A stretch of 64,000 nt of DNA from a candidate division WOR-3 bacterium (GTDB lineage Bacteria; Hydrothermota; Tepidihabitantia; Tepidihabitantales; Tepidihabitantaceae): positions 766,576 through 830,575 of the forward strand of contig JANLFQ010000001.1 of assembly GCA_024653355.1 (NCBI GenBank). Direction: 5' to 3'. Each line of letters starts with the position of its first letter. The first letter of the stretch is position 1. The translations under genes and the position numbers were made by a program. Below, piece after piece: positions 1-64,000 of this stretch. The notes under the pieces are model-generated. The model searched no databases. It saw nothing but the letters and a program-made list of their open reading frames with translations, and had not been told where the DNA came from.

Positions 1-208
1 TCTGAATCTCCCGGTCCGGCACCGAGAAGACAATCACATCAACGACGGATACCAGATTTCGGGAATCCTCGCTCCGCCGCCTGACTGTCAGAACTTTATA
101 TCCCAGTCGCGACAGATGCCCGGCAAGTGCGCTACCAACTTTACCATAACCAATAATTAAAACCCGGGTCTGCGCTCTATCGCTCCTGCTCTTCTGCTCC
201 TCTTTCAT
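1..208 (-). CDS. Rossmann-fold NAD(P)-binding protein, N-terminal part (DUF2520-like)
   Basis: Only the first 69 codons are inside the window; the gene runs off the left edge. After a charged N-terminus the reading is VLIIGYGKVGSALAGHLSRL, a classical GxGxxGxxxA dinucleotide-binding loop, followed by a strand reading VVDVIVFSVPDREI, where an NAD(P) oxidoreductase asks whether a cofactor-dependent step is allowed. This pattern resembles COG5495/DUF2520 or ketopantoate-reductase-type proteins, but substrate cannot be inferred from the fragment. The start is the ATG whose complement is 206-208. A -10 box ends six bases upstream, so the transcript is probably leaderless. It is divergent from the C25-like gene at 333. 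Confidence 0.6.
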   Translation of the reverse strand, partial: MKEEQKSRSDRAQTRVLIIGYGKVGSALAGHLSRLGYKVLTVRRRSEDSRNLVSVVDVIVFSVPDREIQ

Positions 209-214
209 TTTCCA

Positions 215-243
215 ATAATACACATTTGACTAATCAAGTTCAA
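215..243 (-). promoter_or_regulatory. Promoter for the minus-strand Rossmann-fold gene
   Basis: On the minus strand, TTGAAC (243-238), a 17-nt spacer and TATTAT (220-215). The -10 ends six bases before the ATG, predicting a leaderless transcript. It overlaps the divergent promoter of the gene at 333. Confidence 0.5.
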
Positions 244-253
244 GAAGTAAAAT
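226..253 (+). promoter_or_regulatory. Promoter for the C25-like gene
   Basis: TTGACT (226-231), a 16-nt spacer and TAAAAT (248-253). It leaves a leader of about 70 nt ending in a GGAGG ribosome binding site before the ATG at 333. Confidence 0.5.
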
Positions 254-332
254 AGATAAGAGCGCAATGAACTGGCTCGGTCATAAATTTTTAAAATCAG
301 GTGCGCGGCACCTTCAACCCTTGGAGGCTTAA

Positions 333-1961
333 ATGAAAAGATTTTTGCTGACCATAATACTGGGTCTCTGTTCCCTTGTTTTTGCTGAACAGGGAGCAAG
401 GTACCTTATCATTACCACCGATGCCCTTGCTCCAGTGATTAAACCCCTTGCCGATTGGAAGCATTACTCTGGTATGCAGTGTAAGGTGGTAAAACTGTCC
501 GAAATTGGCACCCCTGCCGATACCACCGCAATAAAGAACTACATTAGAAACGCCTATAACAACTGGCCGGTTCGCCCGGAATACATCCTCCTTGTTGGCT
601 CGCCGTCCAATCTCCCAGCCCGCTTCTATAGGATTCAAGGAGGATACGGTTACTATTCCGATAACATTTATGGCGATATAAACAGCGACCTATATATGGA
701 CCTTCCGGTCGGCAGATTTATTGCCAGTTCTGCATCCCAGTGCAGTGTGATGGTCGCAAAAACCCTTGCTTATGAAAGATACCCAGACCTTACCGATAGC
801 CTGTGGATGCGTCGCCTCACCACCGTTATCCGGGAAAATAGCGACTCAGACGATACCATCTACTGGAACGACATCCGAATACTCGCGAGCCTCGCAGGAG
901 CAAACGGATTTGTCAGTTGCGACTCGCTTTCCTATTTGCGCGGGCACACCGCTAATGATGTTATCAATTCGGTCAACAATGGAACCGCAATTGTCCTTTA
1001 TCGAGGGAGTGGCGTCAGGAACTGGTACTACCCATTCAGTGTCAATCCCTATTTAACAAACAACGGTAAAAAACTACCGATAATCCTATCTATTACCTGT
1101 GAAACAATGACCCTGGCACCAGGGGAAGAAATGGTTGGCGACTCGTGGGTCAAAGCCGGAACCGTAACCAACCTGAAAGGTGCCGTCGCATTCTTTGGTA
1201 ACACCCATTCACTCGTCTCAAGCAATCTTACAGTTCGGAAAAGAAGTACGGTTGCCCGTGCCTTTACCAGAGCGGTGTTCCTGGAAGGCAAAACCAAACT
1301 CGGTCAGGCGATGATTCGCGCCAAAGATTCGCTTTACCGGGTATTCACTGATGCCGCTGAGTACCGCGGGTTTAACCTTCTTGGCGATCCTGACCTTGAC
1401 ATCTGGACCGCAACCCCGAAACTCCCAACCGTGGAGCATCCGGATGTAATCCCGCCCGAACCCCAAGAACTCGCAATTCGCGTCTTGCTTAATGAGCAGC
1501 CCATCGCCAACGCATTAGTGTGTATCTCAATGGACACTGTGATTTATGAATATGGTTACACCGACAACTATGGCGCCATCGCCTTTAACATCAATCCAAC
1601 CGATACCGGCAGACTCCGCCTCGTGATTACGGGCCACAACCTCTATCCTTATGAGACCCTGATTCCAGTCTCGCAGGTTGGCATTCAAGAATCACCGGCG
1701 CGTTTGCCCCAAGCCAGGGTTACTGCTATCCCTCAGATTTTCCTTAACACCACTCGCCTGCATATCAACAATTCCGACCCCAACGGCACAGAAATCGTCA
1801 TCTACGACGTTACCGGGAAACCGGTGCGCGCGCTGAAACACATCACAAGTGACGCTGTCTGGGATGGCACCGACGACAAAGGAACTCTCTGTCCTGCGGG
1901 CGCCTATCTATGCCGGGTAAAAAACGGCTCCCACCAGACAAAAGTTCTAAAATTGAGATAG
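333..1961 (+). CDS. Secreted C25 (gingipain-like) peptidase family protein with FlgD-like C-terminal domain
   Basis: 542 aa. Residues 1-18 form a signal peptide (MKRFLLTIILGLCSLVFA). Residues about 20-370 match the C25 caspase-like fold: the opening strand RYLIITTDALAP, the segment EYILLVGSPSNLPARFY, and IILSITCETM carrying the presumed nucleophile Cys256. The usual YxGHG catalytic-His motif reads YRGSG at 223-227, so the His is replaced by Ser226. About 385-450 look like a carboxypeptidase-regulatory or Ig-like module. The last ~75 residues, with VIYDVTGKPVRAL and WDGTDDKGTLCPAGAYLCRV, are a FlgD-like/T9SS-type tail. It is probably exported or surface-bound. Substrate is unknown and peptidase activity is doubtful without the His. 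The start is supported by GGAGG. Confidence 0.75.
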   Translation: MKRFLLTIILGLCSLVFAEQGARYLIITTDALAPVIKPLADWKHYSGMQCKVVKLSEIGTPADTTAIKNYIRNAYNNWPVRPEYILLVGSPSNLPARFYRIQGGYGYYSDNIYGDINSDLYMDLPVGRFIASSASQCSVMVAKTLAYERYPDLTDSLWMRRLTTVIRENSDSDDTIYWNDIRILASLAGANGFVSCDSLSYLRGHTANDVINSVNNGTAIVLYRGSGVRNWYYPFSVNPYLTNNGKKLPIILSITCETMTLAPGEEMVGDSWVKAGTVTNLKGAVAFFGNTHSLVSSNLTVRKRSTVARAFTRAVFLEGKTKLGQAMIRAKDSLYRVFTDAAEYRGFNLLGDPDLDIWTATPKLPTVEHPDVIPPEPQELAIRVLLNEQPIANALVCISMDTVIYEYGYTDNYGAIAFNINPTDTGRLRLVITGHNLYPYETLIPVSQVGIQESPARLPQARVTAIPQIFLNTTRLHINNSDPNGTEIVIYDVTGKPVRALKHITSDAVWDGTDDKGTLCPAGAYLCRVKNGSHQTKVLKLR

Positions 1962-1982
1962 AGAAATCAGAACCTCAATTTC

Positions 1983-2010
1983 TTGACTTCTTTTCTACTG
2001 ATGCTACACT
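1983..2010 (+). promoter_or_regulatory. Promoter of the etfA redox operon
   Basis: TTGACT (1983-1988), a 16-nt spacer and TACACT (2005-2010). A leader of about 57 nt ends in AGGAGG (2062-2067) before the etfA ATG at 2074. Confidence 0.5.
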
Positions 2011-2073
2011 GACTATCCAGTTGAATTTCTTTAGTGATACGGAGTTAAAAAACAACACAGCAGGAGGAATTTA

Positions 2074-3048
2074 ATGGTGATAGTTTTTTGTGAACAGCGT
2101 GAAGGCACTCTTAAGAAAGTCTCTTTTGAAGCCCTGCTCGCCGGCTACAAAATTGCCGAAAAGAAACAGGATGAACTCACTGCGGTTGTTTTAGGAAAAG
2201 ACATATCCTCCATTGCCCGGGAGATTGTTAAATTCGGTGTTAATAAAGTCATCACCGTGGACGACCCGGCACTTGAATTCTACACCCCGGATGGTTACGG
2301 CAGCGTCCTCGAAAAACTGGCGCGCGAACACAAACCGCACGCCGTTATCCTCAGCGCCACCGCTCTGGGAAAAGACCTTGCCGCCACCCTCGCCTCCCGG
2401 CTGGAAACCGTGCTCCTGCCCGACTGCACCGCCATCGACTTTGATGAAGAAGGAAATGTTGTTGCCACCCGACCAATCTACGCCGGTAAGGCGCTCGCGA
2501 CTGTAAAAGCCCCGGGCGTTATGCCACTCGTGATAAGCCTACGACCACGGGCGGTCGGCGCGCAGGGAGAACTAAACCGAAATGGCCAGATTGTCGCTGC
2601 TCAATTAACACCAGAAGATTTGCGAATGAAGGTCGCAGAAATTGTCAAGACGGTCACCAAAACGGTCGAACTGACCGAAGCCGACATCGTAATATCCGGC
2701 GGGCGGGGAATGAAAGGTCCGGAAAATTACGCCCTCCTTGAGGAACTCGCCGCTGTTATTAATGCAGCGGTTGGTGCCTCTCGCGCCGCAGTTGATGCCG
2801 GCTGGCGCGACCATCAGTTTCAAGTTGGACAAACCGGCAAGGTTGTCGCCCCTTCGCTCTACATCGCCTGCGGTATTTCCGGTGCCATCCAGCATTTGGT
2901 GGGTATGATTAACTCAAAATGCATTGTGGCAATCAACAAAGACCCGGAGGCAAACATCTTCAAGGTTGCCGATTACGGCATCGTCGGTGACCTGTTTCAG
3001 GTTGTTCCCCTTCTTACCGAGGAGTTCAAAAAAATCAAGCAGGGATAA
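2074..3048 (+). CDS. etfA: Electron transfer flavoprotein, alpha subunit
   Basis: 324 aa, normal for the family. EtfA carries the FAD that takes electrons from acyl-CoA dehydrogenases or other flavoenzymes. The N-terminal alpha/beta domain begins [20 protein letters not shown]. The C-terminal FAD domain is clear: ISGGRG at about 206-211, [19 protein letters not shown] from about 251, then [20 protein letters not shown]. No etfB gene lies beside it, unlike in most genomes. It heads an operon with two Fe-S proteins, a fumarate-reductase-like flavoprotein and an acyl-CoA dehydrogenase, so it probably passes electrons among them. The start has AGGAGG at a good distance. Confidence 0.93.
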
Positions 3049-3054
3049 GGAGTT

Positions 3055-3504
3055 ATGCCCGACACTTTTCAGATTGATGTCCAGAAGGTGAAGCCTATCC
3101 TTGAAATAATCCTTGACACATCCGCTCCCCCGGTACCGCGTTGCCGTCTGCTTTCTTCAGGATTCGGACCTTCCCACACATTAAAGGTCAAAGAGAACAT
3201 CACCGGTACCCGTGCCTGTCTCGGCTGTGGTAACTGCGTTGACATCTGCTCCTTACTGGCACGAGAACCCGCCCGATTAAAACGCACTGCCCAGCGCACC
3301 AGTCTCGCCCTGGAAACGATGGTCGGCTCGGACTGCGACCGGTGTTATCAATGCGTCCTTTCCTGCCCCCAGGTTGATACCACGATAAAACATTACATTG
3401 TAAAAGAACGGGCAATTGAGCAAATGAAACATCTGCTGGCGCATCTTGCGCCCCGGGACGACTATTACCTTGACCAATTTTACCAGGAGGCATGCAATGG
3501 GTGA
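3055..3504 (+). CDS. Two-cluster [4Fe-4S] protein, HdrC-like
   Basis: 149 aa with two ferredoxin-type motifs: Cys55-x2-Cys58-x2-Cys61-x3-Cys65 and Cys94-x2-Cys97-x2-Cys100-x3-Cys104. The spacing and size resemble heterodisulfide reductase subunit C or the Fe-S arm of LUD/GlpC-like proteins, which ferry electrons between a flavin and another Fe-S partner. No membrane helix is visible, so it should be soluble. It starts six bases after etfA with an AAGGAG site and overlaps the next gene by eight bases (ATGGGTGA), implying coupled translation. The inferred role is an electron wire between EtfA and the FrdAB-like pair; the real partner is not proven. Confidence 0.75.
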   Translation: MPDTFQIDVQKVKPILEIILDTSAPPVPRCRLLSSGFGPSHTLKVKENITGTRACLGCGNCVDICSLLAREPARLKRTAQRTSLALETMVGSDCDRCYQCVLSCPQVDTTIKHYIVKERAIEQMKHLLAHLAPRDDYYLDQFYQEACNG

Positions 3505-4180
3505 AAATATGATTGACATCTACATTATGGGTGAGCACCATCGGGTTCCGGACTCGTTAACCATTCTTCAGGCGCTCGAGTACGCGGGCTATCGACTTAT
3601 TCGCGGCGTTGGATGCCGGGGTGGGTTCTGTGGTGCCTGTGCCACCGTGTATCGCATCGCCGGGGATTACCGCTTGAAATTCGCCCTTGCCTGCCAGACC
3701 AAAGTCGAGCCCAATATGCAACTGGCGATGATTCCTTATTTCCCTGCCCACCAACCGCGCTATCGCCTTTCCGAACTAAAAGGCACGGCCCAGGAGGTGC
3801 TGAATATCTATCCCGAAATGTTAACCTGTTACGGTTGTAACACCTGCACCAAATCCTGCCCCCAGGAAATCGATGTCCTGGGTTATGTATCGGCGATTAT
3901 CCGCGGTGACATTCCCCTTGCCGCCGACATCTCTTTTGACTGCATTATGTGCGGGCTCTGTGTTAGTCGCTGCCCCGCTGAACTGGTTAAACATCACGCC
4001 GCCTTACTCTGCCGGCGCATCTATGGTAAGTTTCTTGCCCCCAGGTCCGAACATCTGAAACAGCGGATTCAAGAGGTCAAGACGGGCAAATTTACTGCTG
4101 CCATCGCCGAACTTAAAAATATGCCTCCCGAAGAACTTAAAAAAGTTTACGCTAACCGGGACATAGAACCCGAGGAGTAA
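3497..4180 (+). CDS. Fumarate reductase/succinate dehydrogenase-type iron-sulfur subunit
   Basis: 227 aa. The N-terminal plant-type [2Fe-2S] domain has Cys40-x4-Cys45-x2-Cys48 and Cys66. The C-terminal half has two four-cysteine motifs, Cys111/114/117/121 and Cys149/152/155/159, each followed by Pro. This is the SdhB/FrdB architecture, except that the last motifs look like full [4Fe-4S] sites. The start chosen is the ATG at 3497, six bases after AGGAGG at 3485-3490; an in-frame ATG at 3446 lies deep in the previous gene and lacks a site. It is paired with the flavoprotein that follows. No membrane anchor gene is present, so the complex is probably soluble or peripheral. Confidence 0.82.
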   Translation: MGENMIDIYIMGEHHRVPDSLTILQALEYAGYRLIRGVGCRGGFCGACATVYRIAGDYRLKFALACQTKVEPNMQLAMIPYFPAHQPRYRLSELKGTAQEVLNIYPEMLTCYGCNTCTKSCPQEIDVLGYVSAIIRGDIPLAADISFDCIMCGLCVSRCPAELVKHHAALLCRRIYGKFLAPRSEHLKQRIQEVKTGKFTAAIAELKNMPPEELKKVYANRDIEPEE

Positions 4181-4185
4181 AAAAA

Positions 4186-5817
4186 ATGGCTTATCCATCT
4201 CCATTGAATGAACTTGCCACCCGCGTGGCACAAACAAGACCGGAACGTCTAAAACAGTCCTTTCCCCGCCTGAACGCCGAGGAAAAGAACAAACTGCTGC
4301 ACGAGTATCACCCTGACTACCGTACGGACACATTCTCCACCCTCAGGGTTGGACCTAACGCCGGTGACCGAACCCCGCGCGAACTCGCCATCCTCCTTGA
4401 AGGAGAAAGTCTTTTAAAAGAAACCAGCCTGTCGATTAACCAGCCCGATTACGACTGCGATGTTCTTGTAATCGGAGGGGGTGGTGCCGGATGTGCAGCA
4501 GCACTCATTGCCGATGATCTCGGAGCAAAAGTGATTGTGGCAACAAAACTGCGACTGGGTGATGCCAACACGATGATGGCGCAGGGCGGAATCCAGGCTG
4601 CCGACAAAGATAACGATTCACCGGCGCTTCACTATCTGGATGTTCTGGGTGGTGGCCATTTTGCCAACACACCAGAACTGGTGGAAACGCTCGTGACCGA
4701 TGCCCCGGAGGCGATTCAATGGCTTGAAGACCTGGGTGTAATGTTTGACAAGAACCCGGACGGCTCGATGAAAACAATTCATGGCGGCGGCACTTCCCGT
4801 AAACGGATGCACACCGCCCGGGACTACACTGGTGCCGAAATTATGCGCACCCTTCGGGACGAACTCAAAAGCCGGCCGCAGATTACCGTCCTTGAGTTTT
4901 CCCCGGCGATTGAACTGCTCACCGATTCAAACGGCACGGTAACCGGTGCCGTTCTCTTAAACCTGAACCTCAGTGGCAACGCCCTATCTCCAAACTACCA
5001 CTATACGATTGTTCGAGCAAAAACGGTAGTCATCGCAACCGGCGGCAGCGGCCGACTTCACTACCAGGGGTTTCCAACCTCCAACCATTACGGCGCAACT
5101 GGAGACGGATTGGTGCTTGCCTATCGCGCTGGTGCCCGATTGGCATTTATCGATACGATGCAGTACCACCCAACCGGTGTCGCCTATCCCCAGCAAATCA
5201 TCGGTCAACTGGTTACCGAAAAAGTCCGGAGTCTGGGTGCCCAACTGCTCAATGTTGATGGCCAGCAGTTCATCTTCCCGCTCGAAACCCGGGATGTTGT
5301 CGCTTCGGCGATAATCCGTGAATGCCAGAAAGGCAAAGGGGTTGTAACACCCGGCAACATTTCTGGTGTTTGGCTGGACACGCCCATGATTGAAATTTTG
5401 CGTGGTCCGGGCACGGTTAAAAGAGAACTGCCCGCAATGGTCCGTCAGTTCGCCCGATTCGGCATCGAACTGGACAAGGAACCAATTCTCGTATATCCAA
5501 CGCTACACTACCAGAATGGCGGGGTCGCAATTGACCCTGATTGTCGAACCAATGTTCCATTTCTATTCGTTGCCGGCGAGGCGTCCGGAGGTGTGCACGG
5601 TCGTAACCGCCTGATGGGTAATTCGCTACTGGATGTTATCGTTTTCGGGCGTCGGGCGGGCAATGCTGCCGCCCAAACCGCTCGAACCAGAACCGCCAAT
5701 CTTGAACTCACCCTGAAACATCTCGAAAAATGGGACCAGGAGTTACAGAAAAATAACCTCGCTCCCGTGACGAAATCACCTTTGATTCTTCCTGACTACA
5801 CCAAAAAGGAGGTTTGA
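4186..5817 (+). CDS. Fumarate reductase/L-aspartate oxidase family flavoprotein
   Basis: 543 aa. An extension of about 90 residues precedes the FAD loop GGGGAG (97-102). Family motifs follow: MMAQGGIQAA, QYHPTG with His328, and GVHGRNRL with His471, Asn474 and Arg475. The His that covalently binds FAD in FrdA/SdhA is Asn128 here (DANTMMAQGG), as in L-aspartate oxidase, so FAD is likely non-covalent. Beside an FrdB-like subunit it probably reduces fumarate or another enoate, or oxidises succinate. NadB is an alternative by sequence, but no NAD genes lie nearby. The start is supported by GAGGAG, six bases after the previous stop. Confidence 0.82.
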   Translation: MAYPSPLNELATRVAQTRPERLKQSFPRLNAEEKNKLLHEYHPDYRTDTFSTLRVGPNAGDRTPRELAILLEGESLLKETSLSINQPDYDCDVLVIGGGGAGCAAALIADDLGAKVIVATKLRLGDANTMMAQGGIQAADKDNDSPALHYLDVLGGGHFANTPELVETLVTDAPEAIQWLEDLGVMFDKNPDGSMKTIHGGGTSRKRMHTARDYTGAEIMRTLRDELKSRPQITVLEFSPAIELLTDSNGTVTGAVLLNLNLSGNALSPNYHYTIVRAKTVVIATGGSGRLHYQGFPTSNHYGATGDGLVLAYRAGARLAFIDTMQYHPTGVAYPQQIIGQLVTEKVRSLGAQLLNVDGQQFIFPLETRDVVASAIIRECQKGKGVVTPGNISGVWLDTPMIEILRGPGTVKRELPAMVRQFARFGIELDKEPILVYPTLHYQNGGVAIDPDCRTNVPFLFVAGEASGGVHGRNRLMGNSLLDVIVFGRRAGNAAAQTARTRTANLELTLKHLEKWDQELQKNNLAPVTKSPLILPDYTKKEV

Positions 5818-6900
5818 TTGGACTTCTCGCTATCCGAAGATGCCGAAATGATTCGGCAAACGGTTCATGAGTTTGTCCGCCGTGACCTCTTGCCCGTGGA
5901 ACCCAAATTCCTCAATGTTCGCACGCGTGAAGAGCGAGAAAGCATCGCCCGTGATGCCACCCAAAAGATAAAAGAAATGGGCCTTTACAGTGCTGGGGTT
6001 CCTGAGGAGTTCGGCGGTGGTGGTCTGGGTTTAATTGAAACCTGCTTGATTGCTGAAGAGTTGTCGAAAACGATTATTCCAGTTGACTGGGGTGATTTCA
6101 CCCCAATCCTGTACGAATGTCCGGAAAACCTGAAATCGGACTATCTTTTGCCGGTTGTCGCCGGTGAAAAGATTTATGCTCTGGCATTCCGGGAACCGGA
6201 ACACTTCACAACTGCTGATGAAATGTCCGTCACCGCCCTGCCGGACGGTGACAACTACATTCTGAACGGCGTCAAACTGCTATCCCGGCCCGACTTCGAC
6301 TTCTGTCTTGTGTTTGCTCAAACACCAAACGGTATCACCTGTTTCCTCATTGACCGTGATGCACCCGGCACCGAAATCGACTTCGGTTCTGAACCTGCGC
6401 AACTGGTTCTATCGGACTGTCGCATTACCTCAGAAAAAATCATCGGTAAACCGGGCGCGGCACTTTATCTCGGACAAAAATGGTTTCCAATGGCTCGCAT
6501 CTCGCGCAGTGCCGCAATCCTTGGCGTCTGCAGTCGCATACTGGAAACTTCGGCACAATATCTCCGGGATTGGAAGTCGATGAACGAACCGATATCAACG
6601 CGCAAGGAGTTTCAGCGTACCATCGGAGCGATGGCGGCAAATATCGAAGCTCTGCGCTGGCTCGTATATCGAACCGCCTGGCTTGCCGGTCATGCCGCGA
6701 CGATTAACTTTGAATCAATGCTTTTAAAACTGTGTGCCCAAAACACCCTCGAAGATACCGTCAACTCTTCAGTGCGCATCCACGGCGGTACAATTCCTCC
6801 TGCCCGGCACTGGCTCGTCAAAGCATCGCAGGAAAGCGAAGCAGTTGATATGCTCCGGCTGGCGGTGAGCAATGAGGTCATCAACCGCTACGCAACCTGA
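5818..6900 (+). CDS. Acyl-CoA dehydrogenase family protein
   Basis: 360 aa. The start is TTG immediately after the preceding TGA, with AGGAGG just upstream. The N-terminal helical domain (DFSLSEDAEMIRQTVHEF, GLYSAGVPEEFGGGGLGLIE), a beta domain and a C-terminal helical domain (FQRTIGAMAANIEALRWLVYRTA, VRIHGGTIPPARHWLVKASQ) follow the family order. The catalytic Glu usually found near this late Gly-rich stretch is not obvious, so activity or substrate may differ from fatty acyl-CoA dehydrogenases. The partner electron acceptor is presumably the EtfA-containing complex encoded upstream. It is the last gene of the redox operon. Confidence 0.82.
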   Translation: MDFSLSEDAEMIRQTVHEFVRRDLLPVEPKFLNVRTREERESIARDATQKIKEMGLYSAGVPEEFGGGGLGLIETCLIAEELSKTIIPVDWGDFTPILYECPENLKSDYLLPVVAGEKIYALAFREPEHFTTADEMSVTALPDGDNYILNGVKLLSRPDFDFCLVFAQTPNGITCFLIDRDAPGTEIDFGSEPAQLVLSDCRITSEKIIGKPGAALYLGQKWFPMARISRSAAILGVCSRILETSAQYLRDWKSMNEPISTRKEFQRTIGAMAANIEALRWLVYRTAWLAGHAATINFESMLLKLCAQNTLEDTVNSSVRIHGGTIPPARHWLVKASQESEAVDMLRLAVSNEVINRYAT

Positions 6901-6914
6901 ATTGTGACCCCGGG

Positions 6915-8942
6915 TTGAGTTCCTTGGCTCGTCCGTTGCGTGCTTTTATCCTGACCTTTCTTATCGTTTTGCTTTTCCTTATCCTGTTTGGCGTTGCCGG
7001 TTTTCTCAAACTACGTGCCGACCTCCCAACTCCGGAAACCATTCTCAACTTCAAGGCGCCAGCCAGCACCCGAATCCTCGACTGTAAGGGTCGAGTCGTT
7101 GCCGAACTGTTTCAAGAAAAAAGGCGTCCCGTACCGCTCGAGACCATCCCTGCCTGTCTCGTCGATGCCATTGTTGCCGTTGAAGATAAGCGCTTCTACC
7201 ACCATTGGGGCATCGACCTCATCCGGGTTGCCGGTTCAATCGTTGCCAATATCCTTCATCCCGGGAACCTGCAAGGTGCTTCCACTATTACTCAACAACT
7301 TGCCCGTTCAATGTTCCTCACACCACAAAGAACCCTTACCCGAAAATTGAAAGAGATGGTCCTCGCCCTTGAACTGGAACGCCACTATTCAAAACAGGAA
7401 ATTCTTGAAATGTATCTCAATCAGGTTTGGTTTGGGGGCTCGATATACGGCGTTGCCGCTGCCAGTGAGAAGTATTTCGGCAAACATGTCTCGCGTCTCG
7501 ACCCGGTGGAGTGTGCCACGCTTGGGGCAATGATTGCCAATCCCAGTGCCTACTCTCCCTACTCCCGACCGGAGCGACTTATCCGCCGCCGCAACTTCTT
7601 TCTCACCAAACTTTACCGGATTGGCCACTTGACAAAAGAGGAATTAGCTCAAGCTTTGGAGAAACCCTTAAATGTTCAGCCCGCCGGTGGTGTAACCAAT
7701 GAAGCCCCTTACTTTGTCGAAGAAATTCGGCGCTACCTGATTAAACACTACGGCTATGACTTTGTCTACAAATCGGGTGCGACCATTTACACTACCCTTG
7801 ACCTCGATATTCAATCTGCGGCCAATCGAATCCTCCTCGGCTGGCTTGACCGTCTTGAAGTCGACTACCATTTGAAACCGACAAAACGATTTTACGACTC
7901 AATCGCTAAGTCGGATACCGCCATTGGTGAACCAACTTATCTCCAGGGCGCGCTGGTCGTGCTCGATGTTAAGACCGGTGAGGTCCGGGCAATGATTGGC
8001 GGTCGGGACTTTCGCGCCAGTGAATTCAATCGGGCGACGCAAGCCCTGCGTCAGGTGGGCAGTACCTTTAAACCCTTCGTCTTCACCGCAGCGATTGACA
8101 ACGGATTTACCGCCGCCGACATTGAAGAAGACAACCCTATCACGCTGAAAATACCGGACCAACCCGACTATCAACCCCACAATTACGACCGGAAATTCCT
8201 TGGTCCAATGACACTGCGCCGGGGATTGGCATTATCGCGTAATCTTATTGCGGTCCGTCTTGCCGCCCGAATCGGACCAGAACTTATCGCTCGATATGCC
8301 AGCACAATGGGAATAACAACCAAACTGCCGCCTTATTACTCCCTCGCTCTTGGCTCAATCGAACTCACCCTTCTGGAAATAACCAACGGGTTTAACACCA
8401 TCGCCAACCAGGGCGTCCGGGTAAAACCCATATTGATTAACCGCGTTGAAGACCAGAACGGTCAGTTACTGGAAGAAAACCACCCGGAACCTCAACTGGC
8501 AATTAGACCCCAAACCGCTTACATAATAACCAGTATGATGCAGAGCGTGGTCAATGAAGGCACCGGCATTGCAATTCGTCAGCTCGGCTTTACCGGACCA
8601 GCGGCTGGTAAAACCGGCACAACTGACGACTACACCGACGCCTGGTTTATCGGTTTCACACCCACACTCACCTGCGGAATCTGGATTGGCTATGACAAAA
8701 AAAGAACAATCTTTCGCGGGGCAACGGGAGGCGTCATCGCTGCCCCGGTCTGGGGCGAACTTATGAAACAGGTCGCCAGCGATACGATGAGCACATTCCC
8801 GGTGCCACCGGACATCACAACCTGCGCTATCTGTGAACAGTCTGGTAAACTCGCCACCCCGTTTTGCCCCCGAGCCCGCTACGAGGTGTTCATAAGTGGT
8901 ACCGAACCAACAACACCCTGTCCCCTGCACAACCGGCCGTGA
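6915..8942 (+). CDS. Penicillin-binding protein 1A, bifunctional transglycosylase/transpeptidase
   Basis: 675 aa, class A PBP that polymerises and crosslinks peptidoglycan on the outer face of the inner membrane. One N-terminal membrane helix (about 10-33) precedes the GT51 domain with EDKRFYHHWGID (catalytic Glu90) and GASTITQQLARS. The transpeptidase domain has the SxxK motif STFKPF (Ser383, Lys386), SRN (441-443) and KTGT (566-569). A Cys-containing tail follows. The start is weakly defined: TTG at 6915 or TTG at 6924, neither with a strong ribosome binding site. It lies 14 nt after the acyl-CoA dehydrogenase gene and may be read from the same transcript. Confidence 0.9.
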   Translation: MSSLARPLRAFILTFLIVLLFLILFGVAGFLKLRADLPTPETILNFKAPASTRILDCKGRVVAELFQEKRRPVPLETIPACLVDAIVAVEDKRFYHHWGIDLIRVAGSIVANILHPGNLQGASTITQQLARSMFLTPQRTLTRKLKEMVLALELERHYSKQEILEMYLNQVWFGGSIYGVAAASEKYFGKHVSRLDPVECATLGAMIANPSAYSPYSRPERLIRRRNFFLTKLYRIGHLTKEELAQALEKPLNVQPAGGVTNEAPYFVEEIRRYLIKHYGYDFVYKSGATIYTTLDLDIQSAANRILLGWLDRLEVDYHLKPTKRFYDSIAKSDTAIGEPTYLQGALVVLDVKTGEVRAMIGGRDFRASEFNRATQALRQVGSTFKPFVFTAAIDNGFTAADIEEDNPITLKIPDQPDYQPHNYDRKFLGPMTLRRGLALSRNLIAVRLAARIGPELIARYASTMGITTKLPPYYSLALGSIELTLLEITNGFNTIANQGVRVKPILINRVEDQNGQLLEENHPEPQLAIRPQTAYIITSMMQSVVNEGTGIAIRQLGFTGPAAGKTGTTDDYTDAWFIGFTPTLTCGIWIGYDKKRTIFRGATGGVIAAPVWGELMKQVASDTMSTFPVPPDITTCAICEQSGKLATPFCPRARYEVFISGTEPTTPCPLHNRP

Positions 8943-9594
8943 AACGCCGGCTCTTATAAAAATTTATCAGGCGCTTTACCGGGCGTTTGGACCCCGGCAC
9001 TGGTGGCCTGCCGAAACCCCTTTAGAAGTTATCGTTGGTGCCATCCTAACTCAGAATACCGCCTGGAAAAATGTTGAAAAGGCAATCACCAACTTGAAAT
9101 CTGCCGGGCTTTTAGAACTCCCGCAACTCAACCAACTCCCCCTGCGCAAATTGGCAACTATTATCAAACCTGCCGGTTATTACAATATCAAAGCAAAACG
9201 GCTTCGGGCATTAACCGAATGGCTGGAAAATTCTGGCGGGCTGGAGAAATTAACAGCAATTCCAACTCCGGAACTAAGGGCTCAACTGCTTCAGATTCAC
9301 GGTGTCGGTCCTGAAACCGCCGACTCGATTCTCCTTTATGCCTTTAACCGCCCGGTATTCGTGGTCGATGCCTACACCCGAAGAATTTTCAGCCGCTACG
9401 GACTCATCTCAGGAGATGAGCCTTATGAGCAATTAAAAAACTGGCTGGAACAGGAACTTACGCCGCTAACAGGCAAAAGTATTTCCCAGACCGTCGCCCT
9501 ATTCAACGAATACCACGCCCTGCTCGTCCATCTCGGGAAAACCCATTGCCGACCGCAGCCGATTTGTCCGGGCTGTCCCCTTGAGTCCGATTGA
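8896..9594 (+). CDS. Endonuclease III-related HhH-GPD DNA glycosylase (COG2231 type)
   Basis: 232 aa, base-excision repair glycosylase. Visible are AILTQNTAWKNVEKAI, the helix-hairpin-helix LLQIHGVGPETADSILLYAF and the conserved Asp in FVVDAYTRRIF. The EndoIII catalytic Lys position is Glu, as expected for COG2231-type members. The C-terminal Fe-S loop shows only three cysteines (Cys-x5-Cys-x2-Cys) followed by PLESD; the TGA stop occupies the place of the fourth cysteine. Reading through would add only LYPDYTLT before TAA. The cluster is therefore incomplete or uses another ligand. The start (GTG 8896, GAGG nearby) overlaps the PBP gene by 47 nt and is uncertain. Confidence 0.85.
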   Translation: MVPNQQHPVPCTTGRETPALIKIYQALYRAFGPRHWWPAETPLEVIVGAILTQNTAWKNVEKAITNLKSAGLLELPQLNQLPLRKLATIIKPAGYYNIKAKRLRALTEWLENSGGLEKLTAIPTPELRAQLLQIHGVGPETADSILLYAFNRPVFVVDAYTRRIFSRYGLISGDEPYEQLKNWLEQELTPLTGKSISQTVALFNEYHALLVHLGKTHCRPQPICPGCPLESD

Positions 9595-9619
9595 CTTTAC
9601 CCTGATTACACCCTAACAT
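9591..9619 (+). promoter_or_regulatory. lptD promoter, -35 overlapping the upstream stop codon
   Basis: TTGACT (9591-9596), a 17-nt spacer and TAACAT (9614-9619). The ATG follows after seven bases, so the transcript should be leaderless. The TGA inside the -35 is the stop of the glycosylase gene. Confidence 0.55.
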
Positions 9620-9626
9620 AACATTT

Positions 9627-11852
9627 ATGCTCTGCCTCTTACTGATACTGACTCAACTGCCACCCGATTCCCTCACACCATCTGCTGACTCCACACCCGC
9701 CGACATCATCTACTACGGTGGCAAACGCGCCATCTATCTCGCTCCCCAAAACCAGGTTGTCTTACTTGATTCCGCCTGGATTCGCTATCGGGATATGTCA
9801 GTTTATGCCGACTCCATCAACTACCACATTGATACCAAAATTGTCAGCGCCCATCAAAATGTAAAATTCCGCACCGCAAGTGAAGAAGTCGTCGGCCGCG
9901 AACTTTTCTACAATGTCGATACCAGAAAAGGAATGATGCGTCACGCCCGCACCCAGGTGGAAAATGGCTACCTTACCGCCTACGAAGTCTGGCTGGTAAA
10001 GGAAAAAGTCCTCAACGCCCGCAGTGCCGATTACACGACTTGCGACCGGGAACACCCCCACTACACATTCTTCGGTCCCCGGGTCCGTCTCTTGATGGAC
10101 GATGTCGCCATTACCCAGCCGGTCCTGCTCCGTATCGGTCGAGTCCCGATTCTTGCTGCTCCGTTCTGGATTGTCCCGGTCGCATCCAAAAGAAAATCGG
10201 GTTTGATGCCCTTCAAAGTAGGAAATGCGCAAGACCAGGGGTACTATGCCAAAGGCATCTCCTACTACTGGGTCATCAACGACTATGCCGATGCCACTTT
10301 CCTCCTTGACTTAATGACCAAAAAGGGAATTCAACTCCGTACCGAAGCGGTTTATATTGTCAACCCGTATGCCCGCGGTTCAATTCAGGGCTCTTATATC
10401 CGTGAAATCTGGGACACGCTTAATCCCGGTCGTGCGCGTTATAGCTTAAACCTTGCCAGCACCGGTAATCTCACCCCTGCCACCGATTTCAACATCCAGG
10501 CCGAACTCATCTCCGACACCGCTTACGCTCCAGATTACGCCGAAGACCGGCTCGACTGGCTTAAACAGGAAGTTTACTCCTACGCTGCCCTGCGTCATCG
10601 CTTTCCTGCCCTGGGCCGTCTTAATCTCCGGGGCGAACGTCGCACTTACTATATGCGTCACTATCAATACTCCTACCTCCCCGCCGGCTCATTCGCCTTC
10701 AACACCCGCACCCTGCCCGGTAACTGGGACTTTTCGCCCGCATTGAGTTTTTCCCGCCGCGTCGAACAGTACGATTCCAACGGTATTGACACCCTGTTGC
10801 GCCAGCGCCTCACTCCGGGATTATCCTTCAACCTCTCCAGTCCTGACTACCCGTTCGGCAGACTTGATATCAGTGACCAGCTTTCAATCGCCGATTTTTC
10901 GCGCCGTTCATCTACCGCGGCACCCTTTTCGTCCCGCCTCTTAAACCACGAAATCACCGTCGCCACATCTCAAAAAATCCTTGGCATATTCAACACGGCA
11001 GAAGGCATCAACTTCAACCAGAGCGACGACCTGCTGGATACAATGCCACTTGAACCCCGTTACTCTCTCTATTTAAGCAGTAGTTTCTCACTCTATCGGG
11101 TATTCGGACTATCAGCGTCTACCATTCACGGTATCCTTCACACCGTTACACCAACTATGCAATTTAACTACCAGCCGCGCGTCACTACCCAGGGACTGTT
11201 TGGCAAAATAAAACTAAATCAGCCGGAAAACGCTTTGCTGGTACTGGGCATCAACAACGGTTTTCAGGCAAAAATCGGTGCAACAAAACAAAAGGTTGAC
11301 TTCGGCACGGCAAACATCACCACCACCTACAACCTGCTCAACTATCACTTCACCCCATTCACCGGCAACCTCAGTCTCCGGCCTTTTGCCCTTTTCCCGA
11401 TTGTTGACTCGGGTCCGGTGCGCAATAACCTGAACCTGTATCTGGACGGTAACTTCTCATTTAACCCCGACTCAATGCGGTTCGGGCAAGACTTTTCCGC
11501 CCTTACCACTTTTCTCTGGACACACACAATCACCGACACCATTCGCCATCAGGAAAAGGGCTGGGAATTGCGCCTCAATCATTCGATTGGCAAAAATATC
11601 CATATGATTACCGGGTCTGTGGCATTCTCCTATGCCGGCTGGCGCCTCGGGCTTAATTCCCTCGGTTACAACATCACCCAGCACCAGGTGACCGACTACT
11701 CATTAACTCTCTGGCGTGACCTTCACTGTTGGGAGGCGCTGATAAACCTTTCCGGGCTAGGCAGGCAGTGGCGCTACGATTTCGAGGTCCGAATCAAAAA
11801 ACTGCCCGATGTTCGTTTCGGCAAAAGTACATTCCGCGCCTTCCTACCATGA
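9627..11852 (+). CDS. lptD: LPS-assembly protein LptD (OstA-like outer membrane protein)
   Basis: 741 aa. LptD is the outer-membrane barrel that inserts lipopolysaccharide. A short signal peptide (MLCLLLILTQL) precedes an OstA/LptA-like jelly-roll region at about 25-150, with repeated Asp/Tyr beta-strands such as VVLLDSAWIRYRDMSVYADS and KIVSAHQNVKF. Then comes the LptD-type segment PVLLRIGRVPILAAPFWIVPV and a long barrel of amphipathic strands to the end. LptD often has disulfide cysteines; few are seen here. The ATG has no ribosome binding site but lies right after a -10 box. Its last bases overlap maf (ATGA). It is good evidence for a diderm with LPS or a similar outer lipid. Confidence 0.82.
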   Translation: MLCLLLILTQLPPDSLTPSADSTPADIIYYGGKRAIYLAPQNQVVLLDSAWIRYRDMSVYADSINYHIDTKIVSAHQNVKFRTASEEVVGRELFYNVDTRKGMMRHARTQVENGYLTAYEVWLVKEKVLNARSADYTTCDREHPHYTFFGPRVRLLMDDVAITQPVLLRIGRVPILAAPFWIVPVASKRKSGLMPFKVGNAQDQGYYAKGISYYWVINDYADATFLLDLMTKKGIQLRTEAVYIVNPYARGSIQGSYIREIWDTLNPGRARYSLNLASTGNLTPATDFNIQAELISDTAYAPDYAEDRLDWLKQEVYSYAALRHRFPALGRLNLRGERRTYYMRHYQYSYLPAGSFAFNTRTLPGNWDFSPALSFSRRVEQYDSNGIDTLLRQRLTPGLSFNLSSPDYPFGRLDISDQLSIADFSRRSSTAAPFSSRLLNHEITVATSQKILGIFNTAEGINFNQSDDLLDTMPLEPRYSLYLSSSFSLYRVFGLSASTIHGILHTVTPTMQFNYQPRVTTQGLFGKIKLNQPENALLVLGINNGFQAKIGATKQKVDFGTANITTTYNLLNYHFTPFTGNLSLRPFALFPIVDSGPVRNNLNLYLDGNFSFNPDSMRFGQDFSALTTFLWTHTITDTIRHQEKGWELRLNHSIGKNIHMITGSVAFSYAGWRLGLNSLGYNITQHQVTDYSLTLWRDLHCWEALINLSGLGRQWRYDFEVRIKKLPDVRFGKSTFRAFLP

Positions 11853-12514
11853 GCGAGCCCGCAATCTACCTTGCCTCCACCTCTCCTCGACGGCGTCAGA
11901 TCCTTCGTCTCCTCGGAATTAAGTTTCGTTCGCTGCGCCCCGATTTCCTTGAACCTAACATCAAAACCAGCAATGCACCCAAAAAATTCGCCATCACCTG
12001 TGCCCTATTCAAAGCGCTATCCTGCCTGCGTCGTCATAAAATAAAGTCCGGTCTGGTCATCGGTATGGACACAATCGTTGTTCAGAAAAACCGCATCCTG
12101 GGTAAACCGGCAAACCTTAGTGAGGCGCGAAAAATACTTAAAATACTTTCTGGTAAAATGCACTATGTTATTACTGGTGTTGCAATTATAAAATTACCCC
12201 AAAAATGTATAATAACCGGTGCGGAATCCACTCGGGTAAAATTTCGTCCTTTGTCCTTTAACGAAATTAACCGGTACATCCATACCCCAGAACCGTTTGA
12301 CAAAGCCGGCGCCTATGCAATTCAAGGCCGCGCTTCGGTATTCATTGAAAAAATCAATGGTTGCTATCTTAATGTCATAGGTTTACCGGTTCCGCTCCTG
12401 TTCAAACTACTGAAACAGATTGAACCTGAGGCAAAACTTTATGGTGATGTGAGCCGAATTTCAACCCGAAAGCAGGCATCGGCTAAATTACGCCCGTTAT
12501 CAAGAACCAGATAA
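11849..12514 (+). CDS. maf: Maf-like nucleoside triphosphate pyrophosphatase
   Basis: 221 aa, slightly longer than usual (about 190-200). Maf proteins hydrolyse modified or canonical (d)NTPs such as dTTP/UTP to the monophosphate. Typical motifs are the opening AIYLASTSPRRRQILRLLG, GMDTIVVQKNRILGKP, and FDKAGAYAIQGRASVFIEKINGCYLNVIG in pieces. The ATG at 11849 overlaps the lptD stop. The last about 25 residues, after LLFKLLKQ, look non-conserved and lie antisense to the end of the convergent gene (76-nt overlap), so the stop may have drifted downstream. Family assignment is firm; the substrate is not. Confidence 0.88.
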   Translation: MSEPAIYLASTSPRRRQILRLLGIKFRSLRPDFLEPNIKTSNAPKKFAITCALFKALSCLRRHKIKSGLVIGMDTIVVQKNRILGKPANLSEARKILKILSGKMHYVITGVAIIKLPQKCIITGAESTRVKFRPLSFNEINRYIHTPEPFDKAGAYAIQGRASVFIEKINGCYLNVIGLPVPLLFKLLKQIEPEAKLYGDVSRISTRKQASAKLRPLSRTR

Positions 12515-13122
12515 TAGACCCCGCTTGTGGGAATGGTATCGTAAAACGGCCGGCTGTCATCGGCAAGCCGCCGGATTAAAAAATCTGCCTCTTCCTGATT
12601 CTGCCAGCGGTAAAAATTCGTCTCGTCCAAGAAAAGTAGATACACATTACGGTTATCAGCCTGTGACTGTCCGCTCAACCGGTATCCTTCCCATGCGGAA
12701 TCGGCACAGAAAACATAATTGCCACCTTTCACTGCACCATCCCAGGCAGCGAAAACTACAACCCGGGGCTTAACAGTAACAAACAGCGAGTCCCGTGCCT
12801 TTCTACCCTGCCGGTCCATCACTTCAATACCAATTAGCGCCCTCCCGGATGAGTCCGGAGCACGCCACAGCACGCTGTCATTTCTGATTTTTACCAGCCT
12901 CCCCGCGGTACACCACCATTGAAATGTTAACCCATTACTCTGGAAACCTTCCACTTCGCACCGATACCAGGTACTATCGCGCGCGTTTAAATCTGTTCTC
13001 CCGGTCAGCGCTTTAATTGTTAAGTCCGGAGCCAAACTAAAACAACGCCCGCCGATCGCACAGACTACGAAAAAACCTGCCAAAACCAGTAACAACCGAA
13101 GCCAAACGGTTTTCATCATCAT
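12439..13122 (-). CDS. Secreted or membrane-anchored Ig-like domain protein, unknown function
   Basis: 227 aa, not recognised. A hydrophobic signal or anchor sequence (WLRLLLVLAGFFVVCAIGG) at about 6-25 precedes a region of short beta-strands reading like an Ig/PKD domain: LTIKALTGRTDLNARDSTWYRCEV, SNGLTFQWWCTAGRL, LIGIEVMDRQGRKARDSLFVTV, in pieces. A second beta-rich part follows with many aromatic residues, ending FRVEIRLTSP. It is probably periplasmic. The gene starts with three consecutive ATG codons and a promoter leaving only about five bases of leader. It converges on maf with a 76-nt 3' overlap. The function cannot be inferred. Confidence 0.6.
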   Translation of the reverse strand: MMMKTVWLRLLLVLAGFFVVCAIGGRCFSLAPDLTIKALTGRTDLNARDSTWYRCEVEGFQSNGLTFQWWCTAGRLVKIRNDSVLWRAPDSSGRALIGIEVMDRQGRKARDSLFVTVKPRVVVFAAWDGAVKGGNYVFCADSAWEGYRLSGQSQADNRNVYLLFLDETNFYRWQNQEEADFLIRRLADDSRPFYDTIPTSGVYYLVLDNGRNLADACFRVEIRLTSP

Positions 13123-13134
13123 AACCCGCTCTTT

Positions 13135-13164
13135 GAATTATTCAACATCCTTTTTTTGTGTCAA
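13135..13164 (-). promoter_or_regulatory. Promoter of the minus-strand Ig-like protein gene
   Basis: TTGACA (13164-13159 on the minus strand), an 18-nt spacer and TAATTC (13140-13135). It predicts an ultra-short leader (about five bases) before the ATGs at 13122. Confidence 0.45.
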
Positions 13165-13201
13165 GAAAACAACCACATCCTTTAAATACCGGGCGACTTT
13201 A

Positions 13202-13444
13202 TTGGCAAAATTAATGCGCTGATATATTGCCGGCGGTTGTCTGTATGAATGTCAGCTAGAAGTTAAACCTGATGTTCCGATGCAGAACTCATAAAAGGGT
13301 AAGCCCGGGGCAGGCCCCAATACTAACCCGGGAGCGGTACTACCGACAACCTCACAATGGGGTTACTAAATATGCGCCTAACCAAATGTTAAATTCCCTA
13401 CTCGTTTAATTCCGAATCTAACCGGAAAAACCAATTAAGCCGAA
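13202..13444 (+). ncRNA. Candidate structured leader or small RNA upstream of the ferritin-like gene
   Basis: The 322-nt gap at 13123-13444 contains no credible ORF. A weak promoter (TTGGCA 13202-13207, TATATT 13223-13228) is followed by a region with nested complementarity: GGTTGTC (13235-13241) pairs with GACAACC (13345-13351), and between them GTTC/GAAC, GGGT/ACCC and a GGGG-CAGG-CCCC hairpin can form. I do not recognise it as 6S, SRP, RNase P or tmRNA, and no known riboswitch core is seen. It could be an independent sRNA or a 5' regulatory leader of the downstream gene. The assignment rests on hand-found pairings only. Confidence 0.3.
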
Positions 13445-14008
13445 ATGACTAAGGTTGATTTTTACCCCATTCACCATTATGATTTAACGATGCCTGAATC
13501 AGAAATCATCGCGCTCCTCAACCTTGCCCAGACCGCCGAAAAGGAAAGTTTGAGGCAATATCTGGAGTTTGCCTATCATACAAAAGACCCCGGCGGAAAA
13601 GATATGTTCATCCGGCTGGCGCTGGATGAATACCACCACTGGCAGTTAATTGAAAGACAGATACTTTCCTTTACTCAAACCGGTACATTCAAGCCGGTTG
13701 ACATCCCGACTTCACTTCTTGAGCGACTCGTTCCCCACCTTTCACAAAAAGAAATGCTAATCCGGGGCAAAGAAAAGCAGGACAAACTCAACGCCTTGCA
13801 AACTGCGCTTCAGTTAGAAAGGTCGGCGCGCGATTTTTACCATCAAGCCCAAGAGCAAACTGCGGCTGACGAACTCCGGCAACTTCTCCTGCGTCTTGAG
13901 CAAATGGAGCAGGCACATCTCGAATTGATTCAAGCTGAAATCGACCACATACAGAAGACCGGCTTCTGGTTCTGGTTTGCCGAGTTTACCCTGGAAGGAA
14001 ACCCTTAA
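13445..14008 (+). CDS. Ferritin-like/rubrerythrin-type diiron protein
   Basis: 187 aa, four-helix bundle. The iron-ligand pattern is visible: Glu in QTAEKESLRQYLEFAYH, the ExxH motif in LALDEYHHWQLIE, Glu in QLERSARDFYHQA and ExxH in LEQMEQAHLELIQ. There is no C-terminal rubredoxin domain, so it is not a classical rubrerythrin; it resembles COG1633-type ferritin-like proteins. Likely a role in peroxide or iron handling in an anaerobe. It ends with an aromatic FWFWFAEF motif of unknown meaning. The ATG at 13445 lacks a clear ribosome binding site, and it overlaps the convergent gene end by four bases. Confidence 0.75.
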   Translation: MTKVDFYPIHHYDLTMPESEIIALLNLAQTAEKESLRQYLEFAYHTKDPGGKDMFIRLALDEYHHWQLIERQILSFTQTGTFKPVDIPTSLLERLVPHLSQKEMLIRGKEKQDKLNALQTALQLERSARDFYHQAQEQTAADELRQLLLRLEQMEQAHLELIQAEIDHIQKTGFWFWFAEFTLEGNP

Positions 14009-15342
14009 GAAATCTCTCTTACCCGCTCCTGAAATTTGATGCCCAGGTTTTCCAGTTCGGTAAGCACCGGCTGATAAATCTCGGGCACAACCGGAATCTG
14101 CACACCGGTAAGATGCAGTTGCCCATCGATTATCATCTTCACCGCAATCGCCGCCGGTAAACTTACGGTTCGTGCCATCGCCGAATCGCCATCGGGCTGA
14201 CCAAAGTCAATCAAAGTGGACTCAATAAACTCACCCCGCTTATCAGGATATGCAACCTCAAACTGGTGCTGGAGTACTATCATATCCCTTTCGCCCGGTT
14301 TATACGACATTCGCTCCAGCATCGCCTTCGCCAGAATGTCGAGGCTGGAACCACGCTCAAGCCCGATGCACTCGTCACTGAAAAGCCCGAGCCAACCCAA
14401 TCGTTCCATTACCGGGTTATCAATACTCAACCCCAGTTTTTTTGCCACATCTTGCCGCAAATCGCCTTCTTCCGGAACAAACTCTCTTAACCACTGAGCA
14501 TAAGTCATTCTCTTCAGGTCACTCCACTCCCGGTCGTCTTTGAGCAACCCAAGGTTAACAAGCGCCTGCATCGTTTCGCACCAGCCCGTATTCCGGAATG
14601 TCGCCCGCAACATTGTTTTTATCCCCTGAAGCCCGTATAGTTCGATGTACGGTAAGGAGTTGCGATTGGGATAAGCCTCAAGTTCGCCCAGCCCTTCAAC
14701 TTTCGTCTTCCAGTAAGAAGAAAAAAGCTGGCTGCTGGGAACAAAAACCTCTTTACCATCTTTTAAAAAACGAGCATCGTTTCGTCCCGCCATTAATACC
14801 CCCTTAGGGCTCCAGGAAAACTTGTATCCCAGAGGGTTGTCGTTGGCATCCGGGGCTGGCAGGCCACCGCAGGAAGAAACGAAACTGACAACTTTACCGC
14901 CCGCATTCCGAACTCGGTCGATAATTACCATCGCCGACATATGGTCAATGCCTGGGTCCAGTCCGATTTCGTTTAAGAAAAGTAAGCCGGCTTTTGCCGC
15001 TGGCTCGGAGAACTGGCGCATCGCATCACCAACATAAGATGTCGTCACTAAATGTTTTTTCAAGTCCAGACAGTGCCGGGCGACAGTTGTGTGATAGGTA
15101 TACGGCAAAAGGCTAACCACGACATCGGCGTCCGCAACTAATCGGTGTAACTCGGGTTCGTTATCAACCAGGAGTGGCACCGCCTTGCCATTTGGATGCC
15201 CGGCAATCAAATCTTGTGCCTTACTTACAGTCCGGGTCGCCACCACTGTTTCAACATCGGGCAACTCCAGCAGATAGCGGACCATCGGTCTTGAAACAAG
15301 ACCGGCACCAAGTATTAAAACTCGCTTCTTGCTCTTTGTCAT
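14005..15342 (-). CDS. Saccharopine dehydrogenase (L-glutamate-forming type)
   Basis: 445 aa. The N-terminal Rossmann fold reads RVLILGAGLVSRPMVRYLLEL. The rest follows LYS9/AASS C-domain proteins: VVSLLPYTYHTTVARHC, TTSYVGDAM, NEIGLDPGIDHMSA and SSCGGLPAPDANDNPLGYKFSWSP in pieces. These features indicate conversion of saccharopine to glutamate and 2-aminoadipate semialdehyde. It lies six bases downstream of the lysine-ketoglutarate-reductase-like gene in the same operon, the two halves being one fused protein (AASS) in animals. The reverse biosynthetic direction is possible, but this pairing fits lysine catabolism. The start is ATG at 15342. Confidence 0.88.
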   Translation of the reverse strand: MTKSKKRVLILGAGLVSRPMVRYLLELPDVETVVATRTVSKAQDLIAGHPNGKAVPLLVDNEPELHRLVADADVVVSLLPYTYHTTVARHCLDLKKHLVTTSYVGDAMRQFSEPAAKAGLLFLNEIGLDPGIDHMSAMVIIDRVRNAGGKVVSFVSSCGGLPAPDANDNPLGYKFSWSPKGVLMAGRNDARFLKDGKEVFVPSSQLFSSYWKTKVEGLGELEAYPNRNSLPYIELYGLQGIKTMLRATFRNTGWCETMQALVNLGLLKDDREWSDLKRMTYAQWLREFVPEEGDLRQDVAKKLGLSIDNPVMERLGWLGLFSDECIGLERGSSLDILAKAMLERMSYKPGERDMIVLQHQFEVAYPDKRGEFIESTLIDFGQPDGDSAMARTVSLPAAIAVKMIIDGQLHLTGVQIPVVPEIYQPVLTELENLGIKFQERVREIS

Positions 15343-15347
15343 AAAAA

Positions 15348-16664
15348 TTATCCCCTTTCTTTTACAAACTGCTCGAGATACTTATAGTTCGGCGTTAACT
15401 CGCCTTTATGGAGAATCAGCGCCCGTTGTAAAGGTCCGGGTAGGGCTAATCGCGCCAACCCAACCTGAAAGTCGGTATTGGCAAGCACCGGCATAAACGG
15501 TAACAACGCCTCGCCAAACTCCTGGGAGGCGTCTAACGCCAGTTCACAAGGTAAATTGTCAACCGCCATTATCACAATCCCCTGCCCCTCTAAACCATCG
15601 GTGACCTTTTCGGTCAAAGGGTCATAAATAAAAAATGGTGCACCGGGGTCGGTCGTTTTTACAGTAATTTCAATTGCCCCCTCAATGTCACAGGAGATAT
15701 CTCCGATAATCGTCAGTTTAAATTTATCTACCCTGAAGTTCTGTCTCAAATAATCTTTTGTTACCAGTCGCGGATAACGGTTGTCCCAGTAAATACAGTT
15801 GACCAGTACCGAAAGATAGGGCAAGTAACTTTCAAATTTGGCACGATAGCGCTCGGGATGGTTAAAATAGTCTTTAAGGTCAAACTTCTGCTGCGGGATT
15901 TTCGGCTCTACTGTATCTTCTTCCTTGAAAATAACCTGATAAATACGGTCCCCTTTCCCCTCTTTTATCAAAGCCGGTAAATCCGCCGGGGCAACTGTCG
16001 TTGTTCCCAGCGCCGTCAGAATTTCGCCCACCCCCCGGGCAACATTACCATAACCGACAACGCCAATAACCAGCGGCGTTAGTTCCTTTGGTAAACCATT
16101 CTTTCGCACCGTCTCTCCGACCCGGGCAATTGCCTCTTTCGCTCTTTCAACGACCCCATACTCATGCGCCAGTTTCACCTCCTGAAATGGTGTTTCCCAG
16201 CCCAGTACCTTCAACCTTTGACCTAACCCGGCAATGGTATCAATCATTCCGGCAATTCCCGCAAATCGACCAAAGAAAACCAGCCTCCTCCCATCCTCAT
16301 CGGTAATCCTTTCGTAATCGAGTAGCGAGCAACCCAACTCCATCATTCGCCTTAGCATCTTCATATTGTGGGGCTGACCCTTAATCACATGGGCAAAAAA
16401 TAGATAGGTTGCCTGAGGGCGGAAAAAACTGACGGGCATCTCCTTGACACCGAGCACGATCGGACAATCGGCGATATCCTCCCGAACCTCGGCACCCGCC
16501 GCCCGGTACTCAGCGTCGCTGAAAATTCGAATTGGTGAACTCTGCACTACAAATCTCAAACCTTGTTCCTCAATCAGTCGTCTTATCTGGTTCGGTGTCA
16601 ACGGCACCCGCCGTTCCCAGATGTTCTTATCTTCTCGCCTGATACCGATTACATTTCTTGCCAT
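15348..16664 (-). CDS. Lysine-2-oxoglutarate reductase-like protein (AlaDH/PNT fold)
   Basis: 438 aa. The N-terminal half is an alanine dehydrogenase/transhydrogenase-type domain (IGIRREDKNIWERRVPLTPN, and YLFFAHVIKGQPHNMKMLRR) and the middle has a nucleotide loop VVGYGNVARGVGEIL. The sequences LVNCIYWDNRYPRLVTKDYL and IIGDISCDIEGAIE are typical of LKR domains of AASS. It should join lysine and 2-oxoglutarate to saccharopine. It is the first gene of a two-gene operon with saccharopine dehydrogenase. The promoter leaves a leader of about five bases, with no ribosome binding site seen. Confidence 0.85.
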   Translation of the reverse strand: MARNVIGIRREDKNIWERRVPLTPNQIRRLIEEQGLRFVVQSSPIRIFSDAEYRAAGAEVREDIADCPIVLGVKEMPVSFFRPQATYLFFAHVIKGQPHNMKMLRRMMELGCSLLDYERITDEDGRRLVFFGRFAGIAGMIDTIAGLGQRLKVLGWETPFQEVKLAHEYGVVERAKEAIARVGETVRKNGLPKELTPLVIGVVGYGNVARGVGEILTALGTTTVAPADLPALIKEGKGDRIYQVIFKEEDTVEPKIPQQKFDLKDYFNHPERYRAKFESYLPYLSVLVNCIYWDNRYPRLVTKDYLRQNFRVDKFKLTIIGDISCDIEGAIEITVKTTDPGAPFFIYDPLTEKVTDGLEGQGIVIMAVDNLPCELALDASQEFGEALLPFMPVLANTDFQVGLARLALPGPLQRALILHKGELTPNYKYLEQFVKERG

Positions 16665-16676
16665 AATAAGTCATAT

Positions 16677-16704
16677 ATCTTAATAAAAAGCCATGCCAAG
16701 TCAA
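16677..16704 (-). promoter_or_regulatory. Promoter of the saccharopine-pathway operon
   Basis: TTGACT (16704-16699, minus strand), a 16-nt spacer and TAAGAT (16682-16677). The start codon at 16664 is 12 bases after the -10, so the leader is about five bases. Confidence 0.45.
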
Positions 16705-16776
16705 AATATAAAATCGCTACTGACCCGGCAGAAGAAAAATGGTGCGGGGCGTTCTGTTTTGCCCGGACCAAATTCC

Positions 16777-16974
16777 TTGACTTTTACCTTGCTTTGGTTA
16801 TGATATATTGCCGATTGAAAACGGGTTCTCAACCGGCAGATAAAAGTAGTAACCCGAAAAAACAGGCTGGGAACCGTTCAGTTCCGGGTAAGAGCACAGA
16901 CCGGTTTAATTTAATCAGTGTGCGAACCCACCTTTTGAACGATTCTCAAGCGAAAACATAACAGGAGGATAGTT
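16777..16974 (+). promoter_or_regulatory. Promoter and long 5' leader of the RRM protein gene
   Basis: TTGACT (16777-16782), a 16-nt spacer and TATGAT (16799-16804) precede a leader of about 165 nt that ends in AGGAGG before the ATG at 16975. It holds short hairpins such as GGTTctcAACC and GGAACcgttcaGTTCC. Long leaders are common for cold-shock-type RNA-binding genes. The remaining gap, 16665-16776, holds the divergent promoter and nothing else recognised. Confidence 0.45.
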
Positions 16975-17319
16975 ATGACAAGGCGCTTGTTCGTGGGCAA
17001 TCTGCCCTTTAGCGCAACCGAAACTCAGTTAAGAGACCTGTTTGGTCAACATGGCGAAGTGGTTTCGGTAAACATCGTGACCGACCGTTTCACTAATCGT
17101 CCCCGTGGGTTCGCCTTCGTGGAGATGGCTACTGACGAAGCGGCACAAGCCGCTATCGCTGGTTTGAACGGCTATACGCTTGAAGACCGGGCGTTGAATG
17201 TTAATGAGGCGCGGGAACGGACCGAAAGCCGCGGTGGCTTTGGTGGCCGTACCCAGCGCGGTCAGCGTCGGGGTGGTCGAAGCGGCAACAGCGGTGGTTT
17301 TTCCAACCGGCGCTGGTAA
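16975..17319 (+). CDS. RRM-domain RNA-binding protein
   Basis: 114 aa. It has one RNA recognition motif with RNP2 (RLFVGNL, residues 3-9) and RNP1 (RGFAFVEM, about 43-50) and the beta-alpha-beta order of the fold. A Gly/Arg-rich tail (GGFGGRTQRGQRRGGRSG) follows, as in cyanobacterial Rbp and eukaryotic glycine-rich RNA-binding proteins. Bacterial members bind single-stranded RNA and are often cold induced; its targets are unknown. It has a strong AGGAGG site. It is monocistronic: a promoter with a long leader precedes it and an intrinsic terminator follows 18 nt after the stop. Confidence 0.9.
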   Translation: MTRRLFVGNLPFSATETQLRDLFGQHGEVVSVNIVTDRFTNRPRGFAFVEMATDEAAQAAIAGLNGYTLEDRALNVNEARERTESRGGFGGRTQRGQRRGGRSGNSGGFSNRRW

Positions 17320-17337
17320 ACGAGAGGATAGCTAAAC

Positions 17338-17370
17338 AAGCGGGCTCAGAATTGAGCCCGCTTGACTTTT
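17338..17370 (+). terminator. Intrinsic terminator of the RRM gene
   Basis: AAGCGGGCTC and GAGCCCGCTT form a 10-bp stem around the loop AGAATT, followed by GACTTTT. The stem end plus tail (TTGACT, 17362-17367) is also the -35 of the tldD promoter. Confidence 0.75.
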
Positions 17371-17388
17371 ATACCGGTTTTCTATACT
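17362..17388 (+). promoter_or_regulatory. tldD promoter inside the upstream terminator tail
   Basis: TTGACT (17362-17367), a 15-nt spacer and TATACT (17383-17388). The ATG at 17394 follows after five bases, so the transcript should be leaderless. Confidence 0.45.
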
Positions 17389-17393
17389 AAGGT

Positions 17394-18896
17394 ATGGTTC
17401 CACGACTTGATGATGAAATAAAAATCAGGCGGTTAACCGCCCAGGTTTTGCGCTACGCTGCCCAGAAAGTAGAGTATGCTGACCTGCTCTACGAGAGGGT
17501 GTTGCGCATCGAATTACAAAAACTTCCTGACCGCGTAATCCAGAAACCGTTCAATGCCAAAGCCCGGGTACAACTGCGCCTGCTCGACAACGGCAAGAAG
17601 GTTGAATTAAAAGTCGGCACGCTCGAATTCGCCTCTCTCAAACAGGCAATTGACGATGGCGTAAAACTCCTCAAAATTTCTCCCGTACCACCAAAACCGG
17701 TTTGCCTTGCACCCATTCCCAACCCCGGTAAAGTCCATTACGGCACACCAGCCCCGAAAACATTCCCCGCCCACAAGATTTTTGCCACAATCATTGACGG
17801 TGTGGAAAAAATCGCCCGCCAGATTGAAACACAATATCCGGGAATGGAAGTAAAACCTGAATACTGGTTTTTCTCCCAGCGCGAGGAAAAGGTTATTGCC
17901 GACACCGACGGTATCTTTAAAACTCAGGTTATGCCCCGTACTTTCTTTCAACTACTTACCCGGGTAAAAGGGCCGGAAGGAAAAATGACCCAGACGCGAG
18001 CCAGATTGGGCAATCCTTTACCCTACTCATTTATTGTCGCGCCGGCTAAAAACGGATTCCGCCTCAGTCGACTTGCCGCACAACACATCCGGGAATGGAT
18101 GGAAAAGACCGTGGAGTTACAAACCGCCGTAAGCCTGACACCGGAAGAAGTTAACTCACTGACCCATATGGTACTCCATTATAGCACCCTCGGGGTATTT
18201 GTTCACGAAGCGCTGGGTCACAACTTTGAAGCCGACATCGTGAAGGCAGGGGGCTCAGGCATCATCGACCAGGCGGGAAAACCGAAAGGAATGGTTGCGG
18301 CAGAAGATGTCAACATTCTCGATGGTCCGCTACCCCGAAAATTTGACCAGGGGTTCGGTACTGAATTCATTGACGATGAAGGCGTTGAAGTGCAAACCAA
18401 ACTGCTTGCCGAACATGGCGTCGCCCGGGATATGATTCTCAATCGGGAAACTGCGGCTTATTTCGGATTAACACCCAACGGGGGCGCTTTCAGTGAACTG
18501 GGTGACAGAAGGATACCCCGAATGTCAAATACCTTTGTGATGCCTGCGTCCAAACGCCAGTGGTACAAAACCCTCGAAGAACTCATCGCTGATATCCCCC
18601 GCGGCATCATACTCGTTGGAACCTCGGGCGGTGCTGTGTCCAAAGACGGAATGTCTTCTTCGGTTCTTATCGGCTATCTAATTGAAAACGGTAAAATTAC
18701 CAAAACGGTTAAACCTTCCAACTTCTCCGCCAAGACCTTATACGCCTTACGCTATGTGGACGGATTTGCCGGACCGGTGTCAATCGCCGATGTTGGCTTC
18801 TGTGGAAAGGGGCAGACAAAATATGTCGGCGATGGCGGGCCCCTCTGGACAAGAATAAAAAATAACGAGTTCGTAAGCCTTTCTATTCAGGGGTAA
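17394..18896 (+). CDS. tldD: TldD-type metalloprotease subunit
   Basis: 500 aa. TldD and TldE form a heterodimeric Zn protease that trims unfolded or modified peptides. The catalytic HExxxH motif is present (His271, Glu272, His276 in FVHEALGHNFEAD). ISGTSGG-like SGGAVSKDGMSSSV and the late glycine-rich YVGDGGPLWTRIKN agree with the family. The N-terminal part begins LDDEIKIRRLTAQVLRYAAQ. The ATG at 17394 is just after the -10 box. The next gene encodes the partner subunit and starts four bases after the stop, so the pair forms an operon. Confidence 0.88.
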   Translation: MVPRLDDEIKIRRLTAQVLRYAAQKVEYADLLYERVLRIELQKLPDRVIQKPFNAKARVQLRLLDNGKKVELKVGTLEFASLKQAIDDGVKLLKISPVPPKPVCLAPIPNPGKVHYGTPAPKTFPAHKIFATIIDGVEKIARQIETQYPGMEVKPEYWFFSQREEKVIADTDGIFKTQVMPRTFFQLLTRVKGPEGKMTQTRARLGNPLPYSFIVAPAKNGFRLSRLAAQHIREWMEKTVELQTAVSLTPEEVNSLTHMVLHYSTLGVFVHEALGHNFEADIVKAGGSGIIDQAGKPKGMVAAEDVNILDGPLPRKFDQGFGTEFIDDEGVEVQTKLLAEHGVARDMILNRETAAYFGLTPNGGAFSELGDRRIPRMSNTFVMPASKRQWYKTLEELIADIPRGIILVGTSGGAVSKDGMSSSVLIGYLIENGKITKTVKPSNFSAKTLYALRYVDGFAGPVSIADVGFCGKGQTKYVGDGGPLWTRIKNNEFVSLSIQG

Positions 18897-18899
18897 TAT

Positions 18900-20237
18900 A
18901 TGGAGTTGATTAAATTCAGTGAAAAAGTGGCAAAACTGGCTAAAAAGTTAAAACTGGACGACTGCGAACTGCTCCTCACCAATAACCGGGTCCTCAGCGC
19001 CCGAATCGAAAACAAAGAAATCACCCTCGAGCTGAAAGAAGATATCTTCTCCGCCGGGCTCCGCGTTCTGAAAAGAGGCAAAATCGGTTATGTACCGATA
19101 ACCGAACCAAATTTTGACCTCCTGGAGCGGGGCATTAAAACCGCCCTTCTCAAAGCCGCTCCCTCACCTCTCCCTTCCTTCGTCGTAATCGAGACCCTGC
19201 CGCCGAAGTTGGATACATTTGATGGCGCAGTTGCCCGGCTTTTTGAGGCACCGGGAAAGGTTCAGGAAATCGCCCGTGAACTTGTCGGTCGCGCTTATGC
19301 CACCGGTAAAATCGAAACGATTGAAGGGGCAATTCAGATTGAAATTGAACAGCGTTTGGTTTCAACCTTGCACAGCCCCGAGGTGGCTTACGCCGAACGT
19401 ACCGGTTTCTCTGCCTTTGCCGAAGTGAATTCGAAAGACTTTGACTTTATCGCCGGGAGAAAACTAGCCGAAATTGAACAGGTAATCGAACTGGGAGCAA
19501 CCGTTGCCCGCAGTCTATCTGACCAGGAAACCAGTCCCGAACAGGAAAATATGCGGGGCAAAACTGTACCGGTAATTATGCACCCGGTAATGCTCGAAGA
19601 ACTTCTCCGCCGTCTGGTTGCCGAACACCTTTACGCCTCAACTGTTCAGGAGGGGATGTCGCGCCTGCGCCTTGGTGACCAGGTTGCACCCGAACTGTTT
19701 ACACTCTGGGACGACGCCACCGCTCCATATGATGGCAATACCTTTCCCACCGATGATGAAGGTACCCCAAGCCGCAAAAATTTAATAATTGAAAACGGCA
19801 TCTTAAAGATGTTTCTCTACGACCGGACAACCGCCATTAAAGATGGTGTCGAATCAACCGGCAACGGCAAAAGGCGACCGGTATTGATTGAGGAAGAGCA
19901 TGAAGCACCAGTCCGCTGTACCATCAACGACATTTATCTTGCCCCCGGTAAACAAACGCTTGATGAAATGGTAAAAGATATTGAACACGGGCTGCTCGTA
20001 AAGATGCTCCTTGGTTTTCACACCGCCAATCGGACAACCGGTGATTTCGCCAACCCCCTTTATATCGGCCGGGTCATCAGAAACGGTACAATCGTTGCCC
20101 TCCCGGAACCGGGCCGCTGGGCAATCAAAGGTAATGCCCTTGACTGCCTCAAAACAATCAAGGCGATTAGCTGCGAAACTAAAGCCACCGGCTCTGGTGT
20201 TCTGCCCTGGGTAACAATGGAACTAACGGTCGCTTAA
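18900..20237 (+). CDS. TldE/PmbA-type protease subunit
   Basis: 445 aa. The fold is TldD-like (KFSEKVAKLAKKLKLDDCEL, LKEDIFSAGLRVLKRGKIGY, FTLWDDATAPYDGNTFPTDD, KNLIIENGILKMFLYDRTTA), but no HExxxH occurs at the metal site: the segment reads MHPVMLEELLRRLVAEHLYA. That makes it the non-catalytic partner (TldE/PmbA). With TldD it probably degrades small peptides in the cytoplasm. It is translated from the ATG at 18900, immediately after tldD. Confidence 0.85.
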   Translation: MELIKFSEKVAKLAKKLKLDDCELLLTNNRVLSARIENKEITLELKEDIFSAGLRVLKRGKIGYVPITEPNFDLLERGIKTALLKAAPSPLPSFVVIETLPPKLDTFDGAVARLFEAPGKVQEIARELVGRAYATGKIETIEGAIQIEIEQRLVSTLHSPEVAYAERTGFSAFAEVNSKDFDFIAGRKLAEIEQVIELGATVARSLSDQETSPEQENMRGKTVPVIMHPVMLEELLRRLVAEHLYASTVQEGMSRLRLGDQVAPELFTLWDDATAPYDGNTFPTDDEGTPSRKNLIIENGILKMFLYDRTTAIKDGVESTGNGKRRPVLIEEEHEAPVRCTINDIYLAPGKQTLDEMVKDIEHGLLVKMLLGFHTANRTTGDFANPLYIGRVIRNGTIVALPEPGRWAIKGNALDCLKTIKAISCETKATGSGVLPWVTMELTVA

Positions 20238-20725
20238 ATTTTGTTGTAGCGCGCGATTCGCAATATCCCCAGTAGTTCCCGGAAGGCACCGAAGTTAAGC
20301 ACCTGGGTCGCCACCCACGAACGGTAAATCGCCTCAACAACCGGCGGCCGACTCACATTGTAAATAACGATAAGGGCACGGAGTATTGCGTGGCCAAACA
20401 CCGTACCGCAGGCAATTCCGAGCAACAGTCCGATGAAATGGTTAAACAATCCGAAACCGAACTCAAACAGTTGATTCAAAACGCTGGCAATCAATAAAGC
20501 CAGCACCGATAATATTACAAAAATACCGATAAAACAGACCGCAGGGGAAAAACCGGTCGTCTGATGAACGGGCATAAAAATGCGTACCGTGGCAACCAGC
20601 GCCCCGATAAACAGCGCCGTCTCATAAAGAACGAGCGAAAAATCCTTTGTTGCACGAAGGAATTGAATCGCCCCACCCGTTGCAACAACACCAATTGTTA
20701 ATATGTCAACCCAGTTAAAATTCAT
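20234..20725 (-). CDS. CvpA-like integral membrane protein
   Basis: 163 aa with about four hydrophobic helices (VDILTIGVVATGGAIQF, SLVLYETALFIGALVATVRI, AVCFIGIFVILSVLALLIAS and FIGLLLGIACGTVFGHAILR). The order and the opening FNWVDI match the CvpA/colicin V production family of inner-membrane proteins, whose function is poorly known. The second gene of a two-gene operon, it overlaps the upstream gene by four bases and ends convergently with the pmbA-like gene (4-nt overlap). Confidence 0.6.
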   Translation of the reverse strand: MNFNWVDILTIGVVATGGAIQFLRATKDFSLVLYETALFIGALVATVRIFMPVHQTTGFSPAVCFIGIFVILSVLALLIASVLNQLFEFGFGLFNHFIGLLLGIACGTVFGHAILRALIVIYNVSRPPVVEAIYRSWVATQVLNFGAFRELLGILRIARYNKI

Positions 20726-20988
20726 TTCGCCGCATCGATTTCTCTCTCAACTAAAGGTCTTTTAAAAAATAAAACCGCCCGGGTTATTATGCCACTGTGT
20801 TCAGAGCCGTTGATTGTTGCCACCAGTTCCCAACCTTCCCGGCCTAAATCATTGACATAGGCTTCCACACCTTCCATCGTATCTCGGGCCTTCTTCTCGC
20901 CCGGCACCTGTACACCCCAGCGCGCCATCTTCAATATCGGGCTCAGGTTGACATCAATCTGCAAAAACTTATATTCCCATTTTGTCAT
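20722..20988 (-). CDS. DUF4177-like small protein
   Basis: 88 aa. It begins KWEYKFLQIDVN and has a central NDLGREGWELVATING, the Trp-Glu-Tyr opening and GWEL motif of DUF4177-type small alpha/beta proteins, which often end in FFKRP as here. The function is unknown. The gene has a strong AGGAG site and its stop overlaps the CvpA-like start, so the two are co-translated. The promoter overlaps the divergent promoter of the aldolase-like gene. Confidence 0.65.
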   Translation of the reverse strand: MTKWEYKFLQIDVNLSPILKMARWGVQVPGEKKARDTMEGVEAYVNDLGREGWELVATINGSEHSGIITRAVLFFKRPLVEREIDAAK

Positions 20989-21012
20989 CGTTTGACTCCT
21001 TTCTCCTTTTCA

Positions 21013-21040
21013 ATCCTAATCTGGCAAAACAGCCAGTCAA
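21013..21040 (-). promoter_or_regulatory. Promoter of the DUF4177/CvpA pair
   Basis: TTGACT (21040-21035, minus strand), a 16-nt spacer and TAGGAT (21018-21013), followed by a short leader with AGGAG before 20988. Confidence 0.45.
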
Positions 21041-21066
21041 GAATAACCAGACCTACAATCTAAGAT

Positions 21067-21095
21067 TTGACGCAATCCATTTTGTGTCGTAATAT
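21067..21095 (+). promoter_or_regulatory. Promoter of the class II aldolase-like gene (leaderless)
   Basis: TTGACG (21067-21072), a 17-nt spacer and TAATAT (21090-21095). The ATG at 21103 follows after seven bases. Confidence 0.5.
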
Positions 21096-21102
21096 CGAAA
21101 CA

Positions 21103-21744
21103 ATGGTCCCGGCACCGAAACCCAATCCGGATTGGGTCAAAATTGTTCAGCGCTATATCCCAGCCCTTGCCCGCACCGCCGCTCGCCTTTCGGCTTCAGG
21201 CTGGGCAGAAAAAAACGCCGGCAATTTTTCCATCAGAATAAATGAATATTTGCTAACCAAAATCACCGGCTACTCTATGAGTCAAATTGCCCGGGACCCT
21301 TTCCCTTATATCTGTCTTGTTAAACCGAACAAAGTCGGTTTTCGCTACCGGGTGTCACCGCCCGGAGTTAAGCCGACCGAAGAGTTACCAACTCATATCT
21401 TGGGTCAGAGAATTCTGACGGCGTTTCGTCCCCAGGAAATCGTGCTCCTCCACACCCACCCCACCGAGATTGTCCACTTAACCCGAATCTTTCCTCACCC
21501 CCGGACACTCCTTCAAAAACTGACGGCATTAGATGGCAAAATACCAGGAGGATTTGCTGTCGTTCCCTTCCTCAAACCCGGCTCAATTTCGCTCGCTCGC
21601 GCCACCGCCCGAGCATTAAAAACTAACCGCCTCGTAATCTGGATAAATCACGGTGCAATCGCCTCGGGCAAAACGCTATTTGAAGCATTCCGGTTGATTT
21701 GGCAATTCAACAACCTCACCCGGAAACTCCTCGATAGCCGATAA
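21103..21744 (+). CDS. Class II aldolase/adducin family protein
   Basis: 213 aa. An N-terminal region ARLSASGWAEKNAGNFSIRI shows the AGNxS-like phosphate-binding segment of class II aldolases. VLLHTHPTEIVHL supplies two of the Zn-binding His residues and VIWINHGAIASGKTLFEA the third, with the typical HGxxxxG pattern. It resembles rhamnulose-1-phosphate aldolase more than fuculose-1-phosphate aldolase, but the substrate cannot be stated. The start at 21103 is preferred over an in-frame TTG at 21067, because that TTG is the -35 of the promoter and the ATG sits exactly where transcription should begin. Confidence 0.72.
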   Translation: MVPAPKPNPDWVKIVQRYIPALARTAARLSASGWAEKNAGNFSIRINEYLLTKITGYSMSQIARDPFPYICLVKPNKVGFRYRVSPPGVKPTEELPTHILGQRILTAFRPQEIVLLHTHPTEIVHLTRIFPHPRTLLQKLTALDGKIPGGFAVVPFLKPGSISLARATARALKTNRLVIWINHGAIASGKTLFEAFRLIWQFNNLTRKLLDSR

Positions 21745-21751
21745 GACATCA

Positions 21752-22333
21752 ATGTTGCGAGCACCCCGCCTTCCCAAACATCTACCTGCCCCCGACGGTA
21801 TTGAAACATTTTACGAGGTTCGCTCCCGGGATTCGCACCTTAATCCGGAAGAGTTTGCCCGACTTCCCCGGCATCCGATTTACCTCATACTCGACAACCT
21901 GCGCAGCGCCTTCAATGTTGGCGCCATCTTCCGGCTCGCTGATGTTACTCGTGCCCGCGAGGTTTTGCTCTGTGGATATACTGCCCACCCCCCGCATAAA
22001 AAACTGGAGCAAACTGCCCTGGGCACAACCAACTCCGTCCCCTGGCGCTGGTTTCAGAGTACTGTTGATGCCGTCCTGGAACTAAAAAAATTGGGTGTAC
22101 AGATTGTGGCGCTGGAAACTGTAAATGATGCACCTTCTTTTCATTGCTTCTCCTACCGTTTTCCGGTCGGCGTTGTTCTTGGCAATGAGGCGCTCGGCGT
22201 GTCTCAGCAGGTTCTGAATCAATGCGACGGCATTGTCAACATCCCGGTTTTCGGGTATAAAAATTCGCTTAATGTCGCAACCGCTGCTGCGGTAGTCCTC
22301 TACGAACTGCTCCGGCAGGGCAACTGGATTTAA
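21752..22333 (+). CDS. SpoU/TrmH-family RNA 2'-O-methyltransferase
   Basis: 193 aa. The SPOUT knot motifs are clear: motif 1 LILDNLRSAFNVGAIFRLAD, motif 2 VGVVLGNEALGVSQQVLNQC and motif 3 IPVFGYKNSLNVATAAAVVL. It transfers a methyl group from SAM to a ribose 2'-OH in tRNA or rRNA; which nucleotide is unknown. There is no N-terminal L30e-like substrate-binding domain, so it is TrmL/TrmH-like in size. The start is the ATG seven bases after the aldolase-like gene, apparently in the same transcript. Confidence 0.85.
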   Translation: MLRAPRLPKHLPAPDGIETFYEVRSRDSHLNPEEFARLPRHPIYLILDNLRSAFNVGAIFRLADVTRAREVLLCGYTAHPPHKKLEQTALGTTNSVPWRWFQSTVDAVLELKKLGVQIVALETVNDAPSFHCFSYRFPVGVVLGNEALGVSQQVLNQCDGIVNIPVFGYKNSLNVATAAAVVLYELLRQGNWI

Positions 22334-22388
22334 CCGACCCGGTAAGTTCCCACTCCGTTCTTTTTACCCATTAACTATGATATTCGCT

Positions 22389-22799
22389 TTATTCAACCGG
22401 TCGAACCTTCGGGATATGGGACTTCAACAACGGCTTCTTATAAAGCCCCACGCCCAGCACTAAACCCTGCCAGACAATAAGCACAAATCCATTTTCCACC
22501 GCGGCATCAATCTCAATTGAACTGCCGTTTATCAAACACTTTGCCTGCTCGTCGTTAACCTCAATCCGATTCTTCATCGCCTTCTTTCCTAAAATCTGCA
22601 TCGCAAAAGTTGTCGGTTTAACAGAATGAGGGAAAATCCGACAGAGCCGCATGCCGCGGCGTAGTGGCTTCAAATTGTCAAATCGCATAACATCAGAAGT
22701 CCCAACAAAAATTGTCTCCTGTTCTTTCAAAAGTTCCAGGCCTTCCAGCCAGTTTGCCGGTAGCCCAAACCTCAACCGCAAAAAATCAATCTGTTCCAT
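22389..22799 (-). CDS. RsmF-type C-terminal RNA-binding (PUA-like) domain as a separate protein
   Basis: 136 aa. The sequence (TIFVGTSDVMRFDNLKPLRRGMRL, MQILGKKAMKNRIEVNDEQA, GFVLIVWQGLVLGVGLYKK) resembles the C-terminal domain that in RsmF/NSUN-like 16S rRNA m5C methyltransferases follows the catalytic domain. Here it is its own ORF, beginning inside the last 14 nt of the upstream methyltransferase gene in a different frame. It probably cooperates with that methyltransferase in rRNA binding. A frameshift that split an ancestral single gene is an alternative. No metal or catalytic residues are seen. Confidence 0.6.
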   Translation of the reverse strand: MEQIDFLRLRFGLPANWLEGLELLKEQETIFVGTSDVMRFDNLKPLRRGMRLCRIFPHSVKPTTFAMQILGKKAMKNRIEVNDEQAKCLINGSSIEIDAAVENGFVLIVWQGLVLGVGLYKKPLLKSHIPKVRPVE

Positions 22800-23730
22800 T
22801 TATTGGCTTCCTTATCAAGGCAACAAAAAAAGCCTCCGTATCATTATCCTGGGGTAAAATCCGGCGACACCGTTGTACCTCTTCAGGAAAAAGTTCACCA
22901 TTCCATTCTCTCAATGCCGGTCGTGTCAGGAACCCCGGAAGTTCAAAAGGCACAATCTCGGCATCAGGATATCGTTTAAGCAGGGCGGTTACCACCGCTT
23001 CATTCTCCTCTGGGGCGACAGTGCAGGTTGAATAAACCATTATCCCACCGGGTTTCAAAGCCTGATATCCGGCCCTAATCAAACCTCGCTGCACGGTTGA
23101 AAAACGTTGAATTGCTTTTACCGTCCAGCGCCTCAATGCCTCGCGGGTCTTGCGCATTGTTCCTTCCGATGAGCAGGGCGCATCAACCAGAACCCGGTCA
23201 AAGAAATCAGTAACTTTTTGAGCAAGAGTTAATCCATTGGTGCGGCAAACCGCAACGTTCAAACACCCCATTCGGTCGATATTACCAATCAATCCCCGGA
23301 CCCGGTCTAAAGAGATGTCGTTGGCAACAATCAACCCGGTATTTTTCATCATCGCCGCCATTTGAGTGGTTTTGGAACCCGGTGCTGCAGCAATATCAAG
23401 TACCCGTTCTCTTGGTTTCGGGTCAAGCACAAGCGCCGGTATCATTGAAGCCGCGTCCTGAATATAAATCAGCCCTAAAAAATGGCTTATCGTCTTACCA
23501 AGACCTTGTCCGTTTCGGGCAACAAAACCAAGGGGATAATAAGCCAAAGGCTGCGGCTGAAAATCGGCAAGCAACTCCAAAACCTTTTCCGGCGTCGTCT
23601 TTAAGGTGTTAACCCGAAAAACCGTTGGCAAGGGCGCAACCATCGCCTCAAGGAAAGAATCAAAATCCGGTATAAACCTTGCATAACGGTCGATGAACTC
23701 TTCTGGGAACAGACTCTTAATCTTCCTCAT
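22786..23730 (-). CDS. NOL1/NOP2/Sun-type rRNA cytosine-C5 methyltransferase
   Basis: 314 aa from the ATG at 23730. The motifs of m5C RNA methyltransferases are present: AASMIPALVLDPKPRERVLD and IAAAPGSKTTQMAAMM (SAM loop), VLVDAPCSSEGTMRK (catalytic PC motif) and VYSTCTVAPEENEAVV (second Cys). It methylates cytosine in 16S rRNA or tRNA. The RNA-binding tail normally fused to RsmF is encoded by the next gene. An upstream TTG at 23751 is possible, but would overlap the DUF763 stop. It is co-transcribed with DUF763. Confidence 0.87.
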   Translation of the reverse strand: MRKIKSLFPEEFIDRYARFIPDFDSFLEAMVAPLPTVFRVNTLKTTPEKVLELLADFQPQPLAYYPLGFVARNGQGLGKTISHFLGLIYIQDAASMIPALVLDPKPRERVLDIAAAPGSKTTQMAAMMKNTGLIVANDISLDRVRGLIGNIDRMGCLNVAVCRTNGLTLAQKVTDFFDRVLVDAPCSSEGTMRKTREALRRWTVKAIQRFSTVQRGLIRAGYQALKPGGIMVYSTCTVAPEENEAVVTALLKRYPDAEIVPFELPGFLTRPALREWNGELFPEEVQRCRRILPQDNDTEAFFVALIRKPINGTD

Positions 23731-23737
23731 AGTTGAG

Positions 23738-24814
23738 TTAAATTTTCCCAACAGTCCTTGACCACCGTTCGAGCCGCTTTAGCGCCGCAAGTTTCTCGTT
23801 GTACCCCAGTTTTGCCTCCTTGACTCCTTTTTCGAGAAACAAAATTGTCCGGTCATAATCAGTCCGATTAACCGGATAGGGGTAACCGTCTTTACCGCCG
23901 TGGGCAAATGAGTAAGTCACCGGGTCCCGAAAAGAAAGCGGTGCACCGTAAATCACCTCTGCAACCAGCGCCAGCGCCCGAACCGTTTTCGGTCCCACAC
24001 CGGGTGTAAGTAAAAACTCGGCAAAGTCAGCCGGCGGCTTTTCATAGGAGCTGATCAGAACCTTTTTCAAATGGCGGGGGCAAATGTCGCAATCGAGAAT
24101 CGGATGATGCTCGGGCATTTTCAAACTTGTTACCTCTTTCAGGATTTTTTCCGGAACCTCCTGTGCCAGTTCCACCACCACCTGTCTTGCCTTTTCTGCC
24201 TCCCGGGCAACCATATTCAACACTGCAGGCGCCGGTTCTCCAGCAATCGCCTTATGGGGTTCGCTGACAAAACTTTCCAGCCCCTCCGAATTCCAGTGAT
24301 ACCTCCTTGCCCAGCGCGTTGCCGGATTCATTCCCTGTTGTACAATCGCCCACGCTCCCGATTTCGTCCCGATGAACATATGATGGTAAATCTGAAACCC
24401 ATCCTGCAAACCGCTGGAATCAACTTTGGCAACCAACCGACTGGTCTGAGTCAGAATCGGACCGTCCAGCCCGAATCGCTCCGCAAAGAAAGTAATTTCG
24501 TCGGGCGTGCGCCGTGCTGCCCGCCCCTTTCCCCCGCAGACAAAAATCCCCAGTTCAGACTCTAAACCTTTGACCCCTTCCTTCAACGCGCCGCAAACCG
24601 TTGTTGTCAATCCCGAAGAGTGCCAGTCAAATCCCGCAACACAACCGAGACTCTGAAACCAGACCGGGTCCGAAATACGGCGCAAAACCTCTTCCACCCC
24701 ATACTCCGCGACGATAACCTCAACAACCGCTCGCACCAGCCGCTTCATTCTATCAAATAGCCATACCGGTGCTGAGCCGTAATGGAGTGGCAAATCAACG
24801 ATGCCCCGCCGCAC
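23738..24814 (-). CDS. DUF763 family protein
   Basis: 358 aa, conserved but of unknown function; known mostly from archaea and thermophilic bacteria. Family features: the start RRGIVDLPLHYGSAPVWLF, FQSLGCVAGFDWHSSGLTTT, GGKGRAARRTPDEI, LPVKVD-like segments, the cysteine pair CDICPRHLKK and a HhH-like TPGVGPKTVRALALVAEVIYG. The HhH suggests contact with DNA or RNA. It starts at GTG 24814, six bases after a -10 box. It leads an operon with the RsmF-type methyltransferase, which hints at RNA metabolism; the role is not known. Confidence 0.8.
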   Translation of the reverse strand: MRRGIVDLPLHYGSAPVWLFDRMKRLVRAVVEVIVAEYGVEEVLRRISDPVWFQSLGCVAGFDWHSSGLTTTVCGALKEGVKGLESELGIFVCGGKGRAARRTPDEITFFAERFGLDGPILTQTSRLVAKVDSSGLQDGFQIYHHMFIGTKSGAWAIVQQGMNPATRWARRYHWNSEGLESFVSEPHKAIAGEPAPAVLNMVAREAEKARQVVVELAQEVPEKILKEVTSLKMPEHHPILDCDICPRHLKKVLISSYEKPPADFAEFLLTPGVGPKTVRALALVAEVIYGAPLSFRDPVTYSFAHGGKDGYPYPVNRTDYDRTILFLEKGVKEAKLGYNEKLAALKRLERWSRTVGKI

Positions 24815-24820
24815 AAACTC

Positions 24821-24848
24821 ATTTTATGCCGATTGGGGCTCGGGTCAA
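24821..24848 (-). promoter_or_regulatory. DUF763 operon promoter (leaderless)
   Basis: TTGACC (24848-24843, minus strand), a 16-nt spacer and TAAAAT (24826-24821). The GTG at 24814 follows after six bases. Confidence 0.5.
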
Positions 24849-24881
24849 GCGGCCAAAATTCTAATCGGCACAAATCATCTA

Positions 24882-24909
24882 TTGACAAATGACGGAACTT
24901 GTTTACAAT
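24882..24909 (+). promoter_or_regulatory. tRNA-Ala promoter
   Basis: TTGACA (24882-24887), a 16-nt spacer and TACAAT (24904-24909), a near-consensus promoter about 78 nt upstream of the tRNA. Confidence 0.6.
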
Positions 24910-24987
24910 TCATTCCGCTGTGAACCGAATAACTCTTCGAAGACGGAGTACCGTGCTTTGAACACGGCACATAGTGAAAGAATACCT

Positions 24988-25060
24988 GGGGCAGTAGCTC
25001 AGTTGGGAGAGCGCCAGAATCGCACTCTGGAGGTCGCCAGTTCAAATCTGGTCTGCTCCA
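24988..25060 (+). tRNA. tRNA-Ala (anticodon CGC)
   Basis: 73 nt without an encoded CCA. The acceptor GGGGCAG pairs with CTGCTCC, including the G3-U70 wobble that identifies alanine tRNAs. The D-arm is GCTC/GAGC, the anticodon stem CCAGA/TCTGG with CGC at 25021-25023, and the T-arm GCCAG/CTGGT around TTCAAAT. It decodes GCG. No terminator separates it from the arginine decarboxylase gene 24 bases later, so both are probably made from one transcript cut at the tRNA end. Confidence 0.95.
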
Positions 25061-25083
25061 CTTTTTTATTTATAGGAGGGTAG

Positions 25084-25686
25084 ATGGTTATCCTGCCTCG
25101 TTATGTGTTTCTCACCAAAGGGGTCGGCGTTCATCGAGAGCGTCTTGCCAGTTTTGAAGCAGCACTGCGCGATGCGGGCATCGCCCCATTCAATCTGGTG
25201 CGTGTCTCATCGATATTTCCCCCGTATTGCCGCATTATTTCACGCACCCGCGGATTAAATCTGCTGAAGCCCGGGCAGGTGTTGTTCGTGGTTATCAGTG
25301 ATAACGCCACCAATGAACCTCACCGGCTCATCGCGGCATCAATTGGCATCGCCATCCCCAAAGACCCTTCGCGCTACGGTTACCTTTCTGAATACCACTC
25401 CTTTGGTGAACGGGAAGAAAAAGCCGGCGACTATGCCGAAGACCTTGCGGCTCAGATGCTCGCAACAACCCTTGGTGTACCTTTTGACCCCGACCTGAGT
25501 TACGACAAACGAAAAGAGGTCTGGAAAATCGCCAAAGAGATCGTCCGCACGCAGAACATCACCCAGAGTGCTATCGGCAATAAAAACGGACTGTGGACGA
25601 CCGTAGTCGCCGCCGCCGTATTTGTCACCGATGTGCCGGAAGATAAGGAAACCGAGACCGAATCTTCTGCCCAACCCCGGGGTTAG
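25084..25686 (+). CDS. Pyruvoyl-dependent arginine decarboxylase
   Basis: 200 aa. This family makes agmatine from arginine; the proenzyme cleaves itself between two serines to form a pyruvoyl group. The cleavage site is VSSI (Ser42-Ser43), with FPPYCRII and GLNLLKPGQVLFVVISDNAT following, then ASIGIAIPKDPSRYGYLSEYH and AQMLATTLGV. The family is found mainly in archaea and some bacteria (PvlArgDC). It has an AGGAGG site at 25074-25079 directly behind the tRNA and no promoter of its own. The C-terminal end is Glu-rich. Agmatine would feed polyamine synthesis. Confidence 0.92.
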   Translation: MVILPRYVFLTKGVGVHRERLASFEAALRDAGIAPFNLVRVSSIFPPYCRIISRTRGLNLLKPGQVLFVVISDNATNEPHRLIAASIGIAIPKDPSRYGYLSEYHSFGEREEKAGDYAEDLAAQMLATTLGVPFDPDLSYDKRKEVWKIAKEIVRTQNITQSAIGNKNGLWTTVVAAAVFVTDVPEDKETETESSAQPRG

Positions 25687-26912
25687 TACAACTTCTTAAT
25701 TCGCAGCGCCGGGTAGTAGTGATTTAAAATCTGCCGGTAGTGGTATCCCTTGCGTGCCATCTCAATCGCCCCATCCTGACATAAGCCAACCCCATGCCCC
25801 CAACCGCGACCTTCAAAGTTAAAACGGCGGGCATGAAGTTTCATCTGAAAAAAAGTTGACTTCAAACCCAGAGCAAACCGGAATTCACTCCCATCAACAA
25901 TGATTTCTCCCCGGTCGGTTTGAAAACGAACTTTCTTTACCCTTTTTGCCCACCGGTCTTTCTCCAGACTAAAACCGCGCACTCGGGGCTTAATCTTCCA
26001 CCCCTTCAACTTCATCAGCAACCTTTCAATGCTATCCTGGCTTACCGTGCAACGCCAGGAAAAGTTAGAACTTAAGGCACAAAACGGCTCCGCACCGGAG
26101 CGATTTACCGGTGTGTCGAAAACCGACTTCAGGTAAGGTTCAGAACCATCGGCGGTCACACCCCCACAATTTCCGTGATAAAGTGCCATTGCGACCTCGT
26201 CGTTGTAAATCAGCACCTCACCTCTTGTCTCATCAACCGCCTTGTTTCCCAAGACAACCTCCCGATCCGCTCCTTGATACTCCTGGTCCCGAAGATAACT
26301 GTCGTACAGCTCATAACCCAAACCCTGACGCCTTGTTAGACGGGTCAGCGTAAAACTGCGCGCCGCAACCGCCTGGGCTTTCACCGCTTCAAATGTCTCG
26401 GGCTTAATCGGCCCGATTTCTGCCGGTACCACGCCATACAGATACTGCTCAAGGTTCAGGCGATTCACAACGACCATCCCGGTATCGGGAATGATAAACG
26501 ACCGAATCTCGCCCCGATACCGTCTTCCTTGAACATCAATCAATCCACTGCTGGAAATGACAATCGTATCCTTGCTCCGGCGCCACAGTTCGGGCGCATT
26601 GTGGGCATCACCAATTCGCACCGCAACTCGACCGTCGTCCTGGTCAAGAACAACAAACCCTTTGTCACTTACTTGACGCTGAACCCCATCAGTTACGACG
26701 ACCAGCCCTTGAGCCGATTTAACCCTTACCCCCTGCTGACCAACACTCAATCGCACCCGGACGAAAACCTCCTGACCGTTGAAAGCCTCGGGCTTCTTGG
26801 GCGCCGAATAATGGTAGCAGGCGAGGAAAATCACCACCCCGATTACCAAATCATTAAATCCAATTATCTTGCCCTGGTGAAAAGGTGCCCAAAAAAAACG
26901 CTTCATCCTCAT
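25683..26912 (-). CDS. SpoIID/LytB-domain protein
   Basis: 409 aa from the ATG at 26912. It has an N-terminal hydrophobic segment (IGFNDLVIGVVIFLACYHY) and a SpoIID domain: LEQYLYGVVPAEIGPIKPET, VKAQAVAARSFTLTRL, GEVLIYNDEVAMALYHGNCGG and the terminal GRGWGHGVGLCQDGAIEMAR motif with KGYHYRQILNHYYP. SpoIID relatives cleave denuded peptidoglycan glycan strands. Its presence in a probable non-sporulating diderm suggests cell-wall turnover. It ends with a 4-nt convergent overlap with the arginine decarboxylase. The promoter is back to back with that of rbfA. Confidence 0.85.
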   Translation of the reverse strand: MRMKRFFWAPFHQGKIIGFNDLVIGVVIFLACYHYSAPKKPEAFNGQEVFVRVRLSVGQQGVRVKSAQGLVVVTDGVQRQVSDKGFVVLDQDDGRVAVRIGDAHNAPELWRRSKDTIVISSSGLIDVQGRRYRGEIRSFIIPDTGMVVVNRLNLEQYLYGVVPAEIGPIKPETFEAVKAQAVAARSFTLTRLTRRQGLGYELYDSYLRDQEYQGADREVVLGNKAVDETRGEVLIYNDEVAMALYHGNCGGVTADGSEPYLKSVFDTPVNRSGAEPFCALSSNFSWRCTVSQDSIERLLMKLKGWKIKPRVRGFSLEKDRWAKRVKKVRFQTDRGEIIVDGSEFRFALGLKSTFFQMKLHARRFNFEGRGWGHGVGLCQDGAIEMARKGYHYRQILNHYYPALRIKKLY

Positions 26913-26920
26913 CAACACCA

Positions 26921-26948
26921 AATCTAACTCCAATCGATACAATGTCAA
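26921..26948 (-). promoter_or_regulatory. SpoIID gene promoter (leaderless)
   Basis: TTGACA (26948-26943, minus strand), a 16-nt spacer and TAGATT (26926-26921). ATG 26912 follows after eight bases. Only 12 bp separate its -35 from that of rbfA. Confidence 0.5.
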
Positions 26949-26960
26949 AAATTTGCTAAC

Positions 26961-26989
26961 TGGACAATAACTTTAGATTTCTTTAAAAT
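26961..26989 (+). promoter_or_regulatory. rbfA operon promoter (leaderless)
   Basis: TGGACA (26961-26966), a 17-nt spacer and TAAAAT (26984-26989). ATG 26995 follows after five bases. Confidence 0.5.
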
Positions 26990-26994
26990 TGGGT

Positions 26995-27399
26995 ATGCAA
27001 AATAGGGATTTAAGGGTCGCAGACGCAATTCGTGATATCGTTGCCGACATCGTCCTGACAAAACTCTCCGACCCGGCGATTGGTTTTGTCACCATTACCC
27101 GCTGCTCGCTTTCCCGGGACCTGCGTAATGCCACCGTCTATTTCTCGGTGCTGGGTGACGAAGCAATGCGCCAGCGCTCTCTCACCCATCTTGAACATGC
27201 CCGAAAGTTCATCCGGCGTTTGCTCGGTCAGCGATTAAAACTGAAGTTTCTCCCCGAACTGCACTTTGAACTGGACGAAATCCTCCTTGAAGAGCAACGC
27301 ATCGGCAAAATCCTCGACCAACTTGCCCCTGAGGAAGAAGAGAAAAAATCCCCCGAAATTGACACCAATCAAGACCACCCGGCATCTGATGAAATGTGA
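26995..27399 (+). CDS. rbfA: Ribosome-binding factor A
   Basis: 134 aa. The KH-like RbfA fold is recognisable: RVADAIRDIVADIVLTKLSD, FVTITRCSLSRDLRNATVYF and ARKFIRRLLGQRLKLKFLPELHF in pieces. RbfA helps 30S maturation at the 16S 5' end. It is followed by a short acidic tail. The ATG at 26995 is preferred to the in-frame TTG at 26989, which lies within the -10 box. It opens an operon with truB and ribF, a common arrangement next to infB, which is not here. Confidence 0.9.
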   Translation: MQNRDLRVADAIRDIVADIVLTKLSDPAIGFVTITRCSLSRDLRNATVYFSVLGDEAMRQRSLTHLEHARKFIRRLLGQRLKLKFLPELHFELDEILLEEQRIGKILDQLAPEEEEKKSPEIDTNQDHPASDEM

Positions 27400-28340
27400 T
27401 TCCAAGTATCCGAATGCGCGGGCTACTGAACATCAACAAGCCTTCTGGCATCACCTCTTACGATGTAATCCGGCGTATTAAACCGATAATCAAACCGAAA
27501 AGGATTGGTCATACCGGCACCCTGGACCCCATTGGAACCGGTGTCCTTCTAATCCTAATTAACGAGGCAACCAAAATCAGCCGTTTTTTGCTCAACCAGC
27601 CCAAAGAGTATGAAGCTGAAATTCAGTTTGGCGTTCAGACCGATACCGACGACATCACCGGCAAACCGATTGCCACCGCCCCGGTACCACAAATCAACTT
27701 CGACGAGGTGGCAAAAGCCATTACGGACAAATTCATCGGGGAATTGGAACAGATTCCGCCCCGATTTTCTGCCCTGAAAAACAACGGCACTCCACTTTAC
27801 AAACTGGCGCGTCAGGGAGTTGAAGTTAGCCCGCAACCCCGCCGGGTAAAAATCTACGAACTGGAACTGCTCAACTGGCAACCACCTTATGCCCGGATTC
27901 GTTGCCTTGTCTCCAGCGGAACCTACATTCGCAGTCTCGCGCGCGATATCGGTCTCGCCCTCAACTCCCGGGCAACGCTCACCCGCCTGACGAGAACGAG
28001 AGTGGGCGATTTCTCCCTTGCATCGGCAATTGACCTTGACAATCTGACCACCACCAATACCGATATAAAAAACTTCCTCATCCCGGTGGAACAGGCATTA
28101 ACGCAACTGCCCCGCATTACGGTAACCACCGAGCAGGCGCAGATGCTTCTTCAGGGAAAGATTATCACCCTTCCCGTCTCGGCGCCATCCATTATTCCCG
28201 AAATTCAAAACCAGCCTGATTCTTTACCTCGTGAATTACACAACACCGCCCTTGCCCTTTGCCCGAACCGAAACTTTCTCGCTCTGGTCAAGATTTCCGA
28301 CAACAGAGTCAAAACCGTAAAGATAATCTATGCCGATTGA
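27396..28340 (+). CDS. truB: tRNA pseudouridine(55) synthase
   Basis: 314 aa. The N-terminal NKPSGITSYDVIRRIKPIIK, the catalytic HTGTLDPIGTGVLLI (nucleophilic Asp) and the substrate loop YEAEIQFGVQTDTDDITGKP identify TruB, which makes pseudouridine 55 in tRNA T-arms. A C-terminal region beyond about 230 (NFLIPVEQALTQLPRITV) is the family's second domain. It is translated from GTG 27396 overlapping the rbfA stop (GTGA), or from the ATG at 27414. It overlaps ribF by 11 nt. Confidence 0.92.
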   Translation: MIPSIRMRGLLNINKPSGITSYDVIRRIKPIIKPKRIGHTGTLDPIGTGVLLILINEATKISRFLLNQPKEYEAEIQFGVQTDTDDITGKPIATAPVPQINFDEVAKAITDKFIGELEQIPPRFSALKNNGTPLYKLARQGVEVSPQPRRVKIYELELLNWQPPYARIRCLVSSGTYIRSLARDIGLALNSRATLTRLTRTRVGDFSLASAIDLDNLTTTNTDIKNFLIPVEQALTQLPRITVTTEQAQMLLQGKIITLPVSAPSIIPEIQNQPDSLPRELHNTALALCPNRNFLALVKISDNRVKTVKIIYAD

Positions 28341-29259
28341 AAAAACCCCATTGGTTTTAACCATCGGTAGTTTTGATGGGTTACATCTTGGCCACCAGAC
28401 CATCATTCACCGCGTTAAAGAAATCGCCCGCGAACTGCAGGGCACATCGGGTATGGTAACATTTCACCCGCTCCCTGCCCAGCTACTCCATCCCGACTTC
28501 CCCTACCTTCTGACCACAATTGACGAAAAGATACCGCTCCTCACCGAACTCGGCATCCAGTTCACGTATATCATCGAATTCAACCAGCAACTGCGCACCA
28601 CCGAACCCGAACAATTCATCGAAGAGCACATCATCAAACCTCTGCGCCCAACGGTTTTAGTTCTGGGTGCGGACCACCGCTTTGGTAAAAATGGCCGGGG
28701 CGATATCAACCTCCTGAGAACCATATTAAAACCCCACGACGTTCAGCTGGAAACTGTCCCGGAATTTCATCACCTCGGGGCGCCGGTAAAAAGCACCCGA
28801 ATTCGGGAACATCTGGTCTTGGGGCATATCCGGCTTGCCGTAGAACTCCTGGGCCGACCTTACGCCTTCACCGGCAAAGTTACTTCCGGTTCCGGTACCG
28901 GTCGCCGCCTTGGTTTTCCCACCATCAACCTCGTACCCGAGCATCGGGAAAAGTTGTTGCCCGCCGAAGGGGTCTATGCGGTCATTGCCGAAACCCCTCT
29001 GGGAAACTTTGGCGGTGTTCTTAACATTGGCTTCCGACCAACATTCGGGGGAAGTAACCGCACAATCGAAACCCACCTGCTTGATTATCCGGCAAATGCC
29101 CCGAAAGTGGAAAAGGTCACCATCCATTTTTTGGAACGTATCCGCCCCGAAATCAGATTTGACACCCCGGCGCAACTCAAGCGGCAAATCGAGCAGGATG
29201 TTACCATTGCCCGCCAACTTATCGAAGATTCAATTTACCGGGACTATTTCCTTCGTTAA
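28330..29259 (+). CDS. ribF: Bifunctional riboflavin kinase/FMN adenylyltransferase
   Basis: 309 aa. The N-terminal nucleotidyltransferase domain opens LVLTIGSFDGLHLGHQTIIH (HxGH motif). Then ILGADHRFG-like VLVLGADHRFGKNGRGD, and the kinase domain with GKVTSGSGTGRRLGFPTINL, EGVYAVIAET and GVLNIGFRPTFGG follow. It converts riboflavin to FMN and then FAD, the cofactors needed by the flavin enzymes in this window. The start overlaps truB by 11 nt in an operon. The C-terminal end is short. Confidence 0.93.
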   Translation: MPIEKTPLVLTIGSFDGLHLGHQTIIHRVKEIARELQGTSGMVTFHPLPAQLLHPDFPYLLTTIDEKIPLLTELGIQFTYIIEFNQQLRTTEPEQFIEEHIIKPLRPTVLVLGADHRFGKNGRGDINLLRTILKPHDVQLETVPEFHHLGAPVKSTRIREHLVLGHIRLAVELLGRPYAFTGKVTSGSGTGRRLGFPTINLVPEHREKLLPAEGVYAVIAETPLGNFGGVLNIGFRPTFGGSNRTIETHLLDYPANAPKVEKVTIHFLERIRPEIRFDTPAQLKRQIEQDVTIARQLIEDSIYRDYFLR

Positions 29260-29274
29260 TCCGAACTCAAACAG

Positions 29275-29302
29275 TTGACAACAACCCATTAACACTTACT
29301 AT
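29275..29302 (+). promoter_or_regulatory. Promoter of the PQQ-repeat protein gene (leaderless)
   Basis: TTGACA (29275-29280), a 16-nt spacer and TACTAT (29297-29302). ATG 29311 (or ATG 29314) follows after eight bases. Confidence 0.5.
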
Positions 29303-29310
29303 TAACCATT

Positions 29311-30708
29311 ATGATGTCTTTCCTTCTAATCTTTTCTTTACTCAATCCGGCACAAATTGTGCCCCCCGACTCGTTCGTTTATCCCTGCCGCACCGACACG
29401 ATAAACGAACTGGAATTTACCGTTTTCCCTGCCGCCCAAAACCCGTTACCACTGTTTTACCAAATTGACTGGGGGGATGGCGAAACCCTTGACTGGACCG
29501 GACCGCTGCGTTCTTTAATTGACATCACCCGCTACCATCGTTATCGTTCGACCGGCCGATTCGCCATCCGGGTCAGGGCAAAAGACTCCGTCGGCAATCT
29601 GTCGCCCTGGAGTCAACCCTGTTCGGTTCGGGTTGTTCCCTCCCTTGTAAAATGGTTTGCTCCCACATCCGGTCCGGTAATTGCCGCACCGGCTATCGAT
29701 GAAATGGGTAATGTATACATCGGTGATGAAACCGGTACCTTCTATTCCTATTCACCGAACGGCACTTTACGCTGGACATTTTCAACTCGCGGTCCGATTT
29801 ACTCCGGTGCCACAATTCACGGCAATCTCATCTATCTACCCTCGCTCGACTCCCACCTTTACTGCCTTGACACCGCGGGCAACCAGCGCTGGTCAATAAA
29901 CCTTGCGCACGAACTCTGGACCCCGGCAACGGTCAATGTCGATGGCACAATCTATATCGTCAACGATAGCGGCATTCTTTTTGCCCTCACCCCGCAGGGC
30001 AAAATCCGCTGGCGTGTCGCTATCGGTGAAGAAGCAACATCGTCGCCGACGATTGGCGCCAATGGACTGCTTTACATTGCTACCGACTCAGTCTACTGCT
30101 TCACGACCAAGGGCAAAAAACGCTGGGCATTTGGTGCCGACGAAGAAACTTATTTCTTCCCGGCGCCCGTGCTCGACGAACAGAACAACATCCTAATCGG
30201 CTGTTCAGACGGTTTTATTTACGCTCTTCGCCCGGATGGCAGGTTACGTTGGCGTATTCCGGTCCCGGATGAGGATGAAATCCGAACCGAAATCGTCTAC
30301 GGTCCAGATGGCACGATGTACTTCGGAACCGACGGATACTACATCTGCGCCAAAACCGAGACGGGCCGCATCAGAATAATCTACGAAGCGAACGATGTCG
30401 TCTGTGCCACGCCTGCGGTTAGCGACAGCGGTACCGTTTACATTCTACCCGACGACGGCACTTTCTACGCCTTCACCGCCTCGGGCCGAATCCTTTTCAA
30501 ACAGGATATTGCCTGGGAAGACAAGGACCTGTATTACACATCATCACCCGCCATCGGTCCAGATGGCACAGTCTATATCGGTTCCTGGGACGGCGGGCTC
30601 TACGCCTTTTATGGTGACGCTCCTCCTGCCCGTTCCATCTGGCCCCAGTTTCGCCAGAACGCCCGGCACACCGGCATCCAGAAAAAACCCGCCGGTAAAA
30701 GGAGGTGA
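29311..30708 (+). CDS. Exported PQQ-type beta-propeller protein with PKD-like domain
   Basis: 465 aa. A signal peptide (MMSFLLIFSLLNPAQIV) is followed by a PKD/Ig-like module at about 30-110 (IDWGDGETLDWTGPLRS, KDSVGNLSPWSQPCSVRVV). Then at least seven propeller blades repeat the pattern G-x-(I/V)-Y-x-(G/A) with closing W: NGTLRWTFSTRGPIY, GNQRWSINLAHELW, QGKIRWRVAIGEEA, KGKKRWAFGADEE and DGRLRWRIPVPDEDE. It resembles BamB or Kelch-like sensor proteins and is probably a periplasmic or surface scaffold. The function is unknown. It is followed seven bases later by a Yip1-like gene. Confidence 0.72.
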   Translation: MMSFLLIFSLLNPAQIVPPDSFVYPCRTDTINELEFTVFPAAQNPLPLFYQIDWGDGETLDWTGPLRSLIDITRYHRYRSTGRFAIRVRAKDSVGNLSPWSQPCSVRVVPSLVKWFAPTSGPVIAAPAIDEMGNVYIGDETGTFYSYSPNGTLRWTFSTRGPIYSGATIHGNLIYLPSLDSHLYCLDTAGNQRWSINLAHELWTPATVNVDGTIYIVNDSGILFALTPQGKIRWRVAIGEEATSSPTIGANGLLYIATDSVYCFTTKGKKRWAFGADEETYFFPAPVLDEQNNILIGCSDGFIYALRPDGRLRWRIPVPDEDEIRTEIVYGPDGTMYFGTDGYYICAKTETGRIRIIYEANDVVCATPAVSDSGTVYILPDDGTFYAFTASGRILFKQDIAWEDKDLYYTSSPAIGPDGTVYIGSWDGGLYAFYGDAPPARSIWPQFRQNARHTGIQKKPAGKRR

Positions 30709-30715
30709 TGTTCCG

Positions 30716-31471
30716 ATGTGGAAAATCATCTCCGCCCCGACACAGCGATTCCAGGAACTAAGTACCAAACCAACCTGGACCGCTCCCTTCATACTTGTCC
30801 TCCTCTTACCCCTGCTCATCGCCACCCTGTCCAGTTCATTGCTACCGCGCCACCGTCTCGTCGCCAGTATCGAAGCCCGCATCGCCAAAGCGAAAGAGTT
30901 CATTGATGCCCAGGTGGAAAAGGGCAAGATGCCTTCAGACCAGCACGATGCTGCACTCAAGCGTATTGAAGAGATGTCCCGCACCGAAATGGAGTTTTAC
31001 CAGAACTCCCCATGGTTAAAACTGTTCCTCCGGTTCTTTATCCGCAGCCTGCCTGCGGTTATCTGGTCAGGTTTGCAAATCATCATCTGGAGTGCAATCC
31101 TCAATCTCCTCTTGCCGCTTCTTGGTGCCTCAGCCAGTTTTGGCCGCACCTTCACCATCACCACCAACTCCGCCCTGGTCCGTATCCCTGCCGCCCTGTT
31201 TCATGCGCTCATCATACTTGCCACCGGCAACCTGACCGCCGCCACCAGTCTTGCCCCGCTTGCCGCTAACGCACCGGTTTACTTAAGGGGCATCCTCGCC
31301 TGCATTGACATCTTTACCATCTGGGAACTCATCCTTGTCAGTCTGGGGCTCAAAGTGATTTTCAACCTTAAAATTAGAAATACCGCCCTGGTGGTATTTC
31401 TAATCTGGTTCTGCTATATCCTTATCGTCGCCGCCTTGATATCGCTATCCGGCGGTCTGGCACTGGCATAA
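30716..31471 (+). CDS. Yip1-like integral membrane protein
   Basis: 251 aa from the ATG at 30716, preceded by GGAGG (30701-30705). It begins MWKIISAPTQRFQELSTKP, the usual Yip1-domain opening, followed by a charged segment rich in Lys/Glu and about four membrane helices (LFLRFFIRSLPAVIWSGLQI, IIIWSAILNLLLPLLGA, GILACIDIFTIWELILVSLG and ALVVFLIWFCYILIVAALI). The function is unknown. It lies between the propeller protein and the TolC-MacAB operon, and may belong to the latter's transcript. Confidence 0.65.
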   Translation: MWKIISAPTQRFQELSTKPTWTAPFILVLLLPLLIATLSSSLLPRHRLVASIEARIAKAKEFIDAQVEKGKMPSDQHDAALKRIEEMSRTEMEFYQNSPWLKLFLRFFIRSLPAVIWSGLQIIIWSAILNLLLPLLGASASFGRTFTITTNSALVRIPAALFHALIILATGNLTAATSLAPLAANAPVYLRGILACIDIFTIWELILVSLGLKVIFNLKIRNTALVVFLIWFCYILIVAALISLSGGLALA

Positions 31472-31477
31472 AACCTG

Positions 31478-32740
31478 ATGAACTTACTCCCCCTGTTTTG
31501 GCTCCTCTTCTCCTCATCGACCGACACCCTTTACCTCGACCTCAATCAGGCGCTACAAACCGCACTGAAAAAAAGCCCGCAAGCCGCAGAAGCCAGCGTT
31601 GCCCAATTGCAGAGCTGGCTCACCCTTGGTCAGGGTATCAACCCCGCCCTACCCGCACCTCAGGCAAACATCACCCGCAGCAAAGAGTTATCCGGACAGG
31701 CACTCTGGAGCACCAATTTAACCATCAGTCAGGTATTGTTTGACCCGGCGGTATTCGCTAACTTCATAAATGGCATCGTTAACGCCCGTTACCATTCCCT
31801 TGACGCCCAGGAAAAAATCGCCGCTCTCATCTTTCAAACGACGACCGACTACCTCAATCTTCTAAAAGCGCAACTTTTGCTTGATGCCGCCGAGAAAGCC
31901 CGGCAACAGGCAGCCGAGAACCTCAACTATACTACCGAACGCTACCGCCTTGGCCAGGCATCCCGCATCGACCTTTTGCGCAGTGAAGTGTTCTACTCCC
32001 GGGCACAGATCAACCTGCTGAGCGCTAAAAAAAATGCTGCCCTGTCTCAGGAAAAATTTCGTGCCACCGCCGGTATCAACCGTCCCCAATTCATCCGGGC
32101 AACCGAACAACTCACTTCCCCGGCCGATTTTCCTATCACCGACCCCGACAGTTTGCTTGCAGCGATTGAACACATCAACCCTAATGTCCAGATGTCTCAA
32201 AATCTCACCACCGCTGCCCGCCTCAACCTCGGTGCGGCTTTTGCCCGCATCCTGCCCGCAATCTCGCTCTACCGCTCCTGGGCTACCCTTGATACGACAC
32301 TGCCGAAAAATTACCGCGCCTGGGAAGAAACCACAACCCGCACCGATGGCATTCACCTTACCTTCGCCGTTGCTGACATCAAGACCTTTCTCCTTGCCAT
32401 CGGTGACGCCCTTGCCGGTTCCCGGCGCGCCCGTGCCGCCCTTGCCCGCACCCGTTTCCAATTGCGGGCTGCGGCACAATCCGCCCTCCTCGACCTCCAA
32501 GAAGCAAAACTCCGCTACGCCGAGGCAAAACGCAACTTAGAACTCAATCAAGAACTTTACAACCTTGCCCGCACCCAGCACGAACTCGGTGCCTTTTCCT
32601 TAAACGACCTCTTGGAGGTTGAGGTCAACCTCGCGCAAGCCGAAGTCTCCTACCTCACCGCACTCTGTGACACCTACATCCAGACCGCCCAGATTGGTTA
32701 TCTCCTGGGCAAAACCGATATCTCAGCGCGGGCAAGATAA
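31478..32740 (+). CDS. TolC-family outer membrane efflux protein
   Basis: 420 aa. A short signal-like start (LLPLFWLLFSSSTDTL) precedes two repeats of the OEP fold, with long helical segments such as FQTTTDYLNLLKAQLLLDAA, EKARQQAAENLNYTTERYRL and, in the second half, LQEAKLRYAEAKRNLELNQE and LGAFSLNDLLEVEVNLAQAE. It forms an outer-membrane channel. It starts seven bases after the Yip1-like gene and is followed by a MacA-type adaptor, an ATPase and a permease, i.e. a MacAB-TolC-like exporter. Confidence 0.85.
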   Translation: MNLLPLFWLLFSSSTDTLYLDLNQALQTALKKSPQAAEASVAQLQSWLTLGQGINPALPAPQANITRSKELSGQALWSTNLTISQVLFDPAVFANFINGIVNARYHSLDAQEKIAALIFQTTTDYLNLLKAQLLLDAAEKARQQAAENLNYTTERYRLGQASRIDLLRSEVFYSRAQINLLSAKKNAALSQEKFRATAGINRPQFIRATEQLTSPADFPITDPDSLLAAIEHINPNVQMSQNLTTAARLNLGAAFARILPAISLYRSWATLDTTLPKNYRAWEETTTRTDGIHLTFAVADIKTFLLAIGDALAGSRRARAALARTRFQLRAAAQSALLDLQEAKLRYAEAKRNLELNQELYNLARTQHELGAFSLNDLLEVEVNLAQAEVSYLTALCDTYIQTAQIGYLLGKTDISARAR

Positions 32741-32755
32741 TTTTAAGGAGGTATT

Positions 32756-33868
32756 GTGAAAAAACCGCTCCGTATCACCCTGATTGTCATCGGTGTTATC
32801 GTCCTCTTAACGATTTTCATTCTTCTCAATCGTTCCCGCGGTCCAACCGGAGTTCAATGTGAAACCGAAACCGCCCGGTATGGTTCAATCCTTTCCAAAG
32901 TTACCGCGACCGGTACCCTTCGGGCTAAATCCCAGGTCAATCTTCAAGCGCAATTGATGGGTGTGGTAAAAAAACTGCGCATTGAGGAAGGCGACTTTGT
33001 GCGTGCCGGCGACACCCTGCTGGAACTTGACCGGCAGGGTTATGAAGCCCAGCTGGTTATGGCTCGTGCCCAGTTCACCCAGATAAAACTAAAACACGCC
33101 CGAATTGAAACCCTTTACGCCCGCGGGCTCATCGCCCCGGAGCAGTTTGAGGCATCAAAAGCCGCCTACGAAGGGGCAGAAGCCCAGTACTTACAGGCTC
33201 AGGACCAGTTTGACAAAACGGTCATCTGCGCCCCGATTTCGGGCATCGTCTCCCGGTTAAACATCAAAGAAGGGGAAACGGTCGTCATCGGCACGATGAA
33301 CAGTCCCGGGACAGTACTGCTCGTTCTTGCCGACCTGTCAAAAATGGAAGCATTGGTTGAAGTGGACGAGACCGACATTGTCAATGTCGCCCCGGGTCAA
33401 TTCGCCCGGATAACCGTTGATGCCCTGCCTGACACAACCTTCACCGGCAAAGTTACCCGGGTTGGCTATATGCCGGTGCAAAAACTGCTCACCGCAACCG
33501 AAACCGGCACGAATTTTGAAGTCGTTATCACCATTGACAGCACTGTGGAACCAACCTTGCGTCCGGGAATGACCTGTCACGCTGAAATCATAATCGCCCG
33601 GCTTGACTCGGTGCTCACAGTACCGATTCAAGCCGTCGGCCGGCGCAAAGTTGCTGGTAAAGAAACCGAGACGGTGTTTTTAGTAAAAGACGGTAAGGCG
33701 GTTCTCACCCCGGTTAAAACCGGCAAGGCAAGCGATACCGACATCGAAATCCTCGCCGGTGTTGAGCCCGGCGACCAGGTTATCACCGGGCCCTACAAGG
33801 TTCTGACCAAACTCACCGACGGGCAACGGGTCAATGCCCGCCCGGTGAAAACCGATACCATCCACTGA
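32756..33868 (+). CDS. HlyD/MacA-type periplasmic adaptor protein
   Basis: 370 aa. The N-terminal anchor (ITLIVIGVIVLLTIFILL) precedes a lipoyl half (VTATGTLRAKSQVNLQAQLMG), a coiled-coil hairpin around residues 90-140 (MARAQFTQIKLKHARIETLY) and the second half CAPISGIVSRLNIKEGETVV. Beta-barrel and membrane-proximal domains then follow. This adaptor bridges the inner-membrane transporter to TolC. It uses a GTG start with a good AGGAGG just upstream. The gene after it, the ATPase, begins three bases from the stop if the upstream GTG is counted. Confidence 0.88.
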   Translation: MKKPLRITLIVIGVIVLLTIFILLNRSRGPTGVQCETETARYGSILSKVTATGTLRAKSQVNLQAQLMGVVKKLRIEEGDFVRAGDTLLELDRQGYEAQLVMARAQFTQIKLKHARIETLYARGLIAPEQFEASKAAYEGAEAQYLQAQDQFDKTVICAPISGIVSRLNIKEGETVVIGTMNSPGTVLLVLADLSKMEALVEVDETDIVNVAPGQFARITVDALPDTTFTGKVTRVGYMPVQKLLTATETGTNFEVVITIDSTVEPTLRPGMTCHAEIIIARLDSVLTVPIQAVGRRKVAGKETETVFLVKDGKAVLTPVKTGKASDTDIEILAGVEPGDQVITGPYKVLTKLTDGQRVNARPVKTDTIH

Positions 33869-33892
33869 GCCGTGCTGCTCAAGACCGAATAG

Positions 33893-34540
33893 GTGACCAA
33901 AATCTACTACCTGGGCAAAACCGCGGTACGCGCCCTCGACGGCATCTCTTTATCAATTGAAAAAGGTGAGTATGTTGCCTTGATGGGCCCATCCGGTTCT
34001 GGTAAATCAACTCTTATGCACATCCTCGGCTGCCTTGACACACCAACAACGGGAAAATACCTGTTCAACGGTGCCGACACATCGCAACTCAGCGATACCG
34101 AACTCGCCCGCCTCCGCAACAAAGAGTTCGGTTTCGTATTCCAGAACTTCAACCTGCTGCCCCGGCTCTCCGCCCTTGCCAATGTTGAACTGCCCCTGCT
34201 CTACGCCGGGGTTGGGCGTAAAGAACGGCTGCGCCGTGCCACCGAACTGTTAACGATGGTTGGTCTCGGTGACCGGCTTCACCACCGCTCCAACGAACTT
34301 TCCGGGGGCGAAATGCAGCGGGTGGCGATTGCCCGCGCCCTTGCCAATCAGCCCGCGGTCATCCTTGCCGATGAGCCAACCGGCAATCTCGATTCCCGCA
34401 CCGGCAGTGAGATTATGCGCCTGTTTGACACCCTGGCACAGGAAGGCAACACCATTGTCCTTGTCACCCACGATAAAACAATCGCGGAGCATGCCCGGCG
34501 TACGATTAAACTCAAAGACGGCAAAGTCGTCGAGGAGTAA
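33893..34540 (+). CDS. MacB-type ABC transporter ATP-binding protein with an upstream in-frame amber codon
   Basis: 215 aa. Walker A GPSGSGKST, Q-loop FVFQNFNLLPRLSALANVEL, signature LSGGEMQRVAIA, Walker B VILADEPTGNLDSRTG and the switch His in VTHDK are all present, so the protein is a LolD/MacB-like ATPase. The N-terminus is odd: an upstream GTG at 33872 reads MLLKTE, then TAG at 33890-33892, then VTKIYYLGKTAVRALDGIS in the same frame. Relatives start like LLKTENVTKIY, so codon 7 is an amber stop and translation probably begins at GTG 33893, lacking the first beta-strand. Sequencing error or nonsense suppression are alternatives. Confidence 0.85.
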   Translation: MTKIYYLGKTAVRALDGISLSIEKGEYVALMGPSGSGKSTLMHILGCLDTPTTGKYLFNGADTSQLSDTELARLRNKEFGFVFQNFNLLPRLSALANVELPLLYAGVGRKERLRRATELLTMVGLGDRLHHRSNELSGGEMQRVAIARALANQPAVILADEPTGNLDSRTGSEIMRLFDTLAQEGNTIVLVTHDKTIAEHARRTIKLKDGKVVEE

Positions 34541-34543
34541 AAA

Positions 34544-35782
34544 GTGTCTCTCTGGGAACTTGGCAAACTTGCCCTGACCACCTTCCGCACCAATCGCCTG
34601 CGTTCCTTTTTAACCACACTCGGCATCATCATCGGTGTGATGACCGTCATCGCCATCGTTTCCTTGATTCAGGGGATGAACTACGAAGTTGAACGCCAGA
34701 TCAGTTCCCTTGGTTCCAATGTCATCTATTTGCAAAAAATCAACTGGGGAATGGGACGCATCGACTGGGACGAAATCAACCGCCGTCCTGACCTGACCCT
34801 TGACGATGCCAGCGCCATCGCCCGCCTCCCGATTGTTGAACGGGTGGCAGCGCTGCGCAACCGGACGGTCAATCGTCTTAACTACCGTAACCGCAAGGTA
34901 ACGGGCATCGAAATGGCTGGCATCACCCCGGCTTACGCTGCCACCGCCAACTACACGATTGAAACCGGGCGCTTCATCAACTCGGACGACAGTATGCGCA
35001 AACGACCGGTTTGTGTTATCGGTGGTTACATCGTTGACAACCTCTTCCCCGAAGAAGACCCGCTCGGCAAAAGACTTAACATTGAAGGGAAAACCTTCAC
35101 CATCATCGGCACGCTTGTCCGCAAGGGCTCCTTTTTAGGTCAGACCCAGGACAATGTCCTGTTCATCCCCCTGTCCACCTTCGAAAAAAGCTTCAAGCCC
35201 CAGGGTGGCTTTGGTGCCATCGCCCACAGCCTCGCCATCGTCATCGAACCAAAAAAAGGCGTGCCCATCGAACAGGCGATTGACCGCATCCGCGAACTGA
35301 TGCGTCGGCGCCATTCACTAGGCTACGACAAGCCGGACGACTTTGGAATCAACACCCAGGAGACGCTGCGCGAAATCTACAAAAACATCACCCGCGTTGC
35401 CTTCATCGTAATGATTGCGGTTGCCGCCATCTCGCTGCTTGTTGGTGGCATCGGTATTATGAATATAATGCTGGTTGCGGTCGCCGAGCGCACCCGGGAA
35501 ATTGGACTGCGTAAAGCCCTGGGTGCCACAACGCGCGACATCCTTTACCAGTTCCTCCTCGAATCGGTTTTTCTCGCCCTTGCCGGTGGCGCGGTGGGTA
35601 TTCTCCTTGGCATCGGTATCGCCAAAATCGTTGAACTCACCGCTCACCTCCGTGCCGCCGCCCCACTCTGGACCATTCTTCTGGGTTTTGGCTTCGCAGC
35701 CCTGGTCGGCATCTTCTTTGGCATCTACCCGGCGTCACGCGCGGCCCGGCTCGACCCAATCCAGGCGCTCCGTTACGAATAA
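34544..35782 (+). CDS. MacB-type ABC transporter permease (FtsX-like)
   Basis: 412 aa. It has an N-terminal membrane helix (FRTNRLRSFLTTLGIIIGVM and TVIAIVSLIQGM), a large periplasmic domain (about 45-280) and three C-terminal helices of the FtsX type: IVMIAVAAISLLVGGIGIMN, LESVFLALAGGAVGILLGIG and WTILLGFGFAALVGIFFGIY. The motif ERTREIGLRKALGATTRDIL is typical. It completes the TolC-MacA-MacB operon, which probably exports a lipid, peptide or lipoprotein. GTG at 34544 starts it after a GGAG site. Confidence 0.88.
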   Translation: MSLWELGKLALTTFRTNRLRSFLTTLGIIIGVMTVIAIVSLIQGMNYEVERQISSLGSNVIYLQKINWGMGRIDWDEINRRPDLTLDDASAIARLPIVERVAALRNRTVNRLNYRNRKVTGIEMAGITPAYAATANYTIETGRFINSDDSMRKRPVCVIGGYIVDNLFPEEDPLGKRLNIEGKTFTIIGTLVRKGSFLGQTQDNVLFIPLSTFEKSFKPQGGFGAIAHSLAIVIEPKKGVPIEQAIDRIRELMRRRHSLGYDKPDDFGINTQETLREIYKNITRVAFIVMIAVAAISLLVGGIGIMNIMLVAVAERTREIGLRKALGATTRDILYQFLLESVFLALAGGAVGILLGIGIAKIVELTAHLRAAAPLWTILLGFGFAALVGIFFGIYPASRAARLDPIQALRYE

Positions 35783-36416
35783 ACCCAATTGACCACCCAT
35801 CAGATTTCCTCCATAACATCGTAACCAACCTGACACATCCGGTTTTCAACATAAATAGAAATTAAGTATCCCGCTCCAAAACCAATGCCCTGTCAATCGG
35901 CTAATATCCCGCAAAAACCGATTTGCCTGCTTCCTGCAACAGGGAAATAAGAAAGACAAGTGCGTGTAAAGGTATTGTTCGGATTTAGCTTACCTCTCCG
36001 CTATAAGCAAAAACCCGATTCGCTTCTATAATTACAACAACCTCTCCCAACATCACCATACTGGATACTACTCCCGGAACGACCCCCTGGACCGTATGTC
36101 CCACAACACTAATCGCTTAACTGATTATTTCTGAATATGTTATAAAATTCGTTAACCATATCCATTTTCGGGGTCTAAACAGTTTAGCCCTGGGGTACAT
36201 TTATGATATTCAACCCTTTCCTGAATCGTTCAACCTCAAGCTCTGCCACCTCTGGTGCCAAAATATTAGACTTCGATTATAAAAGCACATTAATCTCCTC
36301 TACCAGGCAAAAAAAGCCGATTGCGCGCCTTTTCGTCCTTTTAAATATCTTTGCCCTGCTCAATTAGATGCATTATTTAACCAAAGATTAACCGATTTCG
36401 TGCCCGGGTCAAAAAC
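35783..36416. other. Long intergenic region with no recognised gene
   Basis: No ORF of note on either strand, lower GC than its neighbours, and no tRNA or rRNA signal. A short inverted repeat (CTAAAC-A-GTTTAG, near 36176-36188) is seen. It may be a remnant of a decayed gene after the export operon. The rpsR promoter begins at 36417. Confidence 0.4.
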
Positions 36417-36444
36417 TTGACTCACGGCGAAATTCGTTTATCCT
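36417..36444 (+). promoter_or_regulatory. rpsR operon promoter (leaderless)
   Basis: TTGACT (36417-36422), a 16-nt spacer and TATCCT (36439-36444). ATG 36452 follows after seven bases. Confidence 0.5.
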
Positions 36445-36451
36445 TCTCATA

Positions 36452-36682
36452 ATGAGTACAAAACGTTTTACTGTTAGAACAAGAGCCTGCCCTTACTGTG
36501 CTGAGGGCGTAACTCATATCGATTACAAAGACCCACGGCTTAAGGACTTTCTCACCGACAGGGGAAAAATCGTCTCTTCGCGCGTCTCCGGCTTGTGCGC
36601 CCGTCACCAGCGCCGACTGGCAAAAGCGATTAAACGGGCGCGGACCATGGGTTTACTACCCTTCATAACCATCCAGGTTTAA
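36452..36682 (+). CDS. rpsR: Small ribosomal subunit protein bS18
   Basis: 76 aa. The N-terminal CPYCAEG (Cys pair) replaces the usual single-Cys start and probably holds zinc; DYKDPRLKDFLTDRGKIVSSRVSGLCARHQRRLAKAIKRARTMGLLPF in pieces gives the bS18 fold. Usually it lies in an rpsF-ssb-rpsR-rplI operon; here rpsF and ssb are absent and rpsR is the first gene with a leaderless promoter. rplI follows eight bases later. Confidence 0.95.
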   Translation: MSTKRFTVRTRACPYCAEGVTHIDYKDPRLKDFLTDRGKIVSSRVSGLCARHQRRLAKAIKRARTMGLLPFITIQV

Positions 36683-36690
36683 CAGTAACT

Positions 36691-37140
36691 ATGAAGGTCA
36701 TTCTCCTCACCGATATCGAACGACTCGGCAAACAGGGTGAAGTGGTTGATGTCCGCGATGGTTTTGCCCGCAACTACCTCCTGCCCCGCAAACTGGCGAT
36801 AATTGCCGACGAAGGTAATATGCGCCAGCTGGAAAACATCCGGCAGCAGATTGCCACCCGCAACGCGCGCCAGACCAAACGGTTGATGACGGTCAGCGAA
36901 CAACTGGGACTGCTAACGCTGAAGGCAAAAATTCGTATGGGTGCCGAAGGCGCATTCGGCGCCATCACCAACGCCGACATTGCTGACCTGCTGGAGAAAG
37001 CGGGCCATAACATCGATAAGCACGCCATCGTGCTCGATGAACCGATAAAAGCGCCCGGCATCTATGACATCCCAATAAAATTAGGGCACGAAATAACCGC
37101 CACCGTAAAACTCTGGGTTGCCGAAGAAACGGTGGGTTAA
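36691..37140 (+). CDS. rplI: Large ribosomal subunit protein bL9
   Basis: 149 aa, standard length. The N-domain reads MKVILLTDIERLGKQGEVVD and VRDGFARNYLLPRKLA; the long connecting helix (about 45-75) and C-domain (GAEGAFGAITNADIADLLEK, ITATVKLWVAEE) follow. It binds 23S rRNA near L1. The start has only a weak site, so translation is probably coupled to rpsR. Confidence 0.95.
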   Translation: MKVILLTDIERLGKQGEVVDVRDGFARNYLLPRKLAIIADEGNMRQLENIRQQIATRNARQTKRLMTVSEQLGLLTLKAKIRMGAEGAFGAITNADIADLLEKAGHNIDKHAIVLDEPIKAPGIYDIPIKLGHEITATVKLWVAEETVG

Positions 37141-37179
37141 TCCCCAACCTGATGCTGCCCGCAAAGGCAGGTCCGAACC

Positions 37180-37662
37180 GTGATTGAAGTTCAAGTTGAA
37201 GCGGTCTTGATTGACAATGCGACCAATTCACCGGTTATGCTTTTGCGCGAGGTTAAAGGCGACCGGGTTTTGCCGGTTTTTATTGGCACTGCTGAGGCAT
37301 CAACCATCGCCTACGCCCTTGAAGGTATTCAATATGTCCGACCCCTGACGGTTGATTTGATGCGTAATCTAATCGTCGGAATGAACGGCAAGGTGGGGCG
37401 GGTTCTCATAACTAAACTGGAAAACGACACCTTCTATGCTGAACTGGTGATTGAAACCGGCGACCGGTTGATCGCAATTGATGCCCGGCCTTCTGATGCG
37501 GTGGGTCTTGCGCTCCGCACTGGTGCACCCATCTATGTGGAAAATGCGGTTATGGAGAGTGCCGGTCAGTTCCTCTCACCCGAAGATGAAGATAAACTGC
37601 GTTCGCTGCGCACCCGCTTAAGAGGTATTGACCCTGAAGAACCGGGCAACTTTCCACTTTAA
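37180..37662 (+). CDS. Bifunctional nuclease family protein (DUF151)
   Basis: 160 aa. The family opening VEAVLIDNATNSPVMLLREV and VLPVFIGTAEASTIAYALEG, and the late IDARPSDAVGLALRTGAPIYV are clear. The plant homologue has RNase and DNase activity; the bacterial role is not settled. It uses GTG at 37180, 39 bases after rplI, and lies just before tyrS in the same operon. Acidic tail residues (EDEDKLRSLRTRLRGIDPEE) follow. Confidence 0.85.
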   Translation: MIEVQVEAVLIDNATNSPVMLLREVKGDRVLPVFIGTAEASTIAYALEGIQYVRPLTVDLMRNLIVGMNGKVGRVLITKLENDTFYAELVIETGDRLIAIDARPSDAVGLALRTGAPIYVENAVMESAGQFLSPEDEDKLRSLRTRLRGIDPEEPGNFPL

Positions 37663-37668
37663 CCGCCT

Positions 37669-38877
37669 ATGGTTCAAGCCGAGATTGAACAGTTAAAAAG
37701 GGGCATCGACCGGCTGGAGACTGAAGCCGAACTGATCGAACTACTGCAACAATCCCGTGCCCGCGGTAAACCTTTGCGCATCAAACTTGGTATCGATGCC
37801 TCAGGTCCCGACATTCATCTGGGCTTTGCCGTGGTGCTACGCAAATTGCGACAGTTCCAGGACCTGGGCCATATCGCCGTACTGATTATCGGAGACTTCA
37901 CCGGGAAAATCGGCGACCCGACCGGTCGTTCGAAAACCCGTCCCCAGCTGACCGATGAACAGATTAAAGAAAATATGGCGCGCTACCGGGAACAGGTTTT
38001 TAAAATCCTTGACCCGAACCGATGTGAATTTCGTTACAACTCTGAATGGCTCGATGCGCTCAACGCCAGTGAGATTGTCAACATCGCCGCCCGTTACACC
38101 GTTGCCCGGCTGATTGAACGCGAGGACTTCAAAAACCGGCTCCAGCAAGGTGTCCCGCTATTCGTCCATGAACTGCTTTACCCGCTGTTTCAGGGCTACG
38201 ACTCGGTAATGGTTCAGGCTGATGTTGAACTGGGTGGCGCCGACCAGTACTGGAACCTGCTCGTCGGCCGGGAACTTCAAGCCCGCTTCGGGCAAAAACC
38301 CCAGGTCATTATGACATTACCCTTGCTTGTTGGCACCGACGGTAAAATGAAGATGTCTAAATCTTACGGCAACTATGTGGGCATCACCGAACCACCCCAG
38401 GAGATGTTTGGCAAGTTAATGTCTATTCCCGATGAGTTGATTTTAGACTACTTCCGCTTGACCACAACCAAGACCGAAGCGGAAATCAATCAGATTGCCC
38501 GGCGCCTTCAGGCGGGCGAAAACCCGCGGCACATCAAAGCGGAACTGGCAAAAGAGGTTGTCGCCCTCTACCACTCGCCCGCGGCAGCACAAATCGCCGC
38601 CGAAGAGTTTGACCGGGTATTTAAAGAAAAACAGGCGCCCAGCGAAATCCCGGAATATGTCCTGCCGCCGGAAGGAATCAACATTGTGGAACTGATTTCC
38701 CTGACCGGTCTTTTGCCTTCAAAAAGTGAGGCACGGCGGAAGTTGCAGGAAGGTGCCGTTTACCTCGACGGGCAACGGGTCGCGGACCCGAACTACCTGG
38801 TCAAAAACACCGGCAACCCGATGATACTTAAAGTGGGCAAGCGCCGGTTTCTGCGCCTCATTTCCCGCAACCCTTGA
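37669..38877 (+). CDS. tyrS: Tyrosyl-tRNA synthetase
   Basis: 402 aa, class I synthetase. The HIGH-like motif is SGPDIHLGFAVVLRKLRQ, the KMSKS motif is GKMKMSKSYGNYVG, and the C-terminal S4 domain contains LISLTGLLPSKSEARRKLQE. The tyrosine-binding region VMVQADVELGGADQYWNLLVG agrees. It resembles the TyrZ-like long group (about 400 aa) typical of many bacteria. The TGA stop at 38875-38877 is part of the -35 of the next promoter. Confidence 0.95.
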   Translation: MVQAEIEQLKRGIDRLETEAELIELLQQSRARGKPLRIKLGIDASGPDIHLGFAVVLRKLRQFQDLGHIAVLIIGDFTGKIGDPTGRSKTRPQLTDEQIKENMARYREQVFKILDPNRCEFRYNSEWLDALNASEIVNIAARYTVARLIEREDFKNRLQQGVPLFVHELLYPLFQGYDSVMVQADVELGGADQYWNLLVGRELQARFGQKPQVIMTLPLLVGTDGKMKMSKSYGNYVGITEPPQEMFGKLMSIPDELILDYFRLTTTKTEAEINQIARRLQAGENPRHIKAELAKEVVALYHSPAAAQIAAEEFDRVFKEKQAPSEIPEYVLPPEGINIVELISLTGLLPSKSEARRKLQEGAVYLDGQRVADPNYLVKNTGNPMILKVGKRRFLRLISRNP

Positions 38878-38901
38878 CTGTTGTCCTTATCGGTCTACAA
38901 T
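38874..38901 (+). promoter_or_regulatory. Promoter of the DUF3467 gene, -35 overlapping the tyrS stop
   Basis: TTGACT (38874-38879), a 16-nt spacer and TACAAT (38896-38901). A leader of about 14 nt holds AAGGAG before ATG 38922. Confidence 0.55.
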
Positions 38902-38921
38902 CTTAAAAAAGGAGAAGTTAG

Positions 38922-39233
38922 ATGAAAGACGAAGAAAGACAACCACCTCAAGGACCACCGGTTCAGGTGGAAATTGGAGAAAAAGAGTCAGAGGGGATTT
39001 ATTCCAACTTTGTTCTTATTGCCCATTCCGGTTCCGAATTCATAATTGACTTTGCCCGTATCCTCCCGGGATTACCAAAAGCCAAAGTGTTTGCCCGGAT
39101 TGTGATGACCCCCCAACATGCCGCACTGCTCCATGAGGCATTGGCGGAAAACATCAAAAAGTACGAAGCCCGATTTGGTAAAATAAAAGTTTACGGTCAA
39201 AAGGAAGAGACTGCCAAATCCCTTGGATTCTAA
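38922..39233 (+). CDS. DUF3467 domain protein
   Basis: 103 aa. It has an N-terminal polar stretch and then the compact DUF3467 pattern: YSNFVLIAHSGSEFIIDFAR, LPKAKVFARIVMTPQHAALL and HEALAENIKKYEARFGKI. The family is widespread in bacteria and archaea, with no known function. It has its own promoter and a good ribosome binding site, and overlaps the next gene's proposed TTG start by 11 bases. Confidence 0.85.
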   Translation: MKDEERQPPQGPPVQVEIGEKESEGIYSNFVLIAHSGSEFIIDFARILPGLPKAKVFARIVMTPQHAALLHEALAENIKKYEARFGKIKVYGQKEETAKSLGF

Positions 39234-40476
39234 TGGACCTGGCCCAGTGCCCGACATCCAATTTACCCTCCCCCCAACAATATGCCAGATAAGCCGGCTT
39301 ATCTGGCAGCAGGAGGGAAAAGCATTCCTGGTGGGCGGGCCAGTTCGTGATCTGCTTTTAAATCTTCCCTGTCCGGACTGGGATATTGCGGTCGACTTCG
39401 GCGTAAGGGAAAATCGGCTCCTGGTCGAGAGAAAAATGGCGCATCTTTTGCAAAAAACGGCTAACCATCTGAAGGGCAAATTTGTCTTCCATCGCCAATT
39501 TCTCACCGGCACCGTTACTTTACCAGACGAAAAGAAGATTGACATCTGCCACACCCGACGCGAATCTTACCTAAAACCGGCAACACTGCCCCGGGTTGCA
39601 CCGGCGGCGATTGACGACGACCTTGTCCGCCGCGACTTTACCATCAACGCCCTCGCCCTTGAGTTGACGCCTGATGGGACAACACTCATCGACCCTTTTC
39701 AGGGCCGACAAGACCTGAACCACCGGCTTGTGCGCATTCTCCACCCCAAAAGTTTCATCGACGACCCGACGCGCATATTTCGGGCAATTCGATTTGCCAT
39801 TCGGCTCGACTACCGCATTGAATCGGGCACCCTTTACCTTTTACGCGCTGCGGTAAAGGAACGCTACCCGGCACTTCTGACCCCAGAACGAATCCTCTAC
39901 GAGTTGCGCTGCATCCTCGCCGAATCTGCTGCCCTGAAAATGGTGGAAGCACTCCTAAGGGAAAATGTCCTAAAATCTTGCTGGACGCACTGGCATTTAG
40001 ACCGCACCCTATTATCCGGATTAAAAAAACTCGCCCGGCAAGGTGCCACACCAAAAGAACTCTTCTGCTATTTGCTCAGTTTTCTTCCCATAAACGAAAA
40101 ATTTCCCATCACCACCGAAGAACGCGACACCGCCTGGTTACTGCGCCATCTCAACCCGCTGCGGCGCCGGCTGATGCGGGCAAAACGCGCCAGCACAATC
40201 TACCATCTCCTTAAACCCGTTCCGGAAACCTTATTGTTGATTATGATGAAACTTGAAAAGCGGGCGATACAGAAGAAGTGCCGCCTGTTTTACCACCAAC
40301 TTCGGTTTATCAAACCTGAAACCAGTGCTGCCAGCCTGATTAACTGCGGCATTCCGCCTGGACCGGAAATCGGTCGGTTATTAAGACGCCTGCACAACGC
40401 CCGGTTAGACAAAAAAGTCCACACCCGGGAAGAAGAAATCAAGTTACTTAAACGCTGGATTGGCAAAGGTTGCTGA
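39223..40476 (+). CDS. CCA-adding tRNA nucleotidyltransferase/poly(A) polymerase family protein
   Basis: 417 aa. The nucleotidyltransferase core shows AFLVGGPVRDLLLNLPCPDW and the DxD in DWDIAVDFG, then DDDLVRRDFTINALALEL, and the RNA-binding FIDDPTRIFRAIRFAIRLDY. It most likely adds CCA to tRNA 3' ends; tRNA-Ala here has no encoded CCA, which fits. A poly(A) polymerase role is not excluded. The start is unclear: TTG 39223 overlapping DUF3467, or GTG 39247; neither has a strong site. A 26-bp perfect palindrome lies in codons 21-29. Confidence 0.85.
   Translation: MDSNGPGPVPDIQFTLPPTICQISRLIWQQEGKAFLVGGPVRDLLLNLPCPDWDIAVDFGVRENRLLVERKMAHLLQKTANHLKGKFVFHRQFLTGTVTLPDEKKIDICHTRRESYLKPATLPRVAPAAIDDDLVRRDFTINALALELTPDGTTLIDPFQGRQDLNHRLVRILHPKSFIDDPTRIFRAIRFAIRLDYRIESGTLYLLRAAVKERYPALLTPERILYELRCILAESAALKMVEALLRENVLKSCWTHWHLDRTLLSGLKKLARQGATPKELFCYLLSFLPINEKFPITTEERDTAWLLRHLNPLRRRLMRAKRASTIYHLLKPVPETLLLIMMKLEKRAIQKKCRLFYHQLRFIKPETSAASLINCGIPPGPEIGRLLRRLHNARLDKKVHTREEEIKLLKRWIGKGC
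39283..39308. repeat. 26-bp perfect palindrome in the 5' part of the cca gene
   Basis: The half site TGCCAGATAAGCC (39283-39295) is followed directly by its exact reverse complement (39296-39308), with no spacer. It could be an operator, a cruciform or a stem in mRNA near the start codon. It encodes CQISRLIW, so the conservation of both halves is not explained by protein alone. Confidence 0.8.
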
Positions 40477-41096
40477 TGGACTGGGGCGAACTTATCATCT
40501 CAGCACCGGCGATTCTCTTCGGATTAACAGTTCACGAGTTCAGTCACGGCTATGCCGCATTTATCCTTGGTGACCCGACCGCAAAACAGTCGGGTCGGCT
40601 CACACTCAATCCCCTGAAACATCTTGACCCGCTGGGCACAATTCTACTTTTTCTTCCCTGGACCCGCTTTGGCTGGGCAAAGCCGGTTCCCATAAACCCC
40701 AATAACTTTAAAAACCCGCTCCGGGATCTGGCAATCTCCGCCCTTGCTGGACCAATCGCCAACTTTCTCGTTGCCATCTTTGCCGGAATTGTTGCCCGCA
40801 TTCTGACCGCGGTGGGTGTAAATGGATTCGCCTGGAAATTAACAAGTTACTTCGTAATCATCAATCTTATCTTATGTTTTTTCAATCTCATTCCCCTACC
40901 ACCGCTTGACGGTTCACGGTTAATCTATTATCTTTTACCATCGGGACTTGCTGCCCGTTATGGCAGACTGGAACAGTCAAATTTTTTAAGTTTAATCGTG
41001 ATACTTGTGTTTGGTTTACCGCTATTCCGAATGTTTGTCTTTCCGATGGTACTGACAACCGCCCGGCTTCTGCTGGGCACCGGCGTTTGGTTTTAA
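40476..41096 (+). CDS. Site-2 protease-like M50 metallopeptidase
   Basis: 206 aa with about five membrane helices. The catalytic HEFSH (FGLTVHEFSHGYAAF; His20, Glu21, His24) lies in the first helix, and the third ligand region is FNLIPLPPLDGSRLIYYLLP. GDPTAKQSGRLTLNPLKHLDP is the cytoplasmic loop typical of the SpoIVFB/YwhC-like subgroup with no PDZ domain. It probably cleaves a membrane protein within the bilayer; the substrate is unknown. It begins at ATG 40476, overlapping the cca stop (TGATG). Confidence 0.9.
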   Translation: MDWGELIISAPAILFGLTVHEFSHGYAAFILGDPTAKQSGRLTLNPLKHLDPLGTILLFLPWTRFGWAKPVPINPNNFKNPLRDLAISALAGPIANFLVAIFAGIVARILTAVGVNGFAWKLTSYFVIINLILCFFNLIPLPPLDGSRLIYYLLPSGLAARYGRLEQSNFLSLIVILVFGLPLFRMFVFPMVLTTARLLLGTGVWF

Positions 41097-41100
41097 ACAT

Positions 41101-43686
41101 ATGAACAGGAAGAAAAGAAGTGGCTGGCAAATCTTCGGCTGGGTCATCATCATCGGCCTGGTGCTTTTCACCGCTATTAGCCTTTTCTCATCAATCATCG
41201 GTAGAAATACCCCGGCAACAAATTACGGCGGGATTGTCGGCTACTATCTTGCCCGGGCTTTGATTTACCTGCTCGGCGGAATGAGTTTTCTCGTCCCGCT
41301 ATTTGCCGCCACGGCGGTCGTACTCAAACTCACGAAAAAGAAACAGTGGCGCCGGTTCACCGGTTTCGGCATTCTAAGTTTTGCTGTTCTCCTCGGCGCC
41401 GCAATCCTATCGTTCTATGCCGGACTGAAAACTCCCGAAGACAACTTCAGCGGCCAACTGGGACACACCTTGAGTACATTTCTCCTGCCCGTTCTGGGAC
41501 TGGGCTCGCTGGCATTCATCGGCCTGGGGTTTTACTGGGGATTTACCCTCTGGTTTCGAAAAACCAAGCCGGTTGATTTCAGCCGCTCGGCTATCATTTT
41601 GCTCTTCGGGATAATCCTCGACCTGTTTCTGGCTTATTTCCAGACCGAAACAATCGTCGCCGGCGCTGTTGGGCGTCTCGTCGTTGAATTTCTGAACAGT
41701 CTATTAGGCATCGGCACCCTGATTCTGCTCATCGTCTTGTTAATCGCACTCCTTATCGCCTCGGGGTTCACCTTACCAAAGTTGCAAAGCAATAAAATAA
41801 ATTGGGGCAAAGTTTACGACAAAATCCGCCGGTTATTGAGCCGTAAACCAGAACAAAAACCTATTATCACCGTTACATCAAATCAACCCGTTGACTCTTT
41901 ATCAGGCGAAAATCTGCCACCCCGGGACAGTGAAACTCATCCTTCTGTCCAACCCGCAGCCGGCGAACCTGCTAAATTAGTGCAACCGGCACCGGCACTC
42001 GTTCTTACCCAGCAACCCTTGCGTCCGCGCCGAAGCCAACTTGACCTGAACCAGTTCCAGAAAGAGTTTTTGAAGCGACTGGATACGCCCCAACCGGAAG
42101 ACAAACTGTTTAAAGACCCGGCGGAAGCTGAAGCCGAAGGTCAACTACTGATGGACAAATTAAAGCAGTTTGGTGTTGAAGGCAAGTTGATCTCCATCCT
42201 CTCGGGCCCAATGATTACCCGCTTTGAACTGGAACCAGCGCCCGGCATCCGGTGTAGTGGAATCGAGAGCCTCGCCGACGACATCGCCCTTGCCCTTTCG
42301 GCAGAACGAGTCCGCATTCTTGCACCGATTCCCGGTAAAAGTGCCGTTGGGATTGAAATTCCAAACAAGACCCGGCGCACCGTCTATCTCAGAGAGGTAA
42401 TTACCAGCCCGGCATTTCAGCAGGTTAACTCGCCGCTTGGCTTTGCCCTTGGCACAACGATAACCGGTGAACCCTACTGTGCCGACATCCGTCAGATGCC
42501 CCATGTTCTCATCGCCGGCACAACCGGCTCCGGCAAATCGGTCTGCATCAACTCCATCATTATGTCAATTATCTACCGCTCAACTCCGGACGAAGTCCGC
42601 TTCCTCACCATCGACCCCAAGCAACTCGAACTGCCGATTTACAATCCGATCCCTCACCTCCTCTCCAAAACAACCACCAATCCGGAACGGGTTGTGGGCG
42701 AACTCACCCGCATCGTGAACATTATGGAAGCCCGCTACAGTGAATTTGCCGAACTCGGAGTCCGGGACATCTCCAGTTATAATGCCCGCTGTTCGGAATT
42801 GGGCAAGAAAAAGAAACCTTATATCGTTGTGGTAATTGATGAGCTCGCCGACCTGATGCAACGCGCCCCCACCGAAATTGAAGCCCGTATCATCCGGCTC
42901 GCTCAAATGTCGCGGGCGGTCGGTATCCATTTAATACTCGCCACCCAGCGACCTTCGGTTGATGTCATCACCGGACTCATCAAAGCAAACTTCCCCTGTC
43001 GCATTGCTTTTCAGGTCGCTACTAAAGTTGACTCCCGCACCATTCTTGATGCCAACGGCGCTGAATCGCTCCTTGGCAGAGGTGATATGCTCTTTTTGCC
43101 CCCCGGTAAAGGCGACGCCATCCGTCTCCACGGCTGCTTTGTGTCGGAAAAGGCGGCTAAGGGTGTGGTTGACCTCTGGGCGACAAGATACCTCACCGAA
43201 ATCCTTTCCGAATTTGTTGACGAACCGGAGCAAAAGGCGCAGGAGATTGTCCAGCAGGAACTTACCGATGTTTTCTACGACCCGCGCTTTGCTGCCCGGG
43301 GACGCAAACTGGAACAACTCCAGACCATACTTCCGGAGGAAATTCTTGACAAAATCCTCACGCGCCGGTATTATGAGCCGTTAGAAGAGGAGGTCGGGAA
43401 CAACCACCCGACTGGTAATGAAGATGAAGCAATTAATGGCGAATTTGACAATCTTTTTACCGAAGCGGCACGGCTTGTTGTTCTGCACAAAGAAGCCTCG
43501 GTCTCGATGCTCCAGCGCCGACTTGATGTTGGTTGGGCGCGTGCCGGTCGCATCATCGACCAGCTGGAACGGGCGGGAATCGTTGGACCGCATGCCGGTA
43601 GCAAACCACGTAAGGTGTTGATTCAAGATGAAGCCGAATTAACTAAAAAATTGGCGGAGATGTTTAAACAAAATGAAAGACCCTAA
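41101..43686 (+). CDS. ftsK: DNA translocase FtsK
   Basis: 861 aa. Four membrane helices occupy the first ~190 residues, followed by a Pro/Gln-rich linker (about 240-320) and the translocase motor: Walker A GTTGSGKS (473-480), Walker B VVVIDELADLM and FRIAFQVATKVDSRTILD-like PCRIAFQVATKVDSRTILDA. The C-terminal gamma domain has EASVSMLQRRLDVGWARAGR, a winged helix that reads KOPS-type sequences. It coordinates chromosome dimer resolution and division. It starts four bases after the M50 gene, and its stop overlaps the next gene by 14 bases. Confidence 0.95.
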   Translation: MNRKKRSGWQIFGWVIIIGLVLFTAISLFSSIIGRNTPATNYGGIVGYYLARALIYLLGGMSFLVPLFAATAVVLKLTKKKQWRRFTGFGILSFAVLLGAAILSFYAGLKTPEDNFSGQLGHTLSTFLLPVLGLGSLAFIGLGFYWGFTLWFRKTKPVDFSRSAIILLFGIILDLFLAYFQTETIVAGAVGRLVVEFLNSLLGIGTLILLIVLLIALLIASGFTLPKLQSNKINWGKVYDKIRRLLSRKPEQKPIITVTSNQPVDSLSGENLPPRDSETHPSVQPAAGEPAKLVQPAPALVLTQQPLRPRRSQLDLNQFQKEFLKRLDTPQPEDKLFKDPAEAEAEGQLLMDKLKQFGVEGKLISILSGPMITRFELEPAPGIRCSGIESLADDIALALSAERVRILAPIPGKSAVGIEIPNKTRRTVYLREVITSPAFQQVNSPLGFALGTTITGEPYCADIRQMPHVLIAGTTGSGKSVCINSIIMSIIYRSTPDEVRFLTIDPKQLELPIYNPIPHLLSKTTTNPERVVGELTRIVNIMEARYSEFAELGVRDISSYNARCSELGKKKKPYIVVVIDELADLMQRAPTEIEARIIRLAQMSRAVGIHLILATQRPSVDVITGLIKANFPCRIAFQVATKVDSRTILDANGAESLLGRGDMLFLPPGKGDAIRLHGCFVSEKAAKGVVDLWATRYLTEILSEFVDEPEQKAQEIVQQELTDVFYDPRFAARGRKLEQLQTILPEEILDKILTRRYYEPLEEEVGNNHPTGNEDEAINGEFDNLFTEAARLVVLHKEASVSMLQRRLDVGWARAGRIIDQLERAGIVGPHAGSKPRKVLIQDEAELTKKLAEMFKQNERP

Positions 43687-44335
43687 AGTTTATCGCAAAT
43701 GGATAAAGGCAATTGTTGCCACCATCCCCTGTCAGACCGACAGTGAGGTGGTAAACTTTATCAACTCCTTATCCGAAGCCAAGACCCATGCCCCGCAGCC
43801 CGAAATAGTGGTTGACGACCACTGGTTCTGTACCCGGCGGTATCACGACCCGGTATCACAGGAGAACCTCCTTGAGATTTACATCGGCTCCCAGAAATCG
43901 GGCAGTGAGTGGATGGGTTACGACCGCATCGATCCCCGCTGGCTTGATGCCGAAGGTCGAGACCTTGACCGGTGGGAACTTACCCGAGCCTATATGCGAC
44001 CCAAATATCGTGGGCTCAACTATGCCCCATTTATGGTGGAACTTGTCATTGCCCTGTGCAAGAAAAACCGGGGCTACTCGGTTGTTGCCTATCCCCGTCA
44101 TGTAGCAATGCTTGTGACACTTATTAAAATGGGATTTCGAACCTTGGAGGGAAATTACGACGCCACCCTCAAAAGAATCCTCGACCAGGGGTTACGCTGG
44201 TATCGTAACGACACATCCCAGCGCCGACTTTACTATGCGCAGGAATTCCGGCCCTTCATTATTGAAGGTAGCTTTATTATGGAAAAAAGGGTCGCACCGG
44301 TCACTCTCTGGGAATTTCTCTGGCAGAAAATTTAA
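43673..44335 (+). CDS. Possible GNAT-fold protein, unknown function
   Basis: 220 aa, not confidently recognised. The middle part reads WELTRAYMRPKYRGLNYAPF then MVELVIALCKKNRGYSVVAY and LVTLIKMGFRTLEG, which looks like the GNAT acetyltransferase arrangement (a beta-strand, the RxxGxA-like loop, helix, strand, then an MGF motif). An N-terminal segment with KWIKAIVATIPC and a beta-rich part HWFCTRRYHDPVSQENLLEI precede it. It overlaps ftsK by 14 nt, so it is probably translated together with it. It ends with a 4-nt convergent overlap with the ROK gene. Confidence 0.55.
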   Translation: MKDPKVYRKWIKAIVATIPCQTDSEVVNFINSLSEAKTHAPQPEIVVDDHWFCTRRYHDPVSQENLLEIYIGSQKSGSEWMGYDRIDPRWLDAEGRDLDRWELTRAYMRPKYRGLNYAPFMVELVIALCKKNRGYSVVAYPRHVAMLVTLIKMGFRTLEGNYDATLKRILDQGLRWYRNDTSQRRLYYAQEFRPFIIEGSFIMEKRVAPVTLWEFLWQKI

Positions 44336-45339
44336 TTATCTTTCGCAATAAACCTGTTAAGTTGACTCGCCCCTAAAATTCCTGCCTTCTCCCGCAATTG
44401 GGACAGAACGACTTTTACTTTTCGCGGCCCAAGATAGGTACGACTGAAAACAGTGGTTTTAACCGCCTGAAGTAAAGGTAGCCCCAGCCCACTCAGCCCG
44501 CCACCGATAACAACAATTTCCGGGTCAAGTACCATGATCGCATTGTATATCCCGATTCCCAGTAAGTAGCCCATTTCACCAATTACCCGGCGGGCAATCC
44601 TGTCACCCAGCTTTGCCGCTTTGCCAATCTCCCGCGGCGTCAATCTTTTTAAATCGTATCCCACCAAATTCCAGATTCGGCTCTGGTCATTTGTATTTGG
44701 GGGAAATAGCGCCAACTGTTTGCGTAAATTAGAAAAGTTCGCCTGCTCCTGTCGTAAAAGCCGCCGGCAATTTCGCACCAGCGCCCGGGCATTGACATAA
44801 CTTTCAAGACAGCCATTATTACCACAGGAACAGGCGGGACCGTGCAAAGAAACTACGGTATGGCCCAGTTCACCGGCAAAAAAGTTTGCCCCAAAAACCG
44901 GTTGATTGTTAGCGACAATCCCGCTGCCCACCCCGGTCCCGAGCGTCAAGACCAGAACATCACGACAGTTTTGCGCCGCACCAAAAAGCCACTCACCAAT
45001 TGCTACCGCATCTGCATCGTTCGCACAGAATACATCAAGCCCGGTTAACCGGGCCAGGGTATCTTTAACTGGTGTTTGGGTCCACAGCGGAAGATTGGGC
45101 GAAAAAATCACCAGCCCGGACCGACAGTCCACAAGTCCGGCAACACCAACCCCTAAAACTCGGACGGGATATTCCCGGCTCCATTTGGCAACCGTCTTCG
45201 CCAATCGGGCTAAAATTGTCTGCGCTGGTTCATCAGGACTGGAGTTGAGCCGCGACCGGCATATCACTCTCCCCTTTGGGTCTACGACTCCGATTTTGAT
45301 GTTCGTCCCGCCGATATCAACCCCAATCGCAAACTCCAT
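44332..45339 (-). CDS. ROK-family sugar kinase (glucokinase-like)
   Basis: 335 aa. The N-terminal phosphate loop reads AIGVDIGGTNIKIGVVDPKG; VLVLTLGTGVGSGIV and the ROK zinc motif CSCGNNGCLES (His/Cys ligands with GELGHTVV) are present, as is the catalytic Asp in FCANDADAVAIGEW. It phosphorylates glucose, N-acetylglucosamine or a related sugar. It is eight bases downstream of the GlmU-like gene, suggesting a role in amino-sugar nucleotide supply. It is not a ROK repressor: there is no N-terminal helix-turn-helix. Confidence 0.88.
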   Translation of the reverse strand: MEFAIGVDIGGTNIKIGVVDPKGRVICRSRLNSSPDEPAQTILARLAKTVAKWSREYPVRVLGVGVAGLVDCRSGLVIFSPNLPLWTQTPVKDTLARLTGLDVFCANDADAVAIGEWLFGAAQNCRDVLVLTLGTGVGSGIVANNQPVFGANFFAGELGHTVVSLHGPACSCGNNGCLESYVNARALVRNCRRLLRQEQANFSNLRKQLALFPPNTNDQSRIWNLVGYDLKRLTPREIGKAAKLGDRIARRVIGEMGYLLGIGIYNAIMVLDPEIVVIGGGLSGLGLPLLQAVKTTVFSRTYLGPRKVKVVLSQLREKAGILGASQLNRFIAKDN

Positions 45340-45347
45340 AACAGGGA

Positions 45348-46466
45348 TTAACGCGAACGCTCGTAAATCTGCAAAAGCAGTTGCTCATACACCGGGCTCA
45401 TCGTGACCCCGCGCCGCGCCATCACCCGCTGCGCACAATCCACCAGCTCCTTGCGACGCCAGCGTCTTTTTTTACCCCAGGCAAATGAGGGCAGAATTTT
45501 GGGAGTCAGTCCGGATTCAAACCAGTTGGCAAATGTGCCCAGTACCGCACCGGTCGGTAGCAAAGTGCCAATTGATGTCTTGACATGATCACCGATAAAA
45601 CAGCCCAGTTTGACCATTCCGGTGTCGAACTTCCGCGCACCGATCTTCACCCGCACCGGTTGATAATTATTTTTAAGGTCCGAGTTTGTGGTTAGCGCCC
45701 CTAAATTAACCCACTCGCCGACAAAACTGTGCCCCAGAAAACCGGCGTGATGTTTATTGGCATAACCCTGAAACACGCACTCTTCAACCTCCCCGCCAAT
45801 CCGGCACTGAGGACCAAAACTGCAACCCGGTCGGACAAAAGCGCCATCGACTATGGTCCCGGGTCCGATATAGCAAGGTCCTTCAACCACACTGCCCGGA
45901 CGCACCTCAGCCCCCTGATCGAGAAAAACCGGCCCCTTTTCCGTAACGACCTGCGCTCCCGGATAGATTTTACCGCCCTTTTTAACAAACACCGAACGCC
46001 TTTTTCGGACTGAATTAAGTTCCCGCTGAAGTTCTTGATAATTAAGCCGCACAATATCCCAGGGATAAAAAACCGCTTCGGCAGCAATCTCCCTTGCCGG
46101 CAGGCGCTTTAAATCGGGCAGCACTGTACGGCCAGTATGCCGATTTAACCTGAACCCGATGGTTCTTCCCCTCGCAGTAAACTTTTCCTCAGACCCCGCA
46201 ATCGGGATAGGCTCAAAAAGAATTGCGCCGGCATAGAGAAAAAGCGCCGGTTGACTCGGCGCCTCGTTTATTCTGGCTGCGGGATACTTTTCCGCAACAA
46301 GTGCTGCAATCTCCTTTCGTACCCAGAAAAAAAACTCTTCCCCGGGATACAACTTTTGTATTTTTTCTAAGAGGCTAAAACAACCGCATCTCAACTCAAA
46401 AATCGCCCTCAGGTCGATGATCGGGCCAAAATTGCGCCCAGAATTCCCCTCATAAATACAAATCAT
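45348..46466 (-). CDS. GlmU-like sugar nucleotidyltransferase/acyltransferase (GlmU_alt type)
   Basis: 372 aa. The N-terminal half is a divergent nucleotidyltransferase domain (ICIYEGNSGRNFGPIIDLRA) and the C-terminal half a left-handed beta-helix with hexapeptide repeats: IYPGAQVVTEKGPVFLDQGA, PCYIGPGTIVDGAFVRPGCS, GFLGHSFVGEWVNLGALTTN and VKTSIGTLLPTGAVLG. This order matches the Bacteroidetes-type alternative GlmU, which makes UDP-N-acetylglucosamine. The preferred start is ATG 46466, five bases after a -10 box; an ATG at 46472 is in frame but overlaps that box. Confidence 0.8.
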   Translation of the reverse strand: MICIYEGNSGRNFGPIIDLRAIFELRCGCFSLLEKIQKLYPGEEFFFWVRKEIAALVAEKYPAARINEAPSQPALFLYAGAILFEPIPIAGSEEKFTARGRTIGFRLNRHTGRTVLPDLKRLPAREIAAEAVFYPWDIVRLNYQELQRELNSVRKRRSVFVKKGGKIYPGAQVVTEKGPVFLDQGAEVRPGSVVEGPCYIGPGTIVDGAFVRPGCSFGPQCRIGGEVEECVFQGYANKHHAGFLGHSFVGEWVNLGALTTNSDLKNNYQPVRVKIGARKFDTGMVKLGCFIGDHVKTSIGTLLPTGAVLGTFANWFESGLTPKILPSFAWGKKRRWRRKELVDCAQRVMARRGVTMSPVYEQLLLQIYERSR

Positions 46467-46471
46467 AGCCA

Positions 46472-46500
46472 AGAATAATAACCGCGCCTGTGCCTGTCAA
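46472..46500 (-). promoter_or_regulatory. GlmU-like/ROK operon promoter (leaderless)
   Basis: TTGACA (46500-46495, minus strand), a 17-nt spacer and TATTCT (46477-46472). ATG 46466 follows after five bases. Confidence 0.5.
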
Positions 46501-46534
46501 CTGGCAGCAGGGAAAATAAACCTTTTATAAAAGT

Positions 46535-47476
46535 CTACTGCTTAAAGCACTCCTGCCTTTTGTGCAGAATCGTCCACTGCTCGTCAACATAACGCTGAAT
46601 TTCGGCGATGACCTTCGCACCTTCGGGGTGTTCAAACAGATGCCGGAATCGGCCCTGGGGCTTCAAGAACTCTTCGACCGGCAACTTCTTGGACGGCTCG
46701 TAGTTGATTTTGTAAGAACCGTTTTCGTACTCATAGATGGGCCAGTAGCAGGTATCAGCAGCAAGTTTGGACAGTTTCACCGTCTCGCCCGGTTGATGGC
46801 GCCAGCCCAACGGACAGGGCACCAGCACATTTAAAAATGTTGGGCCCGGGGTCAAGAGCGCCTTCTGGACTTTCTGCACCAAATCGCGCCAGAAGAAAAC
46901 CGTTGTCTGCGCCGCATAAGGAACCTCATGACCGATGACAATCTCCATAATGTTCTTGCGATGCTGGACTTTGCCCGGCAGAATTTTGCCCGCGGGTGAT
47001 GTTGTCGTATCCGCTCCATAGGGCGTCGCTGAAGAGCGCTGAATACCGGTGTTCATGTACGCCTCATTGTTGGTGCAAACATAGAGAAACCGGTGTCTTC
47101 TTTCCAGTGCGCCGGAAAGCGCCTGCAGTCCAATATCATAAGTCCCACCGTCACCGGCAAAGGCGATGATTGCAATATCCTCATTAATCCGCCCCGTCTT
47201 GCGCAAGAACCGATAAGCCGCCTCCACCCCAGCCGCGGTTGAAGCCGCGGTTTCAAAGGCGGTATGAATCATTGGCACCTGCCAGGCGCTGTGCGGGTAA
47301 ATCGACGAGAAGATTTCGAGACAACCGGTAGCCATCGTTGTCACCACCGGCATACCGGCAGTCTGGGCGGCAAGCATAATCTGCCGCACCGCCAGCGCTT
47401 CACCGCAACCAGCACAGGCGCGATGACCGTGCGAAAAAAGTTCCTGATTTTTTGCCAGGTCAGCAAGTTTCAACAT
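46535..47476 (-). CDS. porB: Pyruvate:ferredoxin oxidoreductase, beta subunit
   Basis: 313 aa. The thiamine-diphosphate site is visible: GHRACAGCGEALAVRQIM, TTMATGCLEIFSSIYPHSAW and the Mg-binding GDGGTYDIGLQALSGALERR with NNEAYMNTGIQRSSATPYGA. The beta subunit holds TPP and one cluster. It is the last gene of the four-subunit operon. The ATG at 47476 is preferred; an in-frame GTG six bases earlier is possible. Confidence 0.92.
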   Translation of the reverse strand: MLKLADLAKNQELFSHGHRACAGCGEALAVRQIMLAAQTAGMPVVTTMATGCLEIFSSIYPHSAWQVPMIHTAFETAASTAAGVEAAYRFLRKTGRINEDIAIIAFAGDGGTYDIGLQALSGALERRHRFLYVCTNNEAYMNTGIQRSSATPYGADTTTSPAGKILPGKVQHRKNIMEIVIGHEVPYAAQTTVFFWRDLVQKVQKALLTPGPTFLNVLVPCPLGWRHQPGETVKLSKLAADTCYWPIYEYENGSYKINYEPSKKLPVEEFLKPQGRFRHLFEHPEGAKVIAEIQRYVDEQWTILHKRQECFKQ

Positions 47477-47478
47477 TT

Positions 47479-48633
47479 TCACCTCACTCCCACATAAGTT
47501 ACCAGTTCATCCTTTTTCCCCGAAAGGACCTGCTCATAAACCGCAATCGCATCGTCCGGGGAAAACTCCTTACCACCCAAGCCGTAAACATAGGAATAAA
47601 CCTGCGGCTTTTCCTTCAGGTCATAAAGGACTGAAGTTACTTCGGTGAACAACGGTCCACCATAAGAGTTAACCGCATCCGCCCGGTCGAGGACACCAAT
47701 CCTCTTAAACTTGCTCAGACTTTCCTTTAAAAGTTGCCACACCAGCGGCCGGTAAACTCGCAATTTCACCATCCCGACCTTTTTCCCTTGCGCCCGCATT
47801 CGGTCAACCGCAACCCGGCAGGTCCCGCAGGCTGAGCCCATCAAAAGCAAAACCGCTTCGGCATCTTCACACCTGTACTCTTCAAGCACGGGATAAGTTC
47901 GGCCAAAACGCTTGCCGAACTCCTCCTGAACCGCCTGGATAATTGGTAGCGTCTGGTTCATCCCTTCAATCTCACCCCGTTTGAACTCAAAGTAGTAATC
48001 CTGTAATGTCGCGGGACCGACAAGAATCGGGTTCCGCCAGTCCAGAAGATTGTACTGGGGTTGCCGGACCCCGAGAAAATCTCGCACCGCCTGGTCGTCC
48101 AGAGTTTCAATTCGCTCCTGACAGTGGGAAAGAATGAACCCATCAATTGCCACCAGTGCCGGCAGATTCGCCTTTTCGGCAATTTTGACCGCCTGAATAA
48201 GTGTATCATAGCCTTCTTGCACCGTTTCGCAGAAAAACTGCATCCAGCCGGAATCCCGCGACGCCAGGGAATCGGAATGGTCACCGTGGATGTTCAAAGG
48301 CGAAGAAAGCGAACGGGACGCAACCGCCATCACAATCGGCAACCGTAACCCCGCAGCGATAAAAAGCATCTCGTGCATCAGTGCCAGTCCCTGGGAAGCG
48401 GTCGCCGTCATCACCCGACAACCACACGCCGCCGCACCGATGCAGGCGGTCATCGCGGAATGTTCGCTCTCCACCGCCACAAACTCGGTATCAACCTCAC
48501 CATCACTAACATAATTAGAGAACAACTGGACAATCTCAGTCGATGGGGTAATCGGGTACGCTGCGACCACATCAGGGTTAATCTGCTTCATCGCGTAGGC
48601 CATTGCCTCGTTACCCGTCTTGGCAAGAATCAT
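47479..48633 (-). CDS. porA: Pyruvate:ferredoxin oxidoreductase, alpha subunit
   Basis: 384 aa from the ATG at 48633, which has a GGAG site; a longer reading to 48693 lies in the previous gene. It has TGNEAMAYAMKQINPDVVAA and YPITPSTEIVQLFSNYV (pyruvate-binding region), FVAVESEHSAMTACIGAAAC, and TATASQGLALMHEMLFIAAG. The other half of the active site is supplied by PorB. The complex oxidises pyruvate, or another 2-oxoacid, to acyl-CoA and CO2 with reduced ferredoxin, typical of anaerobes. Confidence 0.93.
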   Translation of the reverse strand: MILAKTGNEAMAYAMKQINPDVVAAYPITPSTEIVQLFSNYVSDGEVDTEFVAVESEHSAMTACIGAAACGCRVMTATASQGLALMHEMLFIAAGLRLPIVMAVASRSLSSPLNIHGDHSDSLASRDSGWMQFFCETVQEGYDTLIQAVKIAEKANLPALVAIDGFILSHCQERIETLDDQAVRDFLGVRQPQYNLLDWRNPILVGPATLQDYYFEFKRGEIEGMNQTLPIIQAVQEEFGKRFGRTYPVLEEYRCEDAEAVLLLMGSACGTCRVAVDRMRAQGKKVGMVKLRVYRPLVWQLLKESLSKFKRIGVLDRADAVNSYGGPLFTEVTSVLYDLKEKPQVYSYVYGLGGKEFSPDDAIAVYEQVLSGKKDELVTYVGVR

Positions 48634-48914
48634 TTTCGCTCCTTTTCCATTGTAATTGCCTTTGCCGGACATATACTGGCGCAGTTTCCACACCCTTTAC
48701 AATATTCGTAGTTAATCCCAATCACCTTGCCCTCTTTAACCATAATTGAACTGTCCGGGCAGTATATCCAGCACATCAGACACTGTTTACACTTCTCCTT
48801 ATCCCATACCGGTCGCTTACTGCGCCAGGCACCGGTTTTATTTTCCTTTACCGCTGCCATATCGGTAATTATTGCACCGCAGGGCAACTCGCGCCATCCT
48901 TTAAGTTTCGCCAT
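48630..48914 (-). CDS. porD: Pyruvate:ferredoxin oxidoreductase, delta (ferredoxin) subunit
   Basis: 94 aa. Two [4Fe-4S] motifs are present: CKQCLMCWIYCPDSSI and CKGCGNCASICPAKAITM. The N-terminal LPCGAIITDMAAVKENKTGA fits the PorD family. It relays electrons from the TPP site to free ferredoxin. The gene overlaps porA by four bases. ATG 48914 has an AGGAG site and is preferred to GTG 48917. Confidence 0.93.
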   Translation of the reverse strand: MAKLKGWRELPCGAIITDMAAVKENKTGAWRSKRPVWDKEKCKQCLMCWIYCPDSSIMVKEGKVIGINYEYCKGCGNCASICPAKAITMEKERK

Positions 48915-48924
48915 CACTCCTCCT

Positions 48925-49509
48925 TTAAGCCAGCCCCTTTACCTCATCAAAAGCGCGCCGGATACTTTTCAAATTGTCCTCAACCAGTTTTGACTGGCCC
49001 CGAAACTTTACCGATAGTTTTTCTTTTATCGCCTCAAGCATCGGCTCCAGCTGGAGCACGCCGGTAACCCGAACCAGTGCGCCCAGCATCGGTGTGTTGG
49101 GTACATCACGTCCTATTGTCTCCAGCGCAATTCTCGACGCATCAACTGTATACACCTTAACTGTTGCGGGCAAAGATAACCTCTTGCGCAACTCCTCAGG
49201 ACTCTCGGTGGTATTGACCAGAAGAATCCCGTTATCTTTCAAACCGTCAATGACCCGGGCAGGTTCAATCAATGAAGAGTCCAGGACCACAACGATGTCC
49301 GGGGTTTTTATCCCGGAATGGGAGTAAATCGGCTTATCAGCCAGCCGGTTAAAAGCGGTCACGGGTGCTCCCATCCGTTCTGGACCATACTCCGGAAACG
49401 CCTGAATGAACTTCCCGGTGTCCAGTGCCGCTTCGCCAAATAACAACGCTGCAGTCTTGGCTCCTTGACCACCACGACCGTGCCAACGAATTTCAAGAAC
49501 TTCACTCAT
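48925..49509 (-). CDS. porG: Pyruvate:ferredoxin oxidoreductase, gamma subunit
   Basis: 194 aa from the ATG at 49509 with GGAGG just upstream; a longer frame to 49545 has no such site. It starts with EIRWHGRGGQGAKTAALLFG (the GRGGQG motif), followed by FIQAFPEYGPERMGAPVTAF and DVPNTPMLGALVRVTGVL. It is the first gene of porGDAB, the typical order of the four-subunit enzyme. The promoter is uncertain. Confidence 0.93.
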   Translation of the reverse strand: MSEVLEIRWHGRGGQGAKTAALLFGEAALDTGKFIQAFPEYGPERMGAPVTAFNRLADKPIYSHSGIKTPDIVVVLDSSLIEPARVIDGLKDNGILLVNTTESPEELRKRLSLPATVKVYTVDASRIALETIGRDVPNTPMLGALVRVTGVLQLEPMLEAIKEKLSVKFRGQSKLVEDNLKSIRRAFDEVKGLA

Positions 49510-50087
49510 TGTGCCTCCATTTTCTATTGCCAGAGTAAAACACATCCCGTATAGTTAGACTTAAATTTTACCACCGGACAAATACGATGTCAAAATCGGC
49601 ACTCAACTTTTACAAATCCATTGTGAAAAATATCAAATCAGGTTAATGCCCAAGGCACCACAACACAACCTTTATATTAAGTTACGAAAAAACAGCGTAA
49701 GGTGACAGAAACCCGTCCCCCCAATAGTTCGGGGGCAATCCCTGGGATAGTTTTCTATATCCCTGCTAACATAACCCCTGTTACCATACCTGTCATTCTA
49801 CCAAAAACCATTTCAGAAACCGTTCCGGACTCTATCTTATTGATAATCAATAAGGTTATGCTAAAAACCATCATACCCACCCCTTTATTAAACACAATCC
49901 CGATAACCACCTGACCTGACATTAATACCGTCCGTTGGTCTATTTCCCATTCTGCCTCAAGGACCGCTTTGTAATAGGTAACCCGTACCCATTACCCGGA
50001 ATTCTTACCCAACCTCTGGTATGTAACCCACCATACCATTAACCATCTCCCACCTCTAAATTATCCGTTTTGATTTTACCGCACAAT
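49510..50087. other. Long intergenic region with several dyads, no recognised gene
   Basis: Between divergent porG and dnaE. No convincing ORF. Hairpins are visible: CCCCC/GGGGG (49718-49735), GGGATA/TATCCC (49744-49763), CTTATTGAT-A-ATCAATAAG (49836-49854) and TGGTATG/CATACCA (50017-50038). From about 49640 the plus strand is poor in G and rich in C and A. The dnaE promoter follows at 50088. Confidence 0.45.
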
Positions 50088-50115
50088 TTGACACCGACTG
50101 TAAAAAGGCTATAAC
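50088..50115 (+). promoter_or_regulatory. dnaE promoter (leaderless)
   Basis: TTGACA (50088-50093), a 16-nt spacer and TATAAC (50110-50115). ATG 50123 follows after seven bases. Confidence 0.55.
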
Positions 50116-50122
50116 AACTTTG

Positions 50123-53100
50123 ATGCGCGGACAAGAGTCAAAAGCCGATTTCGTCCATCTCCACAACCATTCTGAATTCAGCCTTCTTGATGGTGCATCC
50201 CGCATTGACGAAATGGTACAACTGGCAAAGGAAATGGGGATGGAGGCGGTAGCACTAACCGACCACGGCGCGATGTTCGGGGCGATAAAATTTTACCAGG
50301 CGGCGCAACGGGCAGGTGTAAAACCGATTATCGGGGCTGAAGTTTACATCGCCCCGCGCGACCGGCGCGAAAAAGAACATAACATCGAGGTCCCCGAAGC
50401 AAGTTTTCATCTCACCCTGCTGTGCGCCAACGAAACCGGGTACCGTAATCTGGTCAAACTGGTCTCGCTGGGCTACCTTGAAGGTTTTTACTATAAACCA
50501 CGCATCGATAAAGAACTTTTAACCCGCTACCACTCCGGGCTCATCGCCCTTTCCGGCTGTTTGAAGGGTGAGGTCAACTGGTATCTTCTACGCCAGGACT
50601 CCGAATCGGCAATGAGCGCTGCCGCCCGTTATCAAGAAATCTTTGGCCGGGAAAACTTTTACCTTGAGGTAATGCGCACTGGCTTACCTGAACAGGAACA
50701 ACTTATTCCTGATATTGTCGAATTAAGTCGCGCCCTTGACATTCCCATCGTCGCCACCAACGACTGTCACTACCTGAAGCCCGAAGACGCCCGGGCTCAG
50801 GATGTTCTCGTATGCCTGCAGACCAACAAAAGGCTAAAAGACAAAGAACGCCTGCGTCTTCCGGGCAGTGGATTCTATTTCCGCAGTGCAACCGAGATGC
50901 AAGAGCTTTTCCAAGACCTACCCGAGGCGGTATTAAACACCCGGGCGGTGGCAGAAAAGTGTGAATGTTATCTCGACCTTGAACACCGCCAGTTTCATCT
51001 GCCGGCGTTCAAACCTCCGGCGGAATTTGAAGACGAGTTTCGGTATCTCGTCCATCTCGTCAACAAAGGTGTCCGGCAACGCTATCGGTCTTTAAACCCC
51101 TCGATTGAAGAACGGCTAAAGTACGAACTGGATGTGATTCACCGGATGGGATTTGCCGGTTACTTCTTGATAGTTCACGACATCGTCCAGTTTGCGAAAA
51201 ACAAGGGAATCCGTGTTGGACCGGGTCGAGGCTCTGCGGGCGGTTCGCTGGTTCTGTACTGCCTGGGTGTCACCGAGATTGACCCTTTGAAATACGGTCT
51301 GCTCTTTGAAAGGTTCTTGAACACCGAACGGATAACCCTGCCCGATGTTGACATTGACTTTGCTGATAGCCGGCGTCAGGAGGTGATTGATTACATCCGG
51401 GGGCGCTATGGCGAAGACTCCGTGACTCAGATAATCACTTTTGGAACTCTGGGCTCACGCGCCGTTATCCGCGATGTTGGCCGGGTGCTCGACATCCCGA
51501 TATCGGAAGTTGACCCCATCGCCAAGCAAATTCCCCAGGGCAGCGAACTTGCTGCCGCCCTGAAGCAGGTTCCCGAACTTCAGTTTCTCATCCGCTCCAA
51601 ACCCGAATACCAGACGATGTGGGAAATTGCCCTGAAACTCGAAGGGTTGTCCCGCCATGCCTCAGTCCACGCCTCAGCAGTGGTCATCACCCCCCGCCCC
51701 CTGCTGGAACTCATTCCGCTTTACAAAGTGCCCGGTGGTGAAACCTGCACCCAGTACGATATGTACACCCTCGATGACATCGGCATCCTGAAAATGGACA
51801 TCCTGGGTTTAAGGACGCTAACGGTCATTGACGAAGCTGAAAAACTAATTCAGCAGCACACCCCGCAGTTCCGCATCGAAGATTTGGACTTCTCCGACCG
51901 GCGGAGTTACGAACTCCTGCAGCGCGGGGAGACGGTCGGGTTGTTCCAGTTAGAATCTGCCGGCATGCGCGACCTTTGCAAACGAACCCAGCCTGAAAAA
52001 CTGGAGCATATCATTGACTTAATCGCCCTGTTCCGACCCGGACCAATGAATTTAATTCCCGAGTATATAGAGCGCAAAAAAGACCCCACCAAAATTAAAT
52101 ACGACCACCCCCTTCTTGAACCTTTCTGCCGCGACACCTTTGGTATCATCATCTATCAGGAGCAGGTAATGCAAGCCGCTCAGGCACTTGCCGGTTACAC
52201 GCTGGGTCAAGCCGACATTCTCCGCCGGGCGATGGGCAAGAAAAAACCGGCGGAGATGGCAGCCCAGCGCGCAACCTTTATCGCCGGCTGTGAAAAGCAA
52301 ACCGGCCTTTCCCGGGAACGCGCCGCGGCGATATTTGACCTCCTCGAGAAATTTGCCGGTTATGGCTTTAACAAATCCCATGCCGCCGGTTACGCCTGCC
52401 TTTCCTATATCACCGCCTATCTCAAAGCCAACTATCCAAAAGAGTTTATCGCTGCGGCACTGACGAGTGAATTGGGCGACTCTGACAAACTGGCGAAGTT
52501 TATCAACGAAGCACGGCGTATGGGCATTAAGGTGCTGAGTCCGGATGTGAACCAAAGCGCGGCGAAATTTACAATTGAAAAAGACGCCGTACGCTATGGA
52601 CTTGCCGGCGTGAAAAATGTCGGCATTGGTGCCGCCGAGCTCATCGTTGAAGAACGACAGAAAAATGGACCGTACCAGAACCTCCTTGACTTTCTCGTCC
52701 GGACTCGGGGCAAAGTCAATCGCAAGGCGGTCGAATCGTTGATCAAAGCCGGTGCCTTTGACGCCTTCAATCCCGATCGGACCCAGTTGCTCACCGAACT
52801 GGAACCGTTATTGACCAAAGCCGCTTCCGAAAAACTGCTCTTTTACGACCGGCAGTTCCAACTGTTTGGTTCGGAAACAGACGAACCATCGGCTCCTCCG
52901 GTAACGGAGAAGATTACGCCCCGGACCGTCATCATCAACTATGAAAAGGAGGCATTTGGCTTTTACTTCTCTTCCCACCCACTCGAACGCTACCGACTGG
53001 AGTATAACGCCCTTGCCCTCACACCAATCGCCGAACTGGAAAATCTTGAAGAAGGAACATCGGTCGCTATTGGCGGTATTATCACCGCCCGCAAGGTCCG

Positions 53101-53638
53101 CAAAGACCGCCGGGAACGCGACTACTTTATCCTGACACTGGAAGATTTCAACTCCTCAGTGGAGGTAATGGCTTTCAGCAATGTCATTGAAACCTGCCGG
53201 GAAGCACTTGTCCCGGACAATATCGTCATCGTCCAGGGAAAGGTCAAAACTCGTGCCGCGGGTGACGCATCAGGCACGAGCGGTATCCCTCAGTTGTGGG
53301 CGGACACCGTCTACAACTTTGACCGTGCCCTGCAGTTTATCAAAAAGGTTGTCCTCGAACTGTTAGAAACCGAACTGGACGACAGCCTGGTCACAAAAAT
53401 CCGGGAAACACTCAGCGCCTTTCCCGGCGAAGTACCGGTCGTAATCAGCCTTACTAAACCCGATAATGAAAAAAGGCGTCTTCTGTTAAAGAAGTACCCG
53501 GTGCGGCTGGAACCGAACCTTATTGCCGAACTCAGCAATCTTGTCGGTCCGGACCGCGTGCAACTTCTCGGCAGCCTGCCGCAATTAGAAACTCGAGGTT
53601 ACCCGCGTGCCGGGCAACGGCGCACCCAGACCCGTTAA
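50123..53638 (+). CDS. dnaE: DNA polymerase III, alpha subunit
   Basis: 1171 aa, replicative polymerase. The PHP domain opens FVHLHNHSEFSLLDGASRID, with VALTDHGAMFG. The polymerase core has PDVDIDFAD (Asp408, Asp410, Asp412), GPGRGSAGGSLVLYCLGVTE and HASVHASAVVI, with the palm continuing through QLESAGMRDLCKRTQPEKLE. A C-terminal helix-hairpin-helix and OB domain (GTSVAIGGIITARKVRKDRR) follow. It is DnaE1 type, without an exonuclease domain. The ATG at 50123 is chosen because it sits seven bases after the -10; a TTG three bases earlier is in frame. It ends with a 4-nt convergent overlap with htpX. Confidence 0.96.
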   Translation: MRGQESKADFVHLHNHSEFSLLDGASRIDEMVQLAKEMGMEAVALTDHGAMFGAIKFYQAAQRAGVKPIIGAEVYIAPRDRREKEHNIEVPEASFHLTLLCANETGYRNLVKLVSLGYLEGFYYKPRIDKELLTRYHSGLIALSGCLKGEVNWYLLRQDSESAMSAAARYQEIFGRENFYLEVMRTGLPEQEQLIPDIVELSRALDIPIVATNDCHYLKPEDARAQDVLVCLQTNKRLKDKERLRLPGSGFYFRSATEMQELFQDLPEAVLNTRAVAEKCECYLDLEHRQFHLPAFKPPAEFEDEFRYLVHLVNKGVRQRYRSLNPSIEERLKYELDVIHRMGFAGYFLIVHDIVQFAKNKGIRVGPGRGSAGGSLVLYCLGVTEIDPLKYGLLFERFLNTERITLPDVDIDFADSRRQEVIDYIRGRYGEDSVTQIITFGTLGSRAVIRDVGRVLDIPISEVDPIAKQIPQGSELAAALKQVPELQFLIRSKPEYQTMWEIALKLEGLSRHASVHASAVVITPRPLLELIPLYKVPGGETCTQYDMYTLDDIGILKMDILGLRTLTVIDEAEKLIQQHTPQFRIEDLDFSDRRSYELLQRGETVGLFQLESAGMRDLCKRTQPEKLEHIIDLIALFRPGPMNLIPEYIERKKDPTKIKYDHPLLEPFCRDTFGIIIYQEQVMQAAQALAGYTLGQADILRRAMGKKKPAEMAAQRATFIAGCEKQTGLSRERAAAIFDLLEKFAGYGFNKSHAAGYACLSYITAYLKANYPKEFIAAALTSELGDSDKLAKFINEARRMGIKVLSPDVNQSAAKFTIEKDAVRYGLAGVKNVGIGAAELIVEERQKNGPYQNLLDFLVRTRGKVNRKAVESLIKAGAFDAFNPDRTQLLTELEPLLTKAASEKLLFYDRQFQLFGSETDEPSAPPVTEKITPRTVIINYEKEAFGFYFSSHPLERYRLEYNALALTPIAELENLEEGTSVAIGGIITARKVRKDRRERDYFILTLEDFNSSVEVMAFSNVIETCREALVPDNIVIVQGKVKTRAAGDASGTSGIPQLWADTVYNFDRALQFIKKVVLELLETELDDSLVTKIRETLSAFPGEVPVVISLTKPDNEKRRLLLKKYPVRLEPNLIAELSNLVGPDRVQLLGSLPQLETRGYPRAGQRRTQTR

Positions 53639-54576
53639 TCAAATGTCAACGCCTCCAGCCTTCTTATCCGCTCACTGAGCGGTGGGTGGGAGGCAAAAAG
53701 ACTGACCTGTTCACCCCTGTCCTTGCCCAGGGGATTGGCTGTGAACATATGGGCGGTGGCTTCTGATGCGGTGGTTAACCTCCCTGACCACAAACCAATC
53801 TTCCGTAACGCCCGCGCCAGACCGATTGGATTGCGCACAATATAGGCACCCGAAGCGTCGGCAAGAAACTCCCGCTGCCGTGAAATCGCCGCCCGGATCA
53901 GCGCCACAAGAATTGGCGCCACAATCGTCAGTACCAGTCCTATGAGTAACAGTATCACTCCGCTCTGACCTCCACCCCGGGAACGCGAATCCCGGCGCCG
54001 GCTGCCACTTGCGAAAAAACTCCAGCGTAAAAAAATGTCCCGGAACAGAATTATTAGCCCGCCGATGATTGCCGCCACCGTCATCAAAAGGATGTCATAG
54101 TTGCGGATATGGGCGACTTCATGGGCGATAACACCCTGCAACTCCTCACGGTCCATCATCTGCAGCAACCCACGGGTTACCGCCACTGCAGCATGCTTGG
54201 GGTTTCGTCCGGTGGCAAAGGCGTTTGGCGCATCGTCATCAATCACATACACCCGGGGCTTCGGAATTCCGGCCGCCAGTGCCACCTCCTCAACAACATT
54301 GTGCAAAAGATAAAACTCCTCCGGGGATGCCGGTCGCGCCCGATTAACCGCCAGCGCCACTTTGTCTGAGTTAAAGTAAAACACCAGATTGTAAACTACG
54401 ATAAACAAGCCGAACAGGATATAGTACTCTATCCCCCAGTTGAAGAAATAACCCAAAAGAAAACCGACAAACCCTAACAGGAGGGAAAAGATCAGGATAA
54501 AGAAGGCGGTGCCTAACTTATTCCTGCTGATTAAATTATACAGGTTTTCCCGCCGCCCTTGCCTTGTTGCGCCCAT
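53635..54576 (-). CDS. htpX: HtpX-like M48 membrane metallopeptidase
   Basis: 313 aa. Two N-terminal helices (FFILIFSLLLGFVGFLLGYF, YYILFGLFIVVYNLVFYF) precede the Zn motif LQGVIAHEVAHIRNYDILLM (HExxH) with the downstream third ligand in REFLADASGAYIVRNPIGLA. Two more helices lie between (VAAIIGGLIILFRDIFL, VILLLIGLVLTIVAPILVAL). It degrades misfolded membrane proteins. It is 18 bases after lemA. The start is ATG 54576; a TTG nine bases earlier is in frame. Confidence 0.92.
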   Translation of the reverse strand: MGATRQGRRENLYNLISRNKLGTAFFILIFSLLLGFVGFLLGYFFNWGIEYYILFGLFIVVYNLVFYFNSDKVALAVNRARPASPEEFYLLHNVVEEVALAAGIPKPRVYVIDDDAPNAFATGRNPKHAAVAVTRGLLQMMDREELQGVIAHEVAHIRNYDILLMTVAAIIGGLIILFRDIFLRWSFFASGSRRRDSRSRGGGQSGVILLLIGLVLTIVAPILVALIRAAISRQREFLADASGAYIVRNPIGLARALRKIGLWSGRLTTASEATAHMFTANPLGKDRGEQVSLFASHPPLSERIRRLEALTFD

Positions 54577-54594
54577 CTTCACCAAATTACCGTT

Positions 54595-55143
54595 TTAAAA
54601 CTGTACCTTGGGTGCCGCACGCTCTGCTTCCAGCACGGTGTAAAACTCCGCCGGCTTAAAACCAAACATCCCGGCAACGATGTTTGAAGGAAACATCTGC
54701 ACCCGATTGTTGTAGTCCATAACCACATCGTTGTAAAACTGCCGGGCAAAGGAGATTTTGTTCTCAGTATGGGCGAGCTCCTCCTGCAGTTTCAGAAAGT
54801 TCTGATTTGCCTTCAGGTCCGGGTAGTTCTCCACCACTGCGAACAGTGTCTTCAGCGTTTCGCTCAACTGGTTGTTTGCCCTTGCCGCCTCAGCAGGCCC
54901 TTTCGCGCTTATTGCCTGTTGCCGGGCTTCGGCAATTTTTTCAAATATTGCACGCTCATGGGCAGCATATCCTTTGACCGTTTCCACAAGATTGGGAATC
55001 AGGTCGATGCGCCGTTTTAACTGGACATCAATCTGATGCCAGCCATTCTGAACCCGATTTCGACTTCTTACCAGTATGTTGTAAGTGCCGATGAAAAACA
55101 GCACCACAAGACCAATGACAACTGCAATTATTATTCCGACCAT
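54595..55143 (-). CDS. lemA: LemA family protein
   Basis: 182 aa. An N-terminal helix ([20 protein letters not shown]) is followed by the conserved [40 protein letters not shown] and the late [28 protein letters not shown] in two pieces. LemA often travels with HtpX, as here, and both may take part in envelope quality control. The role of LemA itself is not settled. Its ribosome binding site is GGGAGAAG-like. Confidence 0.92.
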
Positions 55144-55195
55144 AACTCACTTCTCCCTTTCTCCCTGCTGAACACAGGGAATTTAACTCCTTACT

Positions 55196-55783
55196 TTACT
55201 TCTCAAACTCAAGGTGAATCTTCAATCGCGGGGTTGTGAACTCATCTGGTAAAGGCGGTAATTTACCGGTAACGACCACCGCCCGCACACAGGACTCGTC
55301 AAAAAGCCCGTCGCCTGAAGACCGCTCCAGTTTCACATCAGTTAACCGGCCATCCCGCTCAATCACAAAAAATACCGTTGCCTTCACCCTTTTTGTACGG
55401 GCATAAGCCGGGTCCTCCCAGTTTTGCCCGATGCGCTCCAGCATCTGCTGCAAATAGTAATTATATCCAAGAACCGTAGCACCCTCAACCCGGGCACCAA
55501 GACCCTGGTTCCGCACAACATCATCTCCCTTCTTCGTCTGACTTTTCGGTTCCGGCTTCTTTTCCGGCTTTTTCATAGGTACTGGCTGGGGCGCCTGTTG
55601 TACTAGATGGGTCGATGGCTCCTTTACTTCGCTCTTCTCTCTGGTACCAGAACGAAGAATCTCTACCGTAATCACCGCCGGACGGGTAACCTCTTTTTGC
55701 CCTGGTCTAATCCGGGTCGCAACCGCAACGCCGAACAGCACCAAGATATGGCCCGTGAACGACAGCAACAGCTCCCGCTTCAT
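55196..55783 (-). CDS. TonB/TolA-like energy-transducing protein
   Basis: 195 aa. One N-terminal helix (LLLSFTGHILVLFGVAVATR) is followed by a Pro/Lys/Glu-rich spacer (APQPVPMKKPEKKPEPKSQT) and a TonB-type C-terminal domain: VKATVFFVIERDGRLTDVKL, ERSSGDGLFDESCVRAVVVT and GKLPPLPDEFTTPRLKIHLE. In this gene order it takes the place of TolA. It would span the periplasm and couple TolQR to the outer membrane. The order after the tolR homologue is consistent. Confidence 0.85.
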   Translation of the reverse strand: MKRELLLSFTGHILVLFGVAVATRIRPGQKEVTRPAVITVEILRSGTREKSEVKEPSTHLVQQAPQPVPMKKPEKKPEPKSQTKKGDDVVRNQGLGARVEGATVLGYNYYLQQMLERIGQNWEDPAYARTKRVKATVFFVIERDGRLTDVKLERSSGDGLFDESCVRAVVVTGKLPPLPDEFTTPRLKIHLEFEK

Positions 55784-55799
55784 TCTTAAAATTATACCT

Positions 55800-56204
55800 T
55801 TATTTGGGCAGTGCGGTCAACCCGATGTTTGATATGCCCTGCTCTCGGACAATACCCAATATCTCGATTATCGTTCCGTAGTCAACCCGCCGGTCGGCGT
55901 GAAGATAAACCCGGTCATACTCGCCGCGCGCCAACTGGTCGGAAATAGCTTTAGCCAGACCCGGCATCGAAACTGCTTTGGTCCCAACAAAAATTTGCCC
56001 GTCTGCTTTAACAGAGATTACTAAACCGGCACGGGTCTGCGGTTCAGGCCGGCTCGTCCGGGGCAAATCAAGGTCAATACCCTGTTGCCGGCTCAAAGCG
56101 GCCGAGACACCGGCAATGAGAAAGATTATCATCAGGGTAAAACTGACATCTGCCAGTGAGGTGATGTTCATCTCGGCAAGAAATTTCAGCCTTCGCTCCT
56201 TCAT
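55800..56204 (-). CDS. TolR/ExbD-type biopolymer transport protein
   Basis: 134 aa. The opening AEMNITSLADVSFTLMIIFL, with Asp in the membrane helix (SLADVSFTLMIIFLIAGVSA), is the proton-path Asp of ExbD/TolR. The periplasmic domain ends VRIHADRRVDYGTIIEILGI-like VYLHADRRVDYGTIIEILGI and GLTALPK. It forms the ion-driven motor with the TolQ homologue, whose stop it overlaps by four bases. Confidence 0.9.
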   Translation of the reverse strand: MKERRLKFLAEMNITSLADVSFTLMIIFLIAGVSAALSRQQGIDLDLPRTSRPEPQTRAGLVISVKADGQIFVGTKAVSMPGLAKAISDQLARGEYDRVYLHADRRVDYGTIIEILGIVREQGISNIGLTALPK

Positions 56205-56911
56205 TTATCTTCCTGCCGGTTGTTTAACTGAGCGGCTATCACCTCGCGACGGAAAACACCGGTCATCTCCGAAACAAACCGCTCCATCTCGGACTGCAAG
56301 GCCCGTACCCGCCCGACAAAGTAGTTGTAAAACAAAGCGGCTGGAATCGCCACCAGAAGCCCCATCACCGTTGTCACCAGGGCATCAGAAATCCCGGGCG
56401 CGATCAACTGCAAGGTTGGCATCTGCGCCCCGCGCAATGAGAGAAATGTCCGCAAAACCCCCTGCACCGTGCCTAAAAGCCCGAGAAAAGGCGCAACCAT
56501 TGTGGTGATTGCCAGAAACGAGAGCGAAGACTCCAGCCGGTCGGTTTCCTTTGAACCAGCCCGCTCCATCGCCTCAGAAATGTTGGGAACCAGTTGGCCC
56601 AGGACATCAGCCCCAACACCGGCGCCGAACTGTTCTTTCAGCACCTGCCACTCTTTGACTGCAGCGTTCAACAGGGCGGCAAGGGGCGAAGCCGGAAACA
56701 TCTTTGTCAGTTCCTGATAATCCTTCAGCCCCCGGCGGTATCCAAACACATTTAAGAAACCCCTTGTTTGAACCGTAGCCTGCCGATATTGCCGCAACTT
56801 CCGGAAGAATATCGCCCAGCTTACCACCGACAGTACAAAAAGAATGAGAATGATTCCCAGCGCAAACGGTCCGGCTGAGACAAAGGGACCCCAAAAGCCG
56901 CCTGCGGGCAT
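56201..56911 (-). CDS. TolQ/ExbB-type proton channel protein
   Basis: 236 aa. It has three helices: GPFALGIILILFVLSVVSWA, the second in FLAITTMVAPFLGLLGTVQG and the third in DALVTTVMGLLVAIPAALFY. This is the MotA/TolQ/ExbB family signature with the conserved LGTVxG motif. It sits six bases downstream of the CpoB-like gene. The Tol rather than Exb identity is inferred from the Pal and CpoB neighbours. Confidence 0.9.
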   Translation of the reverse strand: MPAGGFWGPFVSAGPFALGIILILFVLSVVSWAIFFRKLRQYRQATVQTRGFLNVFGYRRGLKDYQELTKMFPASPLAALLNAAVKEWQVLKEQFGAGVGADVLGQLVPNISEAMERAGSKETDRLESSLSFLAITTMVAPFLGLLGTVQGVLRTFLSLRGAQMPTLQLIAPGISDALVTTVMGLLVAIPAALFYNYFVGRVRALQSEMERFVSEMTGVFRREVIAAQLNNRQEDK

Positions 56912-56917
56912 TTGACC

Positions 56918-57685
56918 TTACCGTTCCGGCTTTAACTTATCCTGAGCCAGATTTGCCTCTGGTGTCCCGGGATACTTGTCAACCACCTCTTTGAACCTCT
57001 TCTGGGCAAGCCCCTCTTTGCCCTGCAACTGATAAACCAGACCCAACTTGTATATCGCCGCCGGCACCTTATTACCCTGGGGATATTCCCTGATGACCCG
57101 TTGAAACTCGGTCTCGGCACTGTCCAGTTGTCCGAGTGAATAAAAACATTCGCCCACCCAGTACTGGGCGTTGTCCGCCATCTCGCTCGCGGGAAACAAC
57201 TTGATAAAACGGCGAAAGCCGATTATCGCCACCTGATAATTTCCCCGGGTAAAGTCGAGGTATGCGGTGTTGTAAAGCCGGTCGGCATCAATCCCGGAAT
57301 TTACCGTTTCGGGCACGGCTACCGATATTGACTCGTCGCGCGCCGGCGCTTCCGGAGTTAAATCCCCGCGCCAGGCTCCGACTCTCCTGCCAATTCGGTC
57401 CAGCCGCTCGCCAAAGTCGTTTAACTGCGCATCAACCTCATTGAGCCTTGCCCCAACACCCTCCAGACCGGTCAGGGCATCGGCGCGCAGTCGATTGAGC
57501 GCTTCGCGCTGCGCCATTTGCTCTTTTTCCAACCGCTGCACCTGCAACGCTATCGAATCAAGTAGTTCACCCCGCCGTACAAACTCGCGTTGGATACCGC
57601 AACCCGAAAATAAGATGACAGCCAGCAGGCTTGTGATGGCTGCCAGATATTGACTGGCGGACCGTTCCTGCCTACCGGCTGTCAT
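56918..57685 (-). CDS. CpoB/YbgF-like TPR periplasmic protein
   Basis: 255 aa. A signal peptide with a lipobox-like LFSGC (residues about 25-29) precedes a coiled coil (VQRLEKEQMAQREALNRLRA and the following helices, about 45-105) and three TPR repeats: YLDFTRGNYQVAIIGFRRFI, YWVGECFYSLGQLDSAETEF and KLGLVYQLQGKEGLAQKRFK. CpoB coordinates Tol-Pal with peptidoglycan synthesis at division. The gene stands between pal and tolQ. As a lipoprotein it differs from the soluble E. coli form. Confidence 0.85.
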   Translation of the reverse strand: MTAGRQERSASQYLAAITSLLAVILFSGCGIQREFVRRGELLDSIALQVQRLEKEQMAQREALNRLRADALTGLEGVGARLNEVDAQLNDFGERLDRIGRRVGAWRGDLTPEAPARDESISVAVPETVNSGIDADRLYNTAYLDFTRGNYQVAIIGFRRFIKLFPASEMADNAQYWVGECFYSLGQLDSAETEFQRVIREYPQGNKVPAAIYKLGLVYQLQGKEGLAQKRFKEVVDKYPGTPEANLAQDKLKPER

Positions 57686-57711
57686 TGACCATCAATCTTA
57701 AATTATAAAGG

Positions 57712-58218
57712 TTACTTCGCGGTTGTCTTGAACTCGCAGCGCCGGTTCAGGTGATACTGGTTCGGGTCGTTCGTCACAAGCCGCTCCTCACCATAACTGA
57801 TGGTGTTGAGCAGTCCGGCATCAACGCCCAGTTTAACCAGATAGGACTTTGCTGACTCTGCCCGGCGCCAGCCCAATGCCATATTGTACTCTGATGTACC
57901 CAGCGGGCAGCAGTGACCCTCAATCGTCACCGAAAATTTCTGTCCCGCCGCAACCGCCTTCTTAATCTGGTCGGCATTCGCCTGAAGGATTGTTGCATCA
58001 CCCGGTCTGATGTCCGACTTATCAAAGTCAAAGTAAATCGTCTGGAGATTCAACTCAACCTGGGTCGGTGTAATCTCTTCCTCTACTTGTACTTGGGGTT
58101 CTTCAACCACAACCGGTTCTTCAGCCGCCGGCTTCACGCACTTTTTCGGACACCCCATCAGTGCCAGTGCGAACATAAAAGCCAGCATCATTATCGTAAC
58201 TCTGGTTACTCTCTTCAT
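57712..58218 (-). CDS. pal: Peptidoglycan-associated lipoprotein
   Basis: 168 aa. A signal peptide with the lipobox ALMGC (residues about 19-23) precedes a Glu/Val/Pro-rich linker and an OmpA-like domain: LQTIYFDFDKSDIRPGDATI, VTIEGHCCPLGTSEYNMALG and WRRAESAKSYLVKLGVDAGL, then ISYGEERLVTNDPNQYHLNR. It anchors the outer membrane to peptidoglycan. It is the first gene of this operon (pal, cpoB, tolQ, tolR, tonB/tolA order); tolB is missing. AGGAGG precedes the start. Confidence 0.92.
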   Translation of the reverse strand: MKRVTRVTIMMLAFMFALALMGCPKKCVKPAAEEPVVVEEPQVQVEEEITPTQVELNLQTIYFDFDKSDIRPGDATILQANADQIKKAVAAGQKFSVTIEGHCCPLGTSEYNMALGWRRAESAKSYLVKLGVDAGLLNTISYGEERLVTNDPNQYHLNRRCEFKTTAK

Positions 58219-58260
58219 ACTTACTCCTCCTGTTTAATTGCCTAAATAACTTAACGCTTA

Positions 58261-58289
58261 AATTTAACGACTTTTTGTCCTTATGTCAA
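58261..58289 (-). promoter_or_regulatory. Promoter of the pal-tol operon
   Basis: TTGACA (58289-58284, minus strand), a 17-nt spacer and TAAATT (58266-58261). A leader of about 36 nt ends in AGGAGG before the pal start at 58218. Confidence 0.55.
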
Positions 58290-58303
58290 GAAAAATTTAC
58301 CCC

Positions 58304-58873
58304 TTAACCCTTGCCACTTCTGCCCGGTGATTCAAGTGGAACCCCTGCCTTGCATAAGGGGCAGTCATCGGGCTGGTAGTTTACCACCTGCTCCTGATAA
58401 GTTGCAAAAAAGGGCACCGGGAAATTAGTGCCGAAAGAGCGGTCAATAAATACGCCCACACCAACAACTTGTGCGCCCGTCGACTCAAGTGCCCCAAAGG
58501 TTTCTTTAATTGACCCGCCGGTGGTTAACACATCGTCCACAATCAAGACCCGGTCTGAACTACCAACCGAAAACCCCCGGCCAATCTTCCGACCGGACTC
58601 TGACTTTTCGGCAATGATACAGCGACAGCCCATCTGGCGTGCTACTTCATAAGCAACAATCACCCCACCGGTCGTTGGCCCGCAAACCAGGGTAACCCCA
58701 GCACGCTGAAACCGTTCTCCAATCGCCCGGGCAAAACGCTCACACAGTTCGGGCCGTTCAAGAATCCGAAACTTTTCGAAATACCTTGCGGAATGGAGCC
58801 CTGAAGTCAAAAGAAAATGGCCTTCACGCAACGCCCCGGCATCGCGCAACAAACGGGCAAAATCGTCATTCAT
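58304..58873 (-). CDS. pyrE: Orotate phosphoribosyltransferase
   Basis: 189 aa. The PRPP-binding motif RVLIVDDVLTTGGSIKETFG and the N-terminal GHFLLTSGLHSARYFEKFRI are clear. It joins orotate with PRPP to make OMP. The last ~30 residues (DDCPLCKAGVPLESPGRSGK) contain a Cys-x2-Cys seen in the longer thermophile-type enzymes. Overlaps pyrF by eight bases and is the last gene of the pyrimidine operon. Confidence 0.92.
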   Translation of the reverse strand: MNDDFARLLRDAGALREGHFLLTSGLHSARYFEKFRILERPELCERFARAIGERFQRAGVTLVCGPTTGGVIVAYEVARQMGCRCIIAEKSESGRKIGRGFSVGSSDRVLIVDDVLTTGGSIKETFGALESTGAQVVGVGVFIDRSFGTNFPVPFFATYQEQVVNYQPDDCPLCKAGVPLESPGRSGKG

Positions 58874-59573
58874 CTCCCCTCCCTAACTGTTTTTTAATCT
58901 CGGCAATAACCAATCCCGGGTCTGCTGCCTCGTATATCGGTCTTCCAACAACAATGTAATCCGCTCCAGCCTGCGCCGCCGCTGCTGGTGTCAATGTCCG
59001 CGCCTGGTCGTCAATTTGTGACACCGGTTCCAGTCTTATGCCCGGGGTCACGATTGCCAGTTTCGGACCACACCGTTTTCTGATCAACTTAATTTCTAAT
59101 GGTGCCGCAACAACCCCATCGCAACCCATACTCTGTGCCAGTTCTGCCAGCGCCACAACCCGGGTTTCCACCTCCTGGTCGCAGCCCGTCACCTGCGCCA
59201 GAGCCGAACGGTCGAAACTGGTCAACACCGTCACGCCCAAAACCAACGGTTTTTTCTCCCCTGCCGCCTGCGCTGCTTTAACCGCCGAGTACAACATCGC
59301 CGCCCCGCCCATTGTATGAACGGTCAACATCTTCACCCCCAGTTCTGCTGCCGCCGCCACCGCCTTGGCAACAACCGATGGGATATCGCAAAACTTAAGG
59401 TCAAGAAAAACCTCGGCGCCCTGAGAAACAAACTCCTTCACCAATTCCGGGCCGGTTCTGGTCCACAGGTCAATGCCTATTTTGTATACATCAACCCCGG
59501 ACCCGACTCTTTGATAAATCTCCCTTGCTCGCTCCTTACTGTCAACATTTAATGCCAGAATTAACTTGGTCAT
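58866..59573 (-). CDS. pyrF: Orotidine 5'-phosphate decarboxylase
   Basis: 235 aa. It begins LILALNVDSKERAREIYQRV with the catalytic tetrad region FLDLKFCDIPSVVAKAVAAA (DxKxxD). The phosphate-binding part is GIRLEPVSQIDDQARTLTPA and the late GADYIVVGRPIYEAADPG. It makes UMP from OMP. It follows pyrD with a 12-base gap. Confidence 0.93.
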   Translation of the reverse strand: MTKLILALNVDSKERAREIYQRVGSGVDVYKIGIDLWTRTGPELVKEFVSQGAEVFLDLKFCDIPSVVAKAVAAAAELGVKMLTVHTMGGAAMLYSAVKAAQAAGEKKPLVLGVTVLTSFDRSALAQVTGCDQEVETRVVALAELAQSMGCDGVVAAPLEIKLIRKRCGPKLAIVTPGIRLEPVSQIDDQARTLTPAAAAQAGADYIVVGRPIYEAADPGLVIAEIKKQLGRGDE

Positions 59574-59585
59574 CTACCTCTCCTC

Positions 59586-60494
59586 TCAACCGAAACAACC
59601 CTCTCCTGCCTTTCCTCGAACATCATCCCAATTCTGCCAGCCCCGAATGCGCGCCAACCTTCTCAACCCCTTCATCACTTCAACCGCCCCATCCGGACGG
59701 GTTAAGTTTGCCGTTCCCACCTGAACCAGATGGGCACCGGCGCTGATGAACTCAAACGCATCCTGCCCCGTCCTGATTCCTCCCATCCCGATAACCGGAA
59801 TCTTAACCGCCTTCACCACCCTTTCCACGCAAAACAGTGCGAAAGGTTTTATCGCCGGACCAGAAAGCCCACCGGTCCTGCCGCCAAGAAATGGTCTGCC
59901 ATTTTGGTCCAGCACCAGGGCAAACAGCGTATTTATCAAACTTACCGCATCGGCGCCCGCCGCCTCAGCCGCTTTTGCCGTCTCTGCCGGGTCAACAAAG
60001 TTTGCGGTTAACTTCACAACCAGCAACTTATCGGTCCTCTTACGCACCGCCCTTGTAACCTCCGCAACCCGCTGCGGTTTCTGGCCAAAAGCCACACCAC
60101 CTTCCTTCACATTCGGGCAGGACAGGTTCAGTTCCAGTCCGGCAACTGGTGTTTCTTCAAGAATCTCGGTTAACTCACAGAACTCGTCTAAACTCCCTGC
60201 CGCCAGATTAACCAGAACCGGACATTTAAGCCTTTGAAGCCGGGGCAGAATATCTGTTTTAAACATTGCAACCCCCGGGTTCTCCAGACCAACTGAATTT
60301 ACCACCCCACTTGGTGTTTCCACAATTCTGGGCGGTGGATTGCCCGCTCTTGGTTTTACTGTCAAACCCTTGGTAACAACACCGCCGAGCCGATTTGCCA
60401 CCGTTAAAAACTCCAGCCCGAAACCGAATGTTCCGGATGCAGCGAGCACGGGATTGGGAAATTTCACATCGCGGATAAGAACCTCAAACTTCAC
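59586..60494 (-). CDS. pyrD: Dihydroorotate dehydrogenase, class 1B catalytic subunit
   Basis: 302 aa. FMN-binding beta-barrel with NPVLAASGTFGFGLEFLTVA, the catalytic Cys in LELNLSCPNVKEGGVAFGQK, and IPVIGMGGIRTGQDAFEFIS. The next upstream gene encodes the Fe-S/FAD partner PyrK, so NAD is the likely electron acceptor (class 1B). The start overlaps pyrK by four bases. Confidence 0.94.
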   Translation of the reverse strand: MKFEVLIRDVKFPNPVLAASGTFGFGLEFLTVANRLGGVVTKGLTVKPRAGNPPPRIVETPSGVVNSVGLENPGVAMFKTDILPRLQRLKCPVLVNLAAGSLDEFCELTEILEETPVAGLELNLSCPNVKEGGVAFGQKPQRVAEVTRAVRKRTDKLLVVKLTANFVDPAETAKAAEAAGADAVSLINTLFALVLDQNGRPFLGGRTGGLSGPAIKPFALFCVERVVKAVKIPVIGMGGIRTGQDAFEFISAGAHLVQVGTANLTRPDGAVEVMKGLRRLARIRGWQNWDDVRGKAGEGCFG

Positions 60495-61249
60495 AGCACT
60501 ACCTCATCCAGACTCACGACCGGACCATCCTTACACAATCGCAGATATCCACCCGCTTTTTTCGGTACCGCACATCCGTAGCAAACCCCGGTGCCACATC
60601 CCATCCTCTCCTCTAAAAACGCCCAGACCTTGACCTTTTCACTCAACGGGCAAAGCGCCTCAATCATCCCTTTGGGTCCACAGGCATAGACAACCGGCGC
60701 CCGCATTTCTGATAGCACCGGCGCCAGCGCCTCGGTCACCAGTCCTTTTACACCCTGACTGCCATCTTCGGTTGTTAACTGCACCTTTACCCCGACTCTT
60801 CGAAAATCGGACACCATAATCAACTCTGGGGTGCAGCGCGCCCCCAGCAGCACGACAACCTGATTCGCCTTATGCAATACTCTGGTTAGATAAAGCAGGG
60901 GTGCAACACCGACACCACCCCCACAGATTACGACATTTCTGTTCCTTACCAGAGGCGCCGGTTTGCCCAATGGCCCGATGATATCCCAATTATCTCCATT
61001 TTTACTCCGGGCAAGCCTTTCTGTCCCCGGTCCCACAACCCGAAAAACTATCCGGATTTTATCCCCGTTGACATCCGCCACAGAAAAGGGCCGGCGCAAA
61101 AGCAAATCCTCCCTTTCTGACACCTTCACCCCGATAAACTGCCCGGGCTTTATTTTCTGACTGATCCGCGCCGCGGCAATCCAAACCGAAAATATCTCTG
61201 CCCCCAAACGCTTGATTTCGGTTATCGGACCGTTCTCCTGGATAACCAA
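60491..61249 (-). CDS. pyrK: Dihydroorotate dehydrogenase electron transfer subunit
   Basis: 252 aa. The FAD domain has LLRRPFSVADVNGDKIRIVF and the NAD domain VVICGGGVGVAPLLYLTRVL. The [2Fe-2S] ligands are in ERMGCGTGVCYGCAVPKKAG and a later LRLCKDGP. It passes electrons from PyrD to NAD. It lies 18 bases after the TPR gene, probably in one transcript with pyrD, pyrF and pyrE. Confidence 0.94.
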   Translation of the reverse strand: MVIQENGPITEIKRLGAEIFSVWIAAARISQKIKPGQFIGVKVSEREDLLLRRPFSVADVNGDKIRIVFRVVGPGTERLARSKNGDNWDIIGPLGKPAPLVRNRNVVICGGGVGVAPLLYLTRVLHKANQVVVLLGARCTPELIMVSDFRRVGVKVQLTTEDGSQGVKGLVTEALAPVLSEMRAPVVYACGPKGMIEALCPLSEKVKVWAFLEERMGCGTGVCYGCAVPKKAGGYLRLCKDGPVVSLDEVVL

Positions 61250-61267
61250 ACCTTCCTCCGCATCGCC

Positions 61268-62572
61268 TTATCGCTTCAGTTTATCCAGCCACCGCTTCGC
61301 CTCGGCAGCGAACTCCGTATCAGGATACCGCTGGACGATTTTGTTCAACTCCTCAACGGTAGCGCTGGTATCTGCCTTCCTGTACAAAAGAATCCACGCC
61401 CGAGCCAAAAGCGCCTTCGCTGACCAGTTGCTCTGGGGAAAGGAGTCATAAACCTGCTGGTAAAGAAGCAGCGCGGTATCAAAATCTTCTAGGTTCAGGT
61501 TGTGCACCTCGGCAAGCAAAAACTTCATTTCCGCCGCATCCCTAACGCCCGTTGTATCTTCCTCCAGCGCCTTGAGCAACGCCAGCCGTTTTTCTGCCTG
61601 AACCCCATGTTCCGAGTCGGCACGGCGCAGCCGCGCACTGTCGTAATAAACCTTTGCCCGGGCAAAATCCCTGTTCTCCTCATAAAATTTGCCGATGAGA
61701 AACGCCGCCTCCGCACCGGTCGCGTTGTTTCCCCGAACCCGGGAAAACGCCGCCAGCGCCTGCTCGTTCTTTCCCAGCATCAGATAGGCTTTGCCCAAAA
61801 TTAGATTCAACGCCTCATCCAAATCCGGATATTTGCCCCGCACCTCCTCAACCATCCGCACCGCCTCATCGCTTTTCCCCTGCTCTAATCGGCAGCGGGC
61901 AATCTTCATCTGCGCCTCGGCTCGTAGCCGGGGCAACGGCTCCAGTTCCACATAACGCCGCAACCAGCGCTCCGCCTCTTCGAACTCTGCCAGCTGCATC
62001 TTGCCCTCGGCAATACGGCTCACCGCCTCCTTAACATAAGGAAAACGGGGATAACGCTGCACCAGTGCGACAAGCGAATCAACACCCTCTTGAACCTCGC
62101 CCTGCTCAATTTCGTAAATCGCAATGTAGTAATCGGCGAGCTCACCCAGTTTAGGAGACCGCTTTTTGACACCCTCGAGCACAATCCGGGCGCTCCCTGC
62201 CTCACCACTTCGGAAAAGCGCCAGCCCCCGATAAAGTTCCGCCTCGGGCAGATGCGGCGATTGGCTAAAAGCCAGACCCAACCTTTCGAAATAACTCGCC
62301 GCCCGGGCATAATCACCCTTTTCATAGTAACTGCGACCAATCAGAAACAGGGCATCGTCAACCCAGCGGGATTTGGGCCACCGATTAATCACCAGCGCCG
62401 ACTTCTCAATCGCCTTATCAAACTTGGGCAGTGCCGCACCTGTCTGACCCTGTGCCTTCAACCTCATACCCTCCCGATAAAACATTTCGGCATTGTAAAA
62501 GGTGTTAAAATAGGCGCAGCCGACAAGTGCTACGCCCAGGGCAGCAACAAAACCAAATCGCAGCCAGTTCAA
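61268..62572 (-). CDS. TPR-repeat lipoprotein
   Basis: 434 aa, starting with TTG at 62572. A signal peptide with lipobox LVGC (ALGVALVGCAYFNTFYNAEM, Cys at about 19) is followed by many TPR helix pairs such as ALFLIGRSYYEKGDYARAAS, EAELYRGLALFRSGEAGSAR, KMQLAEFEEAERWLRRYVEL and LILGKAYLMLGKNEQALAAF. It is probably anchored in the outer or inner membrane as a protein-binding scaffold, like BamD/YfiO or a secretion accessory. Its function is not known. The AYFNTFYNAE motif is typical of a family in Fibrobacteres-like and related diderms. It heads the pyrimidine operon. Confidence 0.75.
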   Translation of the reverse strand: MNWLRFGFVAALGVALVGCAYFNTFYNAEMFYREGMRLKAQGQTGAALPKFDKAIEKSALVINRWPKSRWVDDALFLIGRSYYEKGDYARAASYFERLGLAFSQSPHLPEAELYRGLALFRSGEAGSARIVLEGVKKRSPKLGELADYYIAIYEIEQGEVQEGVDSLVALVQRYPRFPYVKEAVSRIAEGKMQLAEFEEAERWLRRYVELEPLPRLRAEAQMKIARCRLEQGKSDEAVRMVEEVRGKYPDLDEALNLILGKAYLMLGKNEQALAAFSRVRGNNATGAEAAFLIGKFYEENRDFARAKVYYDSARLRRADSEHGVQAEKRLALLKALEEDTTGVRDAAEMKFLLAEVHNLNLEDFDTALLLYQQVYDSFPQSNWSAKALLARAWILLYRKADTSATVEELNKIVQRYPDTEFAAEAKRWLDKLKR

Positions 62573-62587
62573 TCTATCCTCAAAAAG

Positions 62588-62616
62588 AAAATACTTCTAA
62601 ACCTATCTTCTGTCAA
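62588..62616 (-). promoter_or_regulatory. Promoter of the TPR-pyrKDFE operon
   Basis: TTGACA (62616-62611, minus strand), a 17-nt spacer and TATTTT (62593-62588). A leader of about eight bases with GAGG precedes TTG 62572. Confidence 0.5.
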
Positions 62617-62637
62617 GGAAACAGCCCGCTGGAAAAA

Positions 62638-63165
62638 TCAATGTCTGATGGAACTCGGCACGGGCAATCCGAGTACCGTGTCGCCCGGTTTGACATTGTG
62701 GACTAAAAACCAGCCCGAATTTACCTCCAGTGCGTAACTTGCCGGCCGGGAAGACTGATATCTGGTTACGGTGTCAAGGGGCGCCATCTCCATAATATCG
62801 GTAATCACGCCATTCTTATCGATAAATGCAATCGCCAGGGGAATATAGGTATTCTTCATCCAGAAGCGCAGCGTTTGCTCATTTTCAAAAACAAAAATCA
62901 TCCCCGAATCCGGATGCAGTGCCGTACGGAAGGAAAGCCCCTGAGTTTGCTTTTCGGGCGTTGCCGCCACCTCAGCCTCAATCCTGTTTCCCTTGATTGT
63001 CAGGGTAACAGCCGATTTTTCTTGCAAACCCGCTCTCCCGCTTGTCTCCTGACGCTGTAGATCGAACCGCTTCTTTATCCGACTCCGGCAGGCGCCGGCA
63101 CAAAAAAGGGAGAAGAGCAATACCCCGACCCCGGCGCAAAAGACAAAAAGAGTCTTAACCTTCAA
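62638..63165 (-). CDS. DUF192 family lipoprotein
   Basis: 175 aa from a TTG at 63165, giving the signal sequence KVKTLFVFCAGVGVLLFSLF then CAGAC, a lipobox. The DUF192 domain follows: IEAEVAATPEKQTQGLSFRT, ALHPDSGMIFVFENEQTLRF, WMKNTYIPLAIAFIDKNGVI and YQSSRPASYALEVNSGWFLV. It is an all-beta domain of unknown function. An ATG at 63213 would lengthen it by 16 residues into glyS; the shorter form gives a better signal peptide. It overlaps the glyS end and is likely co-transcribed with it. Confidence 0.8.
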   Translation of the reverse strand: MKVKTLFVFCAGVGVLLFSLFCAGACRSRIKKRFDLQRQETSGRAGLQEKSAVTLTIKGNRIEAEVAATPEKQTQGLSFRTALHPDSGMIFVFENEQTLRFWMKNTYIPLAIAFIDKNGVITDIMEMAPLDTVTRYQSSRPASYALEVNSGWFLVHNVKPGDTVLGLPVPSSIRH

Positions 63166-64000
63166 GGACAATCTGGGAAAGGTCTGCGACCTGGGCAAAA
63201 AGCGACCGCACATAAGAGAGCAGACGGAGCCGATTCATCCTTAACCTTTCATCTTCACACATCACCAGTACATCATCAAACAACCGGTCAATCGCCGGGC
63301 GTAAAGAGAGCAAAAGTTCCAGTGCCGCACGATAGTCAGCCCGGTGCAGTTTATCTTTCAGTTCGGGCGCAATCTGCTGCGCCTCATCCCACAAAACCCG
63401 TTCCGCCTCTTCCTGAAACAGCGCCTGGTCTGGTAATCCGGAAACCTCCTGACCGCGCAGGATGTTTGCAACCCGCTTCTGCCCGACAATCAACCGCGCA
63501 AACTCGGGCTGGTCGCGAAACTCAACCAGCGCCTGTGCCCGGGCACGGGCTTCACTCGGTGTGTGCCACACCGTTGCTAAAACCGCATTCGCCACATCGT
63601 ACCTTATACCTTCCTCGGCAAGGATTGCGCTCAGCCGCTCCCGGAAAAGTTCCAGCACCATCTCCTGCACCTTACTGTCGCTACTGCCTAACAGTGCTAA
63701 ACCCTTATTCACCAGTTCGGGAATCCCCACCGGCAACCGCTTCTGCAAAATGATGAGCAGCACCCCGGTTGCCTGACGCCGAACACCGAACGGGTCCTCA
63801 GAACCGGTCGGAATTTCACCCGCAAGATAGGTGCCCACGATATTGTCGGTCTTATCGGCAATACTCAACACGCTGCCCAGCAACGATTCGGGCAGCCGGT
63901 CTTGCGGGCTTTTCGGCAGATAATGCTCTTTAATCGCCTGGGCTATTAGGTCCGGCTCGCCTAAAAGTTTCGCATAAATACCGCCCATCACACCCTGCAG
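63155..64000 (-). CDS. glyS: Glycyl-tRNA synthetase beta subunit, C-terminal part
   Basis: Partial gene, continuing beyond the right edge; about 280 residues are visible. The sequence starts LQGVMGGIYAKLLGEPDLIA, followed by EHYLPKSPQDRLPESLLGSV, LSIADKTDNIVGTYLAGEIP and DPFGVRRQATGVLLIILQKR, all typical of GlyS. The C-terminal DALR-like anticodon-binding region, with RPAIDRLFDDVLVMCEDERL and RMNRLRLLSYVRSLFAQVAD, ends LSQIVLEG. The alpha subunit (glyQ) must lie outside the window, unless fused to it. Confidence 0.93.
   Translation of the reverse strand: MQGVMGGIYAKLLGEPDLIAQAIKEHYLPKSPQDRLPESLLGSVLSIADKTDNIVGTYLAGEIPTGSEDPFGVRRQATGVLLIILQKRLPVGIPELVNKGLALLGSSDSKVQEMVLELFRERLSAILAEEGIRYDVANAVLATVWHTPSEARARAQALVEFRDQPEFARLIVGQKRVANILRGQEVSGLPDQALFQEEAERVLWDEAQQIAPELKDKLHRADYRAALELLLSLRPAIDRLFDDVLVMCEDERLRMNRLRLLSYVRSLFAQVADLSQIVLEG

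Follow-up and report, generated by a model that had tools for sequence, protein, structure and literature searches.

In Endonuclease III and MutY, DNA glycosylases of the HhH-GPD fold, a [4Fe-4S] cluster is held by the arrangement Cys-x6-Cys-x2-Cys-x5-Cys, and whether its role in HhH glycosylases is structural, lies in DNA-mediated redox sensing, or consists in an allosteric link to the catalytic Asp has been debated. By our own count, C290, C297, C300, and C306 of human MUTYH fit this spacing, and the substitution C306W has been reported to abolish the cluster (PMC12000561). MagIII, the 3-methyladenine DNA glycosylase from Helicobacter pylori (PDB ID: 1pu6/1pu7), and MpgII from Thermotoga carry Glu at the site of the Endonuclease III catalytic Lys while conserving the catalytic Asp, and the Glu common to MagIII, MpgII, and Mja-UDG has been named as catalytic (PMC11754123). 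Sis-HhH-GPD from Saccharolobus islandicus, an alkylbase glycosylase of the HhH-GPD type whose C-terminus carries a Cys cluster, was placed by its authors in the HP0602/PRK13913 superfamily (PMC11754123).

The glycosylase gene described herein is located on the forward strand of a window of 64,000 nucleotides (the whole stretch of DNA that was analyzed) from a candidate division WOR-3 bacterium. The ORF (8896..9594; 232 residues, start codon uncertain) follows a PBP1A-family gene (6915..8942, forward strand; TIGR02074, E = 1.1e-182), and is itself followed by lptD and then by a Maf-like ORF. The order of the PBP1A gene and the glycosylase was conserved in the window's own family of relatives, f1, and in the families f2, f3, and f5. 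With regard to the start, the GTG at 8896 lies within the PBP1A gene, which gives an overlap of 47 nt (8896-8942), and from this GTG up to the conserved core the glycosylase frame contains no ATG, GTG, or TTG. Translation may begin at a rare codon instead, or it may depend on coupling to that of PBP1A.

The ORF matched PF00730 (E = 1e-18) with 68.1 bits against a gathering score of 26.2, and possesses the catalytic Asp after the HhH motif that was found in 184 of 185 relatives, namely Asp158 (9367..9369, forward strand), in an invariant column which aligns without gaps to VDTHVHR of Endonuclease III; it thus belongs to the HhH-GPD superfamily. Its best solved relative was MagIII (1pu6, E = 2.6e-22). 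The AF2 models of the window protein (pLDDT 94.8) and of a His-bearing member of the family described below, L034 (pLDDT 95.0), both matched the folds of MagIII and Endonuclease III. At the site of the Endonuclease III catalytic Lys, alignment placed the 99% conserved Glu140 (9313..9315, forward strand), as in MagIII. Because the protein has neither the catalytic Lys nor the fourth cluster cysteine (Cys4), it is not an Endonuclease III as judged from these sequence features, and because its score of 114.7 bits was below the cut-off of 192 for PRK13913/NF010494, the MagIII equivalog, it does not formally qualify as a MagIII equivalog either. The Glu in place of Lys and the best sequence and fold matches to MagIII do place it among the MagIII-like/MpgII-like proteins, and given its fold, its best relatives, and Glu140, it is most likely a MagIII/MpgII-like HhH-GPD glycosylase, presumed to be monofunctional and to remove alkylated bases. 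While the alignment with MagIII ends ahead of the cysteine triad, nearly all members of the window family carry the triad. With Endonuclease III and MutY the window protein shares the fold, a near-identical triad spacing, and Arg at the fifth and ninth positions after the catalytic Asp (Asp+5 and Asp+9), but it differs from them in the absence of Cys4, in a first spacing of x5 instead of x6, and in the residue at Asp+10, which is mostly hydrophobic (such as Leu/Val) in those enzymes and His or Tyr in the window family. Sis-HhH-GPD, for its part, keeps all four Cys residues (203, 210, 213, and 219), whereas the window protein has three.

The first-pass annotation had read the tail of this ORF as Cys-x5-Cys-x2-Cys-PLESD-TGA, with the stop codon exactly where Cys4 would be expected, and this reading was confirmed. 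On the forward strand, the triad (9547..9576) consists of Cys218 (9547-9549), Cys224 (9565-9567), and Cys227 (9574-9576), and the TGA stop (9592..9594) comes after PLESD, five residues past Cys3. A sequencing error was rejected as the origin of the stop, since an independent genome of the same genus (G111), whose protein is 83% identical, shows CPLESV-TGA within an identical TTGACT, and two further genomes (G107 and G108) have CPLNSR-TGA inside TTGACT. To place the tail among its relatives, the C-termini of 107 members of the phylum and 80 proteins from elsewhere were compared, and later 364 loci, of which 348 were usable; the phylum sample comprised 147 genomes. Cys4 was scored as a Cys at x5 after Cys3, so that a Cys at x6 was not counted and CCLRRRC tails were included. 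The triad was present in 346 of the 348 relatives, with the first Cys spacing varying between x5 and x6; of the two exceptions, one was a truncated contig end. Among these 346, Cys4 was absent from 240 and present in 106, frequencies of a sample drawn from few phyla with the best hits first and not of all bacteria. The glycosylase accordingly falls within a family that is widespread in bacteria and whose members usually lack the fourth cluster cysteine. Annotation by motifs demanding four Cys would overlook such putative cluster proteins. The limited collection of literature searched yielded nothing useful on COG2231, fourth-cysteine loss, or the iron-sulfur content of MpgII.

Several residues near the triad were considered as the replacement ligand and rejected as unconserved: His217, which adjoins Cys1, is Tyr in G111; Asp232, at the end of the tail, is Val in G111; and the Asn or Arg residues in the tails of other f1 members are likewise not conserved. 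In one relative (L170, G146), Ser takes the place of the triad Cys3 with His retained at Asp+10, and this protein is possibly decaying or a two-Cys variant.

The residue at Asp+10 was closely linked to the presence or absence of Cys4. This position is Tyr168 in the window protein (9397..9399, forward strand) and His in most Cys4-less relatives; His was found in 217 of the 240 relatives without Cys4, versus 2 of the 106 with Cys4 at x5. Among the sequences added once the pattern had been noticed, the corresponding counts were 79/89 and 2/87. When every column was scanned for a link with the absence of Cys4, His at the position of Tyr168 gave the strongest signal (2.7e-21; the next column, 1.2e-12). 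A phylogeny-corrected two-trait model favored dependent over independent evolution with a likelihood ratio (LR) of 53, and a control run of the same test gave an LR of 50 for Asp+10 versus at most 20 across 27 other columns. Independent pairs for Cys4 and His were concordant in nine cases and discordant in none when all branches were used, and about 3:0 on strongly supported branches. The mutual exclusion of Cys4 and the Asp+10 His is, on these counts, hardly in doubt. The 4-Cys relatives mostly have Leu at this position, and Leu/Val was found both in canonical Endonuclease III proteins with Cys4 and in the 4-Cys Endonuclease III paralogue encoded by the window genome itself. Exceptions were few: 23 proteins had neither His nor Cys4, of which 11 were f1 members with Tyr and several had a Cys displaced to x6-x7; about six Cys4-less proteins had neither His/Tyr nor a nearby Cys, and two proteins had both Cys4 and His. 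One rare exception is the paralogous second copy in G113 (L175), which has the triad, no Cys4, Leu at Asp+10, and a Cys only at x12. Within f1, the position was occupied by Tyr in 11 of 13 proteins and by His in 2; the latter (L014 from G120 and L017 from G119) branch from within the Tyr-bearing members, as though their His had arisen after the loss of Cys4.

In both AF2 models, the Asp+10 residue (His151 in L034) is located at the C-terminal end of a short helix beginning just past the catalytic Asp. At a gapless offset from the catalytic D236, both proteins having Arg at +5 and +9, it equals V246 of human MUTYH, which shares the posterior face of the cluster with the fourth ligand C306 (PMC12000561). 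From the mutual exclusion, together with the position of the MUTYH equivalent on the side of the cluster that faces Cys4, we infer that His at Asp+10 would replace Cys4 as the fourth [4Fe-4S] ligand in the MagIII/MpgII-like family, giving a Cys3-His site. A histidinyl-coordinated MutY cluster has reportedly been engineered (Messick et al., 2002, cited in PMC12000561 and PMC3584444), and for this reason the HhH glycosylase fold would be expected to tolerate a His ligand. That cluster was man-made with His at one of the Cys positions, whereas the replacement proposed here would be natural and would come from another helix. Judging from the alignments and by analogy with MUTYH, we consider His somewhat better than an even bet as the fourth ligand in the family. 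The suggestion in the first-pass annotation that the cluster uses another ligand thus gained indirect support from the Cys4/His exclusion, although the window protein itself has Tyr at the site in question. In f1, where Tyr mostly holds Asp+10, either this Tyr would ligate the iron or one iron would be left open, and Tyr168 as a cluster ligand in the window protein appears doubtful. To the reading as a whole, namely that widespread natural HhH glycosylases carry a [4Fe-4S] cluster on three Cys and a His from the helix after the catalytic Asp, which would link the active-site helix directly to the cluster, and that a Tyr which may ligate took over in the window lineage, we assign a probability of about 0.5. 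If true, such a natural His replacement on the helix after the catalytic Asp would change the coupling of redox state and protons, and would furnish natural variants for testing the role of the cluster.

Alternatively, the cluster could rest on three Cys with its fourth iron open or water-bound, the Asp+10 residue merely filling the room of the shortened tail. The Tyr of the window lineage and the few members with Leu or Thr at Asp+10 and no nearby Cys would suit this explanation; packing, however, would not require His in 217 of 240 proteins, and the 4-Cys proteins mostly have Leu, with His in only 2 of 106, so that an open iron is rather unlikely for the family. A structural zinc site made up of the three Cys and the His, in place of an iron-sulfur cluster, is more improbable still: Cys3-His is a frequent zinc ligand set, and the varying first spacing (x5 to x6) would be compatible with it, but in Cys spacing and fold the family matches the [4Fe-4S] glycosylases, and it includes 4-Cys members of the same spacing.

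The stop codon was also examined in relation to the downstream gene. LptD, the LPS-assembly outer-membrane protein (9627..11852, forward strand, ATG at 9627), was assigned by its match to PF19838 (E = 2.9e-23; 82.7 bits against a gathering score of 22.5). The first-pass annotation had placed the TGA inside TTGACT (9591-9596) as the -35 hexamer of the lptD promoter, which held up: the -35 TTGACT (9591..9596, forward strand) and the -10 TAACAT (9614..9619, forward strand), the latter 7 nt ahead of the lptD ATG in a leaderless geometry, are separated by a spacer of 17 nt, and the hexamers were conserved before lptD in nine genomes of the family. In these nine f1 genomes, TTGACTT-N15/16-TAACAT directly precedes the lptD start, with a spacer of 16-17 and 5-9 nt from the -10 hexamer to the start codon. 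Since one sigma-70-like match is expected by chance per 1 kb, the promoter call rests on this conservation and not on the match alone. The -35 hexamer overlaps the glycosylase stop in four of the nine (including the same-genus G111, and G107 and G108 of another genus) and lies downstream of the stop in the other five; the overlap itself is beyond reasonable doubt.

In leaderless (TA-led) bacterial genes, the -10 box precedes the start codon by about 10 bp (Zheng et al., 2011; PMC3160421). Over 400 kb of the window genome (L192-L211), 32 of 120 matches to TTGAC...TANNNT had, 3-9 nt further on, a start codon that begins an ORF of at least 100 aa, versus 6 of 122 matches in a control with ten permuted -35 words in the same genome, a strong signature of leaderless mRNAs. 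Having its -10 box at 5-9 nt before the start codon, a geometry enriched over these 400 kb, the conserved lptD promoter is probably of the leaderless type. It resembles the TA-led genes of PMC3160421 in the position of the -10 box and in nothing essential departs from them; the lptD case is distinguished by its occurrence in a candidate phylum and by a -35 inside the upstream stop. A leaderless-type promoter of lptD would need its -35 about 36 nt ahead of the ATG, and because the gap between the two genes is 32 nt, the -35 would touch the upstream stop; as TTGAC contains TGA, hexamer and stop can overlap without penalty. The overlap can thus be taken as a by-product of compact gene packing without any special selection, is by itself ordinary, and is very probably incidental to the loss of Cys4.

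The first-pass annotation had further suggested that the glycosylase may have lost its last ligand to selection for the lptD promoter. Under this proposal, a 4-Cys ancestor of f1 would have had TGC or TGT as its Cys4 codon, and the change to TGA would have come about because TTGACT was favored as the -35. In the basal f1 members (G000, G111, G107, G108, and G109), the TGA stop does coincide exactly with the Cys4 position, most f1 genes adjoin lptD, and a 4-Cys ancestor of f1 was not rejected in a tree test (p = 0.31). Furthermore, no case of Cys4 kept beside lptD was found, all 14 lptD-adjacent genes of the phylum being without Cys4. Even so, the proposal was left unsupported and is very unlikely, since the Cys4-less relatives mostly have no lptD neighbor: among 93 phylum genes not scored as directly adjacent to lptD, at least 73 had no Cys at all in the Cys4 region, and relatives from other phyla also lack Cys4. 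Within f1, from which Cys4 is uniformly absent, G109 has its TGA at x5 without the lptD promoter, and in the lptD-adjacent G113, G115, G116, G119, and G120 the same promoter is clear of the stop, yet Cys4 is missing. Tails ending exactly five residues past Cys3 are also common elsewhere; they were found in 41 of the 240 Cys4-less relatives and, outside the two lptD-neighbor families (f1 and f2), in 34 of 221 Cys4-less proteins. The PBP1A-glycosylase order is moreover common to the Cys4-less, His-bearing f2, f3, and f5, of which f3 and f5 have no adjacent lptD. Common descent of f1 with these families was, like a 4-Cys ancestor, not rejected in the tree tests (p = 0.18), and the shared gene order would favor such descent over a 4-Cys ancestor. 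Decay of the glycosylase with loss of the cluster, to which the missing Cys4 and, to our knowledge, the lack of a cluster in the related H. pylori MagIII might point, is scarcely credible given the triad in 346 of 348 relatives, the open frames, and catalytic residues invariant across phyla.

A few further occurrences of the promoter were recorded. In G104 (L190), the PBP1A gene is directly followed by lptD with a leaderless-type promoter, the glycosylase being absent between them. In the window, the leaderless-type signature at 9591-9629 recurs at 21067 and 29275. A second TGA stop within the TTGAC of a leaderless-type promoter was found at the end of a 348-codon frame on contig C1 of the window genome (G000), near 124928 (L198).
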